Shown piece by piece: positions 1-64,000 of a DNA stretch of 64,000 bases. Position numbers and translations under genes: made by a program. The stretch is from positions 3,720,001 to 3,784,000 of the forward strand of contig CP091064.1 in assembly GCA_021907015.1 (NCBI GenBank), written 5' to 3'. Position 1 is the stretch's first letter. Every line of letters begins with the position of its first letter. The notes below the pieces were generated by a model. It ran no database searches and was not told the origin of the DNA. It saw only the letters and a program-made list of their open reading frames with translations. The DNA is from Pectobacterium sp. PL152. Its GTDB lineage: Bacteria > Pseudomonadota > Gammaproteobacteria > Enterobacterales > Enterobacteriaceae.

Positions 1-469
1 CGTTCCGCTGGTGAACAGCAAGCGGCGCGAACAATTTGAGCAGATTAAAAGCAGTGTGGCCCCCGATTTGCGCGTGCATCTGCTGGATGGACAGGCGCGG
101 GAAGCCATGATTGCCAGTGATGCGGCGCTATTGGCATCCGGTACGGCGGCGCTGGAGTGTATGCTGGCAAAATGCCCGATGGTGGTGGGTTATCGCATGA
201 AACCCTTTACCTTCTGGTTGGCACAGCGTCTGGTCAAAACACAGTGGGTGTCGCTGCCGAATTTGCTGGCTGGACGCGAACTGGTGACGGAATTGCTTCA
301 GACCGACTGTACACCTGACAAGCTGGCCGCCGCGCTATTGCCGCTGTTCGCAGATTCGGATAAAACGGCTGCGCTGCGTACGACATTTGTGGATTTGCAT
401 CAGCAGATTCGCTGTAACGCTGATGAGCAAGCGGCTCAGGCGGTACTGGAATTAGTCAAGCCGCGTTAA
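1..469 (+). CDS. lpxB: Lipid-A-disaccharide synthase, C-terminal part (5' end outside window)
   Basis: LpxB is a peripheral inner-membrane glycosyltransferase. It joins UDP-2,3-diacylglucosamine and lipid X to form the lipid A disaccharide. Only about the last 155 residues of a roughly 380-residue protein are present, and the frame is open to the left edge (codons from base 2). The stretch [20 protein letters not shown] matches the conserved sugar-nucleotide-binding region of enterobacterial LpxB, and the length from there to the stop fits the family. It is followed after 35 nt by rnhB, as in other enterobacteria (lpxA-lpxB-rnhB-dnaE-accA). The in-frame GTG at base 11 is an internal codon and not a start. 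Confidence 0.95.
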
Positions 470-504
470 TAAAACCCTATTCGTAAGACCATGTTAATAA
501 AGCC

Positions 505-1101
505 ATGAGTGAAATATTTATCTATCCGCAGGCGACCTGTATCGCTGGCGTTGATGAAGTGGGGCGCGGTCCTCTGGTTGGTGCTGTCGTGACGGCGGCG
601 GTGATTCTTGATCCGACTAGGCCAATTGTCGGGCTGGCAGATTCTAAACAGCTGAGTGAAAAACGTCGGCTGGCGCTCTATGATGAAATCAAAGAGAAGG
701 CGTTGGCGTGGAGCCTTGGTCGAGCAGAGCCGGAAGAGATTGATCAACTGAATATCCTGCATGCTACCATGTTAGCAATGCAGCGTGCGGTGGCTGGATT
801 GGCTGTCGTGCCTGATTTTGTTCTGATTGACGGCAACCGTTGTCCGGCGCTGCCGATGCCCGCTCAGGCGGTCGTTAAAGGGGATAGCCGGGTGGCAGAA
901 ATCAGTGCGGCTTCGATTATGGCGAAAGTGACTCGCGATCGTGAGATGGTCGAGTTGGATCAACGCTTCCCCGCTTATGGTTTTGCCCAACACAAAGGTT
1001 ACCCAACGGCTTTCCATCTGGAGAAACTGGCCGCGCTGGGTGCCACTGAGTTTCACCGCCGGAGCTTCGCGCCAGTCAAACGAGCATTAGGGTTGGCGTA
1101 A
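505..1101 (+). CDS. rnhB: Ribonuclease HII
   Basis: RNase HII cuts the RNA strand of RNA-DNA hybrids and starts the removal of single ribonucleotides misincorporated in DNA. The 198-residue length is normal. The metal-binding DEDD set is visible: D17 and E18 in [13 protein letters not shown]109 in VLIDGNR and D127 in VKGDSRV. The C-terminal HKGYPTAFH motif is also present. The ATG at 505 gives an N-terminus that lines up with E. coli RnhB (start followed closely by the AGVDEVGRG motif). It lies 35 nt after lpxB and 84 nt before dnaE in the same orientation, so it is probably part of the lpxB-dnaE transcription unit. Confidence 0.97.
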
Positions 1102-1185
1102 AACATCATCATTAACTCTCGGTGTGGCGTGCTCACGTAGTCGTGCCTGCCATGCTGACTAATCGATAAATTCTGGGATCTGGAT

Positions 1186-4100
1186 ATGGCCGAACCACGT
1201 TTTGTTCACCTGCGTGTTCACAGTGACTATTCCATGATCGATGGGCTGGCTAAAGTCGGTCCGCTGGTAAAAAAGGCGGCGGCACTTGGCATGCCAGCGC
1301 TGGCGATTACCGATTTCACCAACCTGTGTGGGCTGGTTAAGTTCTATGGCGGCGCGCATGGCGCAGGCATCAAGCCGATTATCGGCGCAGACTTCTGTGT
1401 CGAAAGCGACGAATTAGGGGATGAACTCGCGCATCTCACTGTCCTCGCTATGAATAATGAAGGCTACCAGAATCTCACGCTGCTGATTTCTCAGGCTTAT
1501 CAGCGGGGTTATGGTGCTGCCGGGCCGACAATTGACCGAGATTGGCTGATTGAGCATCGTGAAGGACTGATTTTACTGTCTGGCGGTCGTCGGGGTGATG
1601 TCGGCCAGTTTTTGCTACGCGGTAACCAGACGCAGGCCGAGCAGTGTCTGGCGTTTTATCAGGAACACTTCCCCCAGCGTTACTATCTGGAACTTATCCG
1701 CACGTCACGCCCCGACGAAGAAAGTTATTTGCACGCTGCCGTCGAGTTGGCAACGAAGCACGGGTTGCCTGTGGTGGCGACCAACGAAGTGTGTTTTATC
1801 AGCACTGATGATTTTGACGCTCACGAAATCCGCGTGGCTATCCACGATGGCTACACGCTTGATGACCCTAAACGCCCACGTAATTACAGCCCGCAGCAGT
1901 ACATGCGTTCCGAAGAGGAAATGTGCGAGCTCTTTGCGGATATCCCCGAAGCACTGGCGAACAGCGTTGAAATTGCCAAGCGTTGTAACGTAACGATTCG
2001 TCTGGGTGAATATTTCCTGCCGCAGTTCCCGACGGGCGACATGACCACGGAAGACTTTCTGGTTGAGTGCTCGAAAAAGGGGCTGGAAGAGCGCCTCGAA
2101 TTCCTGTTCCCTGACCCGGAAGTGCGGGCTGCGCGGCGACCAGAGTACGATGAGCGTCTGGATATTGAACTGGGCGTGATTAACCAGATGGGGTTCCCCG
2201 GTTACTTCCTCATCGTAATGGAATTTATTCAATGGTCGAAGGATAACGACGTGCCTGTTGGGCCGGGGCGTGGTTCCGGTGCCGGCTCGCTAGTGGCCTA
2301 TGCGCTGAAAATCACCGATCTGGACCCGCTGGAATTCGACCTGCTGTTCGAACGTTTCCTTAACCCTGAACGTGTTTCCATGCCTGACTTCGACGTCGAT
2401 TTCTGTATGGAAAAACGCGATAAAGTTATCGATCACGTTGCGGAAATGTACGGACGTGATGCGGTATCACAGATTATTACCTTCGGTACGATGGCGGCGA
2501 AAGCGGTTATTCGTGACGTAGGGCGCGTGCTTGGGCACCCGTATGGGTTTGTCGATCGTATTTCAAAACTGGTGCCGCCCGATCCGGGTATGACGCTTGA
2601 AAAAGCCTTTGCTGCTGAACCGCAGCTGCCGGAAATTTATGAAGCCGATGAGGAAGTTAAGGCCCTCATTGATATGGCGCGTAAGCTCGAAGGGGTAACG
2701 CGTAACGCCGGTAAACATGCGGGTGGGGTGGTGATTTCCCCCACCAAGATTACCGATTTCGCGCCGTTGTATTGCGATGCGGAAGGGAACCACCCGGTTA
2801 CCCAGTTTGATAAGAACGACGTGGAATATGCCGGGCTGGTGAAGTTCGACTTCCTTGGCCTGCGTACGCTAACCATCATCGACTGGGCGCTGGGGATGAT
2901 TAACGCCCGCCGCGCGAAGCAGGGGCAGGAACCGATTGATATCGCTGCGATCCCGCTCGATGACAAGAAAAGTTTCGACATGCTGCAACGTTCGGAAACC
3001 ACCGCGGTATTCCAGCTTGAATCGCGCGGCATGAAAGACCTGATCAAGCGTCTGAAACCTGACTGCTTTGAAGATATGATCGCACTAGTGGCGCTGTTCC
3101 GCCCCGGCCCGCTGCAATCCGGCATGGTGGATAACTTCATCGACCGTAAACATGGCCGTGAAGCGATCTCTTATCCTGATATCGAATGGCAGCACGAGTC
3201 ACTCAAGCCCGTGCTGGAGCCGACCTACGGTATTATCCTGTATCAGGAACAGGTCATGCAGATCGCTCAGGTACTGGCAGGCTATACGCTGGGCGGTGCG
3301 GACATGCTGCGTCGTGCGATGGGGAAAAAGAACCCAGTCGAAATGGCGAAGCAACGTGGTGGCTTCGAAGATGGTGCCAAATCTCGCGGTGTGAACGGCG
3401 AACTGGCGGTTAAAATTTTCGACCTGGTGGAAAAATTCGCCGGTTACGGCTTTAATAAATCTCACTCAGCGGCTTATGCACTGGTGTCTTACCAGACGCT
3501 GTGGCTGAAAGCGCACTATCCGGCTGAATTCATGGCGGCGGTAATGACGGCCGATATGGACAACACGGATAAAGTGGTCGGGCTGGTTGATGAATGCTGG
3601 CGGATGGGGTTAAAAATCCTGCCTCCTGACATCAACAGTGGGCTGTATCACTTTCACGTTAACGACGATGGCGAGATTGTTTACGGCATCGGCGCAATTA
3701 AAGGCGTGGGTGAAGGCCCGATTGAGGCGATTATCGAGGCGCGTAATCAGGGCGGTTATTTTAGAGAGCTGTTTGATCTTTGCGCGCGTACCGACATTAA
3801 AAAGCTGAACCGCCGTGTGTTGGAAAAGCTGATTATGTCCGGGGCATTTGACCGCCTGGGGCCGCACCGCGCCGCGTTAATGAATTCATTGGCTGATGCG
3901 TTGAAGGCCGCCGATCAGCACGCGAAAGCGGAAGCCATTGGTCAGGTGGATATGTTCGGCGTGCTGGCCGAGGCACCCGAGCAGGTTGAGCAATCCTACA
4001 GCACCGTGCCGCCGTGGCCGGAGCAGGTCGTATTGGATGGTGAGCGGGAAACGCTGGGGCTGTACCTGACCGGCCACCCGATCACGCAATATATTAAGGA

Positions 4101-4668
4101 AATCGAACGCTATGCCGGTGGCGTGCGTTTGAAAGATATGCACCCGACGGATCGGGGTAAAATGACCACTGCCGTAGGGCTGGTGTTGGCAGCTCGCGTC
4201 ATGGTAACCAAGCGGGGTAACCGTATTGGTGTCTGTACCTTGGACGATCGTTCCGGTCGGCTTGAGATAATGCTGTTTACCGATGCATTGGAAAAATATC
4301 AGCATTTACTTGAGAAAGACCGTATCCTTATCGCCAGTGGACAGGTCAGCTTTGATGACTTCAGCGGCGGGCTTAAAATGACCGTCCGAGAGTTAATGGA
4401 TATCAGTGAAGCGCGGGAAAAATACGCGCGCGGGCTTGCTATCTCGCTGACTGACAGGCAAATTGATGACCAGCTATTAAACCGTCTCCGCCAATCGTTG
4501 GAACCCCATCGATCGGGGACGATCCCAGTGCATCTCTATTACCAGCGTGAAGATGCGCGCGTCCGACTACGTTTCGGCGCAGCATGGCGTGTAACGCCTG
4601 CCGATGCGCTACTGAACGAGCTGCGCACATTAGTGGGTAATGAGCAGGTGGAACTGGAATTTGACTAA
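1186..4668 (+). CDS. dnaE: DNA polymerase III alpha subunit
   Basis: This is the catalytic subunit of the replicative polymerase holoenzyme. The 1160-residue length equals that of E. coli DnaE. An N-terminal PHP domain begins with [15 protein letters not shown]. The C-family polymerase core carries [16 protein letters not shown] and the catalytic aspartates of PDFDVDF, with a third expected in [10 protein letters not shown]. The helix-hairpin-helix region and the OB fold (around residues 990-1080) follow. No frameshift is seen over 3.5 kb, unlike many non-essential genes further along. It is followed after only 12 nt by accA, which argues for co-transcription. Confidence 0.98.
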
Positions 4669-4680
4669 TATAGGAATACT

Positions 4681-5640
4681 ATGAGTCTGAATTTTCTTGA
4701 TTTTGAGCAGCCGATTGCAGAGTTGGAAGCGAAAATTGACTCGCTGACCGCAGTCAGCCGTCAAGACGAAAAATTGGATATTAATCTGGACGAAGAAGTC
4801 CAGCGCCTGCGTGAGAAGAGCGTTGAATTGACGCGTAAAATCTTCGCTGATTTAGGCGCCTGGCAGGTTGCGCAGTTAGCGCGCCATCCACAACGTCCTT
4901 ACACGCTTGATTATATTAAGCACATCTTTACTGACTTTGATGAATTGGCTGGCGATCGTGCCTATGCCGATGACAAAGCCATTGTCGGCGGGATTGCCCG
5001 TTTGGATGGGCGTCCGGTGATGATCATTGGTCATCAGAAAGGACGTGAAACCAAAGAAAAAATTCGTCGTAACTTCGGCATGCCGGCACCGGAAGGCTAT
5101 CGCAAAGCGCTGCGCCTGATGGAAATGGCCGAACGCTTCAAGATGCCGATTATTACCTTTATCGATACGCCGGGTGCCTATCCGGGCGTTGGCGCAGAAG
5201 AACGCGGTCAGTCTGAAGCGATTGCGCGCAACCTGCGTGAAATGTCGACGCTGCGAGTGCCAATCATCTGTACCGTTATCGGTGAAGGGGGTTCCGGTGG
5301 TGCGTTGGCTATCGGCGTGGGCGACAAGGTCAACATGTTGCAGTACAGCACCTACTCGGTTATTTCACCGGAAGGCTGTGCGTCTATCCTGTGGAAGAGT
5401 GCGGATAAGGCGCCGCTGGCAGCGGAAGCCATGGGCATCATCGCGCCGCGTCTGAAAGAGCTGAAGTTGATCGACACCGTGATTCCTGAACCGCTGGGTT
5501 CGGCGCACCGTAACGTCCCGGCAATGGCCGAGTCGCTGAAAGCGCAACTGCTGGCCGATTTGCTCGACCTCGACGGTCTGACGGAAGAAGAACTGCTAAA
5601 CCGCCGTTATCAGCGTTTGATGAACTATGGTTACTGCTGA
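4681..5640 (+). CDS. accA: Acetyl-CoA carboxylase carboxyltransferase subunit alpha
   Basis: AccA pairs with AccD to form the carboxyltransferase that moves CO2 from biotin-BCCP to acetyl-CoA, giving malonyl-CoA for fatty acid synthesis. The 319-residue length and the start [19 protein letters not shown] are those of enterobacterial AccA. The crotonase-fold signatures [19 protein letters not shown] and [15 protein letters not shown] are present. It starts 12 nt after dnaE stops, and a strong terminator hairpin lies about 60 nt downstream, so it is probably the last gene of the lpx-dnaE-accA cluster. Confidence 0.98.
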
Positions 5641-5700
5641 TAGCGTGATTGTCTGATTGATTGCAGTATTATCAATCAGGCAATTCTGGCGTTACTCTGA

Positions 5701-5734
5701 AAATCCGTTGTCAGAAATGACAGCGGATTTTTTG
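5701..5734 (+). terminator. Rho-independent terminator after accA
   Basis: A 13-nt arm AAATCCGTTGTCA and its near-complement TGACAGCGGATTT flank a GAAA loop. The right arm runs straight into a T tract (TTTTTT). The hairpin lies between accA and yaeR, so it should end the dnaE-accA transcript. Confidence 0.8.
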
Positions 5735-5751
5735 CTATGAGGGGTTGAAGC

Positions 5752-6141
5752 ATGTTGAAGTTGCTTGATGTCCATCACATTGCGGTTATTGCCTCGGACT
5801 ATGAACGCAGCAAGGCGTTTTATTGTGATGTACTGGGGTTTACGTTGAATCATGAGGTTTACCGTGATGCGCGACAGTCGTGGAAAGGGGATCTCTCGCT
5901 AAATGGGCGTTATACCATCGAGCTATTTTCTTTCCCCCATTCACCTGCACGCGTGAGTCGGCCAGAAGCCTGCGGCCTGCGCCATCTGGCTTTTGCCGTG
6001 GCTGACATTGAACAGGCCGTCGCCTCGCTGGAGCAGTCTGGGGTTGTCTGTGAACCTATACGGATCGATCCTGAAACGCAGCAGCGCTTTACGTTTTTCT
6101 CCGATCCTGACGACTTGCCTTTAGAACTGTATGAGATCTGA
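5752..6141 (+). CDS. yaeR: VOC-family metalloenzyme (glyoxalase I-like), YaeR
   Basis: This 129-residue protein has the vicinal-oxygen-chelate fold. The first half contains DVHHIAVIASDYERSKAFY, with the metal-ligand-type His followed by the conserved YERS.AFY helix. The second half ends in DDLPLELYEI, with the paired Glu ligand. This half-module architecture and genomic position (accA-ldcC/yaeR-tilS region) match E. coli YaeR (GloA2). The substrate is not known from sequence. The stop overlaps the start of tilS by 11 nt, so the two are translationally linked. The start follows a GGGGTT spacer after the accA terminator. Confidence 0.9.
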   Translation: MLKLLDVHHIAVIASDYERSKAFYCDVLGFTLNHEVYRDARQSWKGDLSLNGRYTIELFSFPHSPARVSRPEACGLRHLAFAVADIEQAVASLEQSGVVCEPIRIDPETQQRFTFFSDPDDLPLELYEI

Positions 6142-7465
6142 CATCGTGGATTGCACCAAACCTGACGATAGATTGTTCCAGACGATCGTGGCACAAACGG
6201 CGGGATGCGGGTCGATCCTGCTGGCCTACAGCGGCGGTTTGGACTCCTGCGTGTTGCTGCATCTGCTGGTGGCTGTACGTCAGCGTTCTGGCTTGGCTAT
6301 TCGCGCGGCTTACATCCATCACGGTTTAAACCCGCTGGCAGATAGCTGGGCTGAACATTGTCGTCAGCAGTGTGAACGTTGGCAGGTGTCGTTTGCCTCG
6401 CTGCCAGTGGTGGTTGAGGCGCAGAACGGGGGTATTGAAGCGGCGGCCAGAACAGCGCGTTATCAGGCACTGCAAGCGCATCTGCAGGAGGGAGAAACCC
6501 TGCTGACGGCGCAGCATCTTGATGACCAGAGCGAAACGTTTTTGCTGGCGCTTAAACGCGGAAGTGGGCCTGCCGGATTGTCTGCGATGGCGGCGCACAG
6601 TACGCTGGGGCAGCATCGTCTCATTCGTCCGCTGCTGGGGTTTTCTCGTTTGCAGCTGGAAGCGTATGCGCAGCGGCATCAGCTTCACTGGATTGAGGAC
6701 GACAGCAATCAGGATGAGCGTTTCGACCGCAATTTTCTACGCCGCCAGATTTTACCGCGTTTGACGCAGCGCTGGCCGCATTTCTCCTCCGCTGTGGCGC
6801 GTAGCGCCGAGCTGTGTGCCGAACAGGAACAACTGCTCGATGAACTGTTGGAGGAGTCATTGCGGACGTTATGTCAGCCGGATGGGGCGTTGAGTATTGA
6901 CGGTCTGGTGCCGCTAAGTTCAGTGCGTCGTTTTGCGCTACTGCGTCGCTGGCTGGCGCAGCAAGGGGCGGCCATGCCCTCGCGTGAACAGCTGCAACGA
7001 CTCTGGGATGAGGTGGCGACGAGCCGGCAGGATGCGGAGCCTGTATTGCAGCTGAATCAGCAGCAGATCCGCCGTTTCCGTCAGCATCTCTATCTGCTGC
7101 CGCTAATGGCGTCGCTACAAGATCGCATTTTACCGTGGCAGCCGACGTCATGTTCGCTATCGCTCCCCGACAATCTCGGCACGCTGCGGTTGGCCGATAG
7201 TGGGATGGCGGTTCGCGCACCGGAAAACGGTGAAGCGGTGAGTATCCGCTTTTCGACCCGTGGAACTGTGCATATTGTCGGCAGGGCCCACGGGCGACAC
7301 ATCAAGAAACTGTGGCAGGAACTGGGTGTTCCGCCCTGGTGGCGCGACCGGACGCCGTTGGTGTTCTACAACGAACAACTGATTGCGGCCGTGGGACGAT
7401 TTGTCACGCGGGAAGGGCAGGTAAGAGAACATCAGCCTATGTGGCACATTGTTTGGGAAAAATAA
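6131..7465 (+). CDS. tilS: tRNA(Ile)-lysidine synthetase
   Basis: TilS attaches lysine to C34 of the CAU-anticodon tRNA-Ile, so that it reads AUA and is charged with isoleucine. The N-terminal PP-loop motif SGGLDS is at residues 34-39, followed by an N-type ATP pyrophosphatase domain with AAYIHHGLNPLADSWAEHC. The C-terminal substrate-binding TilS domain ends in HIVWEK. The 444-residue length suits enterobacterial TilS (about 430). The ATG chosen lies inside the end of yaeR (11-nt overlap). A short triplicated sequence follows the stop. Confidence 0.95.
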   Translation: MRSDIVDCTKPDDRLFQTIVAQTAGCGSILLAYSGGLDSCVLLHLLVAVRQRSGLAIRAAYIHHGLNPLADSWAEHCRQQCERWQVSFASLPVVVEAQNGGIEAAARTARYQALQAHLQEGETLLTAQHLDDQSETFLLALKRGSGPAGLSAMAAHSTLGQHRLIRPLLGFSRLQLEAYAQRHQLHWIEDDSNQDERFDRNFLRRQILPRLTQRWPHFSSAVARSAELCAEQEQLLDELLEESLRTLCQPDGALSIDGLVPLSSVRRFALLRRWLAQQGAAMPSREQLQRLWDEVATSRQDAEPVLQLNQQQIRRFRQHLYLLPLMASLQDRILPWQPTSCSLSLPDNLGTLRLADSGMAVRAPENGEAVSIRFSTRGTVHIVGRAHGRHIKKLWQELGVPPWWRDRTPLVFYNEQLIAAVGRFVTREGQVREHQPMWHIVWEK

Positions 7466-7494
7466 GGTTTGGGAAAAATAAGTTTGGGAAAAAG
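7450..7494 (+). repeat. Short tandem triplication over the tilS stop codon
   Basis: The unit GTTTGGGAAAAATAAG is present about three times in a row (the last copy is slightly shortened). The first copy holds the last codons and stop of tilS. The extra copies lie in untranslated sequence and repeat the TAA in the same context. This looks like slipped-strand duplication. Confidence 0.8.
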
Positions 7495-7540
7495 CTAAAG
7501 CCGTCTGGATAAAAGCTGAGGCTGGCAACTGCTGGAATAA

Positions 7541-7566
7541 AAACGGACAACCAGCGTTGTCCGTTT
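7541..7566 (-). terminator. Terminator for yaeP-rof (convergent with tilS)
   Basis: AAACGGACAA and TTGTCCGTTT form a perfect 10-bp stem around a CCAGCG loop. On the minus strand the stem is followed by a T run (CCGTTTTTATT), so it should end the leftward rof transcript. It lies 48 nt beyond the rof stop. Confidence 0.75.
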
Positions 7567-7613
7567 CGGAAGCGTTTGTTCAGCGTTTGCCGCTGAATGA
7601 AAGGAGAAGCCTG

Positions 7614-7868
7614 TCAGGATTCGCTGACGACGACCTTCCCGATTTCAGGATGACTGAAACTGACGATGTGGTCGAGGCGCAGTTCGCGCGTTGCACCGGA
7701 GGCTTCAATCACCAGATATTCGACCTGCTTACGGGAGATCATGTCACTGGCTTTACCGGTTACAACTTCACCATTGCGTAGTTCCAGCGTCAGCGTTAGA
7801 TTCTGCTGACAAGTGGCTTCCAGGCTGTCGTAATCATCACAGTTGATGGGTTGATATTCATTACTCAT
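7614..7868 (-). CDS. rof: Rho-binding antiterminator Rof (YaeO)
   Basis: Rof binds the primary RNA-binding domain of Rho and inhibits Rho-dependent termination. The 84-residue protein starting [17 protein letters not shown] and ending [15 protein letters not shown] follows E. coli Rof along its whole length. The ATG at 7868 was chosen over the upstream in-frame candidate because it matches the family start. That choice makes it overlap the end of yaeP by 8 nt, so the pair is probably translationally coupled. The transcript is leftward, with a terminator downstream. Confidence 0.92.
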
Positions 7869-8061
7869 TGACATAATCACTCACCAATAAGTTAGCGGCG
7901 GCAAAAGCTGCCTGTTCCCTGACGGAGGATGGCAGCGCATCATTCGCGGCAATGCCATCCAGGGTTTTCAAAACACAACCCAGCGAATCGGGTATATAGC
8001 CCAGATCGCCGCTGGCGATCTCTGCGTATAAGCGACGTACTAATTCACAGTATTCTTGCAC
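7861..8061 (-). CDS. yaeP: YaeP family protein
   Basis: This is a 66-residue protein of unknown function, conserved in enterobacteria next to rof. The GTG start at 8061 is preferred over the upstream ATG at 8100. It gives exactly the 66-residue E. coli length, begins at the conserved [20 protein letters not shown] block, and has a strong GGGAGG ribosome-binding site 6 nt upstream. The C-terminus [13 protein letters not shown] is the family end. It overlaps rof by 8 nt. Confidence 0.88.
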
Positions 8062-8300
8062 TATATCCTCCCTTGAAAGCTTAGCTCGGTAGATATTCAT
8101 GCATCATCACCTTTTTCGGTGCGCGATGTTGTAAGCCTACGAAGATAAACTCTATTTATCAAACCGACTATAGCATAGGCACTAACAGGATATCAGTAGT
8201 CCTTAGAGGCCTAATCTATCAGTTACGTGGCAGATATCACCTTTACTGTGAGGATGGCGCTAACTCAAGTAAACTAAAGGGATTAACGACGAGGTTACTG

Positions 8301-8854
8301 ATGGCATTAAAAGCAACGGTTTACAAAGCAGCAATCAATATTGCCGATATGGATCGGAATTTTTTTCACGACGCGAACCTGACGATAGCGCAGCATCCGT
8401 CGGAAACGGAGCAGCGCATGATGCTGCGTCTTTTAGCGTGGATTTGCCATGCTGATGAAAACCTGCGCTTTACCAAAGGGCTCAGTGCCGATGACGAACC
8501 GGAAATCTGGCGACGCAACGATACGATGGAACTGGAATTGTGGATTGAGCTAGGCCTGCCGGATGAAAAACGGCTTAAAAAGCCTGCAACCAGTCGCGCG
8601 CCGTGGTGCTATACGCGTACAGCGAGCGGGCGGCGCAGGTTTGGTGGAGTGCGATATCGGGTAAGGTCTCCGGGTACAAGAATTTGGCTATCCGCTTTTT
8701 GGATGATAGTCAGCTGGCTCAGCTTGCCGGACTGGTTCAGCGCACGATGGCCTTGCAGGCAACGATACAGGACGGCACGATCTGGTTGTCTGACGATAAG
8801 AATAGTCTTGAAATAGCATTTTCTGAGTGGAAAATTCCTCAGACTCAGGGATGA
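8301..8854 (+). pseudogene. yaeQ: YaeQ family protein, one frameshift
   Basis: YaeQ is a small PD-(D/E)XK-fold protein of uncertain function, first noticed as a suppressor of RfaH loss in E. coli. Residues 1-93 ([20 protein letters not shown] to [10 protein letters not shown]) match E. coli YaeQ. The match then moves to the -1 frame ([16 protein letters not shown] to [13 protein letters not shown]). The break is in an A run at 8577-8581, which has five A where six would keep the frame. With that base restored the protein is about 184 residues, the usual length. This is either a recent lesion or a homopolymer sequence error. Confidence 0.88.
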
Positions 8855-8924
8855 TAACGGGCTGGACAGCGTCCAGGGCATTGAGTCAGAACGATAAAAA
8901 CAGGGCAGAGACGGCAGGAAAATA

Positions 8925-9623
8925 ATGATGAAAAAACTGGCTATCGGTGTGCTGTTGATTGCAGGGGTTTCTGGGTTGATCGGGTGTCATACCCGTTCAC
9001 AAGTTCAGGAAGAACCCCTTAAACCAATGGCGCAAAGTTATCGTGGCGTTTTACCCTGTGCGGACTGCGGAGGGATTGATACGTCGCTGTTTTTGGAAAA
9101 AGACGGGACTTTTATTCTGCGTGAGCAGTATCAAACGACGCGAGAGGGCAACAACACATTCGCCTCCTATGGGCAGTGGCGACGCACCGCAGATAAGCTG
9201 GTGCTGACGGATAGTTCGGGCGAAAAACGTTACTTCCGCCCGGTTGATAACTCTCTTGAAATGCTGGATCAGCAAGGGCTCCCCATCAACTCCTCTCTCC
9301 CTCGTCAACTGACGGCAACCGAGCAGGCATTGCCGAATACGCCGATGTCGATGAAGGGAATGTATCGCTATCTGGCAGATGCGGCGACGTTCTCTGATTG
9401 CGCCACGGGAAAAACGTTTGTGGTGGCGAGTAATGCCGTGCTGGAAAGAATGTATCTTCGTACGACGGTGTCGGCGGGAGAACCTGTACTGGTTTCCTTT
9501 ACCGCGCATTTTGCCGTGATTCCGTCGATGGAAGAAGGTCAGATGGTGAAAGCGGTGGTCCCCAACAGCAGTGATAACGCACGTATGCGAGCACGAGCAA
9601 ACTGCGATACACAGATAGACTAA
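8925..9623 (+). CDS. nlpE: Copper homeostasis/adhesion lipoprotein NlpE
   Basis: NlpE is an outer-membrane lipoprotein that senses surface contact and lipoprotein-trafficking or redox faults and signals to CpxA. The signal peptide ends in a lipobox (LIGC, with Cys about residue 21). The N-terminal barrel carries the CADC motif (GVLPCADCGGIDTSLFLEKDG), and the C-terminal OB-like domain has a second Cys pair (SDCATGK and RANCDTQ). The length of 232 matches E. coli NlpE. An AGGAAAATA ribosome-binding site precedes two adjacent ATG codons. The arfB gene found between yaeQ and nlpE in E. coli is not here. Confidence 0.95.
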   Translation: MMKKLAIGVLLIAGVSGLIGCHTRSQVQEEPLKPMAQSYRGVLPCADCGGIDTSLFLEKDGTFILREQYQTTREGNNTFASYGQWRRTADKLVLTDSSGEKRYFRPVDNSLEMLDQQGLPINSSLPRQLTATEQALPNTPMSMKGMYRYLADAATFSDCATGKTFVVASNAVLERMYLRTTVSAGEPVLVSFTAHFAVIPSMEEGQMVKAVVPNSSDNARMRARANCDTQID

Positions 9624-9639
9624 CGCGGCGTTAAAAGAA

Positions 9640-9666
9640 AAGGCACTGATTTCAGTGCCTTTTTAG
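9640..9666. terminator. Bidirectional terminator between nlpE and mutS
   Basis: AAGGCACTG and CAGTGCCTT pair around a short ATTT loop. A T tract follows on the plus strand and an A tract precedes the stem, so it can act in both directions. It lies between the convergent nlpE and mutS. Confidence 0.85.
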
Positions 9667-9679
9667 TATCGATTACGCG

Positions 9680-12243
9680 TTAGAGCATTTTCTTTAGCTG
9701 ATAAAGCCAATCCAATGCCTGACGCGGCGTGAGCGCATCAGGATCGATGGCTTCCAGCGCTTCCATTGCCGGAGACGGTTCATCATTGCTCAGCAGCGCC
9801 AACTGCGCGCCATCGATATGGCTGGATGACGCATTATTCGATAACGTTTCCAGCTCCTTCAGTTTCTGGCGTGCGCGCTTAATCACTTCTTTCGGTACGC
9901 CAGCCAGTGCGGCGACGGCAAGGCCATAACTTTTGCTGGCTGCACCGTCTTGTACACTGTGCATGAAGGCAATCGTATCGCCGTGTTCGCGCGCATCTAA
10001 ATGCACATTCACCACGCCTTCCATTTTTTCCGGCAGAGTGGTCAGTTCAAAGTAGTGCGTTGCAAACAGCGTCATCGCTTTGATGCGGTTCGCCAGATTT
10101 TCGGCACAGGCCCAGGCCAGCGACAGGCCGTCATAGGTTGAGGTGCCACGACCGATTTCATCCATCAATACCAGACTGTTTTCCGTGGCATTGTGCAGAA
10201 TATTCGCTGTTTCCGTCATTTCCACCATGAAGGTAGAGCGGCCGGAAGCCAGATCGTCGGCGGCACCCACGCGAGTAAAAATACGATCGACGGGGCCAAT
10301 CACCGCCTGATCCGCAGGCACAAAGCAGCCGATATGCGCCATCAGCACAATCAGTGCGGCCTGACGCATATAGGTACTTTTCCCGCCCATGTTGGGGCCG
10401 GTGATAATCAGCATGCGACGCTGTGGCGACAGCGACAGCGGGTTCGAAATAAACGGTTCACGAAGTACTTGCTCGACGACGGGGTGACGACCGCCCGTAA
10501 TTTTGATGCCGGGCTTATCACTCAGCGTCGGGCAGACGTAATTCAGCGTATCGGCACGTTCGGCCAGATTCGTCAGAACGTCCAACTCGGCCAGCGCGGC
10601 TGCACTTTGCTGAAGCTCGGCCAGATGAGGCAGCAGTAGATCGAAAAGCTCATCATAGAGCGCTTTTTCCAGCGCCAGCGCTTTGCCTTTGAGGTCAGAA
10701 CCTTATCTTCGTACTCTTTCAGTTCAGGGATGATGTAGCGTTCGGCATTTTTCAGCGTCTGGCGGCGTACATAGTGGATCGGCACCAGATGGCTTTGACC
10801 GCGACTGACCTGAATGTAATAGCCGTGTACGCCATTAAAGCCGACTTTCAGCGTATCCAGCCCCAGTTTTTCTCGTTCGCGAATCTCCAAACGATCCAGA
10901 TAATCGCTGGCGCCATCGGCAAGCGCACGCCACTCGTCCAGTTCCGCATTATAGCCCGGCGCGATGACGCCACCGTCACGAACCAGCACGGGTGGCGCTT
11001 CGACAACGGCGCGTTCCAGTAAATCGTGCAGCTCATCAAATTGCCCAATCAGACTGACCAGACGACGAACGGAATCAATATCCAGTGGTGCAAGCTGCTC
11101 ACGAATATCGGGGAACTGTTGGAAAGCGTGGCGCATACGAGCCAGATCGCGCGGGCGTGCCGTGCGCAGCGCGAGTCGCGCCAGAATACGCTCCAGATCG
11201 CCGACCTGTCGCAGGTAGGGTTGTAGATCGGGCGTGATGTCCTGCAACGCGCTGATAGCCTGCTGGCGCTGTTTTAGCGCATCAATATCGCGGCTTGGCA
11301 TATGAATCCAGCGCTTCAGCATCCGGCTACCCATGGCGGTTACAGTGCAGTCCAGTACAGCAGCCAGCGTATTCTCCACGCCGCCGGACAGATTTTGCGT
11401 CAGTTCAAGGTTACGACGGGTGGCCGCGTCCATGATGATGCCGTCCTGCTGGCGCTCCATGGTAATCCCGCGGATATGCGGCAGCGAGGTGCGCTGGGTG
11501 TCTTTCGCGTATTGCAGCAGGCAGCCGGCGGCCCGTAATGCGAGCTTGGCCTGCTCTACGCCGAAACCGGTCAGATCGCGGGTGCCAAATTGCAGGTTAA
11601 GCTGCTGGCGTGCGGTATCGGGCTCAAACTCCCACAGCGGACGACGGCGCAGCCCGTGGCGATTTTCGATCAAATCCATGGACTCGAAAGATTCGGGGTA
11701 GAGTAACTCTGCCGGATTGGTGCGTTGTAGTTCGGCTGCCATGGTTTCCCGATCGGTCGGCTCGCTTACGCGAAAGCGCCCTGAGCTGATATCCAGAGTG
11801 GCATAGCCGAATCCCCGACTATCCTGCCAGATCGCTGCCAGCAGGTTATCCTGCTTTTCCTGCAATAGCGCTTCGTCGCTGATGGTTCCTGGCGTGACGA
11901 TGCGCACGACTTTGCGTTCTACTGGGCCTTTGCTGGTAGCGGGATCGCCCACCTGTTCGCATATAGCGACGGATTCGCCCATTTGCACCAGTCTGGCAAG
12001 GTAGTTTTCAACGGCATGATGAGGGACGCCAGCCATTGGTATCGGTTCCCCTGCGGAGGCACCGCGCTTCGTCAGCGAGATATCCAGCAGTTGAGAAGCC
12101 CGCTTGGCATCGTCATAGAACAGTTCGTAGAAATCGCCCATGCGGTAAAACAGCAGGATTTCTGGATGTTCAGCCTTTAGCCTAAAGTACTGCTGCATCA
12201 TGGGAGTGTGGGCAGTGAAATCCTTGTCGGTAGAATCTTTCAT
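9680..12243 (-). pseudogene. mutS: DNA mismatch repair protein MutS, one frameshift
   Basis: MutS recognises base mismatches and small loops and recruits MutL. The start ([20 protein letters not shown]) and the mismatch-contact motif region near [15 protein letters not shown] are intact, as is the C-terminal ATPase ([31 protein letters not shown]). Between them, after [11 protein letters not shown], the frame changes. A run at 10688-10690 reads three bases where the E. coli-like [16 protein letters not shown] requires four. Restored, the protein has about 854 residues. If the lesion is real the ATPase would be lost and the cell would be a mutator. If it is a sequence error the gene is normal. 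Convergent with nlpE. Confidence 0.95.
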
Positions 12244-12389
12244 ATTGATTTTACTCAGTCTTAACGCTTTTGTTCGTTCAGGTGATGGCGCTGGGTTTGA
12301 TGGTCAACCTTGCTGGTGGCACATCACCTGAGCATTGAAATGGAATGCCAGAAGTATACTGACTGACGGATGAAAAACATCACCCGCGA

Positions 12390-12605
12390 ATGCGCTATCT
12401 TATCACTGGTGGCCGTTATTTGGTGTTAGACGACGTTACCAGACTGGGACCGGGATGCGTATGCGATTTTTCCTCTATTGCTCAGGCGCGCGAGGCGGCT
12501 CGCAAGTTTGTCTGGAAAAGGCATAAGGTCAACGAGGTGAGGGTTGAGTCAAGTCGGGGAACAATCAATGTTATTGAGTTTATAATGGGTGACATTTCTG
12601 CCTAA
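12390..12605 (+). CDS. Small hypothetical protein
   Basis: This is a 71-residue open frame starting MRYLITGGRYLVLDDVTRLG and ending IEFIMGDISA. The family is not recognised. It is divergent from mutS and precedes the accessory islet. The frame opens only 27 nt upstream of the ATG, after a stop at 12360, so the start is nearly fixed. The sequence reads like a folded small protein (alternating hydrophobic strands and an amphipathic ARE-AARKFVWKRHK helix), but no function can be given. Confidence 0.5.
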   Translation: MRYLITGGRYLVLDDVTRLGPGCVCDFSSIAQAREAARKFVWKRHKVNEVRVESSRGTINVIEFIMGDISA

Positions 12606-12806
12606 TACCGCAGTCAACCATAGGGTAAGATTGGAGTAGCAAAAGAAGGTGTTAGTCATCGACAATGGGTTCAAACAATTGGCTCGTCAGGAATTGAGAA
12701 AGTAACGGATTGAGCCGAAGGGCTGAAAGTTAGCTGATTAGCAAAACAGATAACCAAGGGAATGGATGATGGTTATCAATGTTCTTTAACGTCAAGGATG
12801 CGAAAT
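12606..12806. other. Non-coding stretch at the islet border
   Basis: No gene is visible. A 29-codon open stretch ending at about 12711 (residues GKIGVAKEGVSHRQWVQTIG and on) has protein-like composition but no start. It could be the tail of a decayed gene. Base composition falls towards A+T from here to about 14.7 kb. Confidence 0.35.
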
Positions 12807-13600
12807 ATGGACAATTACCTAAATAGAAATAGTGTTAATAATCAATATTTTTTGGCTATGGCTCAGGCCGCCGCGCTTGATCTAATGAAAACGGCCAGAA
12901 TTGTTTCCTCTCGCCATATTAACGATCTTTTTCTTAAAGCAAAGTTTGAGGATGAAATTCGGCGTTTTTCCAATGGAAATCTGGACATCGTTAGAAATGC
13001 CAGTAGCTCATCGGAATGTCAGATTGCTATTAATAATATCAAGGAAGAGTGCGCTAATATTGAAAAACAAGGAACAATGCTTTCTCTTGAAAAAGCCAAG
13101 GTATTTATTACCATCAATATGGAGAAAAGAGAGAAGGAAATTGGTTATACAATAAATGCAATCGGTGTGATGGTTGGTGGTGCTCAGGTTTTTCTGGAAT
13201 TGGTGTTATCGCCAGCGCGACATCTTTTGTCGGTAAGTTTATTGGTGCTCATATTGTATTAAACGGCGTAAGTTCATCTATGGAAAATTTTCTACATCTT
13301 ATTGGTCGTGATAATAGCGTCGGGTTTATGAAGTCTGGCTATATACATACAGCAGAATTTCTAGGGTTTGATAAAAGATCAGGACTGTTAGCTTATCATT
13401 CAGTCGATCTTGTCACTTCATTCTATGGCATCGTAAAATTAACACTAAAACCTGATGCTTGGAGGCTTTTTCGATATATTCCCAGCGATTATTATAGAAA
13501 AATAAATACGATGAGCAGAGCATCGCTGATGTTGAAGATGATCGGGGCTGGAAATAAGATACGAATAATGTCTGATATATATAAAGATGACTCTCTTTAA
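12807..13600 (+). pseudogene. DUF4225-like protein, one frameshift
   Basis: The ATG at 12807 is preferred to 12762 because AAGGA lies 8 nt upstream of it. The first part (MDNYLNRNSVNNQYFLAMAQ) is helical. It ends in a glycine-rich hydrophobic stretch (INAIGVMVGGAQVFLGIGVI) that crosses a frameshift near 13195, where a G appears to be missing. The rest (HIVLNGVSSSMENFLHLIGR to MIGAGNKIRIM) continues in the -1 frame. The restored protein has about 264 residues. It resembles DUF4225 proteins of enterobacteria, whose role is unknown. It is convergent with an hcp-linked membrane-protein gene, so an effector role is possible but unproven. Confidence 0.6.
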
Positions 13601-13603
13601 GAT

Positions 13604-13628
13604 AATGGGCTGGATTAGCCCATTTTTC
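13604..13628. terminator. Terminator between convergent islet genes
   Basis: AATGGGCT and AGCCCATT form a perfect 8-bp stem around GGATT, followed by TTTTCTTTC. It lies 4 nt past the DUF4225-like stop and 6 nt beyond the end of the minus-strand membrane-protein gene. Confidence 0.8.
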
Positions 13629-13633
13629 TTTCT

Positions 13634-13955
13634 TTAGATAGAGTATGATTTGTATGCTAAGTTCATTGGGATAAGGTAATGTATAGTTAAAGTGAAAAAT
13701 ATCGTAAATATAAAATGAACCAATATTTCCACTCCATCATTGGATATGTTAAATAGGGCATTGATGATAAATGAAGAGATAAGAATTGCTAATATGAAAA
13801 ACCCATTGAAAAATGCCTTTTTCAGTGAGTGTGTTAACCTCGATAAGGTTTCCTCACTATTACCTCCACGAGAAATTAATTTTTTTCATTTTAGTAATGT
13901 CGTTTTGTGTGAAACCATTCTCTAAGAGTTCTTTCTCTATCTCTTGGTCATTCAT
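13634..13955 (-). pseudogene. Small two-helix membrane protein downstream of hcp, one frameshift
   Basis: Read on the minus strand, a good ribosome-binding site (AGGAG) precedes ATG at 13955. The frame gives MNDQEIEKELLENGFTQNDI, then meets a run of seven A (13880-13886). With six A the frame stays open to a stop at 13634, giving about 106 residues. The remainder has an amphipathic part (SEETLSRLTHSLKKAF), then two hydrophobic helices (FNGFFILAILISSFIINALF and EILVHFIFTIFFTLTIHYLI). The family is not recognised. Small helical membrane proteins next to hcp genes are often immunity proteins, but that is inference. Confidence 0.55.
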
Positions 13956-14030
13956 GGTTTTTTTCTCCTAACTTTTATTATACTTTATAGGGCGTAGCAA
14001 TATGTTAACACTATCGCCCACAGCTATGTA

Positions 14031-14510
14031 TTAGTAAGCTGAATCAGTCCATAAGAGGAAAGAACTGGTTCTTGCTACCACATGCTCCCATTCGATTGAT
14101 GCAAACTTGAACGAAATGCTTTCCTGTGGCTGGGTTTCATTATGTGTTAATGAGTTAGGATAGAAAAACTGAATGTCATTGATAATGGCGTCTCTTAGCA
14201 CCATTTTAAAATAGAGTTCGTTGCCACCCGCTTGAGAGGTCCTGTAGAACAGGAATTCACAGGTTAGTTTTTCGTTATCACCTAATGCCTGTGCCAGAAG
14301 AGGCGTTGCCTTATCTATCGGTTTTCTGATTTCCACAGGGTTGAGGGAAACATTATCCTGCCGAGTTATTCGATTCATTAACTCATAAACAAAAATTTCA
14401 TCTTCATGAGAAGCCTGATATTTGTTGCCAATCGAGTCTGCACTTGAACAGCCCGCAGAGATAAGACCTTGTTTGATGCCAGTGAGTTTTAGGTAGATCA
14501 AATTCGCCAT
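14031..14510 (-). CDS. hcp: Hcp-family type VI secretion protein (orphan)
   Basis: Hcp forms the hexameric tube of the type VI secretion system and carries effectors within its ring. The 159-residue protein starts MANLIYLKLTGIKQGLISAG and includes HEDEIFVYELMNRI. Its middle DKATPLLAQALGDNEKLTCE, the FYRTSQAGGNELYFKMVLRD strand and an IEWEHVVARTSSFLLW C-terminus are all typical of the Hcp1-like family. No toxin extension is attached. No other type VI genes are in the window, so this is a satellite hcp, whose product would be used by an apparatus encoded elsewhere. The membrane-protein gene starts 75 nt downstream in the same direction. Confidence 0.88.
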   Translation of the reverse strand: MANLIYLKLTGIKQGLISAGCSSADSIGNKYQASHEDEIFVYELMNRITRQDNVSLNPVEIRKPIDKATPLLAQALGDNEKLTCEFLFYRTSQAGGNELYFKMVLRDAIINDIQFFYPNSLTHNETQPQESISFKFASIEWEHVVARTSSFLLWTDSAY

Positions 14511-14727
14511 TATTTATTCCCTAATGTTATCCATAATCCTGCCCCATAAATCCTTTTTCCTTATGGGTGGGTAATTTCTACATTTTTTAATCAATGAGTC
14601 AATAGTGGTTATCGTGTGGTGTATATCACTCAGCATGATTGATTTCTGAAGTGATTAACATGCTAATTATTTTTAACTTAACTAACCAGAGGAGAGCAGG
14701 AGGGACTGTACAACTCTTTATATTGGG

Positions 14728-15465
14728 CTAGTTTATCAGTGTGAAAAAGATAAGAGGGGCCAGTTTTCCAAAATAGTCTGGGTGCGCGAGGCGGTACGCA
14801 AGTATTCCCAATGACGTGATGCCTCGCGCTGATCCCTTATTCTGCGCGTGATTCAATGGCCTGAGTTTTTGCCAGCTCGGCAGATTTTTCAGGCGCTGTG
14901 AGTAGCGATGAATATTCGGGAAGCGCTCACCTGGAACGAGTCTCTCCACGACGGTGTTAATAACAAAGCCCAGCATAATATCTGCGCCACTCAGCTTATC
15001 GCCCACTATAAATTCCCGTGAAGATAACGCATCGTCTAAGAATGAAAAGACTTTCTCGAATTCTTTGTCAGCGTAATCTTCGAGGAAATTCAGCGTTGTG
15101 CCAGTATTCTTTTCAAACTCGCCAAAGATCTTCAATAAAACCGGGAGCATGGCGGAGCTTTCCGCAAAGTGTATCCATTGAAGGTAGTCAATGTATTCGG
15201 CCGCGTTTGCATCCGGCGCCAGGTGTTTTGCGTGGCGATTGATCAGGTATTCAACGATAGCGCCGGATTCTGCGATGATCTTGCCATCCTCTTCAATCAA
15301 CGGTGATTTACCTAAAGGATGGATCGCTCTCAAGGAGGCCGGTGCTAAATGCGTTTTTTCATCCCGCTGATATCTGACAAGCTCATAAGGTATCCCTGCT
15401 TCTTCAAGCAGCCAGAGGATACGCACAGACCGTGAATCATTAAGATGATGCAATTTTAATCCCAT
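14728..15465 (-). CDS. Glutathione S-transferase family protein (C-terminus probably altered by a frameshift)
   Basis: The N-terminal thioredoxin-like domain (MGLKLHHLNDSRSVRILWLL) has the conserved cis-proline and ESGAI glutathione motif (LGKSPLIEEDGKIIAESGAI). The C-terminal all-helical domain carries the LSGADIMLG N-cap motif. The substrate is not known. As written the protein is 245 residues, with an unusual tail after LPSWQK. If the T run at 14866-14870 had one more base, the protein would end TQAIESRAE with a stop at 14837, about 209 residues, the normal family length. The long tail is therefore probably an artefact. Confidence 0.85.
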   Translation of the reverse strand: MGLKLHHLNDSRSVRILWLLEEAGIPYELVRYQRDEKTHLAPASLRAIHPLGKSPLIEEDGKIIAESGAIVEYLINRHAKHLAPDANAAEYIDYLQWIHFAESSAMLPVLLKIFGEFEKNTGTTLNFLEDYADKEFEKVFSFLDDALSSREFIVGDKLSGADIMLGFVINTVVERLVPGERFPNIHRYSQRLKNLPSWQKLRPLNHAQNKGSARGITSLGILAYRLAHPDYFGKLAPLIFFTLIN

Positions 15466-15660
15466 ATCACGCTTCCTTAAGTCCTGATGGTTTGAGCTGA
15501 TCGCTATGATGTTGTTTCCATTACGCGTATTGATCGCATGTCACACAGGCAGAGTAGCGGTTCTGCTGGCTCACGGCTAACAAGGCTATTTTGAGGGGGC
15601 ATAAATATTTTTATGAGATGGTTATGCCCACGAATGCTGGATAAAAAACATGACCCGCTA

Positions 15661-16428
15661 TCACCGCACCACACACATCGGTTGTCCTGAAACGGGTTCG
15701 GCGTGGATCTCCGCATCAATGCTGAACACCTGCTGTAGTAATGCCGGTTTCATTACCTCGTGCGGTGAGCCCTGCGCCATCACACGTCCACCTGCCAGCA
15801 TCACCAGATGATCGCAGTAGCGGCTGGCCTGATTCAGATCGTGCAGGACGGTCACCACCGTTTTACCCGCCTGATTCAGTTCACGTAGCAGCTTCATTAA
15901 CTCGACCTGATGATTGATATCGAGGTAGGTGGTCGGTTCATCGAGCAGGACGACGGGCGTATCCTGTGCCAGCAGCATCGCCAGAAACGCCCGCTGACGC
16001 TGTCCACCGGACAAATCGGTTAACCGTTTGTCGGCGAGGTCGACGATGTGCGTTTTCTCCATTGCGAGCTGCACGCGCTGGCGATCGTCCTGCGATAATC
16101 GTCCCCACAGTGATAGCCAAGGGCTACGTCCGTAGGCCACCATGTCACGCACGGTGATCCCCTCTGGCGTCAAATGCTGCTGCGGTAACAGCGCCAGATG
16201 GCGCGAGAGCTGGCGGGCAGAGAACGCAGAGAGCGGCTTGCCGTTGAGCTGAATAACGCCGGATTCCGGGGTAAGCAGCTTGGCAAAGCACTTCAGCAGC
16301 GTTGATTTGCCGCAGCCGTTGGGGCCGAGCAGGGCGGTAATTTTTCCGGCGGGTAGCGACAGCGACAATCCGTCAAGAATACGCTTGTCGCCATAGCCCG
16401 CCGTCAGGTTTTGTGTTGTCAGTTCCAT
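15661..16428 (-). CDS. fecE: Ferric dicitrate ABC transporter, ATP-binding protein
   Basis: FecE powers uptake of iron delivered by FecB through FecCD. Of 255 residues, the Walker A (LLGPNGCGKSTLL), signature (LTDLSGGQRQRAFLAMLLAQ), Walker B (TPVVLLDEPTTYLD) and H-loop (TVLHDLNQASRY) are all intact. It starts directly after the fecD stop (TAA then ATG) and is the last gene of fecABCDE. It is the only gene of the fec cluster without a frameshift here. Confidence 0.95.
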   Translation of the reverse strand: MELTTQNLTAGYGDKRILDGLSLSLPAGKITALLGPNGCGKSTLLKCFAKLLTPESGVIQLNGKPLSAFSARQLSRHLALLPQQHLTPEGITVRDMVAYGRSPWLSLWGRLSQDDRQRVQLAMEKTHIVDLADKRLTDLSGGQRQRAFLAMLLAQDTPVVLLDEPTTYLDINHQVELMKLLRELNQAGKTVVTVLHDLNQASRYCDHLVMLAGGRVMAQGSPHEVMKPALLQQVFSIDAEIHAEPVSGQPMCVVR

Positions 16429-17386
16429 TTAGCGCATTCTCACGAGAAGCCAAAAAAACCAGGGCGCGCCGATAATGGCAGTGAGCACCCCTGCGGGTAA
16501 TTCCATTGGCGGGTTCAGCGTGCGTGCCAGCAGATCGGCAAGCAGCAATACCAGCGCACCGGCAGTGGCAGAAGCAGGAAGGAGCCAGCGGTGCCGTCCC
16601 CCACCAAGTAGCGAATGAGATGTGGCACCACGAGGCTGATAAAGCCGATGGGGCCGCAGACGGCCACGCTGGTTGCGGCGAGTGCGACGGCGAGCGCCAG
16701 CCCCAGAACTGAACGCGCCTGATGTTGACGCCCAGCGTACTGGCGCGATCGTCGCCCAGCGCTAACAGATCCAGATCGCGGCAAAAGCGCAGACTGAGCG
16801 GAATGAGTACGCTGAGAACGGGCAGTGCGGCCATGACGAATGACCAGTCACGTCCCCACAGGCTACCCGTCAGCCACAGCAGCGCATTGTTGATATCCTG
16901 CGGACGGGAGAGAATCAGGTAGTCGGTGACGCTTGCCCAGATGGCGGATAGCGCGACGCCGATGAGCGCCAGCCGCATCGGGGATGATGTTCCCGCGATG
17001 AGTCTCAGGAGCAGCAACCCGGCGATGCCCCCGATAAACGCGAGCAGCGGTAGCCAGATCACGGGCAGCGCAGGCACCAGCATCAGTGCGCCGACGGTCG
17101 CCAGACTTGCCGCGTGGTTCACGCCGAGAATATCCGGTGATGCCAGCGGGTTACGCACAATCCCTTGCACCAACACGCCGGAAATGGCCAGCGCGGCGCC
17201 GACAAACAGCGCCAGCAGCACGCGTGGCAGGCGATACTGTGTCAGCACATAATGATGTTCGTTGGTGCTGTGCCAGCCGCTCATCAGCGCCGACCACGGC
17301 AGCGGAATCGCGCCCATGCGCAGCGACAGAATGCCGATCGTCAGTAGCAGCAGCGTAATTGAAACAAACACAATAACGGGGCGCAT
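16429..17386 (-). pseudogene. fecD: Ferric dicitrate ABC permease FecD, two frameshifts
   Basis: FecD is one of the two inner-membrane permease subunits (BtuC/FecCD family). The first two-thirds, including LVQGIVRNPLASPDILGVNH and LLWLTGSLWGRDWSF, matches E. coli FecD. A first break lies in a C run at 16701-16704, after which LALAVALAATSVAVCGPIGF continues in another frame. A second lies in the C run at 16598-16602, after which ATAGALVLLLADLLART and ELPAGVLTAIIGAPWFFWLL complete the protein. One extra base at each point restores about 319 residues. The start overlaps the fecC stop by one base. Confidence 0.92.
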
Positions 17387-18380
17387 TATCCTCGCCTCCT
17401 TGCCAGCCAGACGAAACAGGGGGCACCGATGAGCGCCAGTACCGCGCCAGCAGGCAGTTCGCCCGGCCAGGCGAGCGCGCGGGCAAGCAGATCGGCCAGT
17501 AACATAAACGCCGCACCCATCAGCATGCTCATGGGGAGCAGCTTTCTTTGGTCGTAACCGATCCAGAAACGCGCCAGATGCGGTATCAACAGGCCGATAA
17601 ACGCGACCGGACCGGCGACGCTCACGCAGGCACCCACCAGAATCAGCACGGCCAGATTGAGGATCAGGCGCAGGCGACCTAAGTTGACGCCCAGCGTGTG
17701 GGCGCTCACGTCACCGATGTTCAGCAGATTAAGTTGGTTAGACAGCAGCAGGACAACAGGCGTGACGGTGATGACAAACGGGAAGAGTTGCCAGAATTCC
17801 ACCCAGCGCGCGTGCGATACGCCGCCCGCCAGCCAGTAAAAATGCCATAGGCGTGATCTTCCGCTAGCAGAAGCGTAATCCGCGTTAAGGCCATGCACAG
17901 CGCAGAAAGCGCGACGCCCGCCAGAATCAGCCGATTGCGATCGAGCGTTTGTCGCCAGCCGCCGCCTGCGGCCATCACCATCAGCCAGCATAGGCCGCCG
18001 CCGCAGGCGGCAACAAAGGCGATAGGGTAACCGGAGAGTGAAGAACTGAATGCGCTGGTCAGCGCCATTGCCAACGCCGCGCCGCTGTTGATGCCGAGCA
18101 GAGAAGGAGAAGCCAGAGGATTATGGGTCAACGTCTGAAGCAGGGCGCCGGACAATGCCAGACTGGCGCCGATCAGGACGGCAACCAGACTGCGTGGCAG
18201 ACGCAAGTTGAGCACTAACGCCTCCGGAAGCGAAGAAGGCGAGCCCGTTACCAGCGCCTTGACGGCACTCAAAGCGGGAATGGGGATCGCGGAATAACAG
18301 AACAGACTAAGCCAGAACACGCCCAGCAGTGCTGCTATCGGCCATCCCCAACGCCAGAACGGATGAAAGCCTTGCCTCAT
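17386..18380 (-). pseudogene. fecC: Ferric dicitrate ABC permease FecC, one frameshift
   Basis: FecC is the other permease subunit for ferric citrate. NLRLPRSLVAVLIGASLALS, HNPLASPSLLGINSGAALAM and ITLLLAEDHAYGIF are collinear with E. coli FecC. After that the match jumps to the next frame (YWLAGGVSHARW to VLALIGAPCFVWLARRRG). The A run at 17838-17842 is one base short. Restored length is about 332 residues. The start overlaps the fecB stop as ATGA, and the stop overlaps the fecD start, so translation of the three is coupled. Confidence 0.92.
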
Positions 18381-19290
18381 TGCTCGCTGCTGACGCTAAC
18401 GGGCTGATGCTTAAAAATCTTCACCGTATCGCTGCCGATGCGTTCCGCAGCAAAAATGCCGCGCATCCGCGCCCAGGCGTTACTGTCTACGGCGGCAATC
18501 TGTTGTTTTGCTGGGCTTCCAGCATGTTCCAGAGCGCATCCTGCTGCCAGCGTTTGACGATACTTTCTTCGCGGTAGTGCGTCACAATCAGCCACTGTGG
18601 ATTAATCGCCAGCAGCTGTTCCAGATTGATCGAGGCCATAGGGGCATTATTAATCGGTTTAGGCACACTCAGGCCGAGTGCGGCCAGCACGCTGCCAGTG
18701 TAGGCATCGCTGGAGTACAGGTTAAACTGCTGCTCGCGCGAGGTGCCGAAGACCACATTCGTCCCTTTGGGAAGCTGGTCGGCGTAGGCTTTCATGGTCT
18801 CGCGGTGCTGAGTGAGGCGAGCCTGCATCGCATTGTCTTTCCCCAACACCTTGCCGATGATCTCTGCTGAGTGCAGGTTTTCTTCATAGGTTTCGTTGCG
18901 CGACTTCAGCAGCAGCACTGGTGCGATCGCTTTCAGTGCGGTGTAAATGCCGCTATGGCGGCTGCTGTCGGCAATAATCAAATCCGGCTTCAGCGCGCTG
19001 ATGGCTTCCAGGCTCGGTTGCGCGCGTGTGCCTACGGAATGCCAGGGTTTTAGGTGCTCACGGACATCTGCCAGGATCCGGTCTGGATCGTTGTCATCGG
19101 CGATGCCGACCGGGCTGACGTCTATCGCCGCTAGCGCATCGGCAAAAGACAGTTCCAGTACCACAATGCGTTGAGGCGGCGTGTCGAGCGTAAAAGAACC
19201 CTGCTCATCCTGCACCGTTACGGCATTGGCGCGGCCCAGTCCAAACAGACACAGTGTTGCAATCAGTGCGACGCGAATTAGAGCAAACAT
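18377..19290 (-). pseudogene. fecB: Periplasmic ferric dicitrate-binding protein FecB, one frameshift
   Basis: FecB captures iron-citrate in the periplasm and passes it to FecCD. A signal peptide (MFALIRVALIATLCLFGLGR.ANA) is followed by VTVQDEQGSFTLDTPPQRIV and the class III binding-protein core (VGTRAQPSLEAISALKPDLI; FGTSREQQFNLYSSDAYTG). After HYREESIVKRWQQDALWNML the frame breaks at a T run (18506-18509, one base short). The end (VDSNAWARMRGIFAAERIG) continues in the neighbouring frame to a stop at 18377. Restored, it is about 304 residues, as in E. coli. Confidence 0.92.
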
Positions 19291-19363
19291 AGCGTAACTC
19301 CATAATGGTCATCAATCGTGAACGAAAGTCAGGCCGGGCAGAGGCCCGGCGAGTGCGTGGCGA

Positions 19364-21710
19364 TCAGAATTTCAGCGAGCCCTGCATGTAGAAGGTGCGG
19401 GGCTGGCCAGCATAAATTCCTTTGTTGTTGTCATCGCTGTTCGAGCGCGTGTAGTAATCGTGGTCGAACAGGTTTTTCACACCAAAGGCCAGATTGAGGT
19501 CAGAGAACCGCGGGCCGAAATCGTAGGCGGCGCGTGCGCCCCACAGCATAAAGCCGGGAGTCGTCCGGCGCTGCCATCGGCGCTTTCGGCAACGGTGTTG
19601 GCGTTATCGGCGAACTGGCTGGACTGAAACTCGCTGTTCAGGTTGAACGTCCAGTTGCCCGGCTGGTAATCGACGCCGAATCCTCCCCGGTGTTTTGAAG
19701 AGAAGGGCACCTGATTACCGTAGGTGTCGCCTGCTTCACGAATTTCCGCATTCACGTAGGCATAGCGTGCATAAACCGATACCGCTTCCAGGCGGGGCGA
19801 CAGTTCGGCGAGGCGGTAGCGCGCCTGCGTTTCCAGCCCGGAATGGCGGGTTTTCCCGCGCGTGGTGACGGTGTTGTTGGTCTGATTGAGTCATACTGGT
19901 TATTGAAGTTAACCAGAAAAACGCCCATTTCTGCCGTCAGCGCGCCGTCGTCGTAGCGGGAACCGACTTCCCAGGTGCGCGCTTTTTCTGGCTCCACTTT
20001 GCCGCTTTGAGCAGCCTTGCCAATTCGGCTGTACTGTACGGTGCCGAATGATCCTTCGGTGTTTGCATAAAGATTCCAGCTGTCGTTAACGTGGTAGAGC
20101 ACATTCAGCGCTGGCAGCGGGGCGTTGTAGCTGACCGCTTCGCCCGTGCCTTTCAGCGTGTTGTCCTGGTGAGATTTGATGTGCTCGACACGCATTCCCG
20201 GCGTAATCGTCCAGTTGCCGATATCAACGCGGTCGTCGATGTACCAGGCGTGCGCCTCTGTGCCCGCACGGGTTTCGCGGTCGATAGGGCTGCTGGCATT
20301 TGGCAGCGTCTTGCTGGCGGTGCTGGTGAAGTAACGCACCTCATGAGTAGATTCGCTGACATAGCGGTAGCCAACGCCCACTTCATGAGCGGAGGAGCCG
20401 AGGGTAAAGCTTTGGCTGTAGCGAGGTTCGATGCCGCGTACCCAATATTCGCGTGGCGACAGGGTGATGATCGAATTCTGTTCCAGATAGCCGCTGCGCA
20501 GCGTGCGCGTATAGAAGCCCTGAATGTTGAACTTATGCTGCTGATCTGGCTGATATTGATAGCCTAAACTGGCAAGCTGACGACGCCCCCAGAAGCGATC
20601 GTACGGGCGCGTTGACTGCCAGCGGTCAGCATTGTAATCGGCACGCGACAGGCCGCCCGGCATATCGGCGCTGCCATCGTAATATTGCAGCAGGCTGTTA
20701 AAGGTGTGCACCTCGTTTGGCGCGTAGCGGCTTTTCAGCATGACATCGTCAATGCGCGTCGCGCTGTGCTCGCGCCAGTCGCTGCCGCGCGTGCCGGAAT
20801 AGAGCAGTGCTGAACCAAAACCGTTATCCGCCGTGCCGCCAATGAGCAGGTTGTGGGTTTCTTTCGGGTTGTGCTGTGAAGAGGTCGGGCTGTGTTGGCC
20901 TTCTACGCCAGCGCTTATGCCAAACGCTTTCGGGATCGCCCGGGTGACAAAGTTCACGACCCCACCGACGCTCTGTGGCCCGTAGCGTACGGCACCGCCG
21001 CCGCGTACGACATCAATGGCGTCCATATTGCCAAGCGAAATAGGGGCGAGGGAGAGCTGCGGCTGACCGTAAGGGGCAAACGGCACCGGAATACCGTCCA
21101 TCAGTACAGTGGAACGGCTGGCGAGACGTGGGCTGAGGCCGCGAATACCAAAGTTCATGGCCAGATCGTGGCTGCCTGTGCCGTTATTTTCCGGCGCATA
21201 TACGCCCGGCATACGGTTTAAGACATCGCGCATGGTGGTGGCACCGGTCTTGGCGAAGTCCTCACGACGGATCACATCGCGTGCGCCTGCGTGTTCAAAG
21301 ACGTCATTCTCACGCGCTTCACCCAGCCAGTCGCCGACGACCGTCAGCGTTTCTTCCGCTGCCGCCGGGATCGGTTCGAGCGTCCAGGCGTTATCGCCCA
21401 GCGCTTTCAGTTGCAGACCGCTACCCGCAAGCAGGGCTTTCAGACCGCCATCAACGGTGTAGTCGCCGTGCAGCCCGTTGCTGCGTTTGCCCTGCGTCAG
21501 GCTGGCATCGACCGACAGCGTAATCCCGCTACGGGCGGCATAGTGGTTGAGTGCTTTGTCTAAATCGCCAGCCGCAATATCGTAGCGTGCGGTGGCGGGT
21601 GCAGTTGCCGCGTGAGCCATCCCTGTCGTGATACCGACTGTCGACAGCAGGCTAAGCTGTATCGCCATGGCTAACGGGGTTGCTTTACGAAAGGCGCGTA
21701 AAAGCGTCAT
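19364..21710 (-). pseudogene. fecA: TonB-dependent ferric dicitrate receptor FecA, two frameshifts
   Basis: FecA is the outer-membrane receptor and also the signal emitter of the Fec system. The start at 21710 ([20 protein letters not shown]) follows a GGAGATGTT ribosome-binding site. After the signal peptide comes a secretin/TonB N-terminal signalling domain (residues about 30-105), the linker [20 protein letters not shown], the plug, and the 22-stranded barrel. Breaks lie near 19886 and 19554, each one base short. The frame changes carry [14 protein letters not shown] and then AYDFGPRFSDLNLAFGVKNL to the terminal YMQGSLKF. Restored length is about 780 residues, collinear with E. coli FecA. 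Confidence 0.93.
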
Positions 21711-21800
21711 AACATCTCCATCATCATTTTTGTTCTCTATAGCTAAGTCGAACGAGAGGGAGCAAAGGACAATCAAGAATGATAATTTTTTCGTTATCGT

Positions 21801-22756
21801 TTATTTTGCGGGAAGGATGTTGACCCAGTAGCGAGTAATATACTGAATTTTAACAGGAAGTGTTTTCTCTATGACCTGCAACACCGTATCGGTATTTTTA
21901 ACGGGAAGGTGCCGCTTAAGCGCAGCGTGGCGACCTCTGGGCTACAGCGCAGCACGCCGTGACGATAACGCGATAGCGTCGCTATCACCTCGCCGAGCGG
22001 TTTATTGCTGAAACTGAGGATACCCCGCGCCCAGTTGCTGTCTTCTTCCTCTGCGGATTGCGTTTCACCCAACTCGCGCGCGCTGAAGCGCAGACTTTCG
22101 CCCTGACGTACGATGCGCGCTTGGCCAGGATCCCCTGCCAGTACGACTTTCACCGCATGTTGTTGTACGCTCAGTATCGTGCTGTCTGCCTCCTGACGTA
22201 CCGTAAATTCAGTGCCCAGTGCGGTCAGTTGCCCCTGCCGCGTCTGCACGTAGAAAGGGCGATTGTTGGCATCTTGTCCGGTGGTAATGGCGATTTCGCC
22301 ATACCAGAGATGAATGCGCCGTTGCTGCGGATCGAAGCGAACATCGACGGCGCTATCGGTGTTTAGCGAGAGCAGCGTCCCGTCTTCCAGACGCTGCTGG
22401 CGGATTGTGCCTTTCGCCGTGGCGTAATCGGCGCGCAGACCCGTTCCGGTGTCGGAACGCCAAAGCTGCCATCCGCCGCCAACGCCCAACAGCAGCAGCA
22501 GGCCTTTCATCACGCGGCGGCGAGTGAGCTGGGTATCCTGAAGGGCGCGGTGGGCGACGTTGCCGGGCACGACGCTCATCTGGCTGCGCAGGTTTTCTAC
22601 CTGTAGCCAGGCCCACTGGTGATCCCGATTTTGCTCATACCACTGCTGCCATTTCTCGGTTTGCTGCGGGCTTACGCGTTCGCCGCTCAGTACCGCATAC
22701 CAGTGTGAAGCGGAGCGCAGGGCCTGACGCTGGGCATCGGTCAGCGGAATACTCAT
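21801..22756 (-). pseudogene. fecR: Fec transmembrane sigma regulator FecR, frameshifted near the C-terminus
   Basis: FecR spans the inner membrane, hears the FecA signal and activates FecI. The start at 22756 ([20 protein letters not shown]) overlaps the fecI stop as ATGA. A cytoplasmic FecR_N part is followed by one membrane helix ([15 protein letters not shown]) and the periplasmic FecR domain ([16 protein letters not shown]). The frame breaks in a T run at 21895-21899. One extra base restores the secretin-like tail ([20 protein letters not shown]) and a stop at 21801. Restored length is about 318 residues, as in E. coli. Confidence 0.92.
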
Positions 22757-23273
22757 AGACCGTGCTCCAGACGAAACAGCAGGCAATGCTCGGTGGCCTT
22801 GGCAACGTACTTTTTGACTGAGCTGACGGACACATTCAGCCGCGTGGCAATCTCACCGTAGGCCATGCCATCAAGCTGGGAAAGCAAAAACGCCTGCCGT
22901 GCTTTGTGGCTCAGGCCATCGAGCATGAGATCCACCAATTGGAGCGTCTCAAGTTGCTGTTGCTGGCTTTCCGGGAGGGCGCCAGCGCCTCCGGCAACTG
23001 CGCCAGCATCTCGAGATAGGCTTTTTCCAGCGCCTTGCGGCGGAAAAGATCGACCATCACGCGTTTGGCTACGGTACACAGAAAGGATTTTGGATCGCGG
23101 ATTGCGGTCAGCGACTCGCCGTTCATCACGCGCAGGAAGGTATCCTGAGCAATATCATCGGCATCAAAAGAGGAGTGGAGCTTGCTCGTTAGCCAGCGCT
23201 TCAGCCAGCCGTGATGCGAACCATAGAGCGATTCGAGCGTCAGTTCTGCAGAGCGGGTGGCGTGGTCAGACAT
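22753..23273 (-). pseudogene. fecI: ECF sigma factor FecI, one frameshift
   Basis: FecI directs RNA polymerase to fecA when ferric citrate is present outside. Sigma region 2 (FDADDIAQDTFLRVMNGESL; KRVMVDLFRRKALEKAYLEM) is intact. After LPEALAPS the frame breaks at the G run 22973-22975, which is one base short. Region 4 ([20 protein letters not shown] then [13 protein letters not shown]) follows in the other frame. Restored length is about 173 residues, as in E. coli. The ATG at 23273 gives the family start (MSDHATRSAELTLESLYG). A Fur-box-like site lies 58 nt upstream. Confidence 0.92.
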
Positions 23274-23587
23274 CATGGTCAGAAATAGCAAAGCGTATCG
23301 GCGGTCAATAATAGGGCATTATGTTAATATGATAATGGTTCTCATTACAATTAAATCACAGCGAGATAGTGATAAGAAAAAAAGTGATAGAAAGCAACTG
23401 GCTGTTTTCTAAGGTAAATAGGAAGGTGAATTGAAAAGCAAATAGCGATGTTGCCTTTGCCTGAGAGGCGCTGCGGAACCCGACGGTTACCGAGGTCTTA
23501 AAATCAGAATTATTTGAGATATCGATACATTGTGGGGGAGGGTTGTGTGCTATGTTGGATTCTTCATAATAATGATGCGTCGCTCCT
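23274..23587. other. fecI / EAL-gene divergent intergenic region
   Basis: This 314-nt A+T-rich spacer lies between the divergent fecI and EAL genes. Apart from the Fur-box-like site at 23331-23349 no gene or terminator is visible. A G+C-richer patch at about 23455-23505 contains CTGAGAGG and CGGAACCCG but no recognisable riboswitch core. Confidence 0.5.
23331..23349 (-). promoter_or_regulatory. Putative Fur box upstream of fecI
   Basis: GATAATGGTTCTCATTACA agrees with the E. coli Fur consensus GATAATGATAATCATTATC at 14 of 19 positions and lies 58-76 nt upstream of the fecI start. Iron-bound Fur represses fecIR in E. coli, so the site and position fit. This is a visual match only. Confidence 0.6.
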
Positions 23588-25202
23588 ATGAAAAAAAGCC
23601 TGCTAGCCTATTTTCAAACGCTCTATTTTAAGAAAAGTTTTTCTTATTATCCTCCGGCCTGTTTTTACCTTGGTTGCGCTTTTTGCGTTAGTGCTTACAG
23701 CTTATTCGACGTTTTCGCTCAGGCAGTTTGAACGCGAAGTGGATGATTTTTCTAACGTTACGGTTAAACATGCCGAGAAAATTATTCAGCAGGCCACCTC
23801 CGCACTCGATGTTTTAGAAAAAATTATCCACCTTATTGTGATAATCCGCATCTGGATTTATTGCGTAAAATTGCTTACGACAATGATTATATCCAGGATG
23901 TGGTCTATATCGATGGGAATCGGCCTCGCTGTTCTTCGATGCTGAGTGACATTAATACGATGTTTCTTCCGGAACCCGATTTTCGTTATAAAGATATTTA
24001 TGACATCTGGTATAAAATTGAAAGTCCGCTGAATAAAAATAAGCCGATGATTTATGTTGGTACCACGCGTCATCTTGTGGTGTTGAATCCTCGTTCATTT
24101 CTGGATGTTCCGTCCTACAGCTATAATATCCAATATGCATTGCTGGAGAAAAATAAGCTGGACGGTCGGGTTATTCTGTCGGACTCGATGAGCAGTCATA
24201 TTTATTCTCGTTTGACTTCTGGGGCAATAACCCCGATAGATTTTATATTGACGATAAATATTATGTCCTGAAACCCCTACCGGATAGCGATCTGACTTTG
24301 GTGGTCAGAGCGGATAAACCCGCGAAATTTTCATTTTACCTAACGATTTTTTTCTCTGTTTTTCCCATTTTTATGCTGACTTCCCTGCTGTTGTCAGAGA
24401 TTATCACCAAAAATTCTTGGTCATTCAAAGCCCGCGCTATGTTCTCAATCAGGCGCTGAGGAAAAAGAGTTTGAATTACATTATCAGCCGATTATTAAAC
24501 TGGATACCACTCAGGTCGTGGGGTGAAGCGCTGATACGCTGGCGTCATTCGGATGGACGCCTGATTACGCCGGATTCTTTCATTCCCATGATTCGTCAGG
24601 TTGGGCTAATGAAAGACTTAACGTTTTTCGTTATCAATGAGGCGCTACAAACGGCCAGCGTGCTGAGACATCGTTATCCTGAGATGTTTGTCTCTATCAA
24701 TCTTGAAGCGGCGGAGTTCGAAGATATTGATGTTTTCAATTATCTCGTTGAGCAGGTTGCCATATACGAGCTCGACGGTGCTAATGTTAATGTCGAATTA
24801 ACCGAATCATCGATGATCGAACCGCAGAAAGCGGCACCGATGGTGGAGCTGTATCAACAAAAAGGCGTTGATGTCGCCATTGATGATTTTGGTACCGGGT
24901 ATTCCGGGCTGTCGTATCTTGAGCGGGTAAAAGCCAATAAACTTAAAATCGACAAATCCTTTGTTGGGAATATTAATGACCATTCGCCGACCGATATTGT
25001 GCTGTCCCATATTGTCAGCATGGCGCACTGCCTGAATTTGCATATTGTTGCCGAGGGAATTGAGACACCAGCTCAGGAAGCCTATCTGAAAAGCCTTGGC
25101 GTCGCTTATGCGCAGGGCTGGCTGTATTCCAAAGCGCTAACGCAAGAAGCCTTGATAGCGTTTCTGGCGGCAAGGGGCGAAGTGATGTCAGATGGGCAGT
25201 AA
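23588..25202 (+). pseudogene. CSS-motif EAL-domain cyclic-di-GMP phosphodiesterase, multiple frameshifts
   Basis: Proteins of this class have two membrane helices around a redox-sensitive periplasmic CSS domain and a cytoplasmic EAL domain that linearises cyclic di-GMP. Pieces in order are MKKSLLAYFQTLYFKK, LVALFALVLTAYSTFSLRQF, a periplasmic part with the CSS motif (NRPRCSSMLSD), a second helix (FYLTIFFSVFPIFMLTSLLL) and the EAL domain. The EAL domain has EALIRWRH, NLEAAEF, DDFGTGYSGLSYL and KIDKSFV, so its catalytic motifs are intact. Frame breaks occur near 23640, 23826, 24250, 24412, 24465 and 24522. Restored length is about 535 residues. The density of breaks is the highest in the window, so real decay is possible. 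Confidence 0.85.
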
Positions 25203-25322
25203 AGTCACGATAAACGCTGCTTCACTATCAAAAATATGCATAAAAGGGTAAAATATCGAAAATATGGTAGTTAACTAATGATATTTATTACTTTTTTATT
25301 GTGAATTTTTCAGGAGTTTATC

Positions 25323-25664
25323 ATGCAACAGTTACCTCATTGTCCAAAATGCAGTTCTGAATATACCTGGCAGGAAGGCGAAATGCTTAACTGCCCGGAA
25401 TGTGGAAATGAGTGGTCCGCAGCAGGCGATGCGGCGGCGCAGGATGACGTTTTAGTGGTAAAAGATGCTAACGGTAATCTGCTGGCAGATGGCGATACGG
25501 TCACGGTTATTAAAGACCTGAAAGTAAAAGGCAGTTCGACCCCGCTGAAAATCGGCACCCGCGTGAAGGGCATTCGTCTGGTGGAAGGCGATCACAATAT
25601 TGATTGTAAAATCGACGGTTTCGGCCCGATGAAGCTGAAATCCGAGTTTGTGAAGAAAAACTGA
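25323..25664 (+). CDS. yjdM: Zinc-ribbon protein YjdM (PhnA family)
   Basis: This is a 113-residue protein with an N-terminal zinc ribbon (C7PKC10 and C24PEC27) and a C-terminal SH3-like PhnA domain ([33 protein letters not shown]). It belongs to the YjdM family, once called PhnA. The name does not imply phosphonoacetate hydrolysis, and its role is not settled. An AGGAG ribosome-binding site lies close upstream of the ATG. It stands alone between the EAL gene and mltB. Confidence 0.92.
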
Positions 25665-25800
25665 TTCGGGTGTGATGGCGTGCGCCGGTCTGCCATCTGG
25701 TCGGCGCGCGGCACTTTTTCACCTCTGGCTGGTTTTTTCACATCAGACAATCCTTTACCATAGCGGGTATTGATTTCTTACCTGGCTATACGGATATCTG

Positions 25801-26886
25801 ATGCGTCATTTGGTTCGTTTTCTCCCTCTGCTTGTTTTGCTCTCGGCTTGTAGCAGTCAGCCGGCTCCTCCTCCCGCAGAAGCACCTTCAGGTAATCCTT
25901 TTAAAGGCGGTTTCCTGCTTGAACCTGCACACAATGTCCATCCGTTAGGCGGCGATTTTGCGACCAACCCGGCGACCGCGCGGTTTGTCGATAAAATGGT
26001 GCTGGAACACGGCTTTAATCGCCAGCAACTGCATGATGTGCTGGTTCAGGCGAAAAGCCTGGATTGGGTAATCCGCCTGATGGATAAACAAGCCCCGACA
26101 TCGCGTCCGCCTTCAGGGCCGAACGGTGCCTGGAACCGCTACCGTAATCAGTTTATTACGCCAGACAACGTGCAGAACGGCGTGGCGTTCTGGAATCAAT
26201 ATCAGGATGCGTTACAGCGCGCCCAAAACATTTACGGTGTTCCGCCTGAGATCATCGTCGGCATTATTGGTGTCGAAACCCGCTGGGGCAGAGTGATGGG
26301 GAAAACGCGCATCATCGATGCGTTGGCAACGCTGGCGTTTGATTACCCGAGACGTGCTGATTACTTTGCGGGTGAGCTGGAAACGTTCCTGATGATGGCG
26401 CGTAAAGAAGGCAACGATCCGCTCAGCCTGCGTGGCTCTTACGCGGGGGCGATGGGCTACGGACAGTTTATGCCGTCATCCTTCAAGAATTACGCCGTGG
26501 ATTTCGACGGCAACGGGCATACCAACCTGTGGGATCCGGTGGATGCGATTGGTAGCGTAGCCAATTATTTCAAAGCGCACGGGTGGGTGAGGGGCGCTCC
26601 TGTGGCGGTGCAGGCAAATGGTCAGGCGCCGCTGCTGGCGAATGGTTTTAATACCCGTTACTCGCTTACTGAACTCCAGGCCGCGGGCTTAACGCCACAG
26701 CATTCGCTGGCGGGATACAGTGAAGCCAGCCTGCTGCGGCTGGATATCGGTACGGGTTACCAATACTGGTACGGCTTGCCCAACTTCTACACCATCACGC
26801 GCTACAACCACAGCACGCACTACGCGATGGCCGTATGGCAACTGGGTGAGGCCGTAGGCCGCGCGCGCCAAGGACAGAGTTACTAA
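25801..26886 (+). CDS. mltB: Membrane-bound lytic murein transglycosylase B
   Basis: MltB cleaves the MurNAc-GlcNAc bond of peptidoglycan with formation of 1,6-anhydromuramic acid. The lipoprotein signal ends at Cys17 (LLSAC). The catalytic glutamate is E159 in GIIGVETRWGRVMGK. Further family motifs are GAMGYGQFMPSS, DFDGNGHTNLWDPVDAIGSV (the EF-hand-like calcium site) and the ending RYNHSTHYAMAVWQLGEAVG. The 361-residue length equals that of E. coli MltB. The gene is intact. A large repeat begins about 80 nt downstream. Confidence 0.96.
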   Translation: MRHLVRFLPLLVLLSACSSQPAPPPAEAPSGNPFKGGFLLEPAHNVHPLGGDFATNPATARFVDKMVLEHGFNRQQLHDVLVQAKSLDWVIRLMDKQAPTSRPPSGPNGAWNRYRNQFITPDNVQNGVAFWNQYQDALQRAQNIYGVPPEIIVGIIGVETRWGRVMGKTRIIDALATLAFDYPRRADYFAGELETFLMMARKEGNDPLSLRGSYAGAMGYGQFMPSSFKNYAVDFDGNGHTNLWDPVDAIGSVANYFKAHGWVRGAPVAVQANGQAPLLANGFNTRYSLTELQAAGLTPQHSLAGYSEASLLRLDIGTGYQYWYGLPNFYTITRYNHSTHYAMAVWQLGEAVGRARQGQSY

Positions 26887-26966
26887 GATATCTGCTGTTT
26901 GGTGTTGGTAGCCCCATTCGCCGGGTCTGTCTCTTACATAATGCAGGGACATAAGTGGGGTTGGCC

Positions 26967-27326
26967 GTTATCCGGCATAAGAAATTATGCAGCGGTGAGC
27001 GTGACCGCCGAGTGAGCGGCATGGATGCCGCGAAAGCCAGTGCCGCGTCGGACAAAAACGTCATAGACGTTTTTGAACAGCACTTGTGCTGACCCGAAGG
27101 GCGAGCCCCATTTATGGGGCGAGTAAACGCGTCACTGGTGGCTCGATTAGCGGTCATGAACACCGATGGCATCGCGCAGCGACATAATTTAGCCGGAAGC
27201 CAGGGTTCGCAGGGCGGCGGCGGCTGAGCGCCCTGCGTCGGGCGCGTGCGACGAAGTAGCATGAGAATAGCGCTATTGTGGCGCACGAAACGGTCTCTGA
27301 GCCTGCATAAACATGTGACAGCGAGA
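26967..27326 (+). repeat. Dispersed ~360-nt hairpin-rich repeat, copy 1
   Basis: This block recurs in reverse orientation at 43726-44086. The best-conserved 120 nt (about 27012-27135) contain a row of hairpins: GCGGCAT/ATGCCGC, AAAACGTC/GACGTTTT, AGCAC/GTGCT and GCCCCAT/ATGGGGC. A further stem CGCAGGGC/GCCCTGCG lies at about 27210-27240, and GCGCACGAAACGG closes the similarity. Compared with copy 2, several stem bases differ in pairs that keep pairing. The repeat fills most of the 591-nt gap between mltB and the TauE/SafE gene. Its opposite strand is partly open as protein, but the frame is probably incidental. Confidence 0.8.
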
Positions 27327-27477
27327 GCCCTCGAGAATATCAATCCTCCCAATCCTCCCTCTACCTCCAATTTTCCCTGAATCATCCTCAATACAATCCG
27401 CATCGACACCAACAGCCGTCTCATTGGACTATTCACGCATAGGGATCTTCCTATGACGTTGCAAACTGAGGCGATGA

Positions 27478-28203
27478 ATGACGACGATGATGGTGGTGTT
27501 CCTGCTGGCTGGCGTGGTGAAAGGCGTGATTGGTCTGGGGTTACCGACAATCGCCATGGGCTTGTTAACGCTGGTGATGCCCGCTGCCAGCGCGGCGGGG
27601 CTGTTGATTGTTCCGTCACTGGTGACCAATATCTGGCAGCTTGCCTGCGGCCCCGCCTTTATGAGCCTGATTCAGCGGTTCTGGACGCTGTTTGCCGGGA
27701 TTATTATTGGGACACTCTGGAATGGTCTGCCGACGCTGACCTCGTCATCGTCATGGACGAGCGCGGCGCTCGGCGGCATTTTGGTGGTTTACGGCCTGTG
27801 GGGGATTCTAGCGACCACCTTGCCGCAGCCTGGCCGTCATGAAATCTGGCTGTCGCCGCTGGTGGGTTACATCACCGGTGCTATTACGGCGGCAACGGGC
27901 GTCTTCGTGATCCCCGCCGTACCTTACCTGCAATGCCTGCGACTCAATAAAAACGATCTGGTACAGGCACTGGGGCTGGCATTTACCGTCTCCACCCTAG
28001 GGCTGGCGCTACAGCTAATGCAGGGAATCGGGCTACAGGGCATCGATCTCTGGCAGTCGATGCTGGCGCTGATTCCCGCGTTACTGGGCATGATGATGGG
28101 GCAACGCCTGCGCCACGCGATTAGCGAGCAGGTTTTCCGGCGCTGTTTCTTCATCGGGCTGATGGCGCTGGGTGGATACATTACCATGCGTGGGCTGCTT
28201 TAA
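27478..28203 (+). CDS. TauE/SafE (TSUP) family membrane transporter
   Basis: This 241-residue protein has about seven to eight hydrophobic segments. The duplicated TSUP signatures are present: LAGVVKGVIGLGLPTIAMGL near the N-terminus and YITGAITAATGVFVIPAVPY in the middle. TSUP members export sulfite, sulfonates or other small anions, and the substrate here is unknown. The ATG at 27478 places the first helix at the very N-terminus, as usual. The gene is convergent with, and overlaps by 4 nt, the LysR gene on the other strand, which may regulate neighbouring functions. Confidence 0.88.
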   Translation: MTTMMVVFLLAGVVKGVIGLGLPTIAMGLLTLVMPAASAAGLLIVPSLVTNIWQLACGPAFMSLIQRFWTLFAGIIIGTLWNGLPTLTSSSSWTSAALGGILVVYGLWGILATTLPQPGRHEIWLSPLVGYITGAITAATGVFVIPAVPYLQCLRLNKNDLVQALGLAFTVSTLGLALQLMQGIGLQGIDLWQSMLALIPALLGMMMGQRLRHAISEQVFRRCFFIGLMALGGYITMRGLL

Positions 28204-29093
28204 GCGGCGTTCTCTGCCGTAATAAACGCCACGAAATCCTGAACGTAACCGGGCAGCGTGGAAAACTGGCGGGCGCAGACAACCAGATTACGTGTCGCCC
28301 AATCGTCTGCGAGCGGGATCGTACGGATGTCCAGTCGCTCCATTATGCGCTGTGCGGCATGGCGTGGAAGAATGCCAATGCCGATACCGCTGTGAATCAC
28401 CTGAGTAACCGCGTCGAAACTGGCAAGGCGCACGCGGTAATTCAGGCGTTTCCCCAGCCTTTTGGCGTGCTCGTCGATGTGCTCCTGTAACGCCGCGCCT
28501 TCGCTAAGTCCGATAAATTCGGCGTCGGCAATATCGGAAAAGGTAAGCTGCGAGGCGTCAGACCAGATACTGGCGCGGGGAACCACAGCCACCAGTTCGT
28601 CCTGACGGAACGGGCGCGTTTCCAGCCCGTCGAGCGAAACAGAATCGGCCACAATGCCGAGATCGGCGGTTTGATTGCGGATAGCGTTGACGATGTCGCG
28701 GCTGAGTTTTTCATTCACCGATACGGATATTTGCGGACAGACCACCAGATAGCGACCCAGCAGGGCGGGTAAATATTCATTCAGCGCCGCAGAGTTGCAC
28801 AGCAGCGGAATATGACCGCGCAGCCCCTTGCTGTATTGGTGTAATTCACTGCGCATATGTTCTACCTGACGCAGGATGATGTGGGCATGGTGTGCGAGTG
28901 AAAATCCCGCGTCGGTGAGCGAAACGCCCGCCTTTGACCGCAACAGCAGCGGTACGCCAAGTTCCTCTTCCATACCGCGGATACGTTCGCTGGCGGCCTG
29001 GACGGTCAGACTGGACGCTCCTGCGCCACCGGTAATGCTGCCTGCTTTCTGAATATTGAGAAACAGCCGGAGATCGGTTAAATCGAATCGCAT
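28200..29093 (-). CDS. LysR-family transcriptional regulator
   Basis: The 297 residues begin with a winged helix-turn-helix (MRFDLTDLRLFLNIQKAGSI, then ASSLTVQAASERIRGMEEEL and LLLRSKAGVSLTDAG). A type 2 periplasmic-binding-like effector domain follows (YLVVCPQISVSVNEKLSRDI; GIGIGILPRHAAQRI). The inducer and targets are not known. It ends on top of the TSUP transporter stop (4-nt overlap, convergent), a tail-to-tail arrangement. The siaD end lies 80 nt from its start and points the same way. Confidence 0.92.
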   Translation of the reverse strand: MRFDLTDLRLFLNIQKAGSITGGAGASSLTVQAASERIRGMEEELGVPLLLRSKAGVSLTDAGFSLAHHAHIILRQVEHMRSELHQYSKGLRGHIPLLCNSAALNEYLPALLGRYLVVCPQISVSVNEKLSRDIVNAIRNQTADLGIVADSVSLDGLETRPFRQDELVAVVPRASIWSDASQLTFSDIADAEFIGLSEGAALQEHIDEHAKRLGKRLNYRVRLASFDAVTQVIHSGIGIGILPRHAAQRIMERLDIRTIPLADDWATRNLVVCARQFSTLPGYVQDFVAFITAENAA

Positions 29094-29173
29094 AGCGGGA
29101 ATCTGTCTCGGAGAAGCCGATACCCACTATTATGATCGTGAGTCAGGGCGACGGCAATCGCCCGGCACGCGAC

Positions 29174-29881
29174 TTACTGAAATTCCACTCTATTTCTGCC
29201 TTTTTCCTTGGCCTGATAGAGCGCGGCATCCGCTGCGCTATAGAGCGCATCGAAACGGGTTTTCTGCGGTGCCCAACTGACGCCAAAGCTGGCGGTAACG
29301 CGCTGTTGCGGCAGGACGCTGAGCGGCATTCTGTTGAGATCCTGATGAAGACGGCTGGCGAGCGAGACGGCCTGCATCAGCGTATGTCCTTCCAGCAGAA
29401 TGGTGAACTCTTCACCGCCAACACGGCCAATGCTGCTTGTGGTATTCAGCACGTTCTGCACGCGCGATACCAGATCGCAAATGACGGCGTCGCCAGTAGG
29501 GTGACCGTAGGTATCGTTCACCAGTTTGAAGTGATCGATATCCAGCACGATGAGCGCCGCCTGATTGCGTTCCAGCGCGTGATTGATGCGTTCAATAATC
29601 GCGCCACGGTTATACACGCTGGTCAGCGGATCGTGGCTAGCCTTGTATTCCAGTTCGACCGCCAGTTGATTGAGCTGGGCGTTCACGCGGTTCAGCTCCT
29701 TCTCCGCCCGATCGCTGCGTGAAATCAGGCGGTGCGATTCTCGTACCAGCCGCTGGTAGTGGTCGGTTAACGCCAGCAGCGTGTCGCGATAGACTTCGGC
29801 TGGCCTTTCCTGCTGGTTAGCGATGTTGCGCGCGGCGAGCAGAATGTCGTATTCCGGTGTAAACAATTCAATTGTGCTCAT
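29174..29881 (-). CDS. siaD: Diguanylate cyclase, SiaD-like
   Basis: This GGDEF enzyme makes cyclic di-GMP. An N-terminal helical part with a coiled coil (SDRAEKELNRVNAQLNQLAV) leads into ASHDPLTSVYNRGAIIERIN, LIVLDIDHFKLVNDTYGHPT and the active GGEEF signature (IGRVGGEEFTILLEG). The RxxD inhibitory site usually found five residues upstream is absent (TTSSIG is there), so product inhibition may be weak. The ATG at 29881 lies inside the end of siaC (14-nt overlap), so translation is coupled. It is the last gene of a siaABCD-type operon. In Pseudomonas aeruginosa SiaC binds and activates SiaD, which fits this order. Confidence 0.88.
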   Translation of the reverse strand: MSTIELFTPEYDILLAARNIANQQERPAEVYRDTLLALTDHYQRLVRESHRLISRSDRAEKELNRVNAQLNQLAVELEYKASHDPLTSVYNRGAIIERINHALERNQAALIVLDIDHFKLVNDTYGHPTGDAVICDLVSRVQNVLNTTSSIGRVGGEEFTILLEGHTLMQAVSLASRLHQDLNRMPLSVLPQQRVTASFGVSWAPQKTRFDALYSAADAALYQAKEKGRNRVEFQ

Positions 29882-30320
29882 GGTTATCACTCAAAATCGT
29901 GCTGTGAAAGGTCAGGGCAGGGAAGTCGATGTGCAGTTCTTCACCAAATTCTTCCGCAATGTCGTCGTCTTTGTCGTAATACCAATACAGGGCAATCGAT
30001 AGCGACCGTTCCGCCGCCTGATTAAGTAGGTTGAATAAACTGAACAGCATCTTGGTACTGGAACTGTTGAAGTAAATCAGGGAGACGTGAATCTCGATGC
30101 TCGGCAGTGCCTCATCCGGTGGCATCGTTTCCGCATAGGTCGTTAACGCGAGCAGATACGCCTCAATCTCTGTAAGCAGCGGACGGTAAAACGCCGCAGC
30201 ATTCTCAGGATAAGATTCGCCGGAAAGATAAAGACGGTGTGTGTCAAAGTGAAAATCAACGGCCGGGGTACAGGATGTCCCCGAAATATGGAGGTTGCTT
30301 AAGGTTGTTATATTTTTCAT
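29868..30320 (-). CDS. siaC: SiaC-like DUF1987 protein
   Basis: This 150-residue protein belongs to the DUF1987/SiaC family. In P. aeruginosa SiaC is an anti-anti-sigma-like protein whose phosphorylation by SiaB and dephosphorylation by SiaA decide whether it activates the cyclase SiaD. The start has ISGTSCTPAVDFHFDTHRLY and LSGESYPENAAAFYRPLL. The expected phospho-acceptor region is LIYFNSSSTK (Ser86-Thr89), matching the conserved YFNxSS pattern of the family. It lies 1 nt after siaB and overlaps siaD. Confidence 0.87.
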   Translation of the reverse strand: MKNITTLSNLHISGTSCTPAVDFHFDTHRLYLSGESYPENAAAFYRPLLTEIEAYLLALTTYAETMPPDEALPSIEIHVSLIYFNSSSTKMLFSLFNLLNQAAERSLSIALYWYYDKDDDIAEEFGEELHIDFPALTFHSTILSDNHEHN

Positions 30321-30321
30321 G

Positions 30322-30876
30322 TCAAATGATTGCCTTCAGATAAAACGTAGATAGCCCCGTTGATGCGTCGGCCCGAAACGTAAACTGGAGTGGCTCACTG
30401 GCATCACGCGCGACGGTTAGCAACCCCATATCCGCGCCTTTGCTTGATGACGGGGTTTCATCACGCAGAGAGGCCTTGTACGCGAGCCGGATTTCATCAA
30501 GCGTCATACCGCGCAGTGGCTCAAGGCGTCCCCGCAGCGTCTCGACATCGTCGGGGTGTATCGGGTTAGCGCATAGCAGGAAGTATTTGCCATTTTCGTA
30601 ACCCAGACAGACGGAGCCATGCCGAACCTCGACGGGCTGATCGAGCGCCGTTAGCGGGGCGGCGGAATAGCGGGTAATGTTCTGCACCATTTCGACGAAG
30701 GTAGAGAACAGTCGACGGCGGATACCGGCAGGAAGCTGCTTTTTCTCCAGCTGTAGCCGCATGGTTTCAGCCAGTGAACTGATGATGTTTTGTGAAAAAT
30801 AGCCCACGTAATACAGCGTGATGTCATGCTGGTGTGAGGGCGAAAAAAATTCAGTGTATTTGATGTTTGGCATCAT
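30322..30876 (-). CDS. siaB: SiaB-like protein kinase
   Basis: This is about 184 residues, starting at one of two adjacent ATG codons behind GGCAGG. The start at 30876 is chosen because the upstream in-frame candidate is a TTG. Remnants of a GHKL ATP-binding fold are visible: an N-box-like EMVQNITRYS (Glu and Asn) and a glycine segment SSKGADMGLLTVARD. Family members phosphorylate SiaC and oppose SiaA. The gene begins 13 nt after siaA ends and stops 1 nt before siaC, so it is clearly in one operon. Confidence 0.83.
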   Translation of the reverse strand: MMPNIKYTEFFSPSHQHDITLYYVGYFSQNIISSLAETMRLQLEKKQLPAGIRRRLFSTFVEMVQNITRYSAAPLTALDQPVEVRHGSVCLGYENGKYFLLCANPIHPDDVETLRGRLEPLRGMTLDEIRLAYKASLRDETPSSSKGADMGLLTVARDASEPLQFTFRADASTGLSTFYLKAII

Positions 30877-30889
30877 TCTGCCTGCCTGA

Positions 30890-32134
30890 TTAAACAAAAG
30901 TCGAACAATGTCGGAAGCCCCAAAAAGTTAAATCGTCTCGTCGGGTCTGATCGCCCTGGTAGATCTTGTGTGCCGATAGAAGCTGGTTAGCCAGTTCACG
31001 CATCGGCTGGTGTTGATAGTGCTGGAGATGCTCCTGTAGCCGGCGTTTTCCAAACATAATCCTGCGTTCTCCGCCGATTTGGTCCGTCAATCCGTCCGTG
31101 GTGGTAAAAAACATATCGTTATCATGGAGCGGCAATTCATAGCTCGACCACTGGTAGTCATAAGGTGTTTCGGTATAACCGATTCCCATACGATCGCACT
31201 GGAGTGGCGTCAGCTGTCCGTTCTGGCGTTGCAGCATGAAGGCTGGCATCCTCGCGCCGGCAAACGTCAGCGTATTGCGCGTCATATCGCAGAACACCAG
31301 CATGGCGTCGCAGCCGTCGTTAGAGCTAGAGAGCTGGCGCGTTTCGTCACGTTGCCCCAGCGTATCTTTAATATGACGGTTGATGGCCTGTAATAGCTGC
31401 GCTGGCAGCATCGGACCGTGCTGTGTCAGCGCCTGTTCTAATGCGGAAGAGAAAATCAGCGTCATAAATGCGCCGGGCACGCCGTGTCCGGTACAGTCCG
31501 CGACGGCGGCAAACCAGCCGTTCTGGTAGGTTTTAAAGGCATAGCAGTCGCCGCCGACACAGTCTCGCGGTTCCCAGGCCAAACACCAGTCGGCAAGCGT
31601 GCGCGACATCGCCTGCGTTGATGTCGTCAGCATCGCGGCCTGAATCACACTGGCATATTCGATGCTCTGCATAATTTGCTGATGTTGGCGTAGGTGCATA
31701 TCGGAGACGGCCTTAATCAGATCGATGCCAAGCCCGATACCGATATAACGTCCATTCTCGGTGATCATAAAGCCGTCCGTCAGCGATTTATCACCGGTGA
31801 TCACCGTTTGATCGGCCACGTCGTTTAGCGACGCCAGCGCATCAACAATCAGCGGGTTTTTATCCATAAACGCGATGCAGCTCTTTTTATCGTACAGTTC
31901 GCGATAAAAAGGCCGCGACATCTGTGAGAGAAAAATGTGGCGGTTGATTAAGCCGAAAGGGCGTCCATCCTCAACGACAGGCAGGCTGACCCACTCTTTA
32001 TTTTTACTGAATAACTGCAATACGGTGGCGTTGTCGGTGTTAGGAGAAACGTCCGGCAAGGGAATGCAAAGATCTCGCGCCACCGGTGTACCCCGGAGGA
32101 GCGGTCGGGCGCAAGGAACGGGCATGGCGATCAT
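30890..32134 (-). CDS. siaA: SiaA-like PP2C/SpoIIE phosphatase with N-terminal CBS-type sensor
   Basis: The C-terminal half is a PP2C-type phosphatase of the SpoIIE/RsbU branch. Its metal-binding motifs are visible: VGGDCYAF, VADCTGHGVPGAFM, TTTDGLTDQIGG and RRDDLTFWGF. In place of the membrane-bound HAMP sensor of P. aeruginosa SiaA, residues about 25-170 look like a soluble CBS-pair module (VSLPVVEDGRPFGLINRHIF; MITENGRYIGIGLGIDLIKA). A linker helix (MHLRQHQQIMQSIEYASVIQ) couples the two. No transmembrane segment is apparent. It is the first gene of siaABCD. The CBS reading is by pattern only. Confidence 0.82.
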   Translation of the reverse strand: MIAMPVPCARPLLRGTPVARDLCIPLPDVSPNTDNATVLQLFSKNKEWVSLPVVEDGRPFGLINRHIFLSQMSRPFYRELYDKKSCIAFMDKNPLIVDALASLNDVADQTVITGDKSLTDGFMITENGRYIGIGLGIDLIKAVSDMHLRQHQQIMQSIEYASVIQAAMLTTSTQAMSRTLADWCLAWEPRDCVGGDCYAFKTYQNGWFAAVADCTGHGVPGAFMTLIFSSALEQALTQHGPMLPAQLLQAINRHIKDTLGQRDETRQLSSSNDGCDAMLVFCDMTRNTLTFAGARMPAFMLQRQNGQLTPLQCDRMGIGYTETPYDYQWSSYELPLHDNDMFFTTTDGLTDQIGGERRIMFGKRRLQEHLQHYQHQPMRELANQLLSAHKIYQGDQTRRDDLTFWGFRHCSTFV

Positions 32135-32219
32135 GGCTAATCTTTGGGCGGATTTGTCTTTAAGTCAAAATACCCGCCCTTGATGACCAAATGATGACAA
32201 CTCCCGGTTTGCGATAAGG

Positions 32220-33413
32220 CTATTGCGCGTCCAGTACGTTGGCCATGATCTGATTTTGCCAGTCGAAATAGGGATTAAAGGTCAGGCGCACGTGGGTTTT
32301 GCCGTTTTCCACGTATCCCCAATCGGAATACCACAGCGTGCTGCGATCCGCACAGGCCGCGAGGTCGCTATTGGTTTGTCCATTGGCGCAAATGACAATT
32401 GCACCGGTTTTGCCGTATTCCTTATTGTCTGGTGAAAACAGAAGTGACATGTGCGAGAACTGGCTGATGCGCCATTCAGGCAGCGAACCCGTACGCACCA
32501 AAACGCGCGAGGAATGTATGCCAGCAGGGCGATCTCCATACCAGATCAGGCGGCTGCGTGGGTGGGTAAACAGCGTATCGAACGTGTTGACAATGTAAGC
32601 TGTATCAACGACGGAATCATGCTCTGCCAGGACGATTAATACCGGTTTGTCATAAGGCTTTTTGGCGAGCTGTGAACGAACACCGCTGCTGGAATAATAA
32701 TATTGGGCAAAGCCGTTGGTCGGCACGCGCATATAGCGGGTTGCTAACTGCTGTGGGTAGCCGGGGCGAGGCGGCATCAGCCAGTCGGTAAACACCGATA
32801 GCAGGGGCGTCATGAAGTCGTATTTTTCATTGGATTTAATCGCGGGCGAAAACAGCACCAGCCCTTTGATTTCAGGGTGTTGCAACGCGTATTCCAGCAC
32901 CAGATTGCCACCGGTGGAAAAGCCGCCTAGATAGACCTCATCGACTTCTTTGCTGAGAATGGCGGCCTGCTCGGCGACGACTTCGCGCCAGTCATCGACG
33001 GTGACGTGCAGCAGATCGGATGGCTGGGTACCATGCCCCGGTAGCAGCACGGTTCTGACCAGAAATCCCTGTTTGACCAGTTGCGGCGTGACGTCAATGA
33101 ATGAGCCGGGTGAATCTCCCAGCCCGTGAACCAGCAAAATCGCTTTATGCGGCTGACCCGCAGGGCGTGTTTCGCTGGGAGTGTTCCAGCGTAATTCCAG
33201 CTGTTTATCCGTGGTTTGGAAGGCGCGATGTTGTTCTACCCAACGCGTCGTGTCTTGCTGATAACGCTCGAATGACGCTTGTCCTAACGGTGTGATATCA
33301 CGCGGATTGCTATTGCACCCCACGATAAAAAGCACACCGACCAGAGCGAGCAGGCTCGCCATCACCTGCTTCCAGGTGGTCCACGAAACGAACCGGAATA
33401 CGTTTATTGTCAT
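32220..33413 (-). CDS. Lipoprotein of the alpha/beta-hydrolase fold (probable serine esterase/lipase)
   Basis: The 397-residue protein has a lipoprotein signal ending at Cys33 (LFIVGCNSN). The hydrolase domain starts KAILLVHGLGDSPGSFIDVT (oxyanion-type HG motif) and has the nucleophile elbow GGFSTGG. An acid candidate is in VLAEHDSVVD, and a His candidate is in QFSHMSLLF. The long N-terminal extension and the C-terminal region with two Cys (ICANGQ and AACADRS) are unusual. The substrate is unknown. It is divergent from uxuR and separate from siaA, 86 nt away. Confidence 0.8.
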   Translation of the reverse strand: MTINVFRFVSWTTWKQVMASLLALVGVLFIVGCNSNPRDITPLGQASFERYQQDTTRWVEQHRAFQTTDKQLELRWNTPSETRPAGQPHKAILLVHGLGDSPGSFIDVTPQLVKQGFLVRTVLLPGHGTQPSDLLHVTVDDWREVVAEQAAILSKEVDEVYLGGFSTGGNLVLEYALQHPEIKGLVLFSPAIKSNEKYDFMTPLLSVFTDWLMPPRPGYPQQLATRYMRVPTNGFAQYYYSSSGVRSQLAKKPYDKPVLIVLAEHDSVVDTAYIVNTFDTLFTHPRSRLIWYGDRPAGIHSSRVLVRTGSLPEWRISQFSHMSLLFSPDNKEYGKTGAIVICANGQTNSDLAACADRSTLWYSDWGYVENGKTHVRLTFNPYFDWQNQIMANVLDAQ

Positions 33414-33574
33414 CTATGCTCCTTGCCTATTGGGCAACATCAACCTGATCGCTAACGGGGTAATCGCGTTTCGACAACACTATATCTGAAATTATTTCGC
33501 GTGCAGATTGCTCAACGTGCGGCGTAATAGGGCTTCATGTTATACTTCAGACAAATTGGGCATTTTTCTGTCTT

Positions 33575-33587
33575 TTGGTCAGGCCAA
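33575..33587 (+). promoter_or_regulatory. Palindromic operator-like site upstream of uxuR
   Basis: TTGGTCAGGCCAA is a 4+5+4 inverted repeat 38 nt upstream of the uxuR start. Its half-site TTGGTC is shared with the candidate operator before uxuA, and the two resemble the TTGGTnnACCAA core of the UxuR/ExuR operators in E. coli. Autoregulation is a reasonable inference. Confidence 0.45.
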
Positions 33588-33624
33588 TATTGCGATGGCC
33601 GATGTTGAATAAAGGGATGGCGGT

Positions 33625-34359
33625 ATGCGTTTATATCAGCAGATTGGCGACAATCTTCGCGCGGAAATTCTGAAGGGTAACTATCAGATTGGCGATCGCT
33701 TGCCTCCCGAGCGTGATATTGCTGAAACCTACAACGTCAGCCGTAGCGTGGTGCGTGAAGCGCTGATCATGCTGGAGCTGGAAAAGCTGATCGAGGTGCG
33801 TAAAGGCTCTGGCGTTTATGTCATGCAACTGCCGACCCCGCAGGGAAAAGAGGGCGTAGTGGACAGCGGCTATGGCCCCTTTGAGCTGATGCAGGCGCGC
33901 CAATTGCTGGAAGGCGAAGTTGCCGCGTTTGCCGCGATGCAGGCGACCAAAAGCGACATTGTGAAAATGCGCCAGGCCATTGAACAAGAAAGGGCATCGC
34001 TTGAAAACGGCAGCGTGGATGAAAGCGCCGATGAGCAATTCCATTGCCTGCTGGCGCAGTCTACTCAAAACAGCGTCTTAGCCAATATGGTGTATGAGGT
34101 GTGGCAGGCGCGTAAACGCAGCCCAATGTGGCAGGGCATTCACTCCCATACTGATGATTTCAGCTACCAGCGCCAGTGGCTGGACGATCATGAGCAGATT
34201 CTGCGTGCCGTGTCTCGCCGCGATGTGAACATGGCGCGTCAGGCAATGTGGCAGCATCTGGAAAACGTAAAAATTAAGCTGCTGGAAATCTCGAATGTGG
34301 ACGATCCGGCGTTCGATGGTTACCTGTTCGAGTCCGTTCCCTCACGTCTGGAATCCTGA
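33625..34359 (+). CDS. uxuR: GntR-family regulator of hexuronate metabolism, UxuR-like
   Basis: This 244-residue regulator has an N-terminal winged helix (MRLYQQIGDNLRAEILKGNY; LPPERDIAETYNVSRSVVRE) and a C-terminal FadR-type FCD ligand domain (GPFELMQARQLLEGEVAAFA; MARQAMWQHLENVKIKLLEI). The close of the protein (ISNVDDPAFDGYLFE) follows E. coli UxuR more closely than ExuR. UxuR binds fructuronate or related intermediates and represses uxu genes. It lies 282 nt upstream of uxuA in the same direction, with operator-like sites in front of both. ExuR cannot be fully excluded. Confidence 0.85.
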   Translation: MRLYQQIGDNLRAEILKGNYQIGDRLPPERDIAETYNVSRSVVREALIMLELEKLIEVRKGSGVYVMQLPTPQGKEGVVDSGYGPFELMQARQLLEGEVAAFAAMQATKSDIVKMRQAIEQERASLENGSVDESADEQFHCLLAQSTQNSVLANMVYEVWQARKRSPMWQGIHSHTDDFSYQRQWLDDHEQILRAVSRRDVNMARQAMWQHLENVKIKLLEISNVDDPAFDGYLFESVPSRLES

Positions 34360-34518
34360 TTCCTTCCTACATGTCCTTTCCCGCGTGGATTTTCTCTCCG
34401 GCATCGCATCGGTGTGCGGAGAGAAAAGATATCAGACCAAATAACCTATTTTTGACTTCATCTTCATTTTTACAGTCTTTTTCGCATGCCTGTTAGGCCA
34501 AAAATTGAATTTTTGTGT

Positions 34519-34535
34519 AATTGGTCAATCAATTT
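34519..34535 (+). promoter_or_regulatory. Candidate UxuR/ExuR operator in the uxuA promoter
   Basis: AATTGGTCAATCAATTT is an imperfect palindrome 107-123 nt upstream of the uxuA start. It follows the E. coli UxuR/ExuR site AAATTGGTATACCAATTT at most positions of both arms. A neighbouring uxuR gene supports the assignment. Confidence 0.55.
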
Positions 34536-34641
34536 GTGCATTTCGTTTGACAGCCTGCCCCGGTGAGGTAGTCTTTTCCTTATTTATTGATGAAAAAGTG
34601 ACAAAACAACTTTCTCACTTGGCGAAAAAAGGTAACTCGGT

Positions 34642-35838
34642 ATGGAACAAACCTGGCGTTGGTACGGCCCGAACGATCCTGTCTCACTGGATGATGTTCG
34701 GCAGGCGGGCGCGACCGGCGTGGTGACGGCGCTGCACCACATCCCCAATGGCGAAATCTGGTCGGTTGAAGAGATTGAAAAGCGCAAAGCCGAATTGAAG
34801 GCGAAAGGGCTGGTCTGGTCGGTGGTGGAAAGCGTGCCGGTGCATGAAGAGATCAAAACCCAAACGGGGAATTATCAGCAGCATATTGCCCATTACCAGC
34901 AATCGCTGCGTAATCTGGCGCAGTGTGGGATTGATACGGTGTGCTATAACTTCATGCCCGTATTGGACTGGACGCGAACCGATCTGGAGTATGTTCTGCC
35001 AGATGGTTCAAAAGCGCTGCGTTTCGATCATATTGCCTTTGCGGCCTTTGAACTGCATATCCTGCAGCGTCACGGTGCCGAAAAAGATTACACGGCGGAT
35101 GAACAGGCACAGGCTGCCGACTATTTCCGTGCGATGAGTGAAGAAGAGATTGCGCGTCTGACGGGGAATATTATCGCGGGTCTGCCGGGGTCTGAAGAGG
35201 GCTATACGCTGGAGCAATTCCGTAGCCGTCTGGCAGAGTATGATGGCATCGACCATGCCAAACTGCGTGAGCATCTTGGGCATTTCCTGCGTGAGATTGT
35301 GCCCGTTGCGGAAGCTGTCGGTATTCGCCTGGCCATTCACCCTGACGATCCACCGCGTCCGATCCTTGGGTTGCCGCGCGTGATGTCCACGATTGACGAC
35401 ATGCGTTGGTTGAAACAGACGGTTGATAGCCTGCACAACGGTTTTACCTTCTGTACAGGTTCTTACGGCGTACGGGCCGATAACGATTTGGTTACGATGC
35501 TGGAAACGTTTGCCGATCGCGTGCATTTCACCCATCTGCGTGCGACCTGTCGCGAAGACAATCCCAATTCCTTCCACGAAGGGGCGCACTTGCAAGGTGA
35601 TGTGGATATGGTAGCGATCATCAATGCCATTCTGGCAGAAGAGCTACGTCGTCAGAAGGCCGGCGATCGCCGTCCGATTCCGATGCGTCCGGATCACGGG
35701 CACCAAATGCTGGACGATCTGAAAAAGAAAACCAACCCCGGCTACTCGGCAATCGGTCGTCTGAAAGGGCTGGCTGAACTGCGTGGCGTCGAGCTGGCGC
35801 TGAAGCGTACGCTGTTTACCGAATTGCAGCAAGGGTGA
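34642..35838 (+). CDS. uxuA: Mannonate dehydratase
   Basis: UxuA converts D-mannonate to 2-keto-3-deoxygluconate, the last step before the common KDG pathway for glucuronate. The 398-residue length and [20 protein letters not shown] start are the family norm. Metal- and substrate-binding segments are visible: [53 protein letters not shown] and [14 protein letters not shown]. It lies downstream of uxuR in the same orientation and is preceded by an operator-like palindrome. It fits a pectin and plant-cell-wall lifestyle together with pel3 and pehA. Confidence 0.96.
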
Positions 35839-35847
35839 TGAAATGAA

Positions 35848-35875
35848 ACAGACCGTGCTTAGTAGCACGGTCTGT
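35848..35875. terminator. Strong hairpin between uxuA and pel3
   Basis: ACAGACCGTGCT and AGCACGGTCTGT form a perfect 12-bp stem with a TAGT loop, 10 nt after the uxuA stop and 62 nt beyond the pel3 end. No T tract follows on either strand, so it may be a pause or stability hairpin more than a classical terminator. Confidence 0.6.
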
Positions 35876-35936
35876 AGATGACTGATGCGTCAGGACCCCA
35901 GAGGAAGTTAATTACGTGTGAATTCTGCCAGCAGAA

Positions 35937-36989
35937 TTACAGCGGTTTAACGTTTGAACGGCTGACTTTACAGTTCTTGGTATCCCAGAATTCGCCGTAT
36001 TTCTCAGATTTGCCTTTCCCTTTTTCTACACCATTAAACTCTTCACAGACAGGTGGTTTACCCGCTTTGTAGCCTTTAATACGCAGATCGCGGATCTCAG
36101 CGACATCGCCAAAGTTACGGTTTACGCCAGCGATGCTGTCGATGGTACCGTTAACGGTTGCGCTGATGATGGTCAGGTTACGTGGGCCACCGTTGTTGGT
36201 GCAGTCACCGCAAGAGCGCCACAGTTTGCCGTGTTGGCCAGTCAGGGTGAAGTTGCCCTGTACGATAGTGTGGCTGTTTTTGGCGTTCTGTTGCAGCACT
36301 TTGTCCGGCTTGCCGCCAGGGCCATTGGTGGTGTTATGTGCAACACCGCCGACGATGGTCATGGTTTTACCCAGGTTGGTTGCCGCATCTTCACAAACGT
36401 CTTCCCATATTACGTTTTCAATCCGGCAGTCGCCTGACTTACAGTGGATACCGTCAGAACCGCCTTTCTCAGAGATGCGCAGGTTCTTAATGGTGGCATT
36501 TTCCAGCGTGATAACAGGAGGCTGCTTATCACTGTCACCTGAACAGCTCAGGCCCAGAGTAATACCGCCACAGTCGACGGTTTTATTTTTGATTACCGCT
36601 CCTGCTTTACATTCTGAACTGGCAGCCTTCAGTGACGCTGCACGCAGTGGTGTTGGCTCCAGGCTAGGATTAGTCGGTGCAGCATTAGACTTCAGTACAT
36701 TATTATTACCGCTAACGGTATCCACCCAATACCAATAATCCGACTTTGGATTAGCGCTTAAATCGGTAAAGGTTCTGTCGGTGGAATTGAGCTCTGCAAT
36801 TTTTCGCTGCTCGCCTGATTATTACTGGTGCTGCGATACACATCCTGGCGAACCACATTGCCTGCATCGGTAGACCAGCTTAAATAGGTGGCATTGTCTT
36901 TTTCAGCAGCATCAACATGGTGTCATCAGCTTGAGCCTGAAAGAAATAGCAGCGGTGCATAAAAATATCGGTGTTAAATACTTAAACAT
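35937..36989 (-). pseudogene. pel3: Pectate lyase Pel3 (PL3 family), three frameshifts in the N-terminal part
   Basis: This secreted enzyme splits polygalacturonate by beta-elimination. ATG at 36989 follows AAGGA and gives a signal peptide (MFKYLTPIFLCTAAISF.QAQA). A fibronectin-III-like segment comes next (NATYLSWSTDAGNVVRQDVY). The PL3 catalytic domain follows (residues about 115-350), with SGDCRIENVIWEDVCEDAAT, GQHGKLWRSCGDC and many Cys. Single bases are missing near 36936, 36904 and 36802; restoring each joins the frames. The catalytic domain is unbroken to its stop. Its divergent neighbour pehA matches the linked pel-3/peh-1 pair of Erwinia carotovora. Confidence 0.88.
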
Positions 36990-37563
36990 TTGTTTTTCCT
37001 TGTAAATTAAACGGATATTTTTCTCTTTATTTATTCCAAATAAAGAGGGAGTCCTTGCGCATCGAGAAGGATTATATAGTAGGGAATTAGAAATGAATAA
37101 TAATTCGACAAAATTGTTGAGGTTAATCAGATTATTTAATTTACCCTGTGATTATTTTATATTTAATTTTATCTTTTGTTTATTATATTTTATTTAATTA
37201 TTTCTTGTGAACTGATAAATATTCGGAAGGTTCTTATTAAAGAAATAAGAAAAGTGAATGGCTTGAAGAGATAAAAATCTTACCACTCGCCCTTGACTGC
37301 ACGTGACGGGATTCGGTTTCTTTCCACGTTCTGTTGATACTTCATTTACTTTTCTGGTGATAATTTAATCATGCATAAAACTGAATGCTTTTCTTAATAA
37401 ACATTAGCAAAGTTTTATGTAAATGGACTTTTTATTAATCTACATATGCATGTTCGATAATTCTTGGTTTCTATAAAGGCGTTTCATTTTTCTTAATTAA
37501 AAAAAGAATGCGTCATTCTTTTTAGTCACAAGAAATTGCGGATATCTATAGGGAAGGTTTGAC
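36990..37563. promoter_or_regulatory. A+T-rich divergent regulatory region between pel3 and pehA
   Basis: This 574-nt spacer is strongly A+T-rich and holds both promoters. No convincing gene lies in it (a 36-codon frame at about 37093 has no ribosome-binding site). Upstream of pel3, on the minus strand, a weaker KdgR-like sequence lies at 37006-37022. Poly-A and poly-T tracts near 37130-37230 may be bent DNA of the sort bound by H-NS. Confidence 0.55.
37471..37487 (+). promoter_or_regulatory. Candidate KdgR box upstream of pehA
   Basis: CTATAAAGGCGTTTCAT matches 14 of 17 positions of the soft-rot KdgR consensus ATRAAAYRNYRTTTYAT, 77-93 nt upstream of the pehA start. KdgR represses pectinolytic genes until KDG accumulates, so the place and role fit. 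This is a visual match only. Confidence 0.5.
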
Positions 37564-38772
37564 ATGGAATACCAATCAGGTAAGCGAGTTTTATCACTAT
37601 CACTGGGCCTTATCGGCCTGTTCAGCGCATCGGCATTTGCTTCTGACTCACGAACGGTGAGTGAGCCGAAAGCCCCGTCCTCCTGTACGGTACTGAAAGC
37701 GGACAGCAGCACGGCCACCAGCGCTATTCAAAAAGCGTTGAATAACTGCGGACAAGGCAAAGCGGTCAGGCTGAGCGCGGGGAGTACGTCCGTCTTTCTG
37801 AGCGGTCCACTTTCTCTGCCTTCGGGCGTCAGCTTATTAATCGACAGTGGGGTGACGCTGCGTGCCGTGAACAACGCCAAGTCTTTTGAGAATGCGGCGT
37901 CATCCTGTGGCGTAGTGGATAACAACGGTAAAGGTTGTAATGCATTTATTACCGCCACGAGTACGACGAACAGCGGAATCTATGGGCCGGGCATCATTGA
38001 TGGGCAAGGGGGCGTGAAGCTTCAGGATAAAAAGGTGAGCTGGTGGGATCTGGCCGCCGATGCCAAAGTGAAAAAGCTAAAACAGAATACCCCACGACTG
38101 ATTCAGATTAATAAGAGTAAGAATTTTACACTGTACAACGTCTCTCTCATTAACTCCCCGAACTTCCACGTCGTGTTCAGCGATGGTGATGGCTTAACCG
38201 CGTGGAAAACCACGATCAAAACGCCGTCCACGGCGAGAAACACCGACGGTATCGATCCGATGTCATCAAAAAACATCACGATTGCTCACAGCAATATTTC
38301 GACGGGTGACGATAACGTGGCGATCAAAGCCTATAAAGGCCGTGCCGAGACGCGCAATATCTCCATTTTGCATAATGAATTCGGAACGGGCCACGGTATG
38401 TCGATCGGCAGCGAAACGATGGGGGTTTACAATGTGACCGTCGATGATCTGAACATGAATGGCACCACGAATGGCTTACGCATTAAGAGTGACAAATCGG
38501 CTGCTGGGGTGGTCAATGGCGTTCGGTATAGCAATGTGGTCATGAAGAATGTGGCGAAACCGATTGTGATTGATACGGTGTATGAGAAGAAAGAGGGAAG
38601 TAATGTGCCTGAGTGGAGCGACATTACGTTTAAAGATATTACGTCCCAAACCAAAGGTGTGGTGGTGCTGAACGGCGAGAACGCGAAAAAGCCGATCGAA
38701 GTGACGATGAAGAACGTCAAACTGACGAGCGACAGCACATGGCAGATCAAGAACGTCACCGTTAAGAAGTAG
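37564..38772 (+). CDS. pehA: Endopolygalacturonase PehA
   Basis: PehA hydrolyses alpha-1,4-polygalacturonan and is a major maceration factor secreted by the type II (Out) system. A signal peptide is cut after SASAFA (26 residues). The GH28 beta-helix shows all catalytic motifs: NTDGIDP, GDDNVAIK, GTGHGMSIGS and RIKSDK, with aspartates of the second motif acting in catalysis. The 402-residue length is usual for soft-rot PehA. The gene is intact and divergent from pel3. A terminator follows at 38799. Confidence 0.97.
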   Translation: MEYQSGKRVLSLSLGLIGLFSASAFASDSRTVSEPKAPSSCTVLKADSSTATSAIQKALNNCGQGKAVRLSAGSTSVFLSGPLSLPSGVSLLIDSGVTLRAVNNAKSFENAASSCGVVDNNGKGCNAFITATSTTNSGIYGPGIIDGQGGVKLQDKKVSWWDLAADAKVKKLKQNTPRLIQINKSKNFTLYNVSLINSPNFHVVFSDGDGLTAWKTTIKTPSTARNTDGIDPMSSKNITIAHSNISTGDDNVAIKAYKGRAETRNISILHNEFGTGHGMSIGSETMGVYNVTVDDLNMNGTTNGLRIKSDKSAAGVVNGVRYSNVVMKNVAKPIVIDTVYEKKEGSNVPEWSDITFKDITSQTKGVVVLNGENAKKPIEVTMKNVKLTSDSTWQIKNVTVKK

Positions 38773-38798
38773 TGTGATCACTACGTTGTTTTGTCATG

Positions 38799-38829
38799 AC
38801 AGCGCCGCACGGGAAACCGGCGGCGCTGT
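38799..38829. terminator. Terminator between convergent pehA and bapD
   Basis: ACAGCGCCGC and GCGGCGCTGT pair around a 10-11-nt loop, followed by TGTTTGTC. It lies 27 nt after the pehA stop and 37 nt beyond the bapD end, so it probably serves both. Confidence 0.7.
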
Positions 38830-38865
38830 TGTTTGTCAATTACGCTCGTTCTTCCATGCGTGAGT

Positions 38866-40034
38866 TTAACGTTCACGCAGCGCTTCATTGACCTTGTTCA
38901 ACGGCTTAATCAGATAGTCCAGCACGCTTTTCTGGCCGGTTTTTATCTCCACGCTGGCGACCATGCCGGGCACGATGGGGAATTTTTCCCCGGCTTTATT
39001 GGTCAGCTCCGCCTGTGTGGTGCGCACATAGACCCGATAATAAAACTGATCGCGCCTGACTTCGTCCTGAAGGGTGTCGGGCGATACGCTTTCGACTTCA
39101 CCCGTTAAGTTACCGTAGATGGAAGAATCATAGGCGGTGATTTTTACCGTAGCGGGCAAGCCCGGCCGGATATAGGCGATATCGCGTGGGTTGATGCGTG
39201 TTTCGATCAGCAACTGATCTTCCAGCGGTACGATTTCCATCAGCTTGCCGCCCGGTTGCAGCACGCCGCCAACGGTCGTTACCTGAATATCTTTCACAAT
39301 ACCGCGTACCGGTGACGTAATGGTGGCGCGCTTGAGCTGGTCGGCTTTCCCACTGACCACTTCCATTTGTGCTTCCAGATCGGCATTGTTCTTGACCTGT
39401 TCTTCCCGCGCTCGCACGGCGTATTGGTTGCGGGCTTCGTCGATTTTGCCGCGGATCTCGCTAATCTGGCGGCGCAGCCGAATCACTTCGACGGCGCTGG
39501 CAGCGCCGCGCTGCACCAGCGGCTCTGTCATCCGCAACTCTTGCTCCACCAGCCGCATCGATTGTTGCAGGTTGGCGACCGTTTCATCGCGATTACGCAA
39601 GCGTGATTCATAAAGCTGGCGTTCGCGTGCGGCCAGCGCCGGTTCCTTCAGGGTTTCCGCGCTGAATTTGAGTGGTTCGCCGCTGAGCTCGGCGTGCAGA
39701 CGTTCGGCGGAGGCCCGCAACGTCTGCACGCGGGAGAAGGCTTCACCGTAGACCGACTGAAAACGGTTGACGTCTAACTGTGCCAGCACCTGACCTTTCT
39801 CGACGACGTTGCCCTGTTGCACATACAGCTGGCCGATGATCCCGCCGTCCAGGCTTTCAATCACCTGGGCGCGGGTCGACGGCGTCACCTTACCGCTCCC
39901 GACGGACACTTCATCCAGCACGGCAAAGGTGGCCCAGATAAAAACACGACCAGCCCCAACAGGCTGAGCCAAATAATGGCGGAGACGCGTCGACCCTGGC
40001 GTTTCAGGTCATCATGGATAGTGATGCTACTCAT
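38866..40034 (-). pseudogene. bapD: Type I secretion membrane fusion protein (HlyD/LapC family), one frameshift
   Basis: This periplasmic adaptor links the ABC transporter to the TolC-like channel. The start at 40034 gives MSSITIHDDLKRQGRRVSAI and one membrane helix (AIIWLSLLGLVVF). After a break in the A run at 39940-39944 (one base short) the rest is open: biotinyl-lipoyl-like halves (VIESLDGGIIGQLYVQQGNV; ATITSPVRGIVKDIQVT), a coiled coil between them, and a beta-barrel end (KFPIVPGMVASVEIKTGQKS). Restored length is about 390. It is the last gene of bapABCD, starting 10 nt after bapC. Confidence 0.88.
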
Positions 40035-40044
40035 TGTGTTCCCC

Positions 40045-42183
40045 TTACGCCACGCTCTGTGCGGCATCTGCCGGTTTGCTGATCGCTTTCAAAATCTGGT
40101 CACGTGGGCCATCTGCCACGATGCGCCCGCCATCCATGACGACCACGCGGTCAACCAGCTTTAGCAGCGCCGGGCGGTGTGTCACCAGCACCAGCGTGCG
40201 CCCCGTGAGCCAACTGCTTAACTGATGGATGACGTGGTTTTCCAACTGTTCGTCCATCGAGGCGGTGGGTTCATCCAGCAGCACGATCTGGGGATTGCGT
40301 AACAGCATTCTGCTGAGCAGAATCATCTGCCGCTGCCCGCCGGATAAACCGCGTCCGCCTTCATGAATAATGCGATCCAGGCTGGAAGCATCCTGTTGGA
40401 TCAGGCTGAGCGCACCGCTAATACGCAGCGCCTGCAACAGCTCTTGCTCGGTCGCGTGTGGGTTGCCGAGCATCAGGTTTTGCCGCAGGCTGCCGAAGAA
40501 CAGACGCGATTCCTGCGACAGAAAGCCCAACTGACGGCGGACATCTACCGGATCGATCTGGCTGATGTCGACGCCATCAATGATGACCTTGCCACGCGTC
40601 GCCGTGGCCTGATTGGCAAGCAGCTTGAGCAGGGTGGATTTACCCGCGCCGACCTTACCCAACAGCGCCACTTTTTCGCCCGGTTTGATCTCCAGCTTGC
40701 CGACCTGCAAGGCGATATCACCCTGTTCAGGATCGTAGCTGTATTGCACGTTATGGAGCTGGAAGTGGCCCTGAAGGATCGGGCAGTGCGCCATTTTGCT
40801 GTCTTCTGGCCGATCCAGCGGTTTTTGCAGGATGTCATCCAGCCCGGTCATGGCGGTTTTCGCGTGCTGCCAGCGGGAAAACACCATCGTTAACTGCATA
40901 AGCGGCGCGATGGTGCGTGAGGAAAGCAGACTACAGGCCACGAGCGTACCGGTGGTGATATCGCCTGCCAGCACCAGATAGCTGCCGAACACCAGCATGC
41001 CAGCATAGGTTAACTGCTGGACGGTCGAGGCCCAGCCGCTGAGCCGTGCGCCCCAGATGCGTTGCTTCATCCCGATGGCGGCGCTGACTTCGTGCGTCTG
41101 CTCCCACTGGCGCTGGAAGTAGGGTTCGGCCTGTAGCGCTTTGATATCTTCGATCCCTTCGATGGACTCGACCAGTACCGCATTCCGCAACGCGCTTTCG
41201 CGCATCCCTTCCTTGGCGAGCTTCGCCATCGGCCATTGCAGCATCAGACCGGGGATCACAATCAGCGGGATCGCCAGCATGGGAATCAGCACCAGCGGCC
41301 CACCGATCATCGCCATAATGCCGAGAAACAGAAAGACGAACGGCATGTCGGCTGCCGCCCCGACGGTGGTGGACGTCAGCAGTTCACGTACCTGATCGAT
41401 TTCCCGCAGTTGTGAAATAAACGAGCCGGTGGATTTCGGTCTGGCTTCATTTTTGATCGCCAATGCGCGGGCGAACAGCATCCCTGATACGTGCAGATCG
41501 ATGCTTTTGCCCATCAGATCGGAGACGACGGTGCGTGATAAACGGATGGCGTACTCTAATGCAGCGGCCAGCAGTACGCCGAAAAACAACACCCACAGGG
41601 TGGGAATCGACTGCGCCGGAATCACGCGGTCATACACCTGCATGGAGAACAGGATCCCCGCCAGTGCCAGAACGTTACCCACGATAGACGCGAGAGAAAT
41701 TTCCCCGATCTGCCGTTTTGCACCACGAAAATGTTGCCAGAACCAGTGCTTGCGGTACGGTTTGACGAAATCATCGATGCGGGTATCGCGGCCACGTTCG
41801 GCGATGCCGACCAGTACGATAATCCCCTGACTGTGTTTGATGAGTTCCGTCAGTTCGGCTTCACGTTGAAGGTCGCCCCCGTCATTCAGCCAGTAGGTGG
41901 CGATGCCCTCATCATTTAACGACTCAATGACGATGACGCCGCCATCGTCGGTTTCCGCCAATACCGGTAATATTTTGTTGCGCCAGTGGAGCTTCTCCGT
42001 GTGTCGCAGGCTGATGCTTAACCCCATCAGGTGGCTGATTTGTTCTAACTGGCGGGCAATGGGTTGCTGTTCGTACCAGCGCATCTGCTGGCGTACCGAC
42101 TGGATATCGACCACCTGTCCATAGTGGGCGGCGGCGCGGGCCATGGCGGCAATCCAGGTTTCAGTTTGGGTGATTTGTGTCAT
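40045..42183 (-). CDS. bapC: Type I secretion ABC transporter (LapB/BapC type)
   Basis: The 712-residue exporter has an N-terminal C39-like domain (ARAAAHYGQVVDIQSVRQQM) with no catalytic cysteine, as in transporters that only bind their substrate. Six membrane helices follow (FFGVLLAAALEYAI; FVFLFLGIMAMIGGPLVLI). The ATPase has Walker A LLGKVGAGKST, signature GRGLSGGQRQMILLSRMLLR, Walker B QIVLLDEPTASMD and the H-loop LVTHRPALL. It should power export of the adhesin encoded upstream. It is unbroken over 2.1 kb and lies between bapB and bapD on the same strand. Confidence 0.93.
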   Translation of the reverse strand: MTQITQTETWIAAMARAAAHYGQVVDIQSVRQQMRWYEQQPIARQLEQISHLMGLSISLRHTEKLHWRNKILPVLAETDDGGVIVIESLNDEGIATYWLNDGGDLQREAELTELIKHSQGIIVLVGIAERGRDTRIDDFVKPYRKHWFWQHFRGAKRQIGEISLASIVGNVLALAGILFSMQVYDRVIPAQSIPTLWVLFFGVLLAAALEYAIRLSRTVVSDLMGKSIDLHVSGMLFARALAIKNEARPKSTGSFISQLREIDQVRELLTSTTVGAAADMPFVFLFLGIMAMIGGPLVLIPMLAIPLIVIPGLMLQWPMAKLAKEGMRESALRNAVLVESIEGIEDIKALQAEPYFQRQWEQTHEVSAAIGMKQRIWGARLSGWASTVQQLTYAGMLVFGSYLVLAGDITTGTLVACSLLSSRTIAPLMQLTMVFSRWQHAKTAMTGLDDILQKPLDRPEDSKMAHCPILQGHFQLHNVQYSYDPEQGDIALQVGKLEIKPGEKVALLGKVGAGKSTLLKLLANQATATRGKVIIDGVDISQIDPVDVRRQLGFLSQESRLFFGSLRQNLMLGNPHATEQELLQALRISGALSLIQQDASSLDRIIHEGGRGLSGGQRQMILLSRMLLRNPQIVLLDEPTASMDEQLENHVIHQLSSWLTGRTLVLVTHRPALLKLVDRVVVMDGGRIVADGPRDQILKAISKPADAAQSVA

Positions 42184-42222
42184 TCACATTCCTGCATGTT
42201 CTTATCCGGCAGGTGAGCCGGC

Positions 42223-43646
42223 TTACAGCGACGGTAACGTCTCGCCAGTGGCTTGATGACGCTCAATGCCCAACATATCCAGCAGATTATCGACGGCCGC
42301 GGCATAGTTAACCGCCGCCTCCCAGCCGTCATATAACGCGCCGATGCGTGAGGTTTCAGCCTGCAATACGTCTTGTTCAACGCTGAGCAGGTCATTCAGG
42401 CTGCGTTTGCTGAGTTTGTATTCATCCTGATAAACGTTGCGGGTGTAGGTTGCGCTGGTGATTTGTTGCTGGCTGGCTTTCTCACGTTGCTGCGCGCCGA
42501 TGAGGTCGGCATAGGCCGTTGAGGCTTTCTGGTTCATATCCAGCTTTGCCGCTTCGACTTCAGCCTGCGCCGCTTCACGCGTGCCTGATGCGGCATCAAC
42601 GCGTGCGCTGACGGCACCGCCTTGATAAAGCGGGGCTTCCACCACCAGCTGTAGCTGATCGTCCCAGTAATTACGCCTGTCGGTTTCATAGCGGGTACGG
42701 CCCGCCTGCACGGCAATGGTGGGCCAGTGCTGGGCTTCTGCCTGACGAATCCGATGGCGCGAGGCTTCCTGCTTGGACTGCGCGCTCAGCACCGCATTAC
42801 TCTGCTGGTAGGGGAGTGCCTTGAGCGTAATTTTTGTTGCAGCAGCGCACGGGGCAGATCGGGTAGGGCGGTGGGGAGAACGCCGGTCAACACGCTGAGT
42901 TGGGCCAGCGAGGAACGTTCCAGCGCACGGTATTGCTCCAGCGTTGCCTTCATGCCCGCGATGCGGGTTTCCGCCTGCAGGATGTCGGATTGCGTACTGA
43001 GGCCAGCCTCAGAACGCAGCGTCGCGATGTCTCTGACCTGACTGAGCGACGCGATATTGCGATCTGCTGCCTGACCCAATTCCTGATAGCGTTTGACTTT
43101 CAGGTAGGTTAGTAAGGTTTGCTGACCTACCGTGGTCATGACGCCGTAGAGCTGATAGCGATAGGCATCTGACAGGCTGTGCTGCTCATCAATACTGCCG
43201 CCCGTCTTACCAAAATCATACAGCAGCTGTTTCAGCGTAATACCCGCTGTGGCGTTGTTGCTCATCGTGCCGCCAGAATCACTTTGATCGGACTGGCCGA
43301 CATTGCCGCTAAGGCCGATTTGCGGGAACCAGGCACTTTGTGCGACGCGCAGATCGGCTTCACCGACGCGAATCTGCGCCGAAGCCTGTGCAATTTGTGG
43401 GTTGCGTGCAAACGCACGGAGAATGGCCTGCTTGAGATCCAGACTATCGACCTGCTGTTCTGTCGGTGCGGCGGACCAGTCAAACGCGACGGCCTGAGCG
43501 AACGTCGGCGAGCTATAGATAAAGGAAAGGCCACTGCAGGCCAGCCCGAGCGCCAACACATAACGCGGGGTGTGATGGCGCAGTGTGCGAGTCAAACAAG
43601 TACGGTGGTGCGGAAAAATATGCCCCTGATAAAAAATGGTGTGCAT
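42223..43646 (-). pseudogene. bapB: TolC-family outer-membrane secretion channel (BapB type), one frameshift
   Basis: The ATG at 43646 is preferred to the TTG just upstream and follows AGGGG. The signal region includes YVLALGLACSGLSFIYSSPT. Two TolC repeats are seen: KQAILRAFARNPQIAQASAQ in the first half and QEASRHRIRQAEAQHWPTIA in the second. DEYKLSKRSLNDLLSVEQDV is the typical second-repeat hairpin. The T run at 42831-42835 is one base short, which separates the halves. Restored length is about 475 residues. It starts 514 nt after bapA ends, with the dispersed repeat copy 2 between them. Confidence 0.9.
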
Positions 43647-43725
43647 CAATGACCCCTGTTTTCATCACTCTTTGTTTTAGTTCCTTTACACATATTTGTG
43701 CCGCTATCGAGGCAGTTTCGTACCG

Positions 43726-44086
43726 TCTCTTGGACACGTATCTATGCCGCTGCTGAGGCCGTTTCGTGCGCGATAATGGCGATTTTTTATGCTATCTCGT
43801 AGCGCGCGCCCGACTCGGGACGGCTCAAACGCCGCTCGCCCCGAGACCCCAGGCTTTTGGCGGAAATTATGCCGCTGGCGCGGTTCCTTCGTAGATATCA
43901 GGTTTAACGGACCGCTTGCGACACGTTTACTCGCCCCATAAATGGGGCTCGCCCTTCGGGCCAGCACAAGTGCTGTTCAAAAACGTCTCTGACGTTTTTG
44001 TCAGACGTGGCGCAAGCTTTCGCCGCGTCCATGCGGCTCATCCTAAACCTGCTATCTCCTCAGCATAATTTTTTACGCCGGATAAC
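43726..44086 (-). repeat. Dispersed ~360-nt hairpin-rich repeat, copy 2 (between bapA and bapB)
   Basis: This is the reverse-complement counterpart of 26967-27326. Read on the minus strand it starts GTTATCCGGC, passes GCCGCATGGACGCGGC, AAAACGTC/GACGTTTT, CAGCACTTGTGCTG and the CCCCATTTATGGGG hairpin, and ends near GCGCACGAAACGG. The left 120 nt match copy 1 at roughly nine bases in ten, and the right part is more diverged. It fills most of the 513 nt between the bapA stop and bapB start and would be transcribed with the operon if no terminator lies before it. No gene is evident in this gap. Confidence 0.8.
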
Positions 44087-44159
44087 GACAAAATCCGCGT
44101 TGATCTCCGCATTTGTGTATAAGCAGCGGCTCTTGGTAGAGCCAGCGCTTAAAACACCG

Positions 44160-47100
44160 TTACACCATATTGACGAGCAGGCCTTGCTGCACCAGTACAT
44201 CTCCCAGGTTGTTGGCGCTATCCAGCGATGAATGGTGGTAGACATCGAAGCGTTGGCCATCAATATCGCGCTGTCCTACCGTGCTCCAGATGCCTTCTCC
44301 CGGAATCAGGTTCACCCGATTTCCTTCGCCCCCGACGATCAGCAGATCATCTTCGGGTCGGTCGGTGACATTCAGGGCGCGGTCGAGATCCAGCGTGATA
44401 CTGTTGGTGCCGTTTTGACCTAAATCGAAGATCTCCACGTTATCGATTTTCAACCCCAACGCGGTGAGGTCCAGATTGAGCTCAGTGCCATCCAGAACCA
44501 GCGTATCAATGCCGTCACCACCGTCGATTTGGGTAAAGTCGAGTGTTGAAAGCGTAATAATGTCGTCGCCTTCTCCACCTTCGACATCCTCGCCCGTTTG
44601 CACACTGCCGTCGGCCAGATTGATAACGACGCCACCGATGGCATAAACGCTGTCTTCCACTTCGGTGCTGGCGCTATTGTTGATGGTGTTTGTCTCACTG
44701 AGCGTGGCTGCTGCCATTTTCGAGCTGACAGTAAGGGGCTGTACTTCGGCATTTTCTCCGGTGTCGAGCTGTTCGCTGGACAGTGAGGCCATCTGAACGA
44801 GACTGCTATCGTCAACATCCAGCGCCATCATGCTCATTAGCGGCAACCCGAGAGAGATACCGGAAGTTAATCCGGCGGAGACGCCGGTGAAGTTACCCGC
44901 CTGATCGGTGACGGAGGCTTCAACCGTTGTTCCCAGCAGCGCGGTCAACACTGCGGCGACGTTTAAGACGTTGATGCCTAAAATTGAGCTGGTGAACTGT
45001 GTGCTCCACTTGCCATCCGCACCGACGGTACCCTGTAGCGTCTGGCCGAGCAGCGTGACGGTCACCTTGGCACCTTGCTGCACGTAGCGTGATGTCCCGC
45101 TGACAGTGACGCCGTTTGCCAGTAGGCCAACGGTATTCCCCACCAGCGATCCCACCGCATCAATGCCCAACTGCGGCAACTGGTGCGTTTTGACGATCAC
45201 ATTGCTACTGGAGTTATTGGTGTTGCCGTAACGGTCAGTGACGGTGACACCGACAGTCAGGTTGCCATCAAGGATGCTGGTCAGATTGGCACTCGGTACC
45301 GTGACGCTCCAGGTGCCGTTGCTGGCGACCGTGGCGTTGAGCACGAGTCCGCCTATGGTCAACGTGATGCTACCGCCCGCTGCATTGGTTGTGGTTCCGC
45401 TGATGATCTGGTTTACGCCTGCTTCAGCCAGATTCAGGTAACCGTCTCCGCCAAAAAGAGAACCGAGGCTGACCGTTGGCAACGAGTGAACGCCCACGCC
45501 AATCGACGCTCCTGCGCTGGCGCTTTTCCCTGCCGCGTTGGTCAGCGTGGCGCTGAGAGAAAGCGTGCCGTCAGTCAGGCTGTTGAGATCGAGTGAAGGC
45601 AGGCTGACGGACCAGCTACCGTTGCTTTGCACCACGGCAGAGTAAGTCTTGGTGCCTAGTGAGATCTGGATTGTGGATCCTATCGCATTGGTACTGGTTC
45701 CGCTGATGACCTGACCTGCAGCAGCCTCGACGGCGTTGAGCAAACCGTCACCGCCAAAGAGCGGGTTGAGGGTCAGCGTTGGCTGGCCGTTAATCGCTAC
45801 GCTGATGTTACTGGCCTGCTGACCAACGTTACCCGCCGCATCCACCAGACGGACGCCAACGCTCGTGACGCCATCCGTGAGAGCCTTCAGGTCAAGATTA
45901 GGAACCGGCAAGCTCCAGCTACCGTTTGCGCCGACCGTTGTGGTGTAGGTTTTGCTGCCCAGCGTGACATTGATCGACGTACCCGCTGCCACATTGGTCG
46001 TCGTCCCGCTGATGGTTTGCGCGCTCAACAGGCTGGTGAGATCCAGTACGCCGTTGTTAAACAACGGGTTGAGCGTAATCGTCGGCGGTAATATAGCGAC
46101 GTTGAGGCCGGTGCTGACGCCGGTGCTATTGCCTGCCGGGTCGGTCACCGTCGCACTAATGGTGAGGTTACCGTTAGCCAGCCCGGACAGTTGCAGCGGC
46201 GTGACGCTGGTGCTCCAGGTGCCATCACTGCCGACCGTCGCGTTTAGCGTCAGGGTGCCGATGCGTATCACGACGGACGATCCCGCGACGGCGTTGGTGG
46301 TGGTGCCGCTAATCGTCTGTGTCAGCGCCGCTTCCGCGGCATTGAGGAAGCCATCGCCGCCAAACAGTGAACCCAAACTAATCGTCGGCAGATTTTTGGC
46401 AATAATATTGATGGCGTTGTTTACCGTGCCGGTATTGCCGGAGGTGTTCGTGACCGAGACATTCAAGGTGGTGCTGCCATCGGCCAATGCGCTGAGATCG
46501 GACGGCTGCAGCGTCAGGCTGAACGCGCCCCCGCCCCGACCGTAGACAGGAAGGTTTTACCGCCAAGGGTAACCGCAACCTGCGATCCGGCACTGGCATT
46601 GGTGACCACGCCACTGATCGTTTGCGCTACCAGCGCTTCTGCCGCGTTGATGAAGCCATCGCCGCCAAATACTGGGTTTAGCGTAATCACTGGCTGGGCA
46701 AAATCGAACTTGATGCCAGCACTGCCGTTGGCAGTATTGCCTACGCTGTCTGTCGCGGTAGCGGTCACGGTGAAATCACCGCTGCCTAGTCCTTGTAGAA
46801 TACCGAGTACGCTTGGGGTGACTGCGGCACTCCATTTACCATCTGTACCTACAGTAGCTGTAGCAATTTGTGAACCCGCAATGCTCAGCGTAATGGTTCC
46901 GCCTGCCAGACCCGTAGCCGTGCCGCTGAGGGTTTGATTGACCAGCAGATCGGCCAGATTGAGTACGCTATCGCCAAAGACCGGGTTCAGCGTAATGCTC
47001 GGCAGATTCTTGATGACCGTCGGGACGTTCACGATCTGGCTGGCGGTGTTGCCTGCGTAATCGGTGACCACAACGCCCAGCGCCAGCGTGCCATCTTGCA

Positions 47101-50100
47101 AGGCCTGCAAGTCGAGGGCAGGAACGGACAGGCTCCAGGCTCCGCCTGCACCGACGGTAATCCCGGTGTAAAGCTTGGTGCCCAGCGTCACACTGACCGT
47201 CGCCCCTAGTGCCACGCTGCCGCCGCTAACGATACCGCTGATAATCTGGCTGGTAGTCACATCCGCGGCATTCAGTGCGCCATCCGCGAAGGCGACAATA
47301 GAATTAATGGTCGGCGAGGATTTCAATACATCAATATTGACCAGTTGATTCTTCACGTTGCCGTGTGAATCGATGATGTTGACGTTAACCGCCAACAAGC
47401 CATTGCTCAGGCCTGTGAGCAGGGTCGGGGAAAGGGCGACGCTCCAGGCGCCGTTGGCGCCCACGGTGCTTTCCACCGTATTGCCCAACACGGTGACCTG
47501 GACTTTCGCGCCCAGATAGTTGCCGGTCGCGTTACCGCTGATAACCTGGGTTACCAGTGATTCGGCCAGATTGAGGATGCCATCGTTACCGAAGATATCC
47601 GTAATACCTGCACCGAGCGTCTTGTTCAGTGCGACGTCCAGCGTAACATCAAGATGGGCACTATTGCCTGAAGTATCGGTCAGCGTCACGCCGATGACCT
47701 GCGGCCCGTCGGTCAGGCTTTGCAGGTCGGCAGACAGGATTGAAGACTCCAGTTGCCGTCGAGGCCGACGGTTGTGGTGCCTGTCAGCGGTCCTGCGGTT
47801 AGCGTAACGGTTGCTCCTACTTCCCCTCTGCCGGTAATCGCTGCGCCAGCCAGGGCTTCCGCCAGCGTCAGAATATTGTCATCGAACAGTGTGACGCTAA
47901 GCAGTGGGATCGCGGTATCGACGGTAACCGTCTGCGTAGTGGTGGTGCTATTGCCCGCTTTATCGGCGAGGGTCGCCGTGATGGTGTAGTTGCCATCGGT
48001 TAGCTGTGCCAGATCGGCGGCTGGCACATTGACACTCCAGGTTCCTGTCACGGAAACCTGCGCGCTGTAGGTTTTCCCATTCAGGCTAATCGAGACGATT
48101 TGCCCTGCTTCGGTAATGGATGCTGTGCCGGTAATCGCCTGTGCCGTACTCATTTCCGTGGCGTTGAGCACATTGTCCGACGCAAACGAAACGATATTCA
48201 GCGTAGGTGCAAGGGTGTCCACGGTGACGATGGTTGTCAGGGTGGCGTCCAGCGACGTGGCGGTGATGAACACCTCTCCCTGCGAGGAGAATGTCGGCAG
48301 AGCCGGGATGGTGATGCTCCAGTTGCCATTCACATCGGTAATCGGCATAAATATTGCCGACCCGACCTGAAGGTTCACAACGGTCATTGATGACGCGGGC
48401 CCGATAGAACGTCCGGAGATCGTGACGTTACCATTGATCTCGACGGCGTTGATGATGTTGTCGGTCGAGATCGGGTTGATGGTCATCACCGTCGGAGGCG
48501 GCGTCAGGTTGACGTTAAAGTTAACGCTGGATGGCTGCGTTGGATTCCCAGCCCGGTCCTCTGCACTGACAGAAAGTGAATAGGTCGTATTGGCCAGCAC
48601 CTGCAACGCAGAGGACGGGATGTTAACGCTCCATAAGCCACCGTTGAGAATTTGGGTTTGATAATCCAGGCCATTCAGCCTGATAGTCACGTTCTGGCCG
48701 ACCTCCAGACCGGTAGATGTCCCACTAACCGCCTGCGTTGCCCGACTTTCTGCATAGTTTAGGCCGTCCAGACCGGCGAAAGTTGAAATCGTGATGGTTG
48801 GTGAGGTCTGAATCGCGAGGTAGGCCTGAGAATTCAACGTGCTGCTGTTACCTAGACTGTCCGTGGCCGTGATGCTGATAGTGTGCGTACCGTCAGCAAG
48901 CTGAGAAAGCTGGGTTGGGGTCAACGTTGCGGTCCAGACTCCCCCGCTAAGCTGTACGACAAGCGGTTGCCCGCCAAACGTGACGTTCACGCTCACCGCA
49001 TCTCCTGCGGTACCGCTTAAGGTTCTGCCCGCCAGCGTAGCGGCTTCCGCGATGCTCAGGTAGCCATCGACAAACGGCGGATTCAGCGTAATGGTCGGTG
49101 GCGTGAAATCGCTGGTAAAGACGATCGGCGCAGACCCTACGTTGCCTGCTGCATCGACGGCGGTCACCGTGATGGTATGCTGGCCGTCGCTCAGCGAGTT
49201 CAACGCATTTGGCGGCAGCGTCACCGACCAGTTACCCGCGCTGTCTACCGTCGCGGTGTAGCGAATGCCGTTGAGGTCGAACTCCAGTTTAACGCTCTGC
49301 CCGCTGCCTCCAATCTGCGTGCGACCAGAGAAGGTCAGTGCAGATGCCGCTTCGGCGCTGCTCAGAATATTATCAATGCCAAACGGTATGACATCGATAA
49401 TCGGGGTGGGCAGCGTCTGCGCCGAACTCACATCGAGCGAGGCGCTGGTGTTGGTATTGCCGACCCAGTCGGTGACCTTGACGCTAATGCTGTAATTGCC
49501 TTCGGTAAAGATCGCCAAATCGGCAGGGGACAGTTCTCTGGACCAGCCGCCCAACCCGTCAGCGACGGCGGTAAAGGTCGTGTCTGCCAGCGTGGTTTTA
49601 TTGGTCACCGTCACGATGACTTCCTGACCCGCGCTGGTAATACCGGTTTTACCGGTTAATGTCTGAATGGCCTGAATTTCAGTGGTGTTAGGATGCCGTC
49701 GCCAAACGGCAGGTCCAGCGTTGCTACAGGCAGGGTGGTGGTCAGCACATTCGCTGTGGTTGCTGTGGTACTGGTGTTGCCCGCAGCGTCGGTCACGATA
49801 ACGGTGAAATTCACCGTGCCATCCGGCAGGTCGATCAGCGTCTGGCGGCCCAGCGATAATGACCAACTGCCGTCGGCATTCACCGTGGCGGGGAGGCTGG
49901 TGCCGTTAATGCTGACTGACACGGTTTGCCCCACGTTGCTGGAGAGCCCCGTTTGCCCGGACAGCGTCGCGCCCGGCTGCGCATCAGCCAGACTCAGTTT
50001 ACCATCGCCGAACGGGGTATCGATCGAGGCGACAGGAACACCCACAATGACGCTGGCGAACGTGCCGCTTCCTGACCCGGTATTGCCCGCATGATCCGTG

Positions 50101-53100
50101 ACGGTGACGTTGATGGCGTGTGTGCCGTCACCGAGTGAAGCCAAATCGGCGGCAGGTAACGTCACACTCCACTGGCCGTTTGCCGCGACTGTGGCGCTGT
50201 AGGTGGTGGTGATTGTGCCGTTGGTAATGGAAACTGACACGCTCTGGCCAGGATCGAGGAGCCCCGTTGTGCCCGTCAGCAACTGGTCCACCGTGCTTTC
50301 CACCTGATTGAGCACGCCGTCAACAAACGGTGTCGCGATACTGATGGCGAAATTGGTGTGGATGACGACATCCAGCGTGCCGCTCGCACTACCGGTATTA
50401 CCTGCGCTGTCTGTTACCGTCGCGCTGACCTGCACGTTGCCATCTGCCAGAATGTTAAGCGCATTGGCCGGAATGGTGGCGCTCCACAGGCCGCCCGCGA
50501 GCGTCACGCCTGTTACGGTGTAAGCCCCGATCGTGACCTGAATCGCTGCCCCGACGGGCAGATTAGTGTAGGTGCCGCCGATGGTCGTTTCCGCCGCCAG
50601 TTCCGCGCTGGTAAGGACATTGTTGTCATAGAGCGCATTCAGCGTCAGCGTTGGAAGCGACTGCGTTTTTAGCGTGATATCAATGCTGCTTGTGCTGGTA
50701 TTTCCTGCGCCGTCGGTCACGCTGGCTTGAAGCGTCTTCACGCCGTCGCCCAACGCCAGCAGATCGTTCGCCGTAATGGCGATTTGCCAGATGCCGTTGC
50801 TATCGGCGACAGTGCTATAGACCGCTGTACCGACTTTGATGGTGATCAGAAGGCCCGCTTCGCCCTTGCCGCTTAACGGGAGCCCAGCCAGCGCGTCAGC
50901 CAAACCGATATCGCTGGTGTCAACCAGCATATCGATAGACAGCAGCGGTGGAACAGTATCGACGGTAAACGGGTGGGTTGCCGTGGTTGGGTTCTGTGCG
51001 ATGTCGTTGACTGCTGCGGTTACATTCTGATTGCCCTGCGGCAGATTTTGCACATCGCTGGCGGGAACGGTCGTGCTCCAACTGCCGTCTGCGCCAACGG
51101 TCGCCAGATAGGTTTTATTATTCAGCGTTACCGTGACGCGCTGTCCCGTCTGAACATTTGTCGTTGAACCGGAAATGAGCAGATCAGATTGTGCATCCTG
51201 CGCGCTGACGACATCGTCGCCAGACAGGGTCGCGATGGTGATACCGGGCAGGTTGGCGGCATCGGTGATGACAGTGATGTTATGCGTCGTCGAACCAGGG
51301 TTACCACTCACATCTGTCACGCTGGCACTCACGGTTTGTTTACCGTCAGGGATATTGCCGACATCCGTTGCGGGAACCTGTACGCTCCAACTGCCATCTG
51401 CGCCCACGGTGGCAAAGTAAGTTCCACCGTTGAGGGTGATGGTGACCTGCTGGCCCTGTTCCACATTTTGCTGCTGCCGCTGATCGTCAACGGCTGGCCA
51501 GATTCGGCCAGATTGATATAATCATCGGTCGACAGCGTTGCTATCGTCAGGGTTGGCGCTTTGGCCGGATCGGTATCCAGCGTAATCGAATGGCTTACCG
51601 TGCCGGTGTTTCCGGCGGCATCGGTCAAGGTCGCGGTGATTGCCGTGATGCCGTTCGGCATGTTTTGCAGGTCGCCGGCGGGCACGGTGACGCTCCAGGT
51701 GCCATCGGCCTGTGCCAGCCCTTGATAGATCTGCCCGTTGATGGTGACGTTAACAATGATGGGACGGCCGCTGTCGTTGATGGGGGACGTACCGCTGATC
51801 ACCAGTGGTTGCAGGCTTTCTGCGATGTTGATGATATCGTCAGTGCTAATCGTGTTGATGGTCAGCACCGGTGGGGTCAAATCAACGAATGCGCTGCCCT
51901 GAACGGTGGAGGTATTGCCCGCAGCATCGCTGACAGTAACAGAAATGTTGAGCAGGCCGTCTGCCAGTGCGGTCAGAACGGATGATGGCAGTTGGAGGCT
52001 CCAGTTGCCGCTGCCGTCAACCGTACCGGCATAGACCGTGGTTCCGATGGTAATACTGACGGTTTGCCCAGCTCCACGGAGGCCCGTCGTACCGTAGAGG
52101 GTCTGCCCGCCCTGTGCGTCGCTGAGATTCAGATAACCGTTGCTGAATGGCATATGCAGCGAAGCCACTGGTGGGTTATGGATGCTGACGCCCAGTTGTT
52201 GTGCCCCGACAGGGCATTACCTGCCTGATCGACCGCCGTGACATGAACGGTGATAACGCCATCCCCCAGCGCTTGCAGATCGGCTGGCTGAATAGTGGCG
52301 CTCCAGGTGCCGTCTGGTTGCACCTGGACGGTATAGGTTTTCCCGTTAAGTATGACGTTGACGTCCGTACCAGGCGCGACGTTGACGGCACCGCCGTTAA
52401 TGGTTATGCCGCTTGCCGCTTCCTGCACATTTATCTGGTTATCCCCGGTGATTGGCGCAATAGACAGGCCGCTCGCATTGGTATTCACCGTCACGGTGCT
52501 GCTGGATGTCGCGGTATTGCCAGAGACATCGCTCACGCTAACGGTAATCGTCTGGCTGCCGTTAGCCAGCAGTGCCATGTCGGTATCCGAGATCGTGGTG
52601 CTCCAACTTCCGTTCGACAAAACCTGCGCGGTATACGGTTTGCCATTGAAGCTAATCGTTACCGTCTGGCCTTGCTCAACGTTTTTACTGGTGCCGCTGA
52701 GTACCTGACTGACTCGGACTTCCGCTCCGTCAATAATGTTGTTGCCGGCGAAAGTCCCAATCGTGACGACCGGTGCGTTGAGCGGGCTGGCATCGACGAT
52801 AACGGTCTGCGTTATCGTCGTGGTATTGCCTGCGGCATCGGTCAGACGGGTCACAATACTGTAATTGCCATCGGACAGATTGCTCAGATCGGCTGATGGA
52901 ATGGTGATGCTCCAGATGCCGTCACTGCCGACAGTGCTGCTGTAGGTTTTGCCGTTAAGCGTGGCGGTAACGGTTTGCCCCGCGCTGGACGGCGAGGCGG
53001 TGCCGGTCAGCAACTGGCTGCTTTGCACCTCGCTGCTATTCAGAATGTTGTCGGTAGTAACGTTGCCCGTCGTCAACGTAGGCGGCGTACGAGCGACGGT

Positions 53101-56100
53101 GATGTTGCTGGTTAGCGTGCTGCTGTTTCCGGCCGCGTCGCTGACGCTAACCTGCAATGCGGTGGTACCGTTAGGCAGATTTTGCAGGCTATTTACAGGC
53201 AGCGAAATCGTCCAGTTTCCTGCTGTATCAACAACTCCTGTGTACGTCACGCCGCCGAGTGTGGCGGTGACGGTTTGCCCTGGTGAGGCGATACCGGTTG
53301 TGCCGCTGAGCGTCTGGGTAACGCCAGCCTCTGCGGCATTGAGTATGCCGTCGCTGAACGGCGTGTTCAACGTCAACGTCGGGCTGCTATGGGTAAACAC
53401 ATCGATCGTACGGCTGCCGTTCAAGACGTTCCCTGTACTGTCTACCGTTGTTACGGTGAGGGTTGACGTGCCGTCGGCCAGTGCGCTGACGTCAGCCGCC
53501 GATACGATGATGCTCCACGAACCGTTCGACTGTACCACGCCGTCGTAGCTTTTCCCGTTCAGCATGATCGTGACGGTGGTGCCTGCCGCCACGTTCTGGC
53601 TGCTGCCGTTGACGGTCAGATCTTGCGCCGCCTCGGTTTGATTCAGTTTGTCGTCACCCGCGACGGTATCGATAGCGATGCCGCTCAGGGAGGTATTCAC
53701 CGTAATCGTCTGGTTGAGCGTTGCGGGGTTACCGCTGACATCGTTGACGCTAATCGTGACGGTATGCGCGCCTTGGGCCAGATGGAGGGAGATCGACAGA
53801 CGGCACGCTGACGCGCCATTGACCGTTGCTGTCAACCGTTGTGGTGTAGGTGTTGTCGCCGAGGGTCACGGTAACGCGTTGCCCCGCCTCGACATTCTGG
53901 CTGCCGCCGCTGATGACTTGCGCGACGTTGATTTCGCCCCCGTCGATGATGTTATTGAGCGCGATGGCGTTGACGGTGAGCAGAGGCAGGTTCGCCGGAT
54001 TGGCATCCAGCGTTAATGTCCCCGTGACGGCGGTGCTGTTGCCTGATGCGCCGGTCAATGTTGCTGTCACCGTGTAATTGCCGTCAGCCAGCGCCTGAAG
54101 ATCGGCAGCGGGAACGGTAGTGCTCCAACTGCCATCAACCTGAATCTGAGCCTGATAATTTTTGTTGTTGATTGTGACAATGACGGTGCGTCCTGCTTGC
54201 GACTGTAACGCATTACCGGAGATGACCTGATCGTTCAGGCTCTCGGCGGCGTTGATGATGCCGTCGCTGGTCAGCGGTTTCAGCGTCAGAAGAGGACGAA
54301 CCATGTCGACGGTAATATCGCGGACGCTCTGTATGCTGTTACCTGCGGTATCCGTTGCCTCTACGCGGATGGTCTGTACGCCAGTTGGCAGAAATTGCAG
54401 GTCGGCGGCAGGAAGGGCTGCGCTCCAGTTACCCTGATTATCGACGGTTGCCGTGTAGGTTTTGCCGTTCAACGTGACGATGACGCTTTGGCCCCCTCCG
54501 GCAATCCCGGTTTTCCCTGTCAGGCTCTGCCCGCTGGCGGCTTCGATGATGTTCAGTATGCCGTCGCCGAAAGGCGGGTCAATCGTTGGCTGTGGCAGAT
54601 TGTTAATATGGATATCAATATCGCGGCTGGCAGTGACAGGAACATCGCCGGGGTTGGCGACGCTGGCGGTAATGGTCGTTGTGCCATCCGGTAAGGCGAG
54701 CATGTCACTGCTGTCGATGATTACGCTCCAACTGCCGTTTGCGGCAATGGTGCCAGTGTAGGTCTTGCCATTGAGCGTAACGGTAACGCTTTCTCCTGGA
54801 GTCACGTTGACCGTCGAGCCTGAAATCGTTAGCGGCTGTGAGGCTTCAAGTCGATTAATCTGGTTATCTAGCGCGACAATGCTGATGGAGATACTGTCAT
54901 TACTGGTGTCGATTGAAGACCAGATTTCATGGCTGCCCTCGTTACCGGCCAGATCGGTAATGGTGGCAGAGATCGATACCGTTCCCTCGCTGAGTTCAGC
55001 CATATGCTCAGCGGGAATTTCCACACTCCAGTTGCCACCGCTCTTGATCGTGGCAAAGTAGAATTTTTGTTGAGAAGAATCGTGGCGACCTGACCTGTTT
55101 CCACATTCAAACTGGTGCCCGTCAGCCATTGGCTGACTTTGAGATCGGCCGCGCTAATAACGTTGTTCTCATCAACAAAAGCGTTAACGAAGATTGTTGG
55201 CTGGAACGCAGGGTCTGCACTGAGCGTAATGGATTTTTCGACGTTGACGGTATTACCGACTGCATCGGTTAGCGACGCGGACAGTTTGTAGCTGCCATCG
55301 GCCATGCCGCGCAGCGCGGCTGTAGGTAAGCTGATACTCCAGTTGCCATCGGTACCGACAACCCCGGTATAGAACTGCCCATCGAAGGTGATAACGACAG
55401 TACGACCCGCTTCGCTGAGTGAGGCGGTACCGTTGACGGTCTGGTTGTTTTGCGATTCGACCATATTGATAGTGTCATCGCCGGCAACGGTGCCGATGGT
55501 CAGGGTTGGAGCGGTGAAGTCGGTATGGCTGACAAATGTTTTACCCGCCTGATTGCCTGCGGCATCCAGGGCGGTTACCAGCAGCGTGTTATCACCTTCT
55601 GGCAACTGCTGGAGATCGGCCGCAGGGACGGTGACTTTCCAGTTACCTGCCGTATCAACCGTTCCGGTATAGGATTTCCCGCCGAGGGATAAGATGACCG
55701 TCTGCCCGGCGCCGCTAACGCCGGTGTGGCCGGTAATCGTCTGACTGACCAGCGCTTCTGTACCGTTGAGTGAACCGTTGCCGAATGGGGTATCAATCGT
55801 CGGCTGCGGTAGCGTATTAATGTAGACGCCGAGCGTGTGAACGTCCGTTACGGGACTGCTTCCGGCAACACTCACGCTGGCGGTCACGGTGGCATTGCCG
55901 TCTGACAGCACCTGAAGATCGGCGCTGGGGATTTGCAGCGTCCAACTGCCGTCTGCGGCAACGGTGGTGGTGTAATTTTTCCCATTCAGCGTAACGGTCA
56001 CCGTCTGCCCTGCGGGAACATTGGCGGTATTACCGCTGATCGCCAGCGGTTGGAGGGATTCTGCCCGGCTTAACAGGTTATCGCTGGTGATAATATTGAT

Positions 56101-58759
56101 GGCGATGCTGTCGCCAGATTTATCGACGTTAATACTCTGGCTTCCACTCGCGGCGTTGCCCGCTTTGTTACTGACGTTAACGCTAATGCTGTGTGTGCCG
56201 TCTGCCAGCAGAGCCATATCTGCGGTTGAAACGTTGATGCTCCAGACGCCGCCAGACTGCACGGTCGCAAGATAGGTTTTCCCATTCAGGCTAATGGTGA
56301 CAACTTGCCCCGCCTCAACGTTAGTGGTCGTCCCGCTCAACTGCTGGCTGACTTTTGCTTCTGCGCCATCAATGACGTTATCGCCCGCGAAGTGATTGAT
56401 AGTAATGGTTGGCGCCGTGGTTGCGCCGCTGTCGATGGTCAGCGGACGGGTTACCGTTGTGGTGTTGCCTGCGGCGTCGGTCAGCGTAACGGTCAGGTTA
56501 TGGTTCCCGTCCGCGATCGCCACCAGATCGGCCGTTGGCAGCGTGATACTCCAGTTTCCGTCGTTGCCGACGGTGGTGGTGTAGGGTTTGTCATTCAGCG
56601 TAACGGTGACCGTGCGACCCGCTTCACTGAGCGAGGCTGTTCCGCTGACCACTTGATTGACGACCAGTTCTGCACCGTTGAGGACATCGTCCTGCGCGAT
56701 AGCGGAGACGTTGAGCGTCGGCGGGGTCGTATCAACGCTGATGTTCTGCGTTACGGTGGTTTCGTTGCCAGCGATATCGCGGACAACAATCTCCAGCACG
56801 CTGATGTTGTCCGATGGCAGGCTTTGCAGGATGTCTTTGGAGATTGTCACCGTCCAGTTCCCGTTGGCATCCACCGTTCCGGTAACGTAGTTCCCACCGA
56901 TCGTCAGGCTGACGGTTTGTCCTCTGCCGCTAATCCCGGTTTCCCCCTGATGACCTGATCCTGTGCGGCTTCGGCTGCGTTTAATACGCCGTCGGTGAAA
57001 GGCGGTGTCAGCGTGATGGAAGGGAGCGTGTTGATGTGTACATCCAGCGTGTGGTTGACGGTGACGGTATTACCACTGACTCCCTGAACGCTGGCGGTCA
57101 GGGTATTACTGCCGTCTGACAGCACAAGTAGGTCTGCGCTGGGGATGTCCACAGACCATTTGCCGTCTGCCCCCGTTGTGGTGGTGTAGGGTTTTCCGTT
57201 CAACGTCACCGTCACGGTTTGGCCAGCGGCAACATTAGCGGTGGTCCCGTTGATCGTCAGCGGCTGTCCTGCTTCCACGGCATTCAGGCGGTCATCTGCT
57301 GAGACGATGCTGATGTTGACCGCTTCGGCGTTAGTGTCCACCGTGATGGTTTGCGGAGGCAGCGTAGTGGTGTTGCCTGCTTTATCCGTTAATGACGCGA
57401 CCAGATTGTAGGTGCCGTTAGTCAGTGCCTGCATGTCGCCGGGGGAATGAACACACTCCATGAACCATCGCTTTCTACCGTTGTTGTGTAGGTCGTGCCG
57501 TTAAATGTCACCGTCACGGTCTGGCCGACATCCGACAGGGAAGCGGTACCAGAGACAGTCTGCGAAGACTGGAGTTCATCGGCGGTGAGCAGGTTGTTGC
57601 CGGTAAACGGCGACAGAGACAGCTCCGGCGGCGTGGTGTCGACAATAATGGTGCGGTTGACCACGGTGGTATTGCCGGCACTATCGCTGATCGTAAACGA
57701 CATCGCGTGTTCGCCTTCGCTCAGTGCGCGAAGGTCTGCGGCCGGCACGGTCAGGGTCCAGTTACCCGCGGTATTAATGGTCGTGGTATAGGTTTTCCCA
57801 TTGAGCGTGATAGTGACGTTCTGACCCGCTTCCCCCGTTCCGTTCAGGACCTGGCCGTTTGCCAGCTCTCCTACGGTGAGGTAATTGTCACCCGTAAATT
57901 TATCAACGGTTAAATTCGGCGGTAGGGTGTCAATGGTGAGATCGATCGTTTTCTCATGGACGACGCCGTTCGTACCCGGCACGCTCACTTTTAGTGCGTA
58001 AATGCCGTCTTGCAGTCCGGTAAACGCATCTGCTGGCAGCGTAAAGTGCCAACTGCCGTCGGCAGCAACGGTGGTGGTGTAAACCACGCCGTTCAACGTG
58101 ATAGTGACGGTTTGCCCCGCGCTGACGCCCGTTGTTTTCCCGCTGAGGACATGAGGTTGACCGATTTCCGTACGGTTTAGCCCGTTATTTCCGGCAAAAG
58201 CATCGACGGTTAAGGGTTCTTGCGGTGGCGCTGTGGCGCTGTTGTCATTGTTTGATGACGCGACAGCGACGGCGACCCCAGCGACAGCGGCTCCGCCGAC
58301 GGCGACCGCGCCCAGAACGCTGCCCAGTGTGGTTGCAGATAACGTACTGGTGGTGGTGCTACCAATCAGTAATGACGTCATATCGCCCAGCGCGGTGTAT
58401 TCTGGCGTAAGGGCAACGGCTTCTGCCGCGAGTGTGGCTCCTTCTGCCGCCGCTGCACCCGAGAACTGCGCATGGATGAGGCGGGTACCATCGTCAAAAA
58501 CCAGCTCGCTGTGATAACCCGCGGCATCCAGCGTGAAGAAGCTTTCATAGCGGACGGTGGTACCGTCTTTCATGTGCAAGATAAGGTCGTTGCCGACGCG
58601 CTCATAGCGAGACACGATATCTGGCGTGCCATGGATTCGAACGGTGCTGCTTTCCAGTAGTTCGATGTTTCTCGTACCCTGTGGAACGTTTTCTATGAAC
58701 TGGCCATTCTGGCGCGACAGGATATTCACATTTCCAGCAATAATATTCATATCTGACAT
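44160..58759 (-). pseudogene. bapA: Giant BapA/LapA-type repeat adhesin, nine frameshifts
   Basis: This is a surface adhesin exported by its own type I system. The N-terminal prefix (MSDMNIIAGNVNILSRQNGQ) is followed by an Ala/Gly helix (LGAVAVGGAAVAGVAVAVAS) and then some 40-45 tandem Ig-like repeats of about 100 residues. Each repeat has a pattern like LNxAE, SGTxxxxxxGQTVTVTLNG, YTxTVxADGSWSVxVPAADL and xLxDGxxTVxATVTDxAGNT. The C-terminus carries a degenerate RTX stretch (GGEGDDIITL; GGDGIDTLVLDGT) and a type I target region ending QQGLLVNMV. Nine breaks lie near 57440, 56945, 55066, 53790, 52198, 51467, 49688, 47740 and 46530. Most look like single missing bases. The restored protein has about 4,870 residues. 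Confidence 0.9.
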
Positions 58760-59481
58760 GAAATAGCCTCTTGCTTATCTGCAACCATTGTCTTAATACC
58801 TCTCCCATCGGATCGGTGCCGAGACGGGGGACGTATGGGGTGATGCGCCACCAACAAAAAGCGGGGCGCTAAAGTTGACCTGGTTCAGAAACAAAAAGCA
58901 TAAATAGTCAAATTTGGCTAAATAGATTGCTGTCTATCCCTCTTCCATGGGGAGTAGTCCATTTGGATGATAATCATTCAATTCTTGATATTTATAGGTG
59001 TGGCTTAAGCAAAAATCCAACTTTTTTGAAATGTTTTGAAAATAAAAAAAAGATGACAATATTCTTACATATTAAATAACTTAGCGACATTACCCTTTTA
59101 CCCTTATCATTACCACACTAACTATAATGTTAAAATGCCGTCTCCTGGCGCATTTTGTGGCGTGGGAATACGCCTTTTGTCCGCAGGTGAGCCGGAGTCG
59201 ATGGGTGATACTCACCGTTAAGGCAGTGTCTTTATCTTTATTTGTTGTATCAATTTGTGTTTTTGTTAATACGTGAGCGTTAAACAAAGCGTGTTGCCAG
59301 AAAAGTGATCACGAAGTGTGATAATCAATGACTTTTTCTTATGGATGGTGCTGGCGATGTCGGGTGTGGGGTTTGCAGATAGGGCGTCTGGCGCAACGCT
59401 GGATATGAGAATTATTCTTGATATCACGGTTATCCCTATTACACTGCGGGCGATTGTTTTCATCAGAGAGACCAGGTTGTT
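58760..59481. other. A+T-rich spacer between bapA and yojI
   Basis: This 722-nt divergent region holds the bapA and yojI promoters. No gene is convincing. Two overlapping frames of 65-75 codons on opposite strands near 59270-59545 have hydrophobic starts but no good ribosome-binding site or family resemblance. A Fur-box-like core lies at 58970-58979. The stretch 59030-59090 is nearly pure A/T. Confidence 0.5.
58964..58982 (-). promoter_or_regulatory. Fur-box-like site upstream of bapA
   Basis: The core GATAATCATT is a perfect run of ten of the Fur consensus GATAATGATAATCATTATC. Flanks agree poorly (about 12 of 19 in all). It lies 205 nt before bapA and about 500 nt before yojI. Iron control of the adhesin is a guess. 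Confidence 0.35.
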
Positions 59482-61126
59482 ATGGAGTTGCTCCGCATTG
59501 TTTACCAGCAGTACCGTTGGCCATTTCTGGCCGTTATCCTGTTAAGTTTGTTGAGTGCCGCGCTGGGCATTGGGCTTATTGCCTTTATCAATCTGCAATT
59601 GATTGAAACGGTCAATCAGTCGTTGAGTGTATTGCCGCAATTTCTGGGCTTGCTGCTGCTCTTGATGGGCGTCACGCTGGTGTCGCAATTGGCGCTGACC
59701 ACGCTGGGGCACCACTTCGTTTATCGTCTGCGCGGGCAGTTTATCAAACGTATTCTGGACACCAACATTGCGCGTATCGAGCAGATCGGCAGTGCGCAAC
59801 TGCTTGCCAGCCTGTCCAGCGATATCCGCAATATCACGATTGCATTTGTGCGTCTGCCGGAGTTGATTCAGGGCATTGTGCTCACCATTGGTTCAGCGGT
59901 TTACCTTGCCTGGCTCTCCCCGAAAATGCTGGTGGTCACGTCCGTTTGGATTGCGATAACGCTCTGGGGCGGTTTTATGCTGGTTTCCCGTGTGTACAGC
60001 CATCTCACTAAGGTGCGGGAAGCGGAAGATCGTCTTCAGAAAGATTACGAAACCGTGATTAACGGGCGTAAAGAACTCACGCTCAATCGTGAGCGGGCGC
60101 AGAAGCTGTATGAAGAAATTTATCAGGCCAATGCGCAGGATTACCGACAGAACGTGATTCGGGCTGACACCTTCCACCTCAGCGCGGTGAACTGGTCGAA
60201 TATTATGATGTTGGGCGTGATTGGCGCAGTCTTTTTCATGGCAAACAATCTCGGCTGGGCGGATACCAATGTTGCCGCGACATACTCACTGACGCTGCTT
60301 TTTTACGCACGCCGATGCTACAGGCCGTTGGTGCACTGCCGACGCTGCTGAGTGCGCAAGTTGCGTTTAATAAGCTGAAACGTTTTGATTTGGCGGATTA
60401 TCAGGAGCCGTTTCCCGCGGCGATTGCCCCTGCGGACTGGCACACGCTGGAATTGCGTGATGTGGTGTTTCGCTATGACGAGTCTGGGTTTGAAGTCGGA
60501 CCGATCAATCTGGTGATAAAACGTGGCGAACTGGTGTTTCTTATTGGCGGTAACGGAAGCGGAAAATCGACGCTGGCGATGCTGCTGACTGGGCTTTATA
60601 CCCCGGTTTCCGGCTCGTTGCTACTGGATAACCGCCCCGTTACGGCAGAAACGCGCGAGGATTACCAAAAGCTATTCTCCGCCATTTTTACCGATTTCCA
60701 CCTGTTCGGGCAGATGATGGGCCCGCAGGGAACGGCGCCGGATACGGCGCTGATCGACAACTGGCTGGATCGCCTGAACATGCGGCATAAGCTGACGCTG
60801 GAGAATCATCAGGTGATGAACTTACAGCTTTCTCAGGGGCAGCGTAAACGTGTTGCGCTGCTGCTGGCCGTCGCCGAACAGCGGGACATCCTGCTACTGG
60901 ACGAATGGGCGGCCGATCAGGACCCGCAATTCCGCCGAGTGTTCTATCTTGAGCTGTTACCGCAATTGCGCGCATTGGGGAAAACGATTGTGGCGATCAG
61001 CCATGACGATCACTACTTTGAACATGCCGATCGCCTGCTTGAAATGCATCGGGGACGCTGTCTGAGCTGACGGGTGCCGCGCGTGAACAGGCCTCGCAGG
61101 ATGCCGTGGCACAGATTAGCCGATAG
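59482..61126 (+). pseudogene. yojI: ABC exporter YojI (microcin J25 efflux type), two frameshifts
   Basis: YojI is an inner-membrane ABC exporter that with TolC pumps out the lasso peptide microcin J25. The membrane domain ([40 protein letters not shown]) follows E. coli YojI closely. The ATPase has [38 protein letters not shown] and [11 protein letters not shown]. The T run at 60300-60305 is one base short and splits the two. A second loss near 61052 changes the C-terminus, which would otherwise end DAVAQISR at 61126. Restored length is about 548 residues, as in E. coli. No microcin gene is nearby. Confidence 0.93.
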
Positions 61127-61133
61127 CGTAAAT

Positions 61134-61156
61134 CAGCGCAGCGGAATGCTGCGCTG
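61134..61156. other. Hairpin after yojI
   Basis: CAGCGCAGC and GCTGCGCTG form a perfect 9-bp stem with a GGAAT loop, 7 nt after the yojI stop. No T tract follows, so termination would be weak or Rho-assisted. Confidence 0.5.
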
Positions 61157-61235
61157 TGAGGGATAACACACCGTTAACATGAAGTCTGACAGGCATATAT
61201 TAATTCGTTGAATTCTGGGGCAGAATAAGCGCCAA

Positions 61236-61254
61236 TGTTGGCAGGCTGCCAACA
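61236..61254 (+). promoter_or_regulatory. Perfect palindrome upstream of ansB
   Basis: TGTTGGCAGGCTGCCAACA is a perfect 9+1+9 inverted repeat, 79-97 nt before the ansB start. Its size and symmetry suit a homodimeric repressor or activator. No regulator is encoded next to it, and I do not recognise the motif as a CRP or FNR site. Confidence 0.5.
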
Positions 61255-61332
61255 GAGTGGACGTTTTTCACTTACAGATCAGGCACCTGACGTATCTGGT
61301 CTGCCACTTAACTCAATAAGTTGGTATATGTT

Positions 61333-62382
61333 ATGAAAAGGATGTTTAACGCATTATTCGTTGTTGTTTTTGTTTGTTTTTCGTCTCTGGCAAATGCGGC
61401 AGAAAATCTACCTAACATTGTCATTCTGGCAACGGGCGGTACGATTGCGGGTTCCGCAGCGGCCAACACGCAAACCACGGGGTATAAAGCGGGTGCGTTG
61501 GGCGTAGATACGCTGATTCAAGCGGTGCCAGAGCTGAAAACGCTTGCCAATATCTCAGGTGAGCAGGTTGCCAGCATCGGTAGTGAAAATATGACCAGCG
61601 ATGTTCTGCTGAAGCTGAGCAAGCGTGTGAACGAGCTGCTGGCACGCAGCGATGTTGATGGCGTGGTGATTACACACGGTACGGATACGCTCGACGAATC
61701 GCCTTACTTCCTGAACCTGACGGTGAAGAGTGACAAACCTGTGGTCTTTGCTGCGGCGATGCGTCCGGCAACGGCAATCAGCGCCGATGGCCCAATGAAT
61801 CTGTACGGTGCGGTAAAAGTGGCAGCGGATAAAAATTCCCGCGGCCGTGGGGTGATGGTGGTACTGAACGACCGTATCGGTTCTGCCCGTTTCATTAGCA
61901 AAACTAACGCCTCTACGCTGGATACCTTTAAAGCGCCGGAAGAAGGTTATCTGGGTGTGATTATCGGTGACAAGGTTTACTACCAGACTCGCCTGGACAA
62001 AATCCACACTACGCGTTCTGTATTTGACGTGACCAACGTAGATAAACTGCCTGCTGTCGATATTATCTATGGCTATCAGGACGATCCAGAATACATGTAT
62101 GACGCTGCCATCAAACACGGCGCAAAAGGCATTGTGTATGCGGGTATGGGCGCAGGTAGCGTATCCAAGCGTGGTGATGCAGGTATCCGTAAAGCGGAAA
62201 GCAAAGGCGTTGTGGTTGTACGTTCCAGCCGTACCGGTAGCGGTATCGTACCACCGGATGCAGGCCAGCCCGGTCTGGTTGCCGATTCTCTGAGCCCAGC
62301 TAAATCACGTATCCTGTTGATGCTGGCGCTGACGAAAACGACAAATCCTGCGGTAATTCAGGACTACTTCCACACGTATTAA
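61333..62382 (+). CDS. ansB: L-asparaginase II, periplasmic
   Basis: This type II asparaginase hydrolyses asparagine to aspartate and ammonia in the periplasm. A signal peptide ([22 protein letters not shown]) is followed by the mature enzyme. The nucleophilic threonine lies in [13 protein letters not shown] and the second active-site Thr-Asp in [27 protein letters not shown] and the terminal VIQDYFHTY are also conserved. The ATG at 61333 gives the 349-residue length of Erwinia and Dickeya enzymes. An upstream TTG in frame at 61321 has no better ribosome-binding site. It stands alone, with a palindrome in front and a terminator behind. Confidence 0.96.
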
Positions 62383-62407
62383 TCGCCTGAGCGGTTTTTC
62401 GTGTCAT

Positions 62408-62436
62408 AGCCCTGCCGTTAAACGCGGGGCTTTTTA
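62408..62436 (+). terminator. Terminator after ansB
   Basis: AGCCCTGCCG and CGCGGGGCT pair imperfectly around TTAAA and run into TTTTTATTT, 25 nt after the ansB stop. Confidence 0.75.
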
Positions 62437-62568
62437 TTTCCTGTCATCCCATTTTGACTTTTCGTTATTCAACTTTTCATTCCCACTGAGAAGTCACTTC
62501 CCTCTCTGTTGATTTTATCGGTATGATTCAGCCCACGACAAAGCAGGTAATCACCCCATTTATCTTTG

Positions 62569-62628
62569 ATACCCGAAATAGTTCGAGTTGCGGGATAGCC
62601 GACGTGCGTGCAGCTTGAGGTATGGCAG
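62569..62628 (+). repeat. Short degenerate enterobacterial intergenic repeat
   Basis: ATACCCGAAATAGTTCGAGT at one end and GCAGCTTGAGGTAT at the other form imperfect inverted ends around TGCGGGATAGCCGACGTGC. It resembles the CGAGTTGC...GCAGCTTGAAGTAT intergenic repeat common in Serratia, Yersinia and Pectobacterium. This copy lacks the centre. It lies between ansB and aroL. Confidence 0.5.
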
Positions 62629-62662
62629 GGCAGGTGAGTAAAGAAGAAGGATACGTCATTAC

Positions 62663-63184
62663 ATGACACACCCCATTTTTATGGTTGGTGCCAGAGGCTG
62701 TGGGAAGACCACCGTCGGGCATCAACTGGCGCAGGCGTTGGGATATGACTTTGTCGACACCGACCTGTTTATGCAGCAGACCACCAATATGACGGTGGCT
62801 GATGTGGTCGCGCAGGAAGGATGGCATGGATTCCGCCAGCGTGAAAGTCTGGCGCTCCAGCAGGTGACATCTAACCGCTGTATCGTCGCGACGGGCGGCG
62901 GTATGGTGCTTGCGGAAGCCAACCGGCGCTTTATGCACGATAAAGGCACCGTTATTTACCTTCATGCGGATGCGGAGCTGCTGGCCCAGCGGCTGGAAGA
63001 AAACCCGCAGGATAACCAGCGGCCCACGCTGACTGGCCGTCCTATCGCGGAGGAAATGGCCGATGTACTGGCTGCGCGCGAGGCGCTTTATCGCGGTGTC
63101 GCTCACCACGTTATTGATGCATCTCAGTCGCCGGAAGTGATTGTGGCAAGCGTATTGAAGGCGCTGCGTTTGTCGGCTGCATAG
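62663..63184 (+). CDS. aroL: Shikimate kinase II
   Basis: AroL phosphorylates shikimate at the 3-hydroxyl in the chorismate pathway. The 173 residues carry Walker [12 protein letters not shown] at residues 10-20. The shikimate-binding Asp lies in DFVDTDLF, the Arg in WHGFRQRES and the glycine triplet in [10 protein letters not shown]. The lid has [15 protein letters not shown]. The length and lid sequence favour AroL over AroK. The yaiA and aroM genes that follow aroL in E. coli are missing, and ppnP comes next. Confidence 0.94.
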
Positions 63185-63320
63185 AAGGTGACCGGACACT
63201 GGCAAAATAATCACCAGTCAGTGTTACCGAACACTAACTTTCAATGAATAGATCGTGACAGTAGCGCGACTCTCCTTTTAAGATGAATTTTCTGAATTTT
63301 TCGACGATAGGTGCCGCGCT

Positions 63321-63605
63321 ATGCTGAATGTAAATGAGTATTTTGCAGGGAAGGTAAAATCAATCGGTTTTGAAGGTGACGGCATTGGCCGCGCGAGTGT
63401 CGGCGTCATGGATGCGGGTGAATACACGTTTGGAACCGCGCAGCCGGAAGAAATGACGGTCATCACCGGGGCATTGAAAGTCCTGTTGCCAGGCGCGCCG
63501 GATTGGCAGGTTTTCACACCGGGAGAAACGTTTTTCGTTCCGGGAAAAAGTGAGTTCAATTTACAGGTGGTCGAACCGACCTCTTATCTGTGTAAGTACC
63601 TGTAA
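63321..63605 (+). CDS. ppnP: Pyrimidine/purine nucleoside phosphorylase PpnP (YaiE)
   Basis: PpnP is a small cupin-fold enzyme that phosphorolyses several nucleosides. The 94-residue protein starts [20 protein letters not shown] and has [20 protein letters not shown], then [20 protein letters not shown] and the ending SYLCKYL, collinear with E. coli YaiE. It lies 136 nt after aroL and is followed by a strong terminator. Confidence 0.95.
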
Positions 63606-63634
63606 TTTATCCTCTCTGTAGAGTAGATCATTCT

Positions 63635-63670
63635 CGCCGCGTTATGTACGACATAACGCGGCGTTTTTTT
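63635..63670 (+). terminator. Strong terminator after ppnP
   Basis: CGCCGCGTTATGT and ACATAACGCGGCG form a perfect 13-bp stem with an ACG loop, followed by seven T residues, 29 nt after the ppnP stop. Confidence 0.93.
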
Positions 63671-63863
63671 ATGCGAGTCCTGCCTCATTCCCCTTGTTAC
63701 CCCTAACGCGGTTAGCGCCTTTCTCTGCCATTCTTCCCCTGATGGTAATAAATAATGCTGCAAAAATGTTAAGTAGCTCAAGTAATGAACGCAAAGGTAT
63801 TTAAAAGGTATTATTAATTGGTATTTTAAAGGTGTACCTTACTCAGTCATGAAGGATGTAAAT

Positions 63864-64000
63864 ATGAAAACTACAGCAAAGCTGTCGTTCATGATGTTCG
63901 TTGAATGGTTTATCTGGGGAGCCTGGTTCGTTCCACTCTGGCTTTATCTGAGCAAAAGCGGATTTACGGCGGGTGAAATCGGCTGGTCGTATGCCTGTAC
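63864..64000 (+). CDS. yegT: Nucleoside:H+ symporter-family transporter YegT, N-terminal fragment
   Basis: The first 45 codons are present; the rest lies outside the window. MKTTAKLSFMMFVEWFIWGA and YLSKSGFTAGEIGWSYACT match the start of E. coli YegT, a NupG/XapB-type MFS permease. GAAGGATG gives a ribosome-binding site 7-13 nt upstream of the ATG. Placement near ppnP is compatible with nucleoside handling, but the substrate is not known. Confidence 0.85.
   Translation, partial: MKTTAKLSFMMFVEWFIWGAWFVPLWLYLSKSGFTAGEIGWSYAC

Follow-up and report, generated by a model that had tools for sequence, protein, structure and literature searches.

Results

Two copies of a hairpin-rich repeat follow genes in the window

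The window, a 64,000-nt stretch of contig CP091064.1 from Pectobacterium sp. PL152, contains two copies of a hairpin-rich repeat. Copy 1 (approximately 26927..27329, plus strand) follows a gene ending at 26886 (plus strand). Copy 2 (approximately 43723..44126, minus strand) follows a gene ending at 44160 (minus strand). Both copies are in the sense orientation. An earlier note, made from the sequence of the window, had drawn the repeat as a block of 360 nt. The element proves to be longer, its ends being estimated from end-conservation across 72 copies; the left end of copy 1 reads CTGTCTCTTACATAATG and the right end falls within a terminal hairpin. When folded, each copy beat 100 of 100 shuffled sequences (z = −4.03 for copy 1 and −3.97 for copy 2).

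The stems form a series. In copy 1, domain 1 (26972..27196, plus strand) is closed by the helix CCGGC...ATTATGC / CATAAT...GCCGG and holds nested stems with an insert at the tip. One of the stems, at 27016..27031 (plus strand), is the hairpin GCGGC-ATGGAT-GCCGC, with a loop GGA that is kept in 44 of 45 insert-free copies. The equivalent hairpin of copy 2 (44022..44037, minus strand) is GCCGC-ATGGAC-GCGGC; a single base pair has been swapped and compensated. Domain 1 is followed by a second hairpin, CGCAGGGCG/CGCCCTGCG (27208..27237, plus strand), in which 4 of 9 pairs have both-side changes. Here, CGCAGGG/CCCTGCG of copy 1 corresponds to CTCGGGG/TCCCGAG of copy 2, with changes of G-C to T-A and A-T to G-C, plus one G-C to G-T. 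Within the right domain, conservation is highest at GCGCACGAAAC (27281..27291, plus strand), which pairs with GTCGGGCGC of 27238 onward. The right-terminal hairpin, which contains the right end, spans 27291..27329 (plus strand). An extra partial copy of this hairpin, ACGAAACTGCCTCGATAGCGGCACAAATATGTGTAAAGGA, was read by eye beside copy 2 (43681..43722, minus strand). Thus, both copies and every stem named in the earlier note are present as it stated.

A probably younger module occupies the tip of domain 1

The repeat had also been taken as one unit. It is instead a host element plus an inserted module, and the AAAACGTC stem belongs to the latter. The module is a separate unit of 76 nt with four hairpins, located at a GGA loop at 27050..27125 in copy 1 (plus strand, 95.5 bits) and at 43928..44003 in copy 2 (minus strand, 98.6 bits). 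Insert-free copies have, at the tip of domain 1, the stem CGCGT-CGGGA-ACGCG; elsewhere the CGGGA apical loop holds the 76-nt unit. The CAAAAACGTC/GACGTTTTTG stem, with loop ATA or AGA, is also present as described. Its unchanged arms are no evidence for selection on pairing, the whole insert being near-identical between copies.

The mean pairwise identity of the insert is 0.958 (42 insert-bearing copies), whereas 20-column windows of the host give 0.58–0.86, averaging ~0.76. Since the identity of the insert is far above that of the host, the insert is probably the younger of the two in most copies. It is found in both host subtypes. The insert comes and goes, or passes between copies, possibly by insertion or possibly by recombination.

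The element is dispersed and lies mainly downstream of genes

As the earlier note had proposed, genomes of the genus were searched with the 360-nt block, and 24 of 24 gave matches. In the source genome (closed, 5.02 Mb), BLAST with this query returned 53 matches. Query positions 1–85 and 160–353 are contiguous in many copies; positions 86–159 are found in six copies of the source genome, and related sequence occurs elsewhere alone. Without the insert, the host element is ~330 nt long. At the nucleotide level, the 360-nt block matched none of 16 genomes from other families, and a search of plasmids and phages in 'distant' mode found no match to the window copy. The right domain was also modelled on its own (covariance model R2, 95 positions), and 51 candidates per genome were scored. 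This gave at least 35 matches in the source genome and, in a search of the family with one genome per genus, matches in at least 14 of 79 genomes, some with 16–28 copies. Hence, the right domain, if not the whole element, appears to predate the genus. In genome G213, right-domain matches on contigs C56, C30 and C8 recur at intervals of ~210 nt, as tandem arrays of some shorter relative might produce.

Two orthologous sites were compared across 25 genomes of the genus. At the mltB site, 12 genomes have a forward insert-free copy, 4 a forward copy with insert, 6 an inverted copy (2 of them fragments) and 3 none. At the MarC-like site, the corresponding numbers are 9, 2, 7 (1 interrupted) and 7. 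Insert-bearing copies therefore make up 4 of 22 copies present at the first site and 2 of 18 at the second; these classes rest on an insert-detection pattern that misses variant inserts, such as the one at L004. Where an intergenic region lacks the element, a YPAL-like repeat is often present there instead (noted from L086, L103, L273, L274 and L277).

Gene context was assessed for 50 copies whose loci have long flanking sequence. Of these, 43 follow a gene and share its orientation. Convergent genes flank 23 copies, 20 lie between tandem genes and are co-oriented, 7 are anti-oriented and none lies between divergent genes; the gene calls are crude open reading frames and orthologous copies are counted separately.

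Conserved ends and possible mobility of the element

The ends common to the 72 copies are GCTGTTTCTTATACACAAAT on the left and GCTGTCTCTTAGTCACATTT on the right (in reverse, GCTGTCTCTTAGTCACATTTTTATGC), and would form imperfect inverted repeats. The consensus of these copies has similar ends of the form GCTGTYTCTTA..CACA; single copies are degenerate. Like a MITE, the element is short, non-coding and present in many dispersed copies (53 BLAST and at least 35 right-domain matches). Among 37 copies with recognisable ends, shared flanking words of 4–9 nt, as expected of a target-site duplication, were in no excess over shuffled flanks. We thus call the element MITE-like rather than a MITE. A clean empty site was found at neither of the two orthologous loci examined.

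The left end, TCTTATACACA, resembles the outside/mosaic end of Tn5. A link to IS50/Tn5 was rejected; the IS50-type transposase domain PF14706 was found in none of the 25 genus genomes, and no 9-bp duplication was seen among the 37 copies. A Y1 transposase (PF01797) is found in 8 of the 25, including the source genome with 5 matches. Three copies in the source genome (L022, L025 and L028) are interrupted at the same place by an IS110-family element of ~1.36 kb, encoding a 366-aa protein (PF02371, PF01548), immediately 3′ of the loop GGA in the GGA hairpin. In a copy at the MarC-like site (L285), another IS110-family element (PF02371) breaks the right-domain hairpin from ~1974.

Pairing and loop sequence are both conserved

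We collected 89 distinct full-length copies, 41 with an insert recognised by the same detection pattern and 48 without. Covariation was measured in 45 insert-free copies aligned with plain MAFFT, for which RNAalifold proposes 69 pairs. Changes on both sides that keep pairing occur in 31 of the 69. With this structure fixed, 97.9% of cells are paired, compared with 91.5% after shuffling, and there are 192 both-side cells, compared with 37.7. The covariation score is 0.239, against 0.115 for shuffled alignments and at most 0.071 with the partners slid. Three or more pair types are seen at several positions, among them 34-119 (AU, GU, GC, UG, CG), 175-205 (GC, AU, UA, CG) and 36-117 (GC, AU, UA). 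Many changes track the split into two subtypes. The number of independent changes is thus lower than the cell counts, given the relatedness of the copies and a single subtype that accounts for 8 of the 45 rows; gene conversion between copies may inflate these counts further.

The claim that selection acts on pairing is supported by the both-side changes and by a score above that of shuffled and slid controls. The further claim, that it does not act on sequence, is not supported. Conservation peaks at unpaired or mixed letters, and exceeds that of most stems in GCGCACGAAA and in the GGA of the two apical loops (45/45 and 44/45). Conserved loop letters together with covarying stems indicate that pairing and loop sequence are both kept.

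Pairing at the RNA level should tolerate G·U and reject A·C, which is G·U mirrored on the other strand. For the 45 host copies, the ratio of G·U to A·C is 100:12 unfiltered and 88:12, 54:12 and 18:6 with rising strictness, where 54:12 refers to pairs that are at least 75% Watson-Crick (p = 1.7e-7) and 18:6 to the 90% level. The set of 89 copies, with its own predicted structure, gives 148:142 at 60%, 102:76 at 75% (p = 0.06) and 39:18 at 90%. Modules of the source genome give 52:83 unfiltered, which runs against selection on RNA, then 49:45, 49:45 (75%) and 38:16 (90%). The G·U excess in the 45 copies thus favours RNA-level selection on the host; the ratios of the modules leave the module undecided. 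We read this as pointing to host pairing being kept at the RNA level, with the 89-copy set and the modules less clear or not in agreement. The sense position downstream of genes agrees with such a reading of the host.

These data bear on the possibility that the element is a neutral MITE, with a functionless transcript, in which pairing is kept only because transposition needs palindromic ends or hairpins as DNA. Multiple copies, flipped and absent copies, and halves that are mosaic between subtypes would all be expected, the IS110-family insertions in element hairpins suggest hairpin-forming DNA, and the G·U test of the module is ambiguous. Conversely, neutrality sits poorly with the sense bias, the absence of copies between divergent genes, the G·U excess in the 45-copy host set and the persistence of the element at both of the compared sites in most of the 25 species. 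Moreover, ~70 internal pairs go beyond the needs of ends. We therefore give neutrality a real but minority chance, and favour the view that the host element acts within transcripts.

The module occurs in other repeats and other genera

A covariance model of the module (R1) was built from eight seeds. Scoring 150 of 951 candidates in the source genome yielded at least 113 matches at E 0.05 or better, of which 6 are weaker than E 1e-3; the 113-row alignment holds one place twice and includes some weak reverse-strand rows. By simple patterns, 112 rows divide into 60 in ERIC, 21 with an A-run downstream, 9 in YPAL/RU-2-like repeats, 6 in the host element and 16 others. A second pattern set divides 111 rows into 59, 18, 9, 6 and 19, respectively. 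Many ERIC copies of the source genome carry one to three modules, and in the YPAL-like repeat of the genus the module sits in a GGA loop. The YPAL assignment is based on the RU-2 sequence in Table 1b of PMC2759123 and on a match to RF02770 at L085 (51.3 of 70 bits). In the alignment, A-run modules are often followed by a terminator-like hairpin.

Across 107 distinct rows from the source genome, 94.2% of cells are paired and 24 of 25 pairs have both-side changes. The values for 23 distinct rows from other genomes are 92.8% and 18 of 25; both sets of rows had been fitted to the model, a procedure biased towards pairing. Within the order, the module was found in at least 49 of 148 genomes and at least 23 of 65 sampled genera (E 1e-4, from 32 scored candidates in each genome). 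Searching with an exact pattern recovered it in 12 genera: Serratia, Sodalis, Budvicia, Limnobaculum, Kluyvera, Buttiauxella, Yersinia, Symbiopectobacterium, Pantoea, Hafnia, Citrobacter and Enterobacter.

Several arrangements were noted in passing. At L201 (~1501-1575, minus strand) and L206 (~161-235, plus strand), the module lies within a frame GACCTACT...AGTAGGTCACCGCCA that resembles the acceptor stem and 3′ end of a tRNA. Five loci (L148, L150, L153, L155 and L157) have tandem or partial tandem modules that end CATAAAAA, just upstream of terminator-like hairpins. In Yersinia (L300, L308, L317), Hafnia (L314) and Serratia (L319), copies of the module and of truncated relatives are interleaved with CCTGCGTTCAGG within another palindrome, which ends ATCCCGCACGACCCA.

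Paired GGA loops suggest a possible role for CsrA/RsmA

CsrA prefers GGA in a hairpin loop (hexaloop), has the SELEX consensus RUACARGGAUGU and can bridge sites 10–63 nt apart (PMC7652899). Insert-free copies of the host have two apical-loop GGAs within this range, in the tip loop (45/45) and the hairpin loop (44/45), ~25 nt apart. In insert-bearing copies, the tip loop is replaced. Modules in other families have GGA in loop 1 (22/23) and loop 4 (21/23), ~45 nt apart. According to Table 1b of PMC2759123, YPAL also has two GGA loops, GCGCCAAGGATGGCGC and TACATGGATGTA.

Hence, the repeats might be dispersed CsrA/RsmA-binding platforms; the host, the module and YPAL would each have two GGA-loop hairpins bridgeable by one CsrA dimer, and copies in 3′ UTRs would tether or titrate CsrA. 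The loops AGGGAT, AAGGAT and ATGGAT resemble the SELEX site. The loop GGAs are also frequent among A-run modules of the source genome (15/21 in loop 1 and 17/21 in loop 4) and invariant in those borne by YPAL (9/9 and 9/9). Over the whole source genome, they are retained in 45/107 and 37/107 modules. Against the platform reading, neither GGA is found in the window's own insert type (0/6 and 0/6) and most ERIC-borne modules lack them (present in 20/60 in loop 1 and 12/60 in loop 4). Rows from named genera (41 distinct) have 17 and 17, and the stems are longer than the short ones that SELEX favoured (PMC7652899). Loss of GGA from the window insert and from most ERIC-borne modules speaks against CsrA binding as a universal function. 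A CsrA/RsmA role is a serious candidate reading of these loops; as the account of all three repeats, we consider it unlikely.

The module may or may not move by itself

The module could move alone, in the manner of IS200/IS605- or REP-like single-strand elements, by inserting 3′ of (N)GA and duplicating no target. Letters ending GA do precede it at five kinds of site (the host loop, the YPAL loop and three ERIC positions), these letters are also present in insert-free copies, and there is no duplication. However, GA precedes CAAA in 82 of 111 rows from the source genome and so may be the module's own. Flanking DNA pairs around the module with a mean stem of 11.2 bp in the host and 7.3 bp in YPAL, compared with 4.9 for shuffled flanks of all module rows; the value for ERIC flanks, 5.5, is little above shuffled. 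The Y1 transposase domain PF01797 occurs in only 8 of 25 genus genomes, which speaks against such movement, although the source genome has 5 matches. Homologous recombination among hosts would explain the data too. Autonomous movement of the module is thus improbable on present counts.

Comparison with known repeats and RNA families

The window copy has no match in Rfam up to E 5, RF02770 and RF02902 included. Of 11 loci searched, 6 hold modules borne by ERIC or YPAL that match RF02902 (AaHKsRNA22, Aggregatibacter sRNA 22), every one below the gathering score of 39.8. These modules fit the full model and share its four-stem order and its ACAAA / GAAC / GCCC-GGGC / GAG signatures. However, the best, which is ERIC-borne, reaches 38.3 bits (E 7.7e-6) and so falls short of gathering, and the module of the window has no match to E 5. 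Matches to ZMP-ZTP, isrH and V_AS5 at other loci were taken as chance or partial. Hammerhead-like letters, GAUGA...GAAA, were considered, and a hammerhead reading was dropped.

Like YPAL/RU-2 (Yersinia palindromic element; RF02770, Ysr224), the host is an intergenic enterobacterial palindrome with two GGA hairpin loops. It has a different sequence, roughly double the length and several stems, and no sequence match between the two was found in the searches run. Identity with YPAL was rejected, as the window copy has no RF02770 match; a separate YPAL-like repeat (L085) scores 51.3 of 70 bits. The host also resembles ERIC (IRU, RU-1), a MITE-like, transcribed palindrome near genes. Length variants of ERIC have been reported. 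ERIC is described as 127 bp with a TA duplication (PMC2229807), whereas the host has different ends and no duplication was found among 37 copies. The ERIC sequence of Table 1a in PMC2759123 is absent from copy 1 on comparison by eye.

In the portion of the literature searched, we found no description of the host element, of module insertion into ERIC or YPAL, or of a link between CsrA and such repeats; ERIC insertions may be in print. The host thus appears to be a new MITE-like variant of enterobacterial palindromic repeats with a widespread module, and the module links several repeats that were not linked before in the literature covered. Relatives of its parts are Rfam sRNA families (RF02902 and RF02770), yet a stand-alone small RNA gene, riboswitch or ribozyme is very improbable given dozens of dispersed copies, the lack of an Rfam match for the window copy to E 5, an insert that is tolerated or absent and a ZMP-ZTP match at L005 far under gathering (27.7 compared with 39).

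Discussion

The earlier note had left a choice between a structured RNA and a palindromic mobile element. The repeat is best described as both; it is a dispersed palindrome that varies in presence and absence and lies mostly in sense downstream of genes. We favour a composite, non-autonomous mobile repeat acting as a structured piece of mRNA 3′ ends, that is, a MITE-like 3′-UTR element with a younger structured insert (probability about 0.6). In this model, a palindromic MITE-like element of ~330 nt would have spread over the genome and been kept mainly just 3′ of stop codons, in sense. Its transcript is predicted to form a multi-stem domain that is closed by a helix, followed by three hairpins: the second hairpin, that of the right domain and the terminal one. 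The 76-nt module (ACAAA-s1-UUUGAAC-s2-GCCC/GGGC-GAG-s4-GAGUA) would have entered the apical GGA loop later, arriving after the host; at one and the same orthologous site, some genomes have it and others do not. Modules of this type also sit in ERIC, in YPAL/RU-2 and beside terminators. The fold may be used as RNA for 3′-end protection or processing, possibly with a protein that binds GGA loops.

A broader proposal can be made more speculatively, and we think it quite improbable in full. The host, YPAL/RU-2 and the RF02902-like module would share a design of two GGA hairpins at a CsrA-bridging distance, and mobile repeats would have seeded putative CsrA/RsmA sites into many 3′ UTRs. The GGA loops would double as landing sites for modules and IS110-family elements, so that repeats grow by nesting.

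Repeats such as ERIC and YPAL are usually regarded as unrelated oddities. In a single genome, we now see a covarying, RNA-like module shared by at least three repeat families and also placed next to terminators. Should the fold act in 3′ UTRs, these repeats would constitute a widespread tier of post-transcriptional control that transposons have spread. Should the paired GGA loops bind CsrA, a single protein and a short RNA would suffice for a direct test of what the repeats do, a question of long standing.
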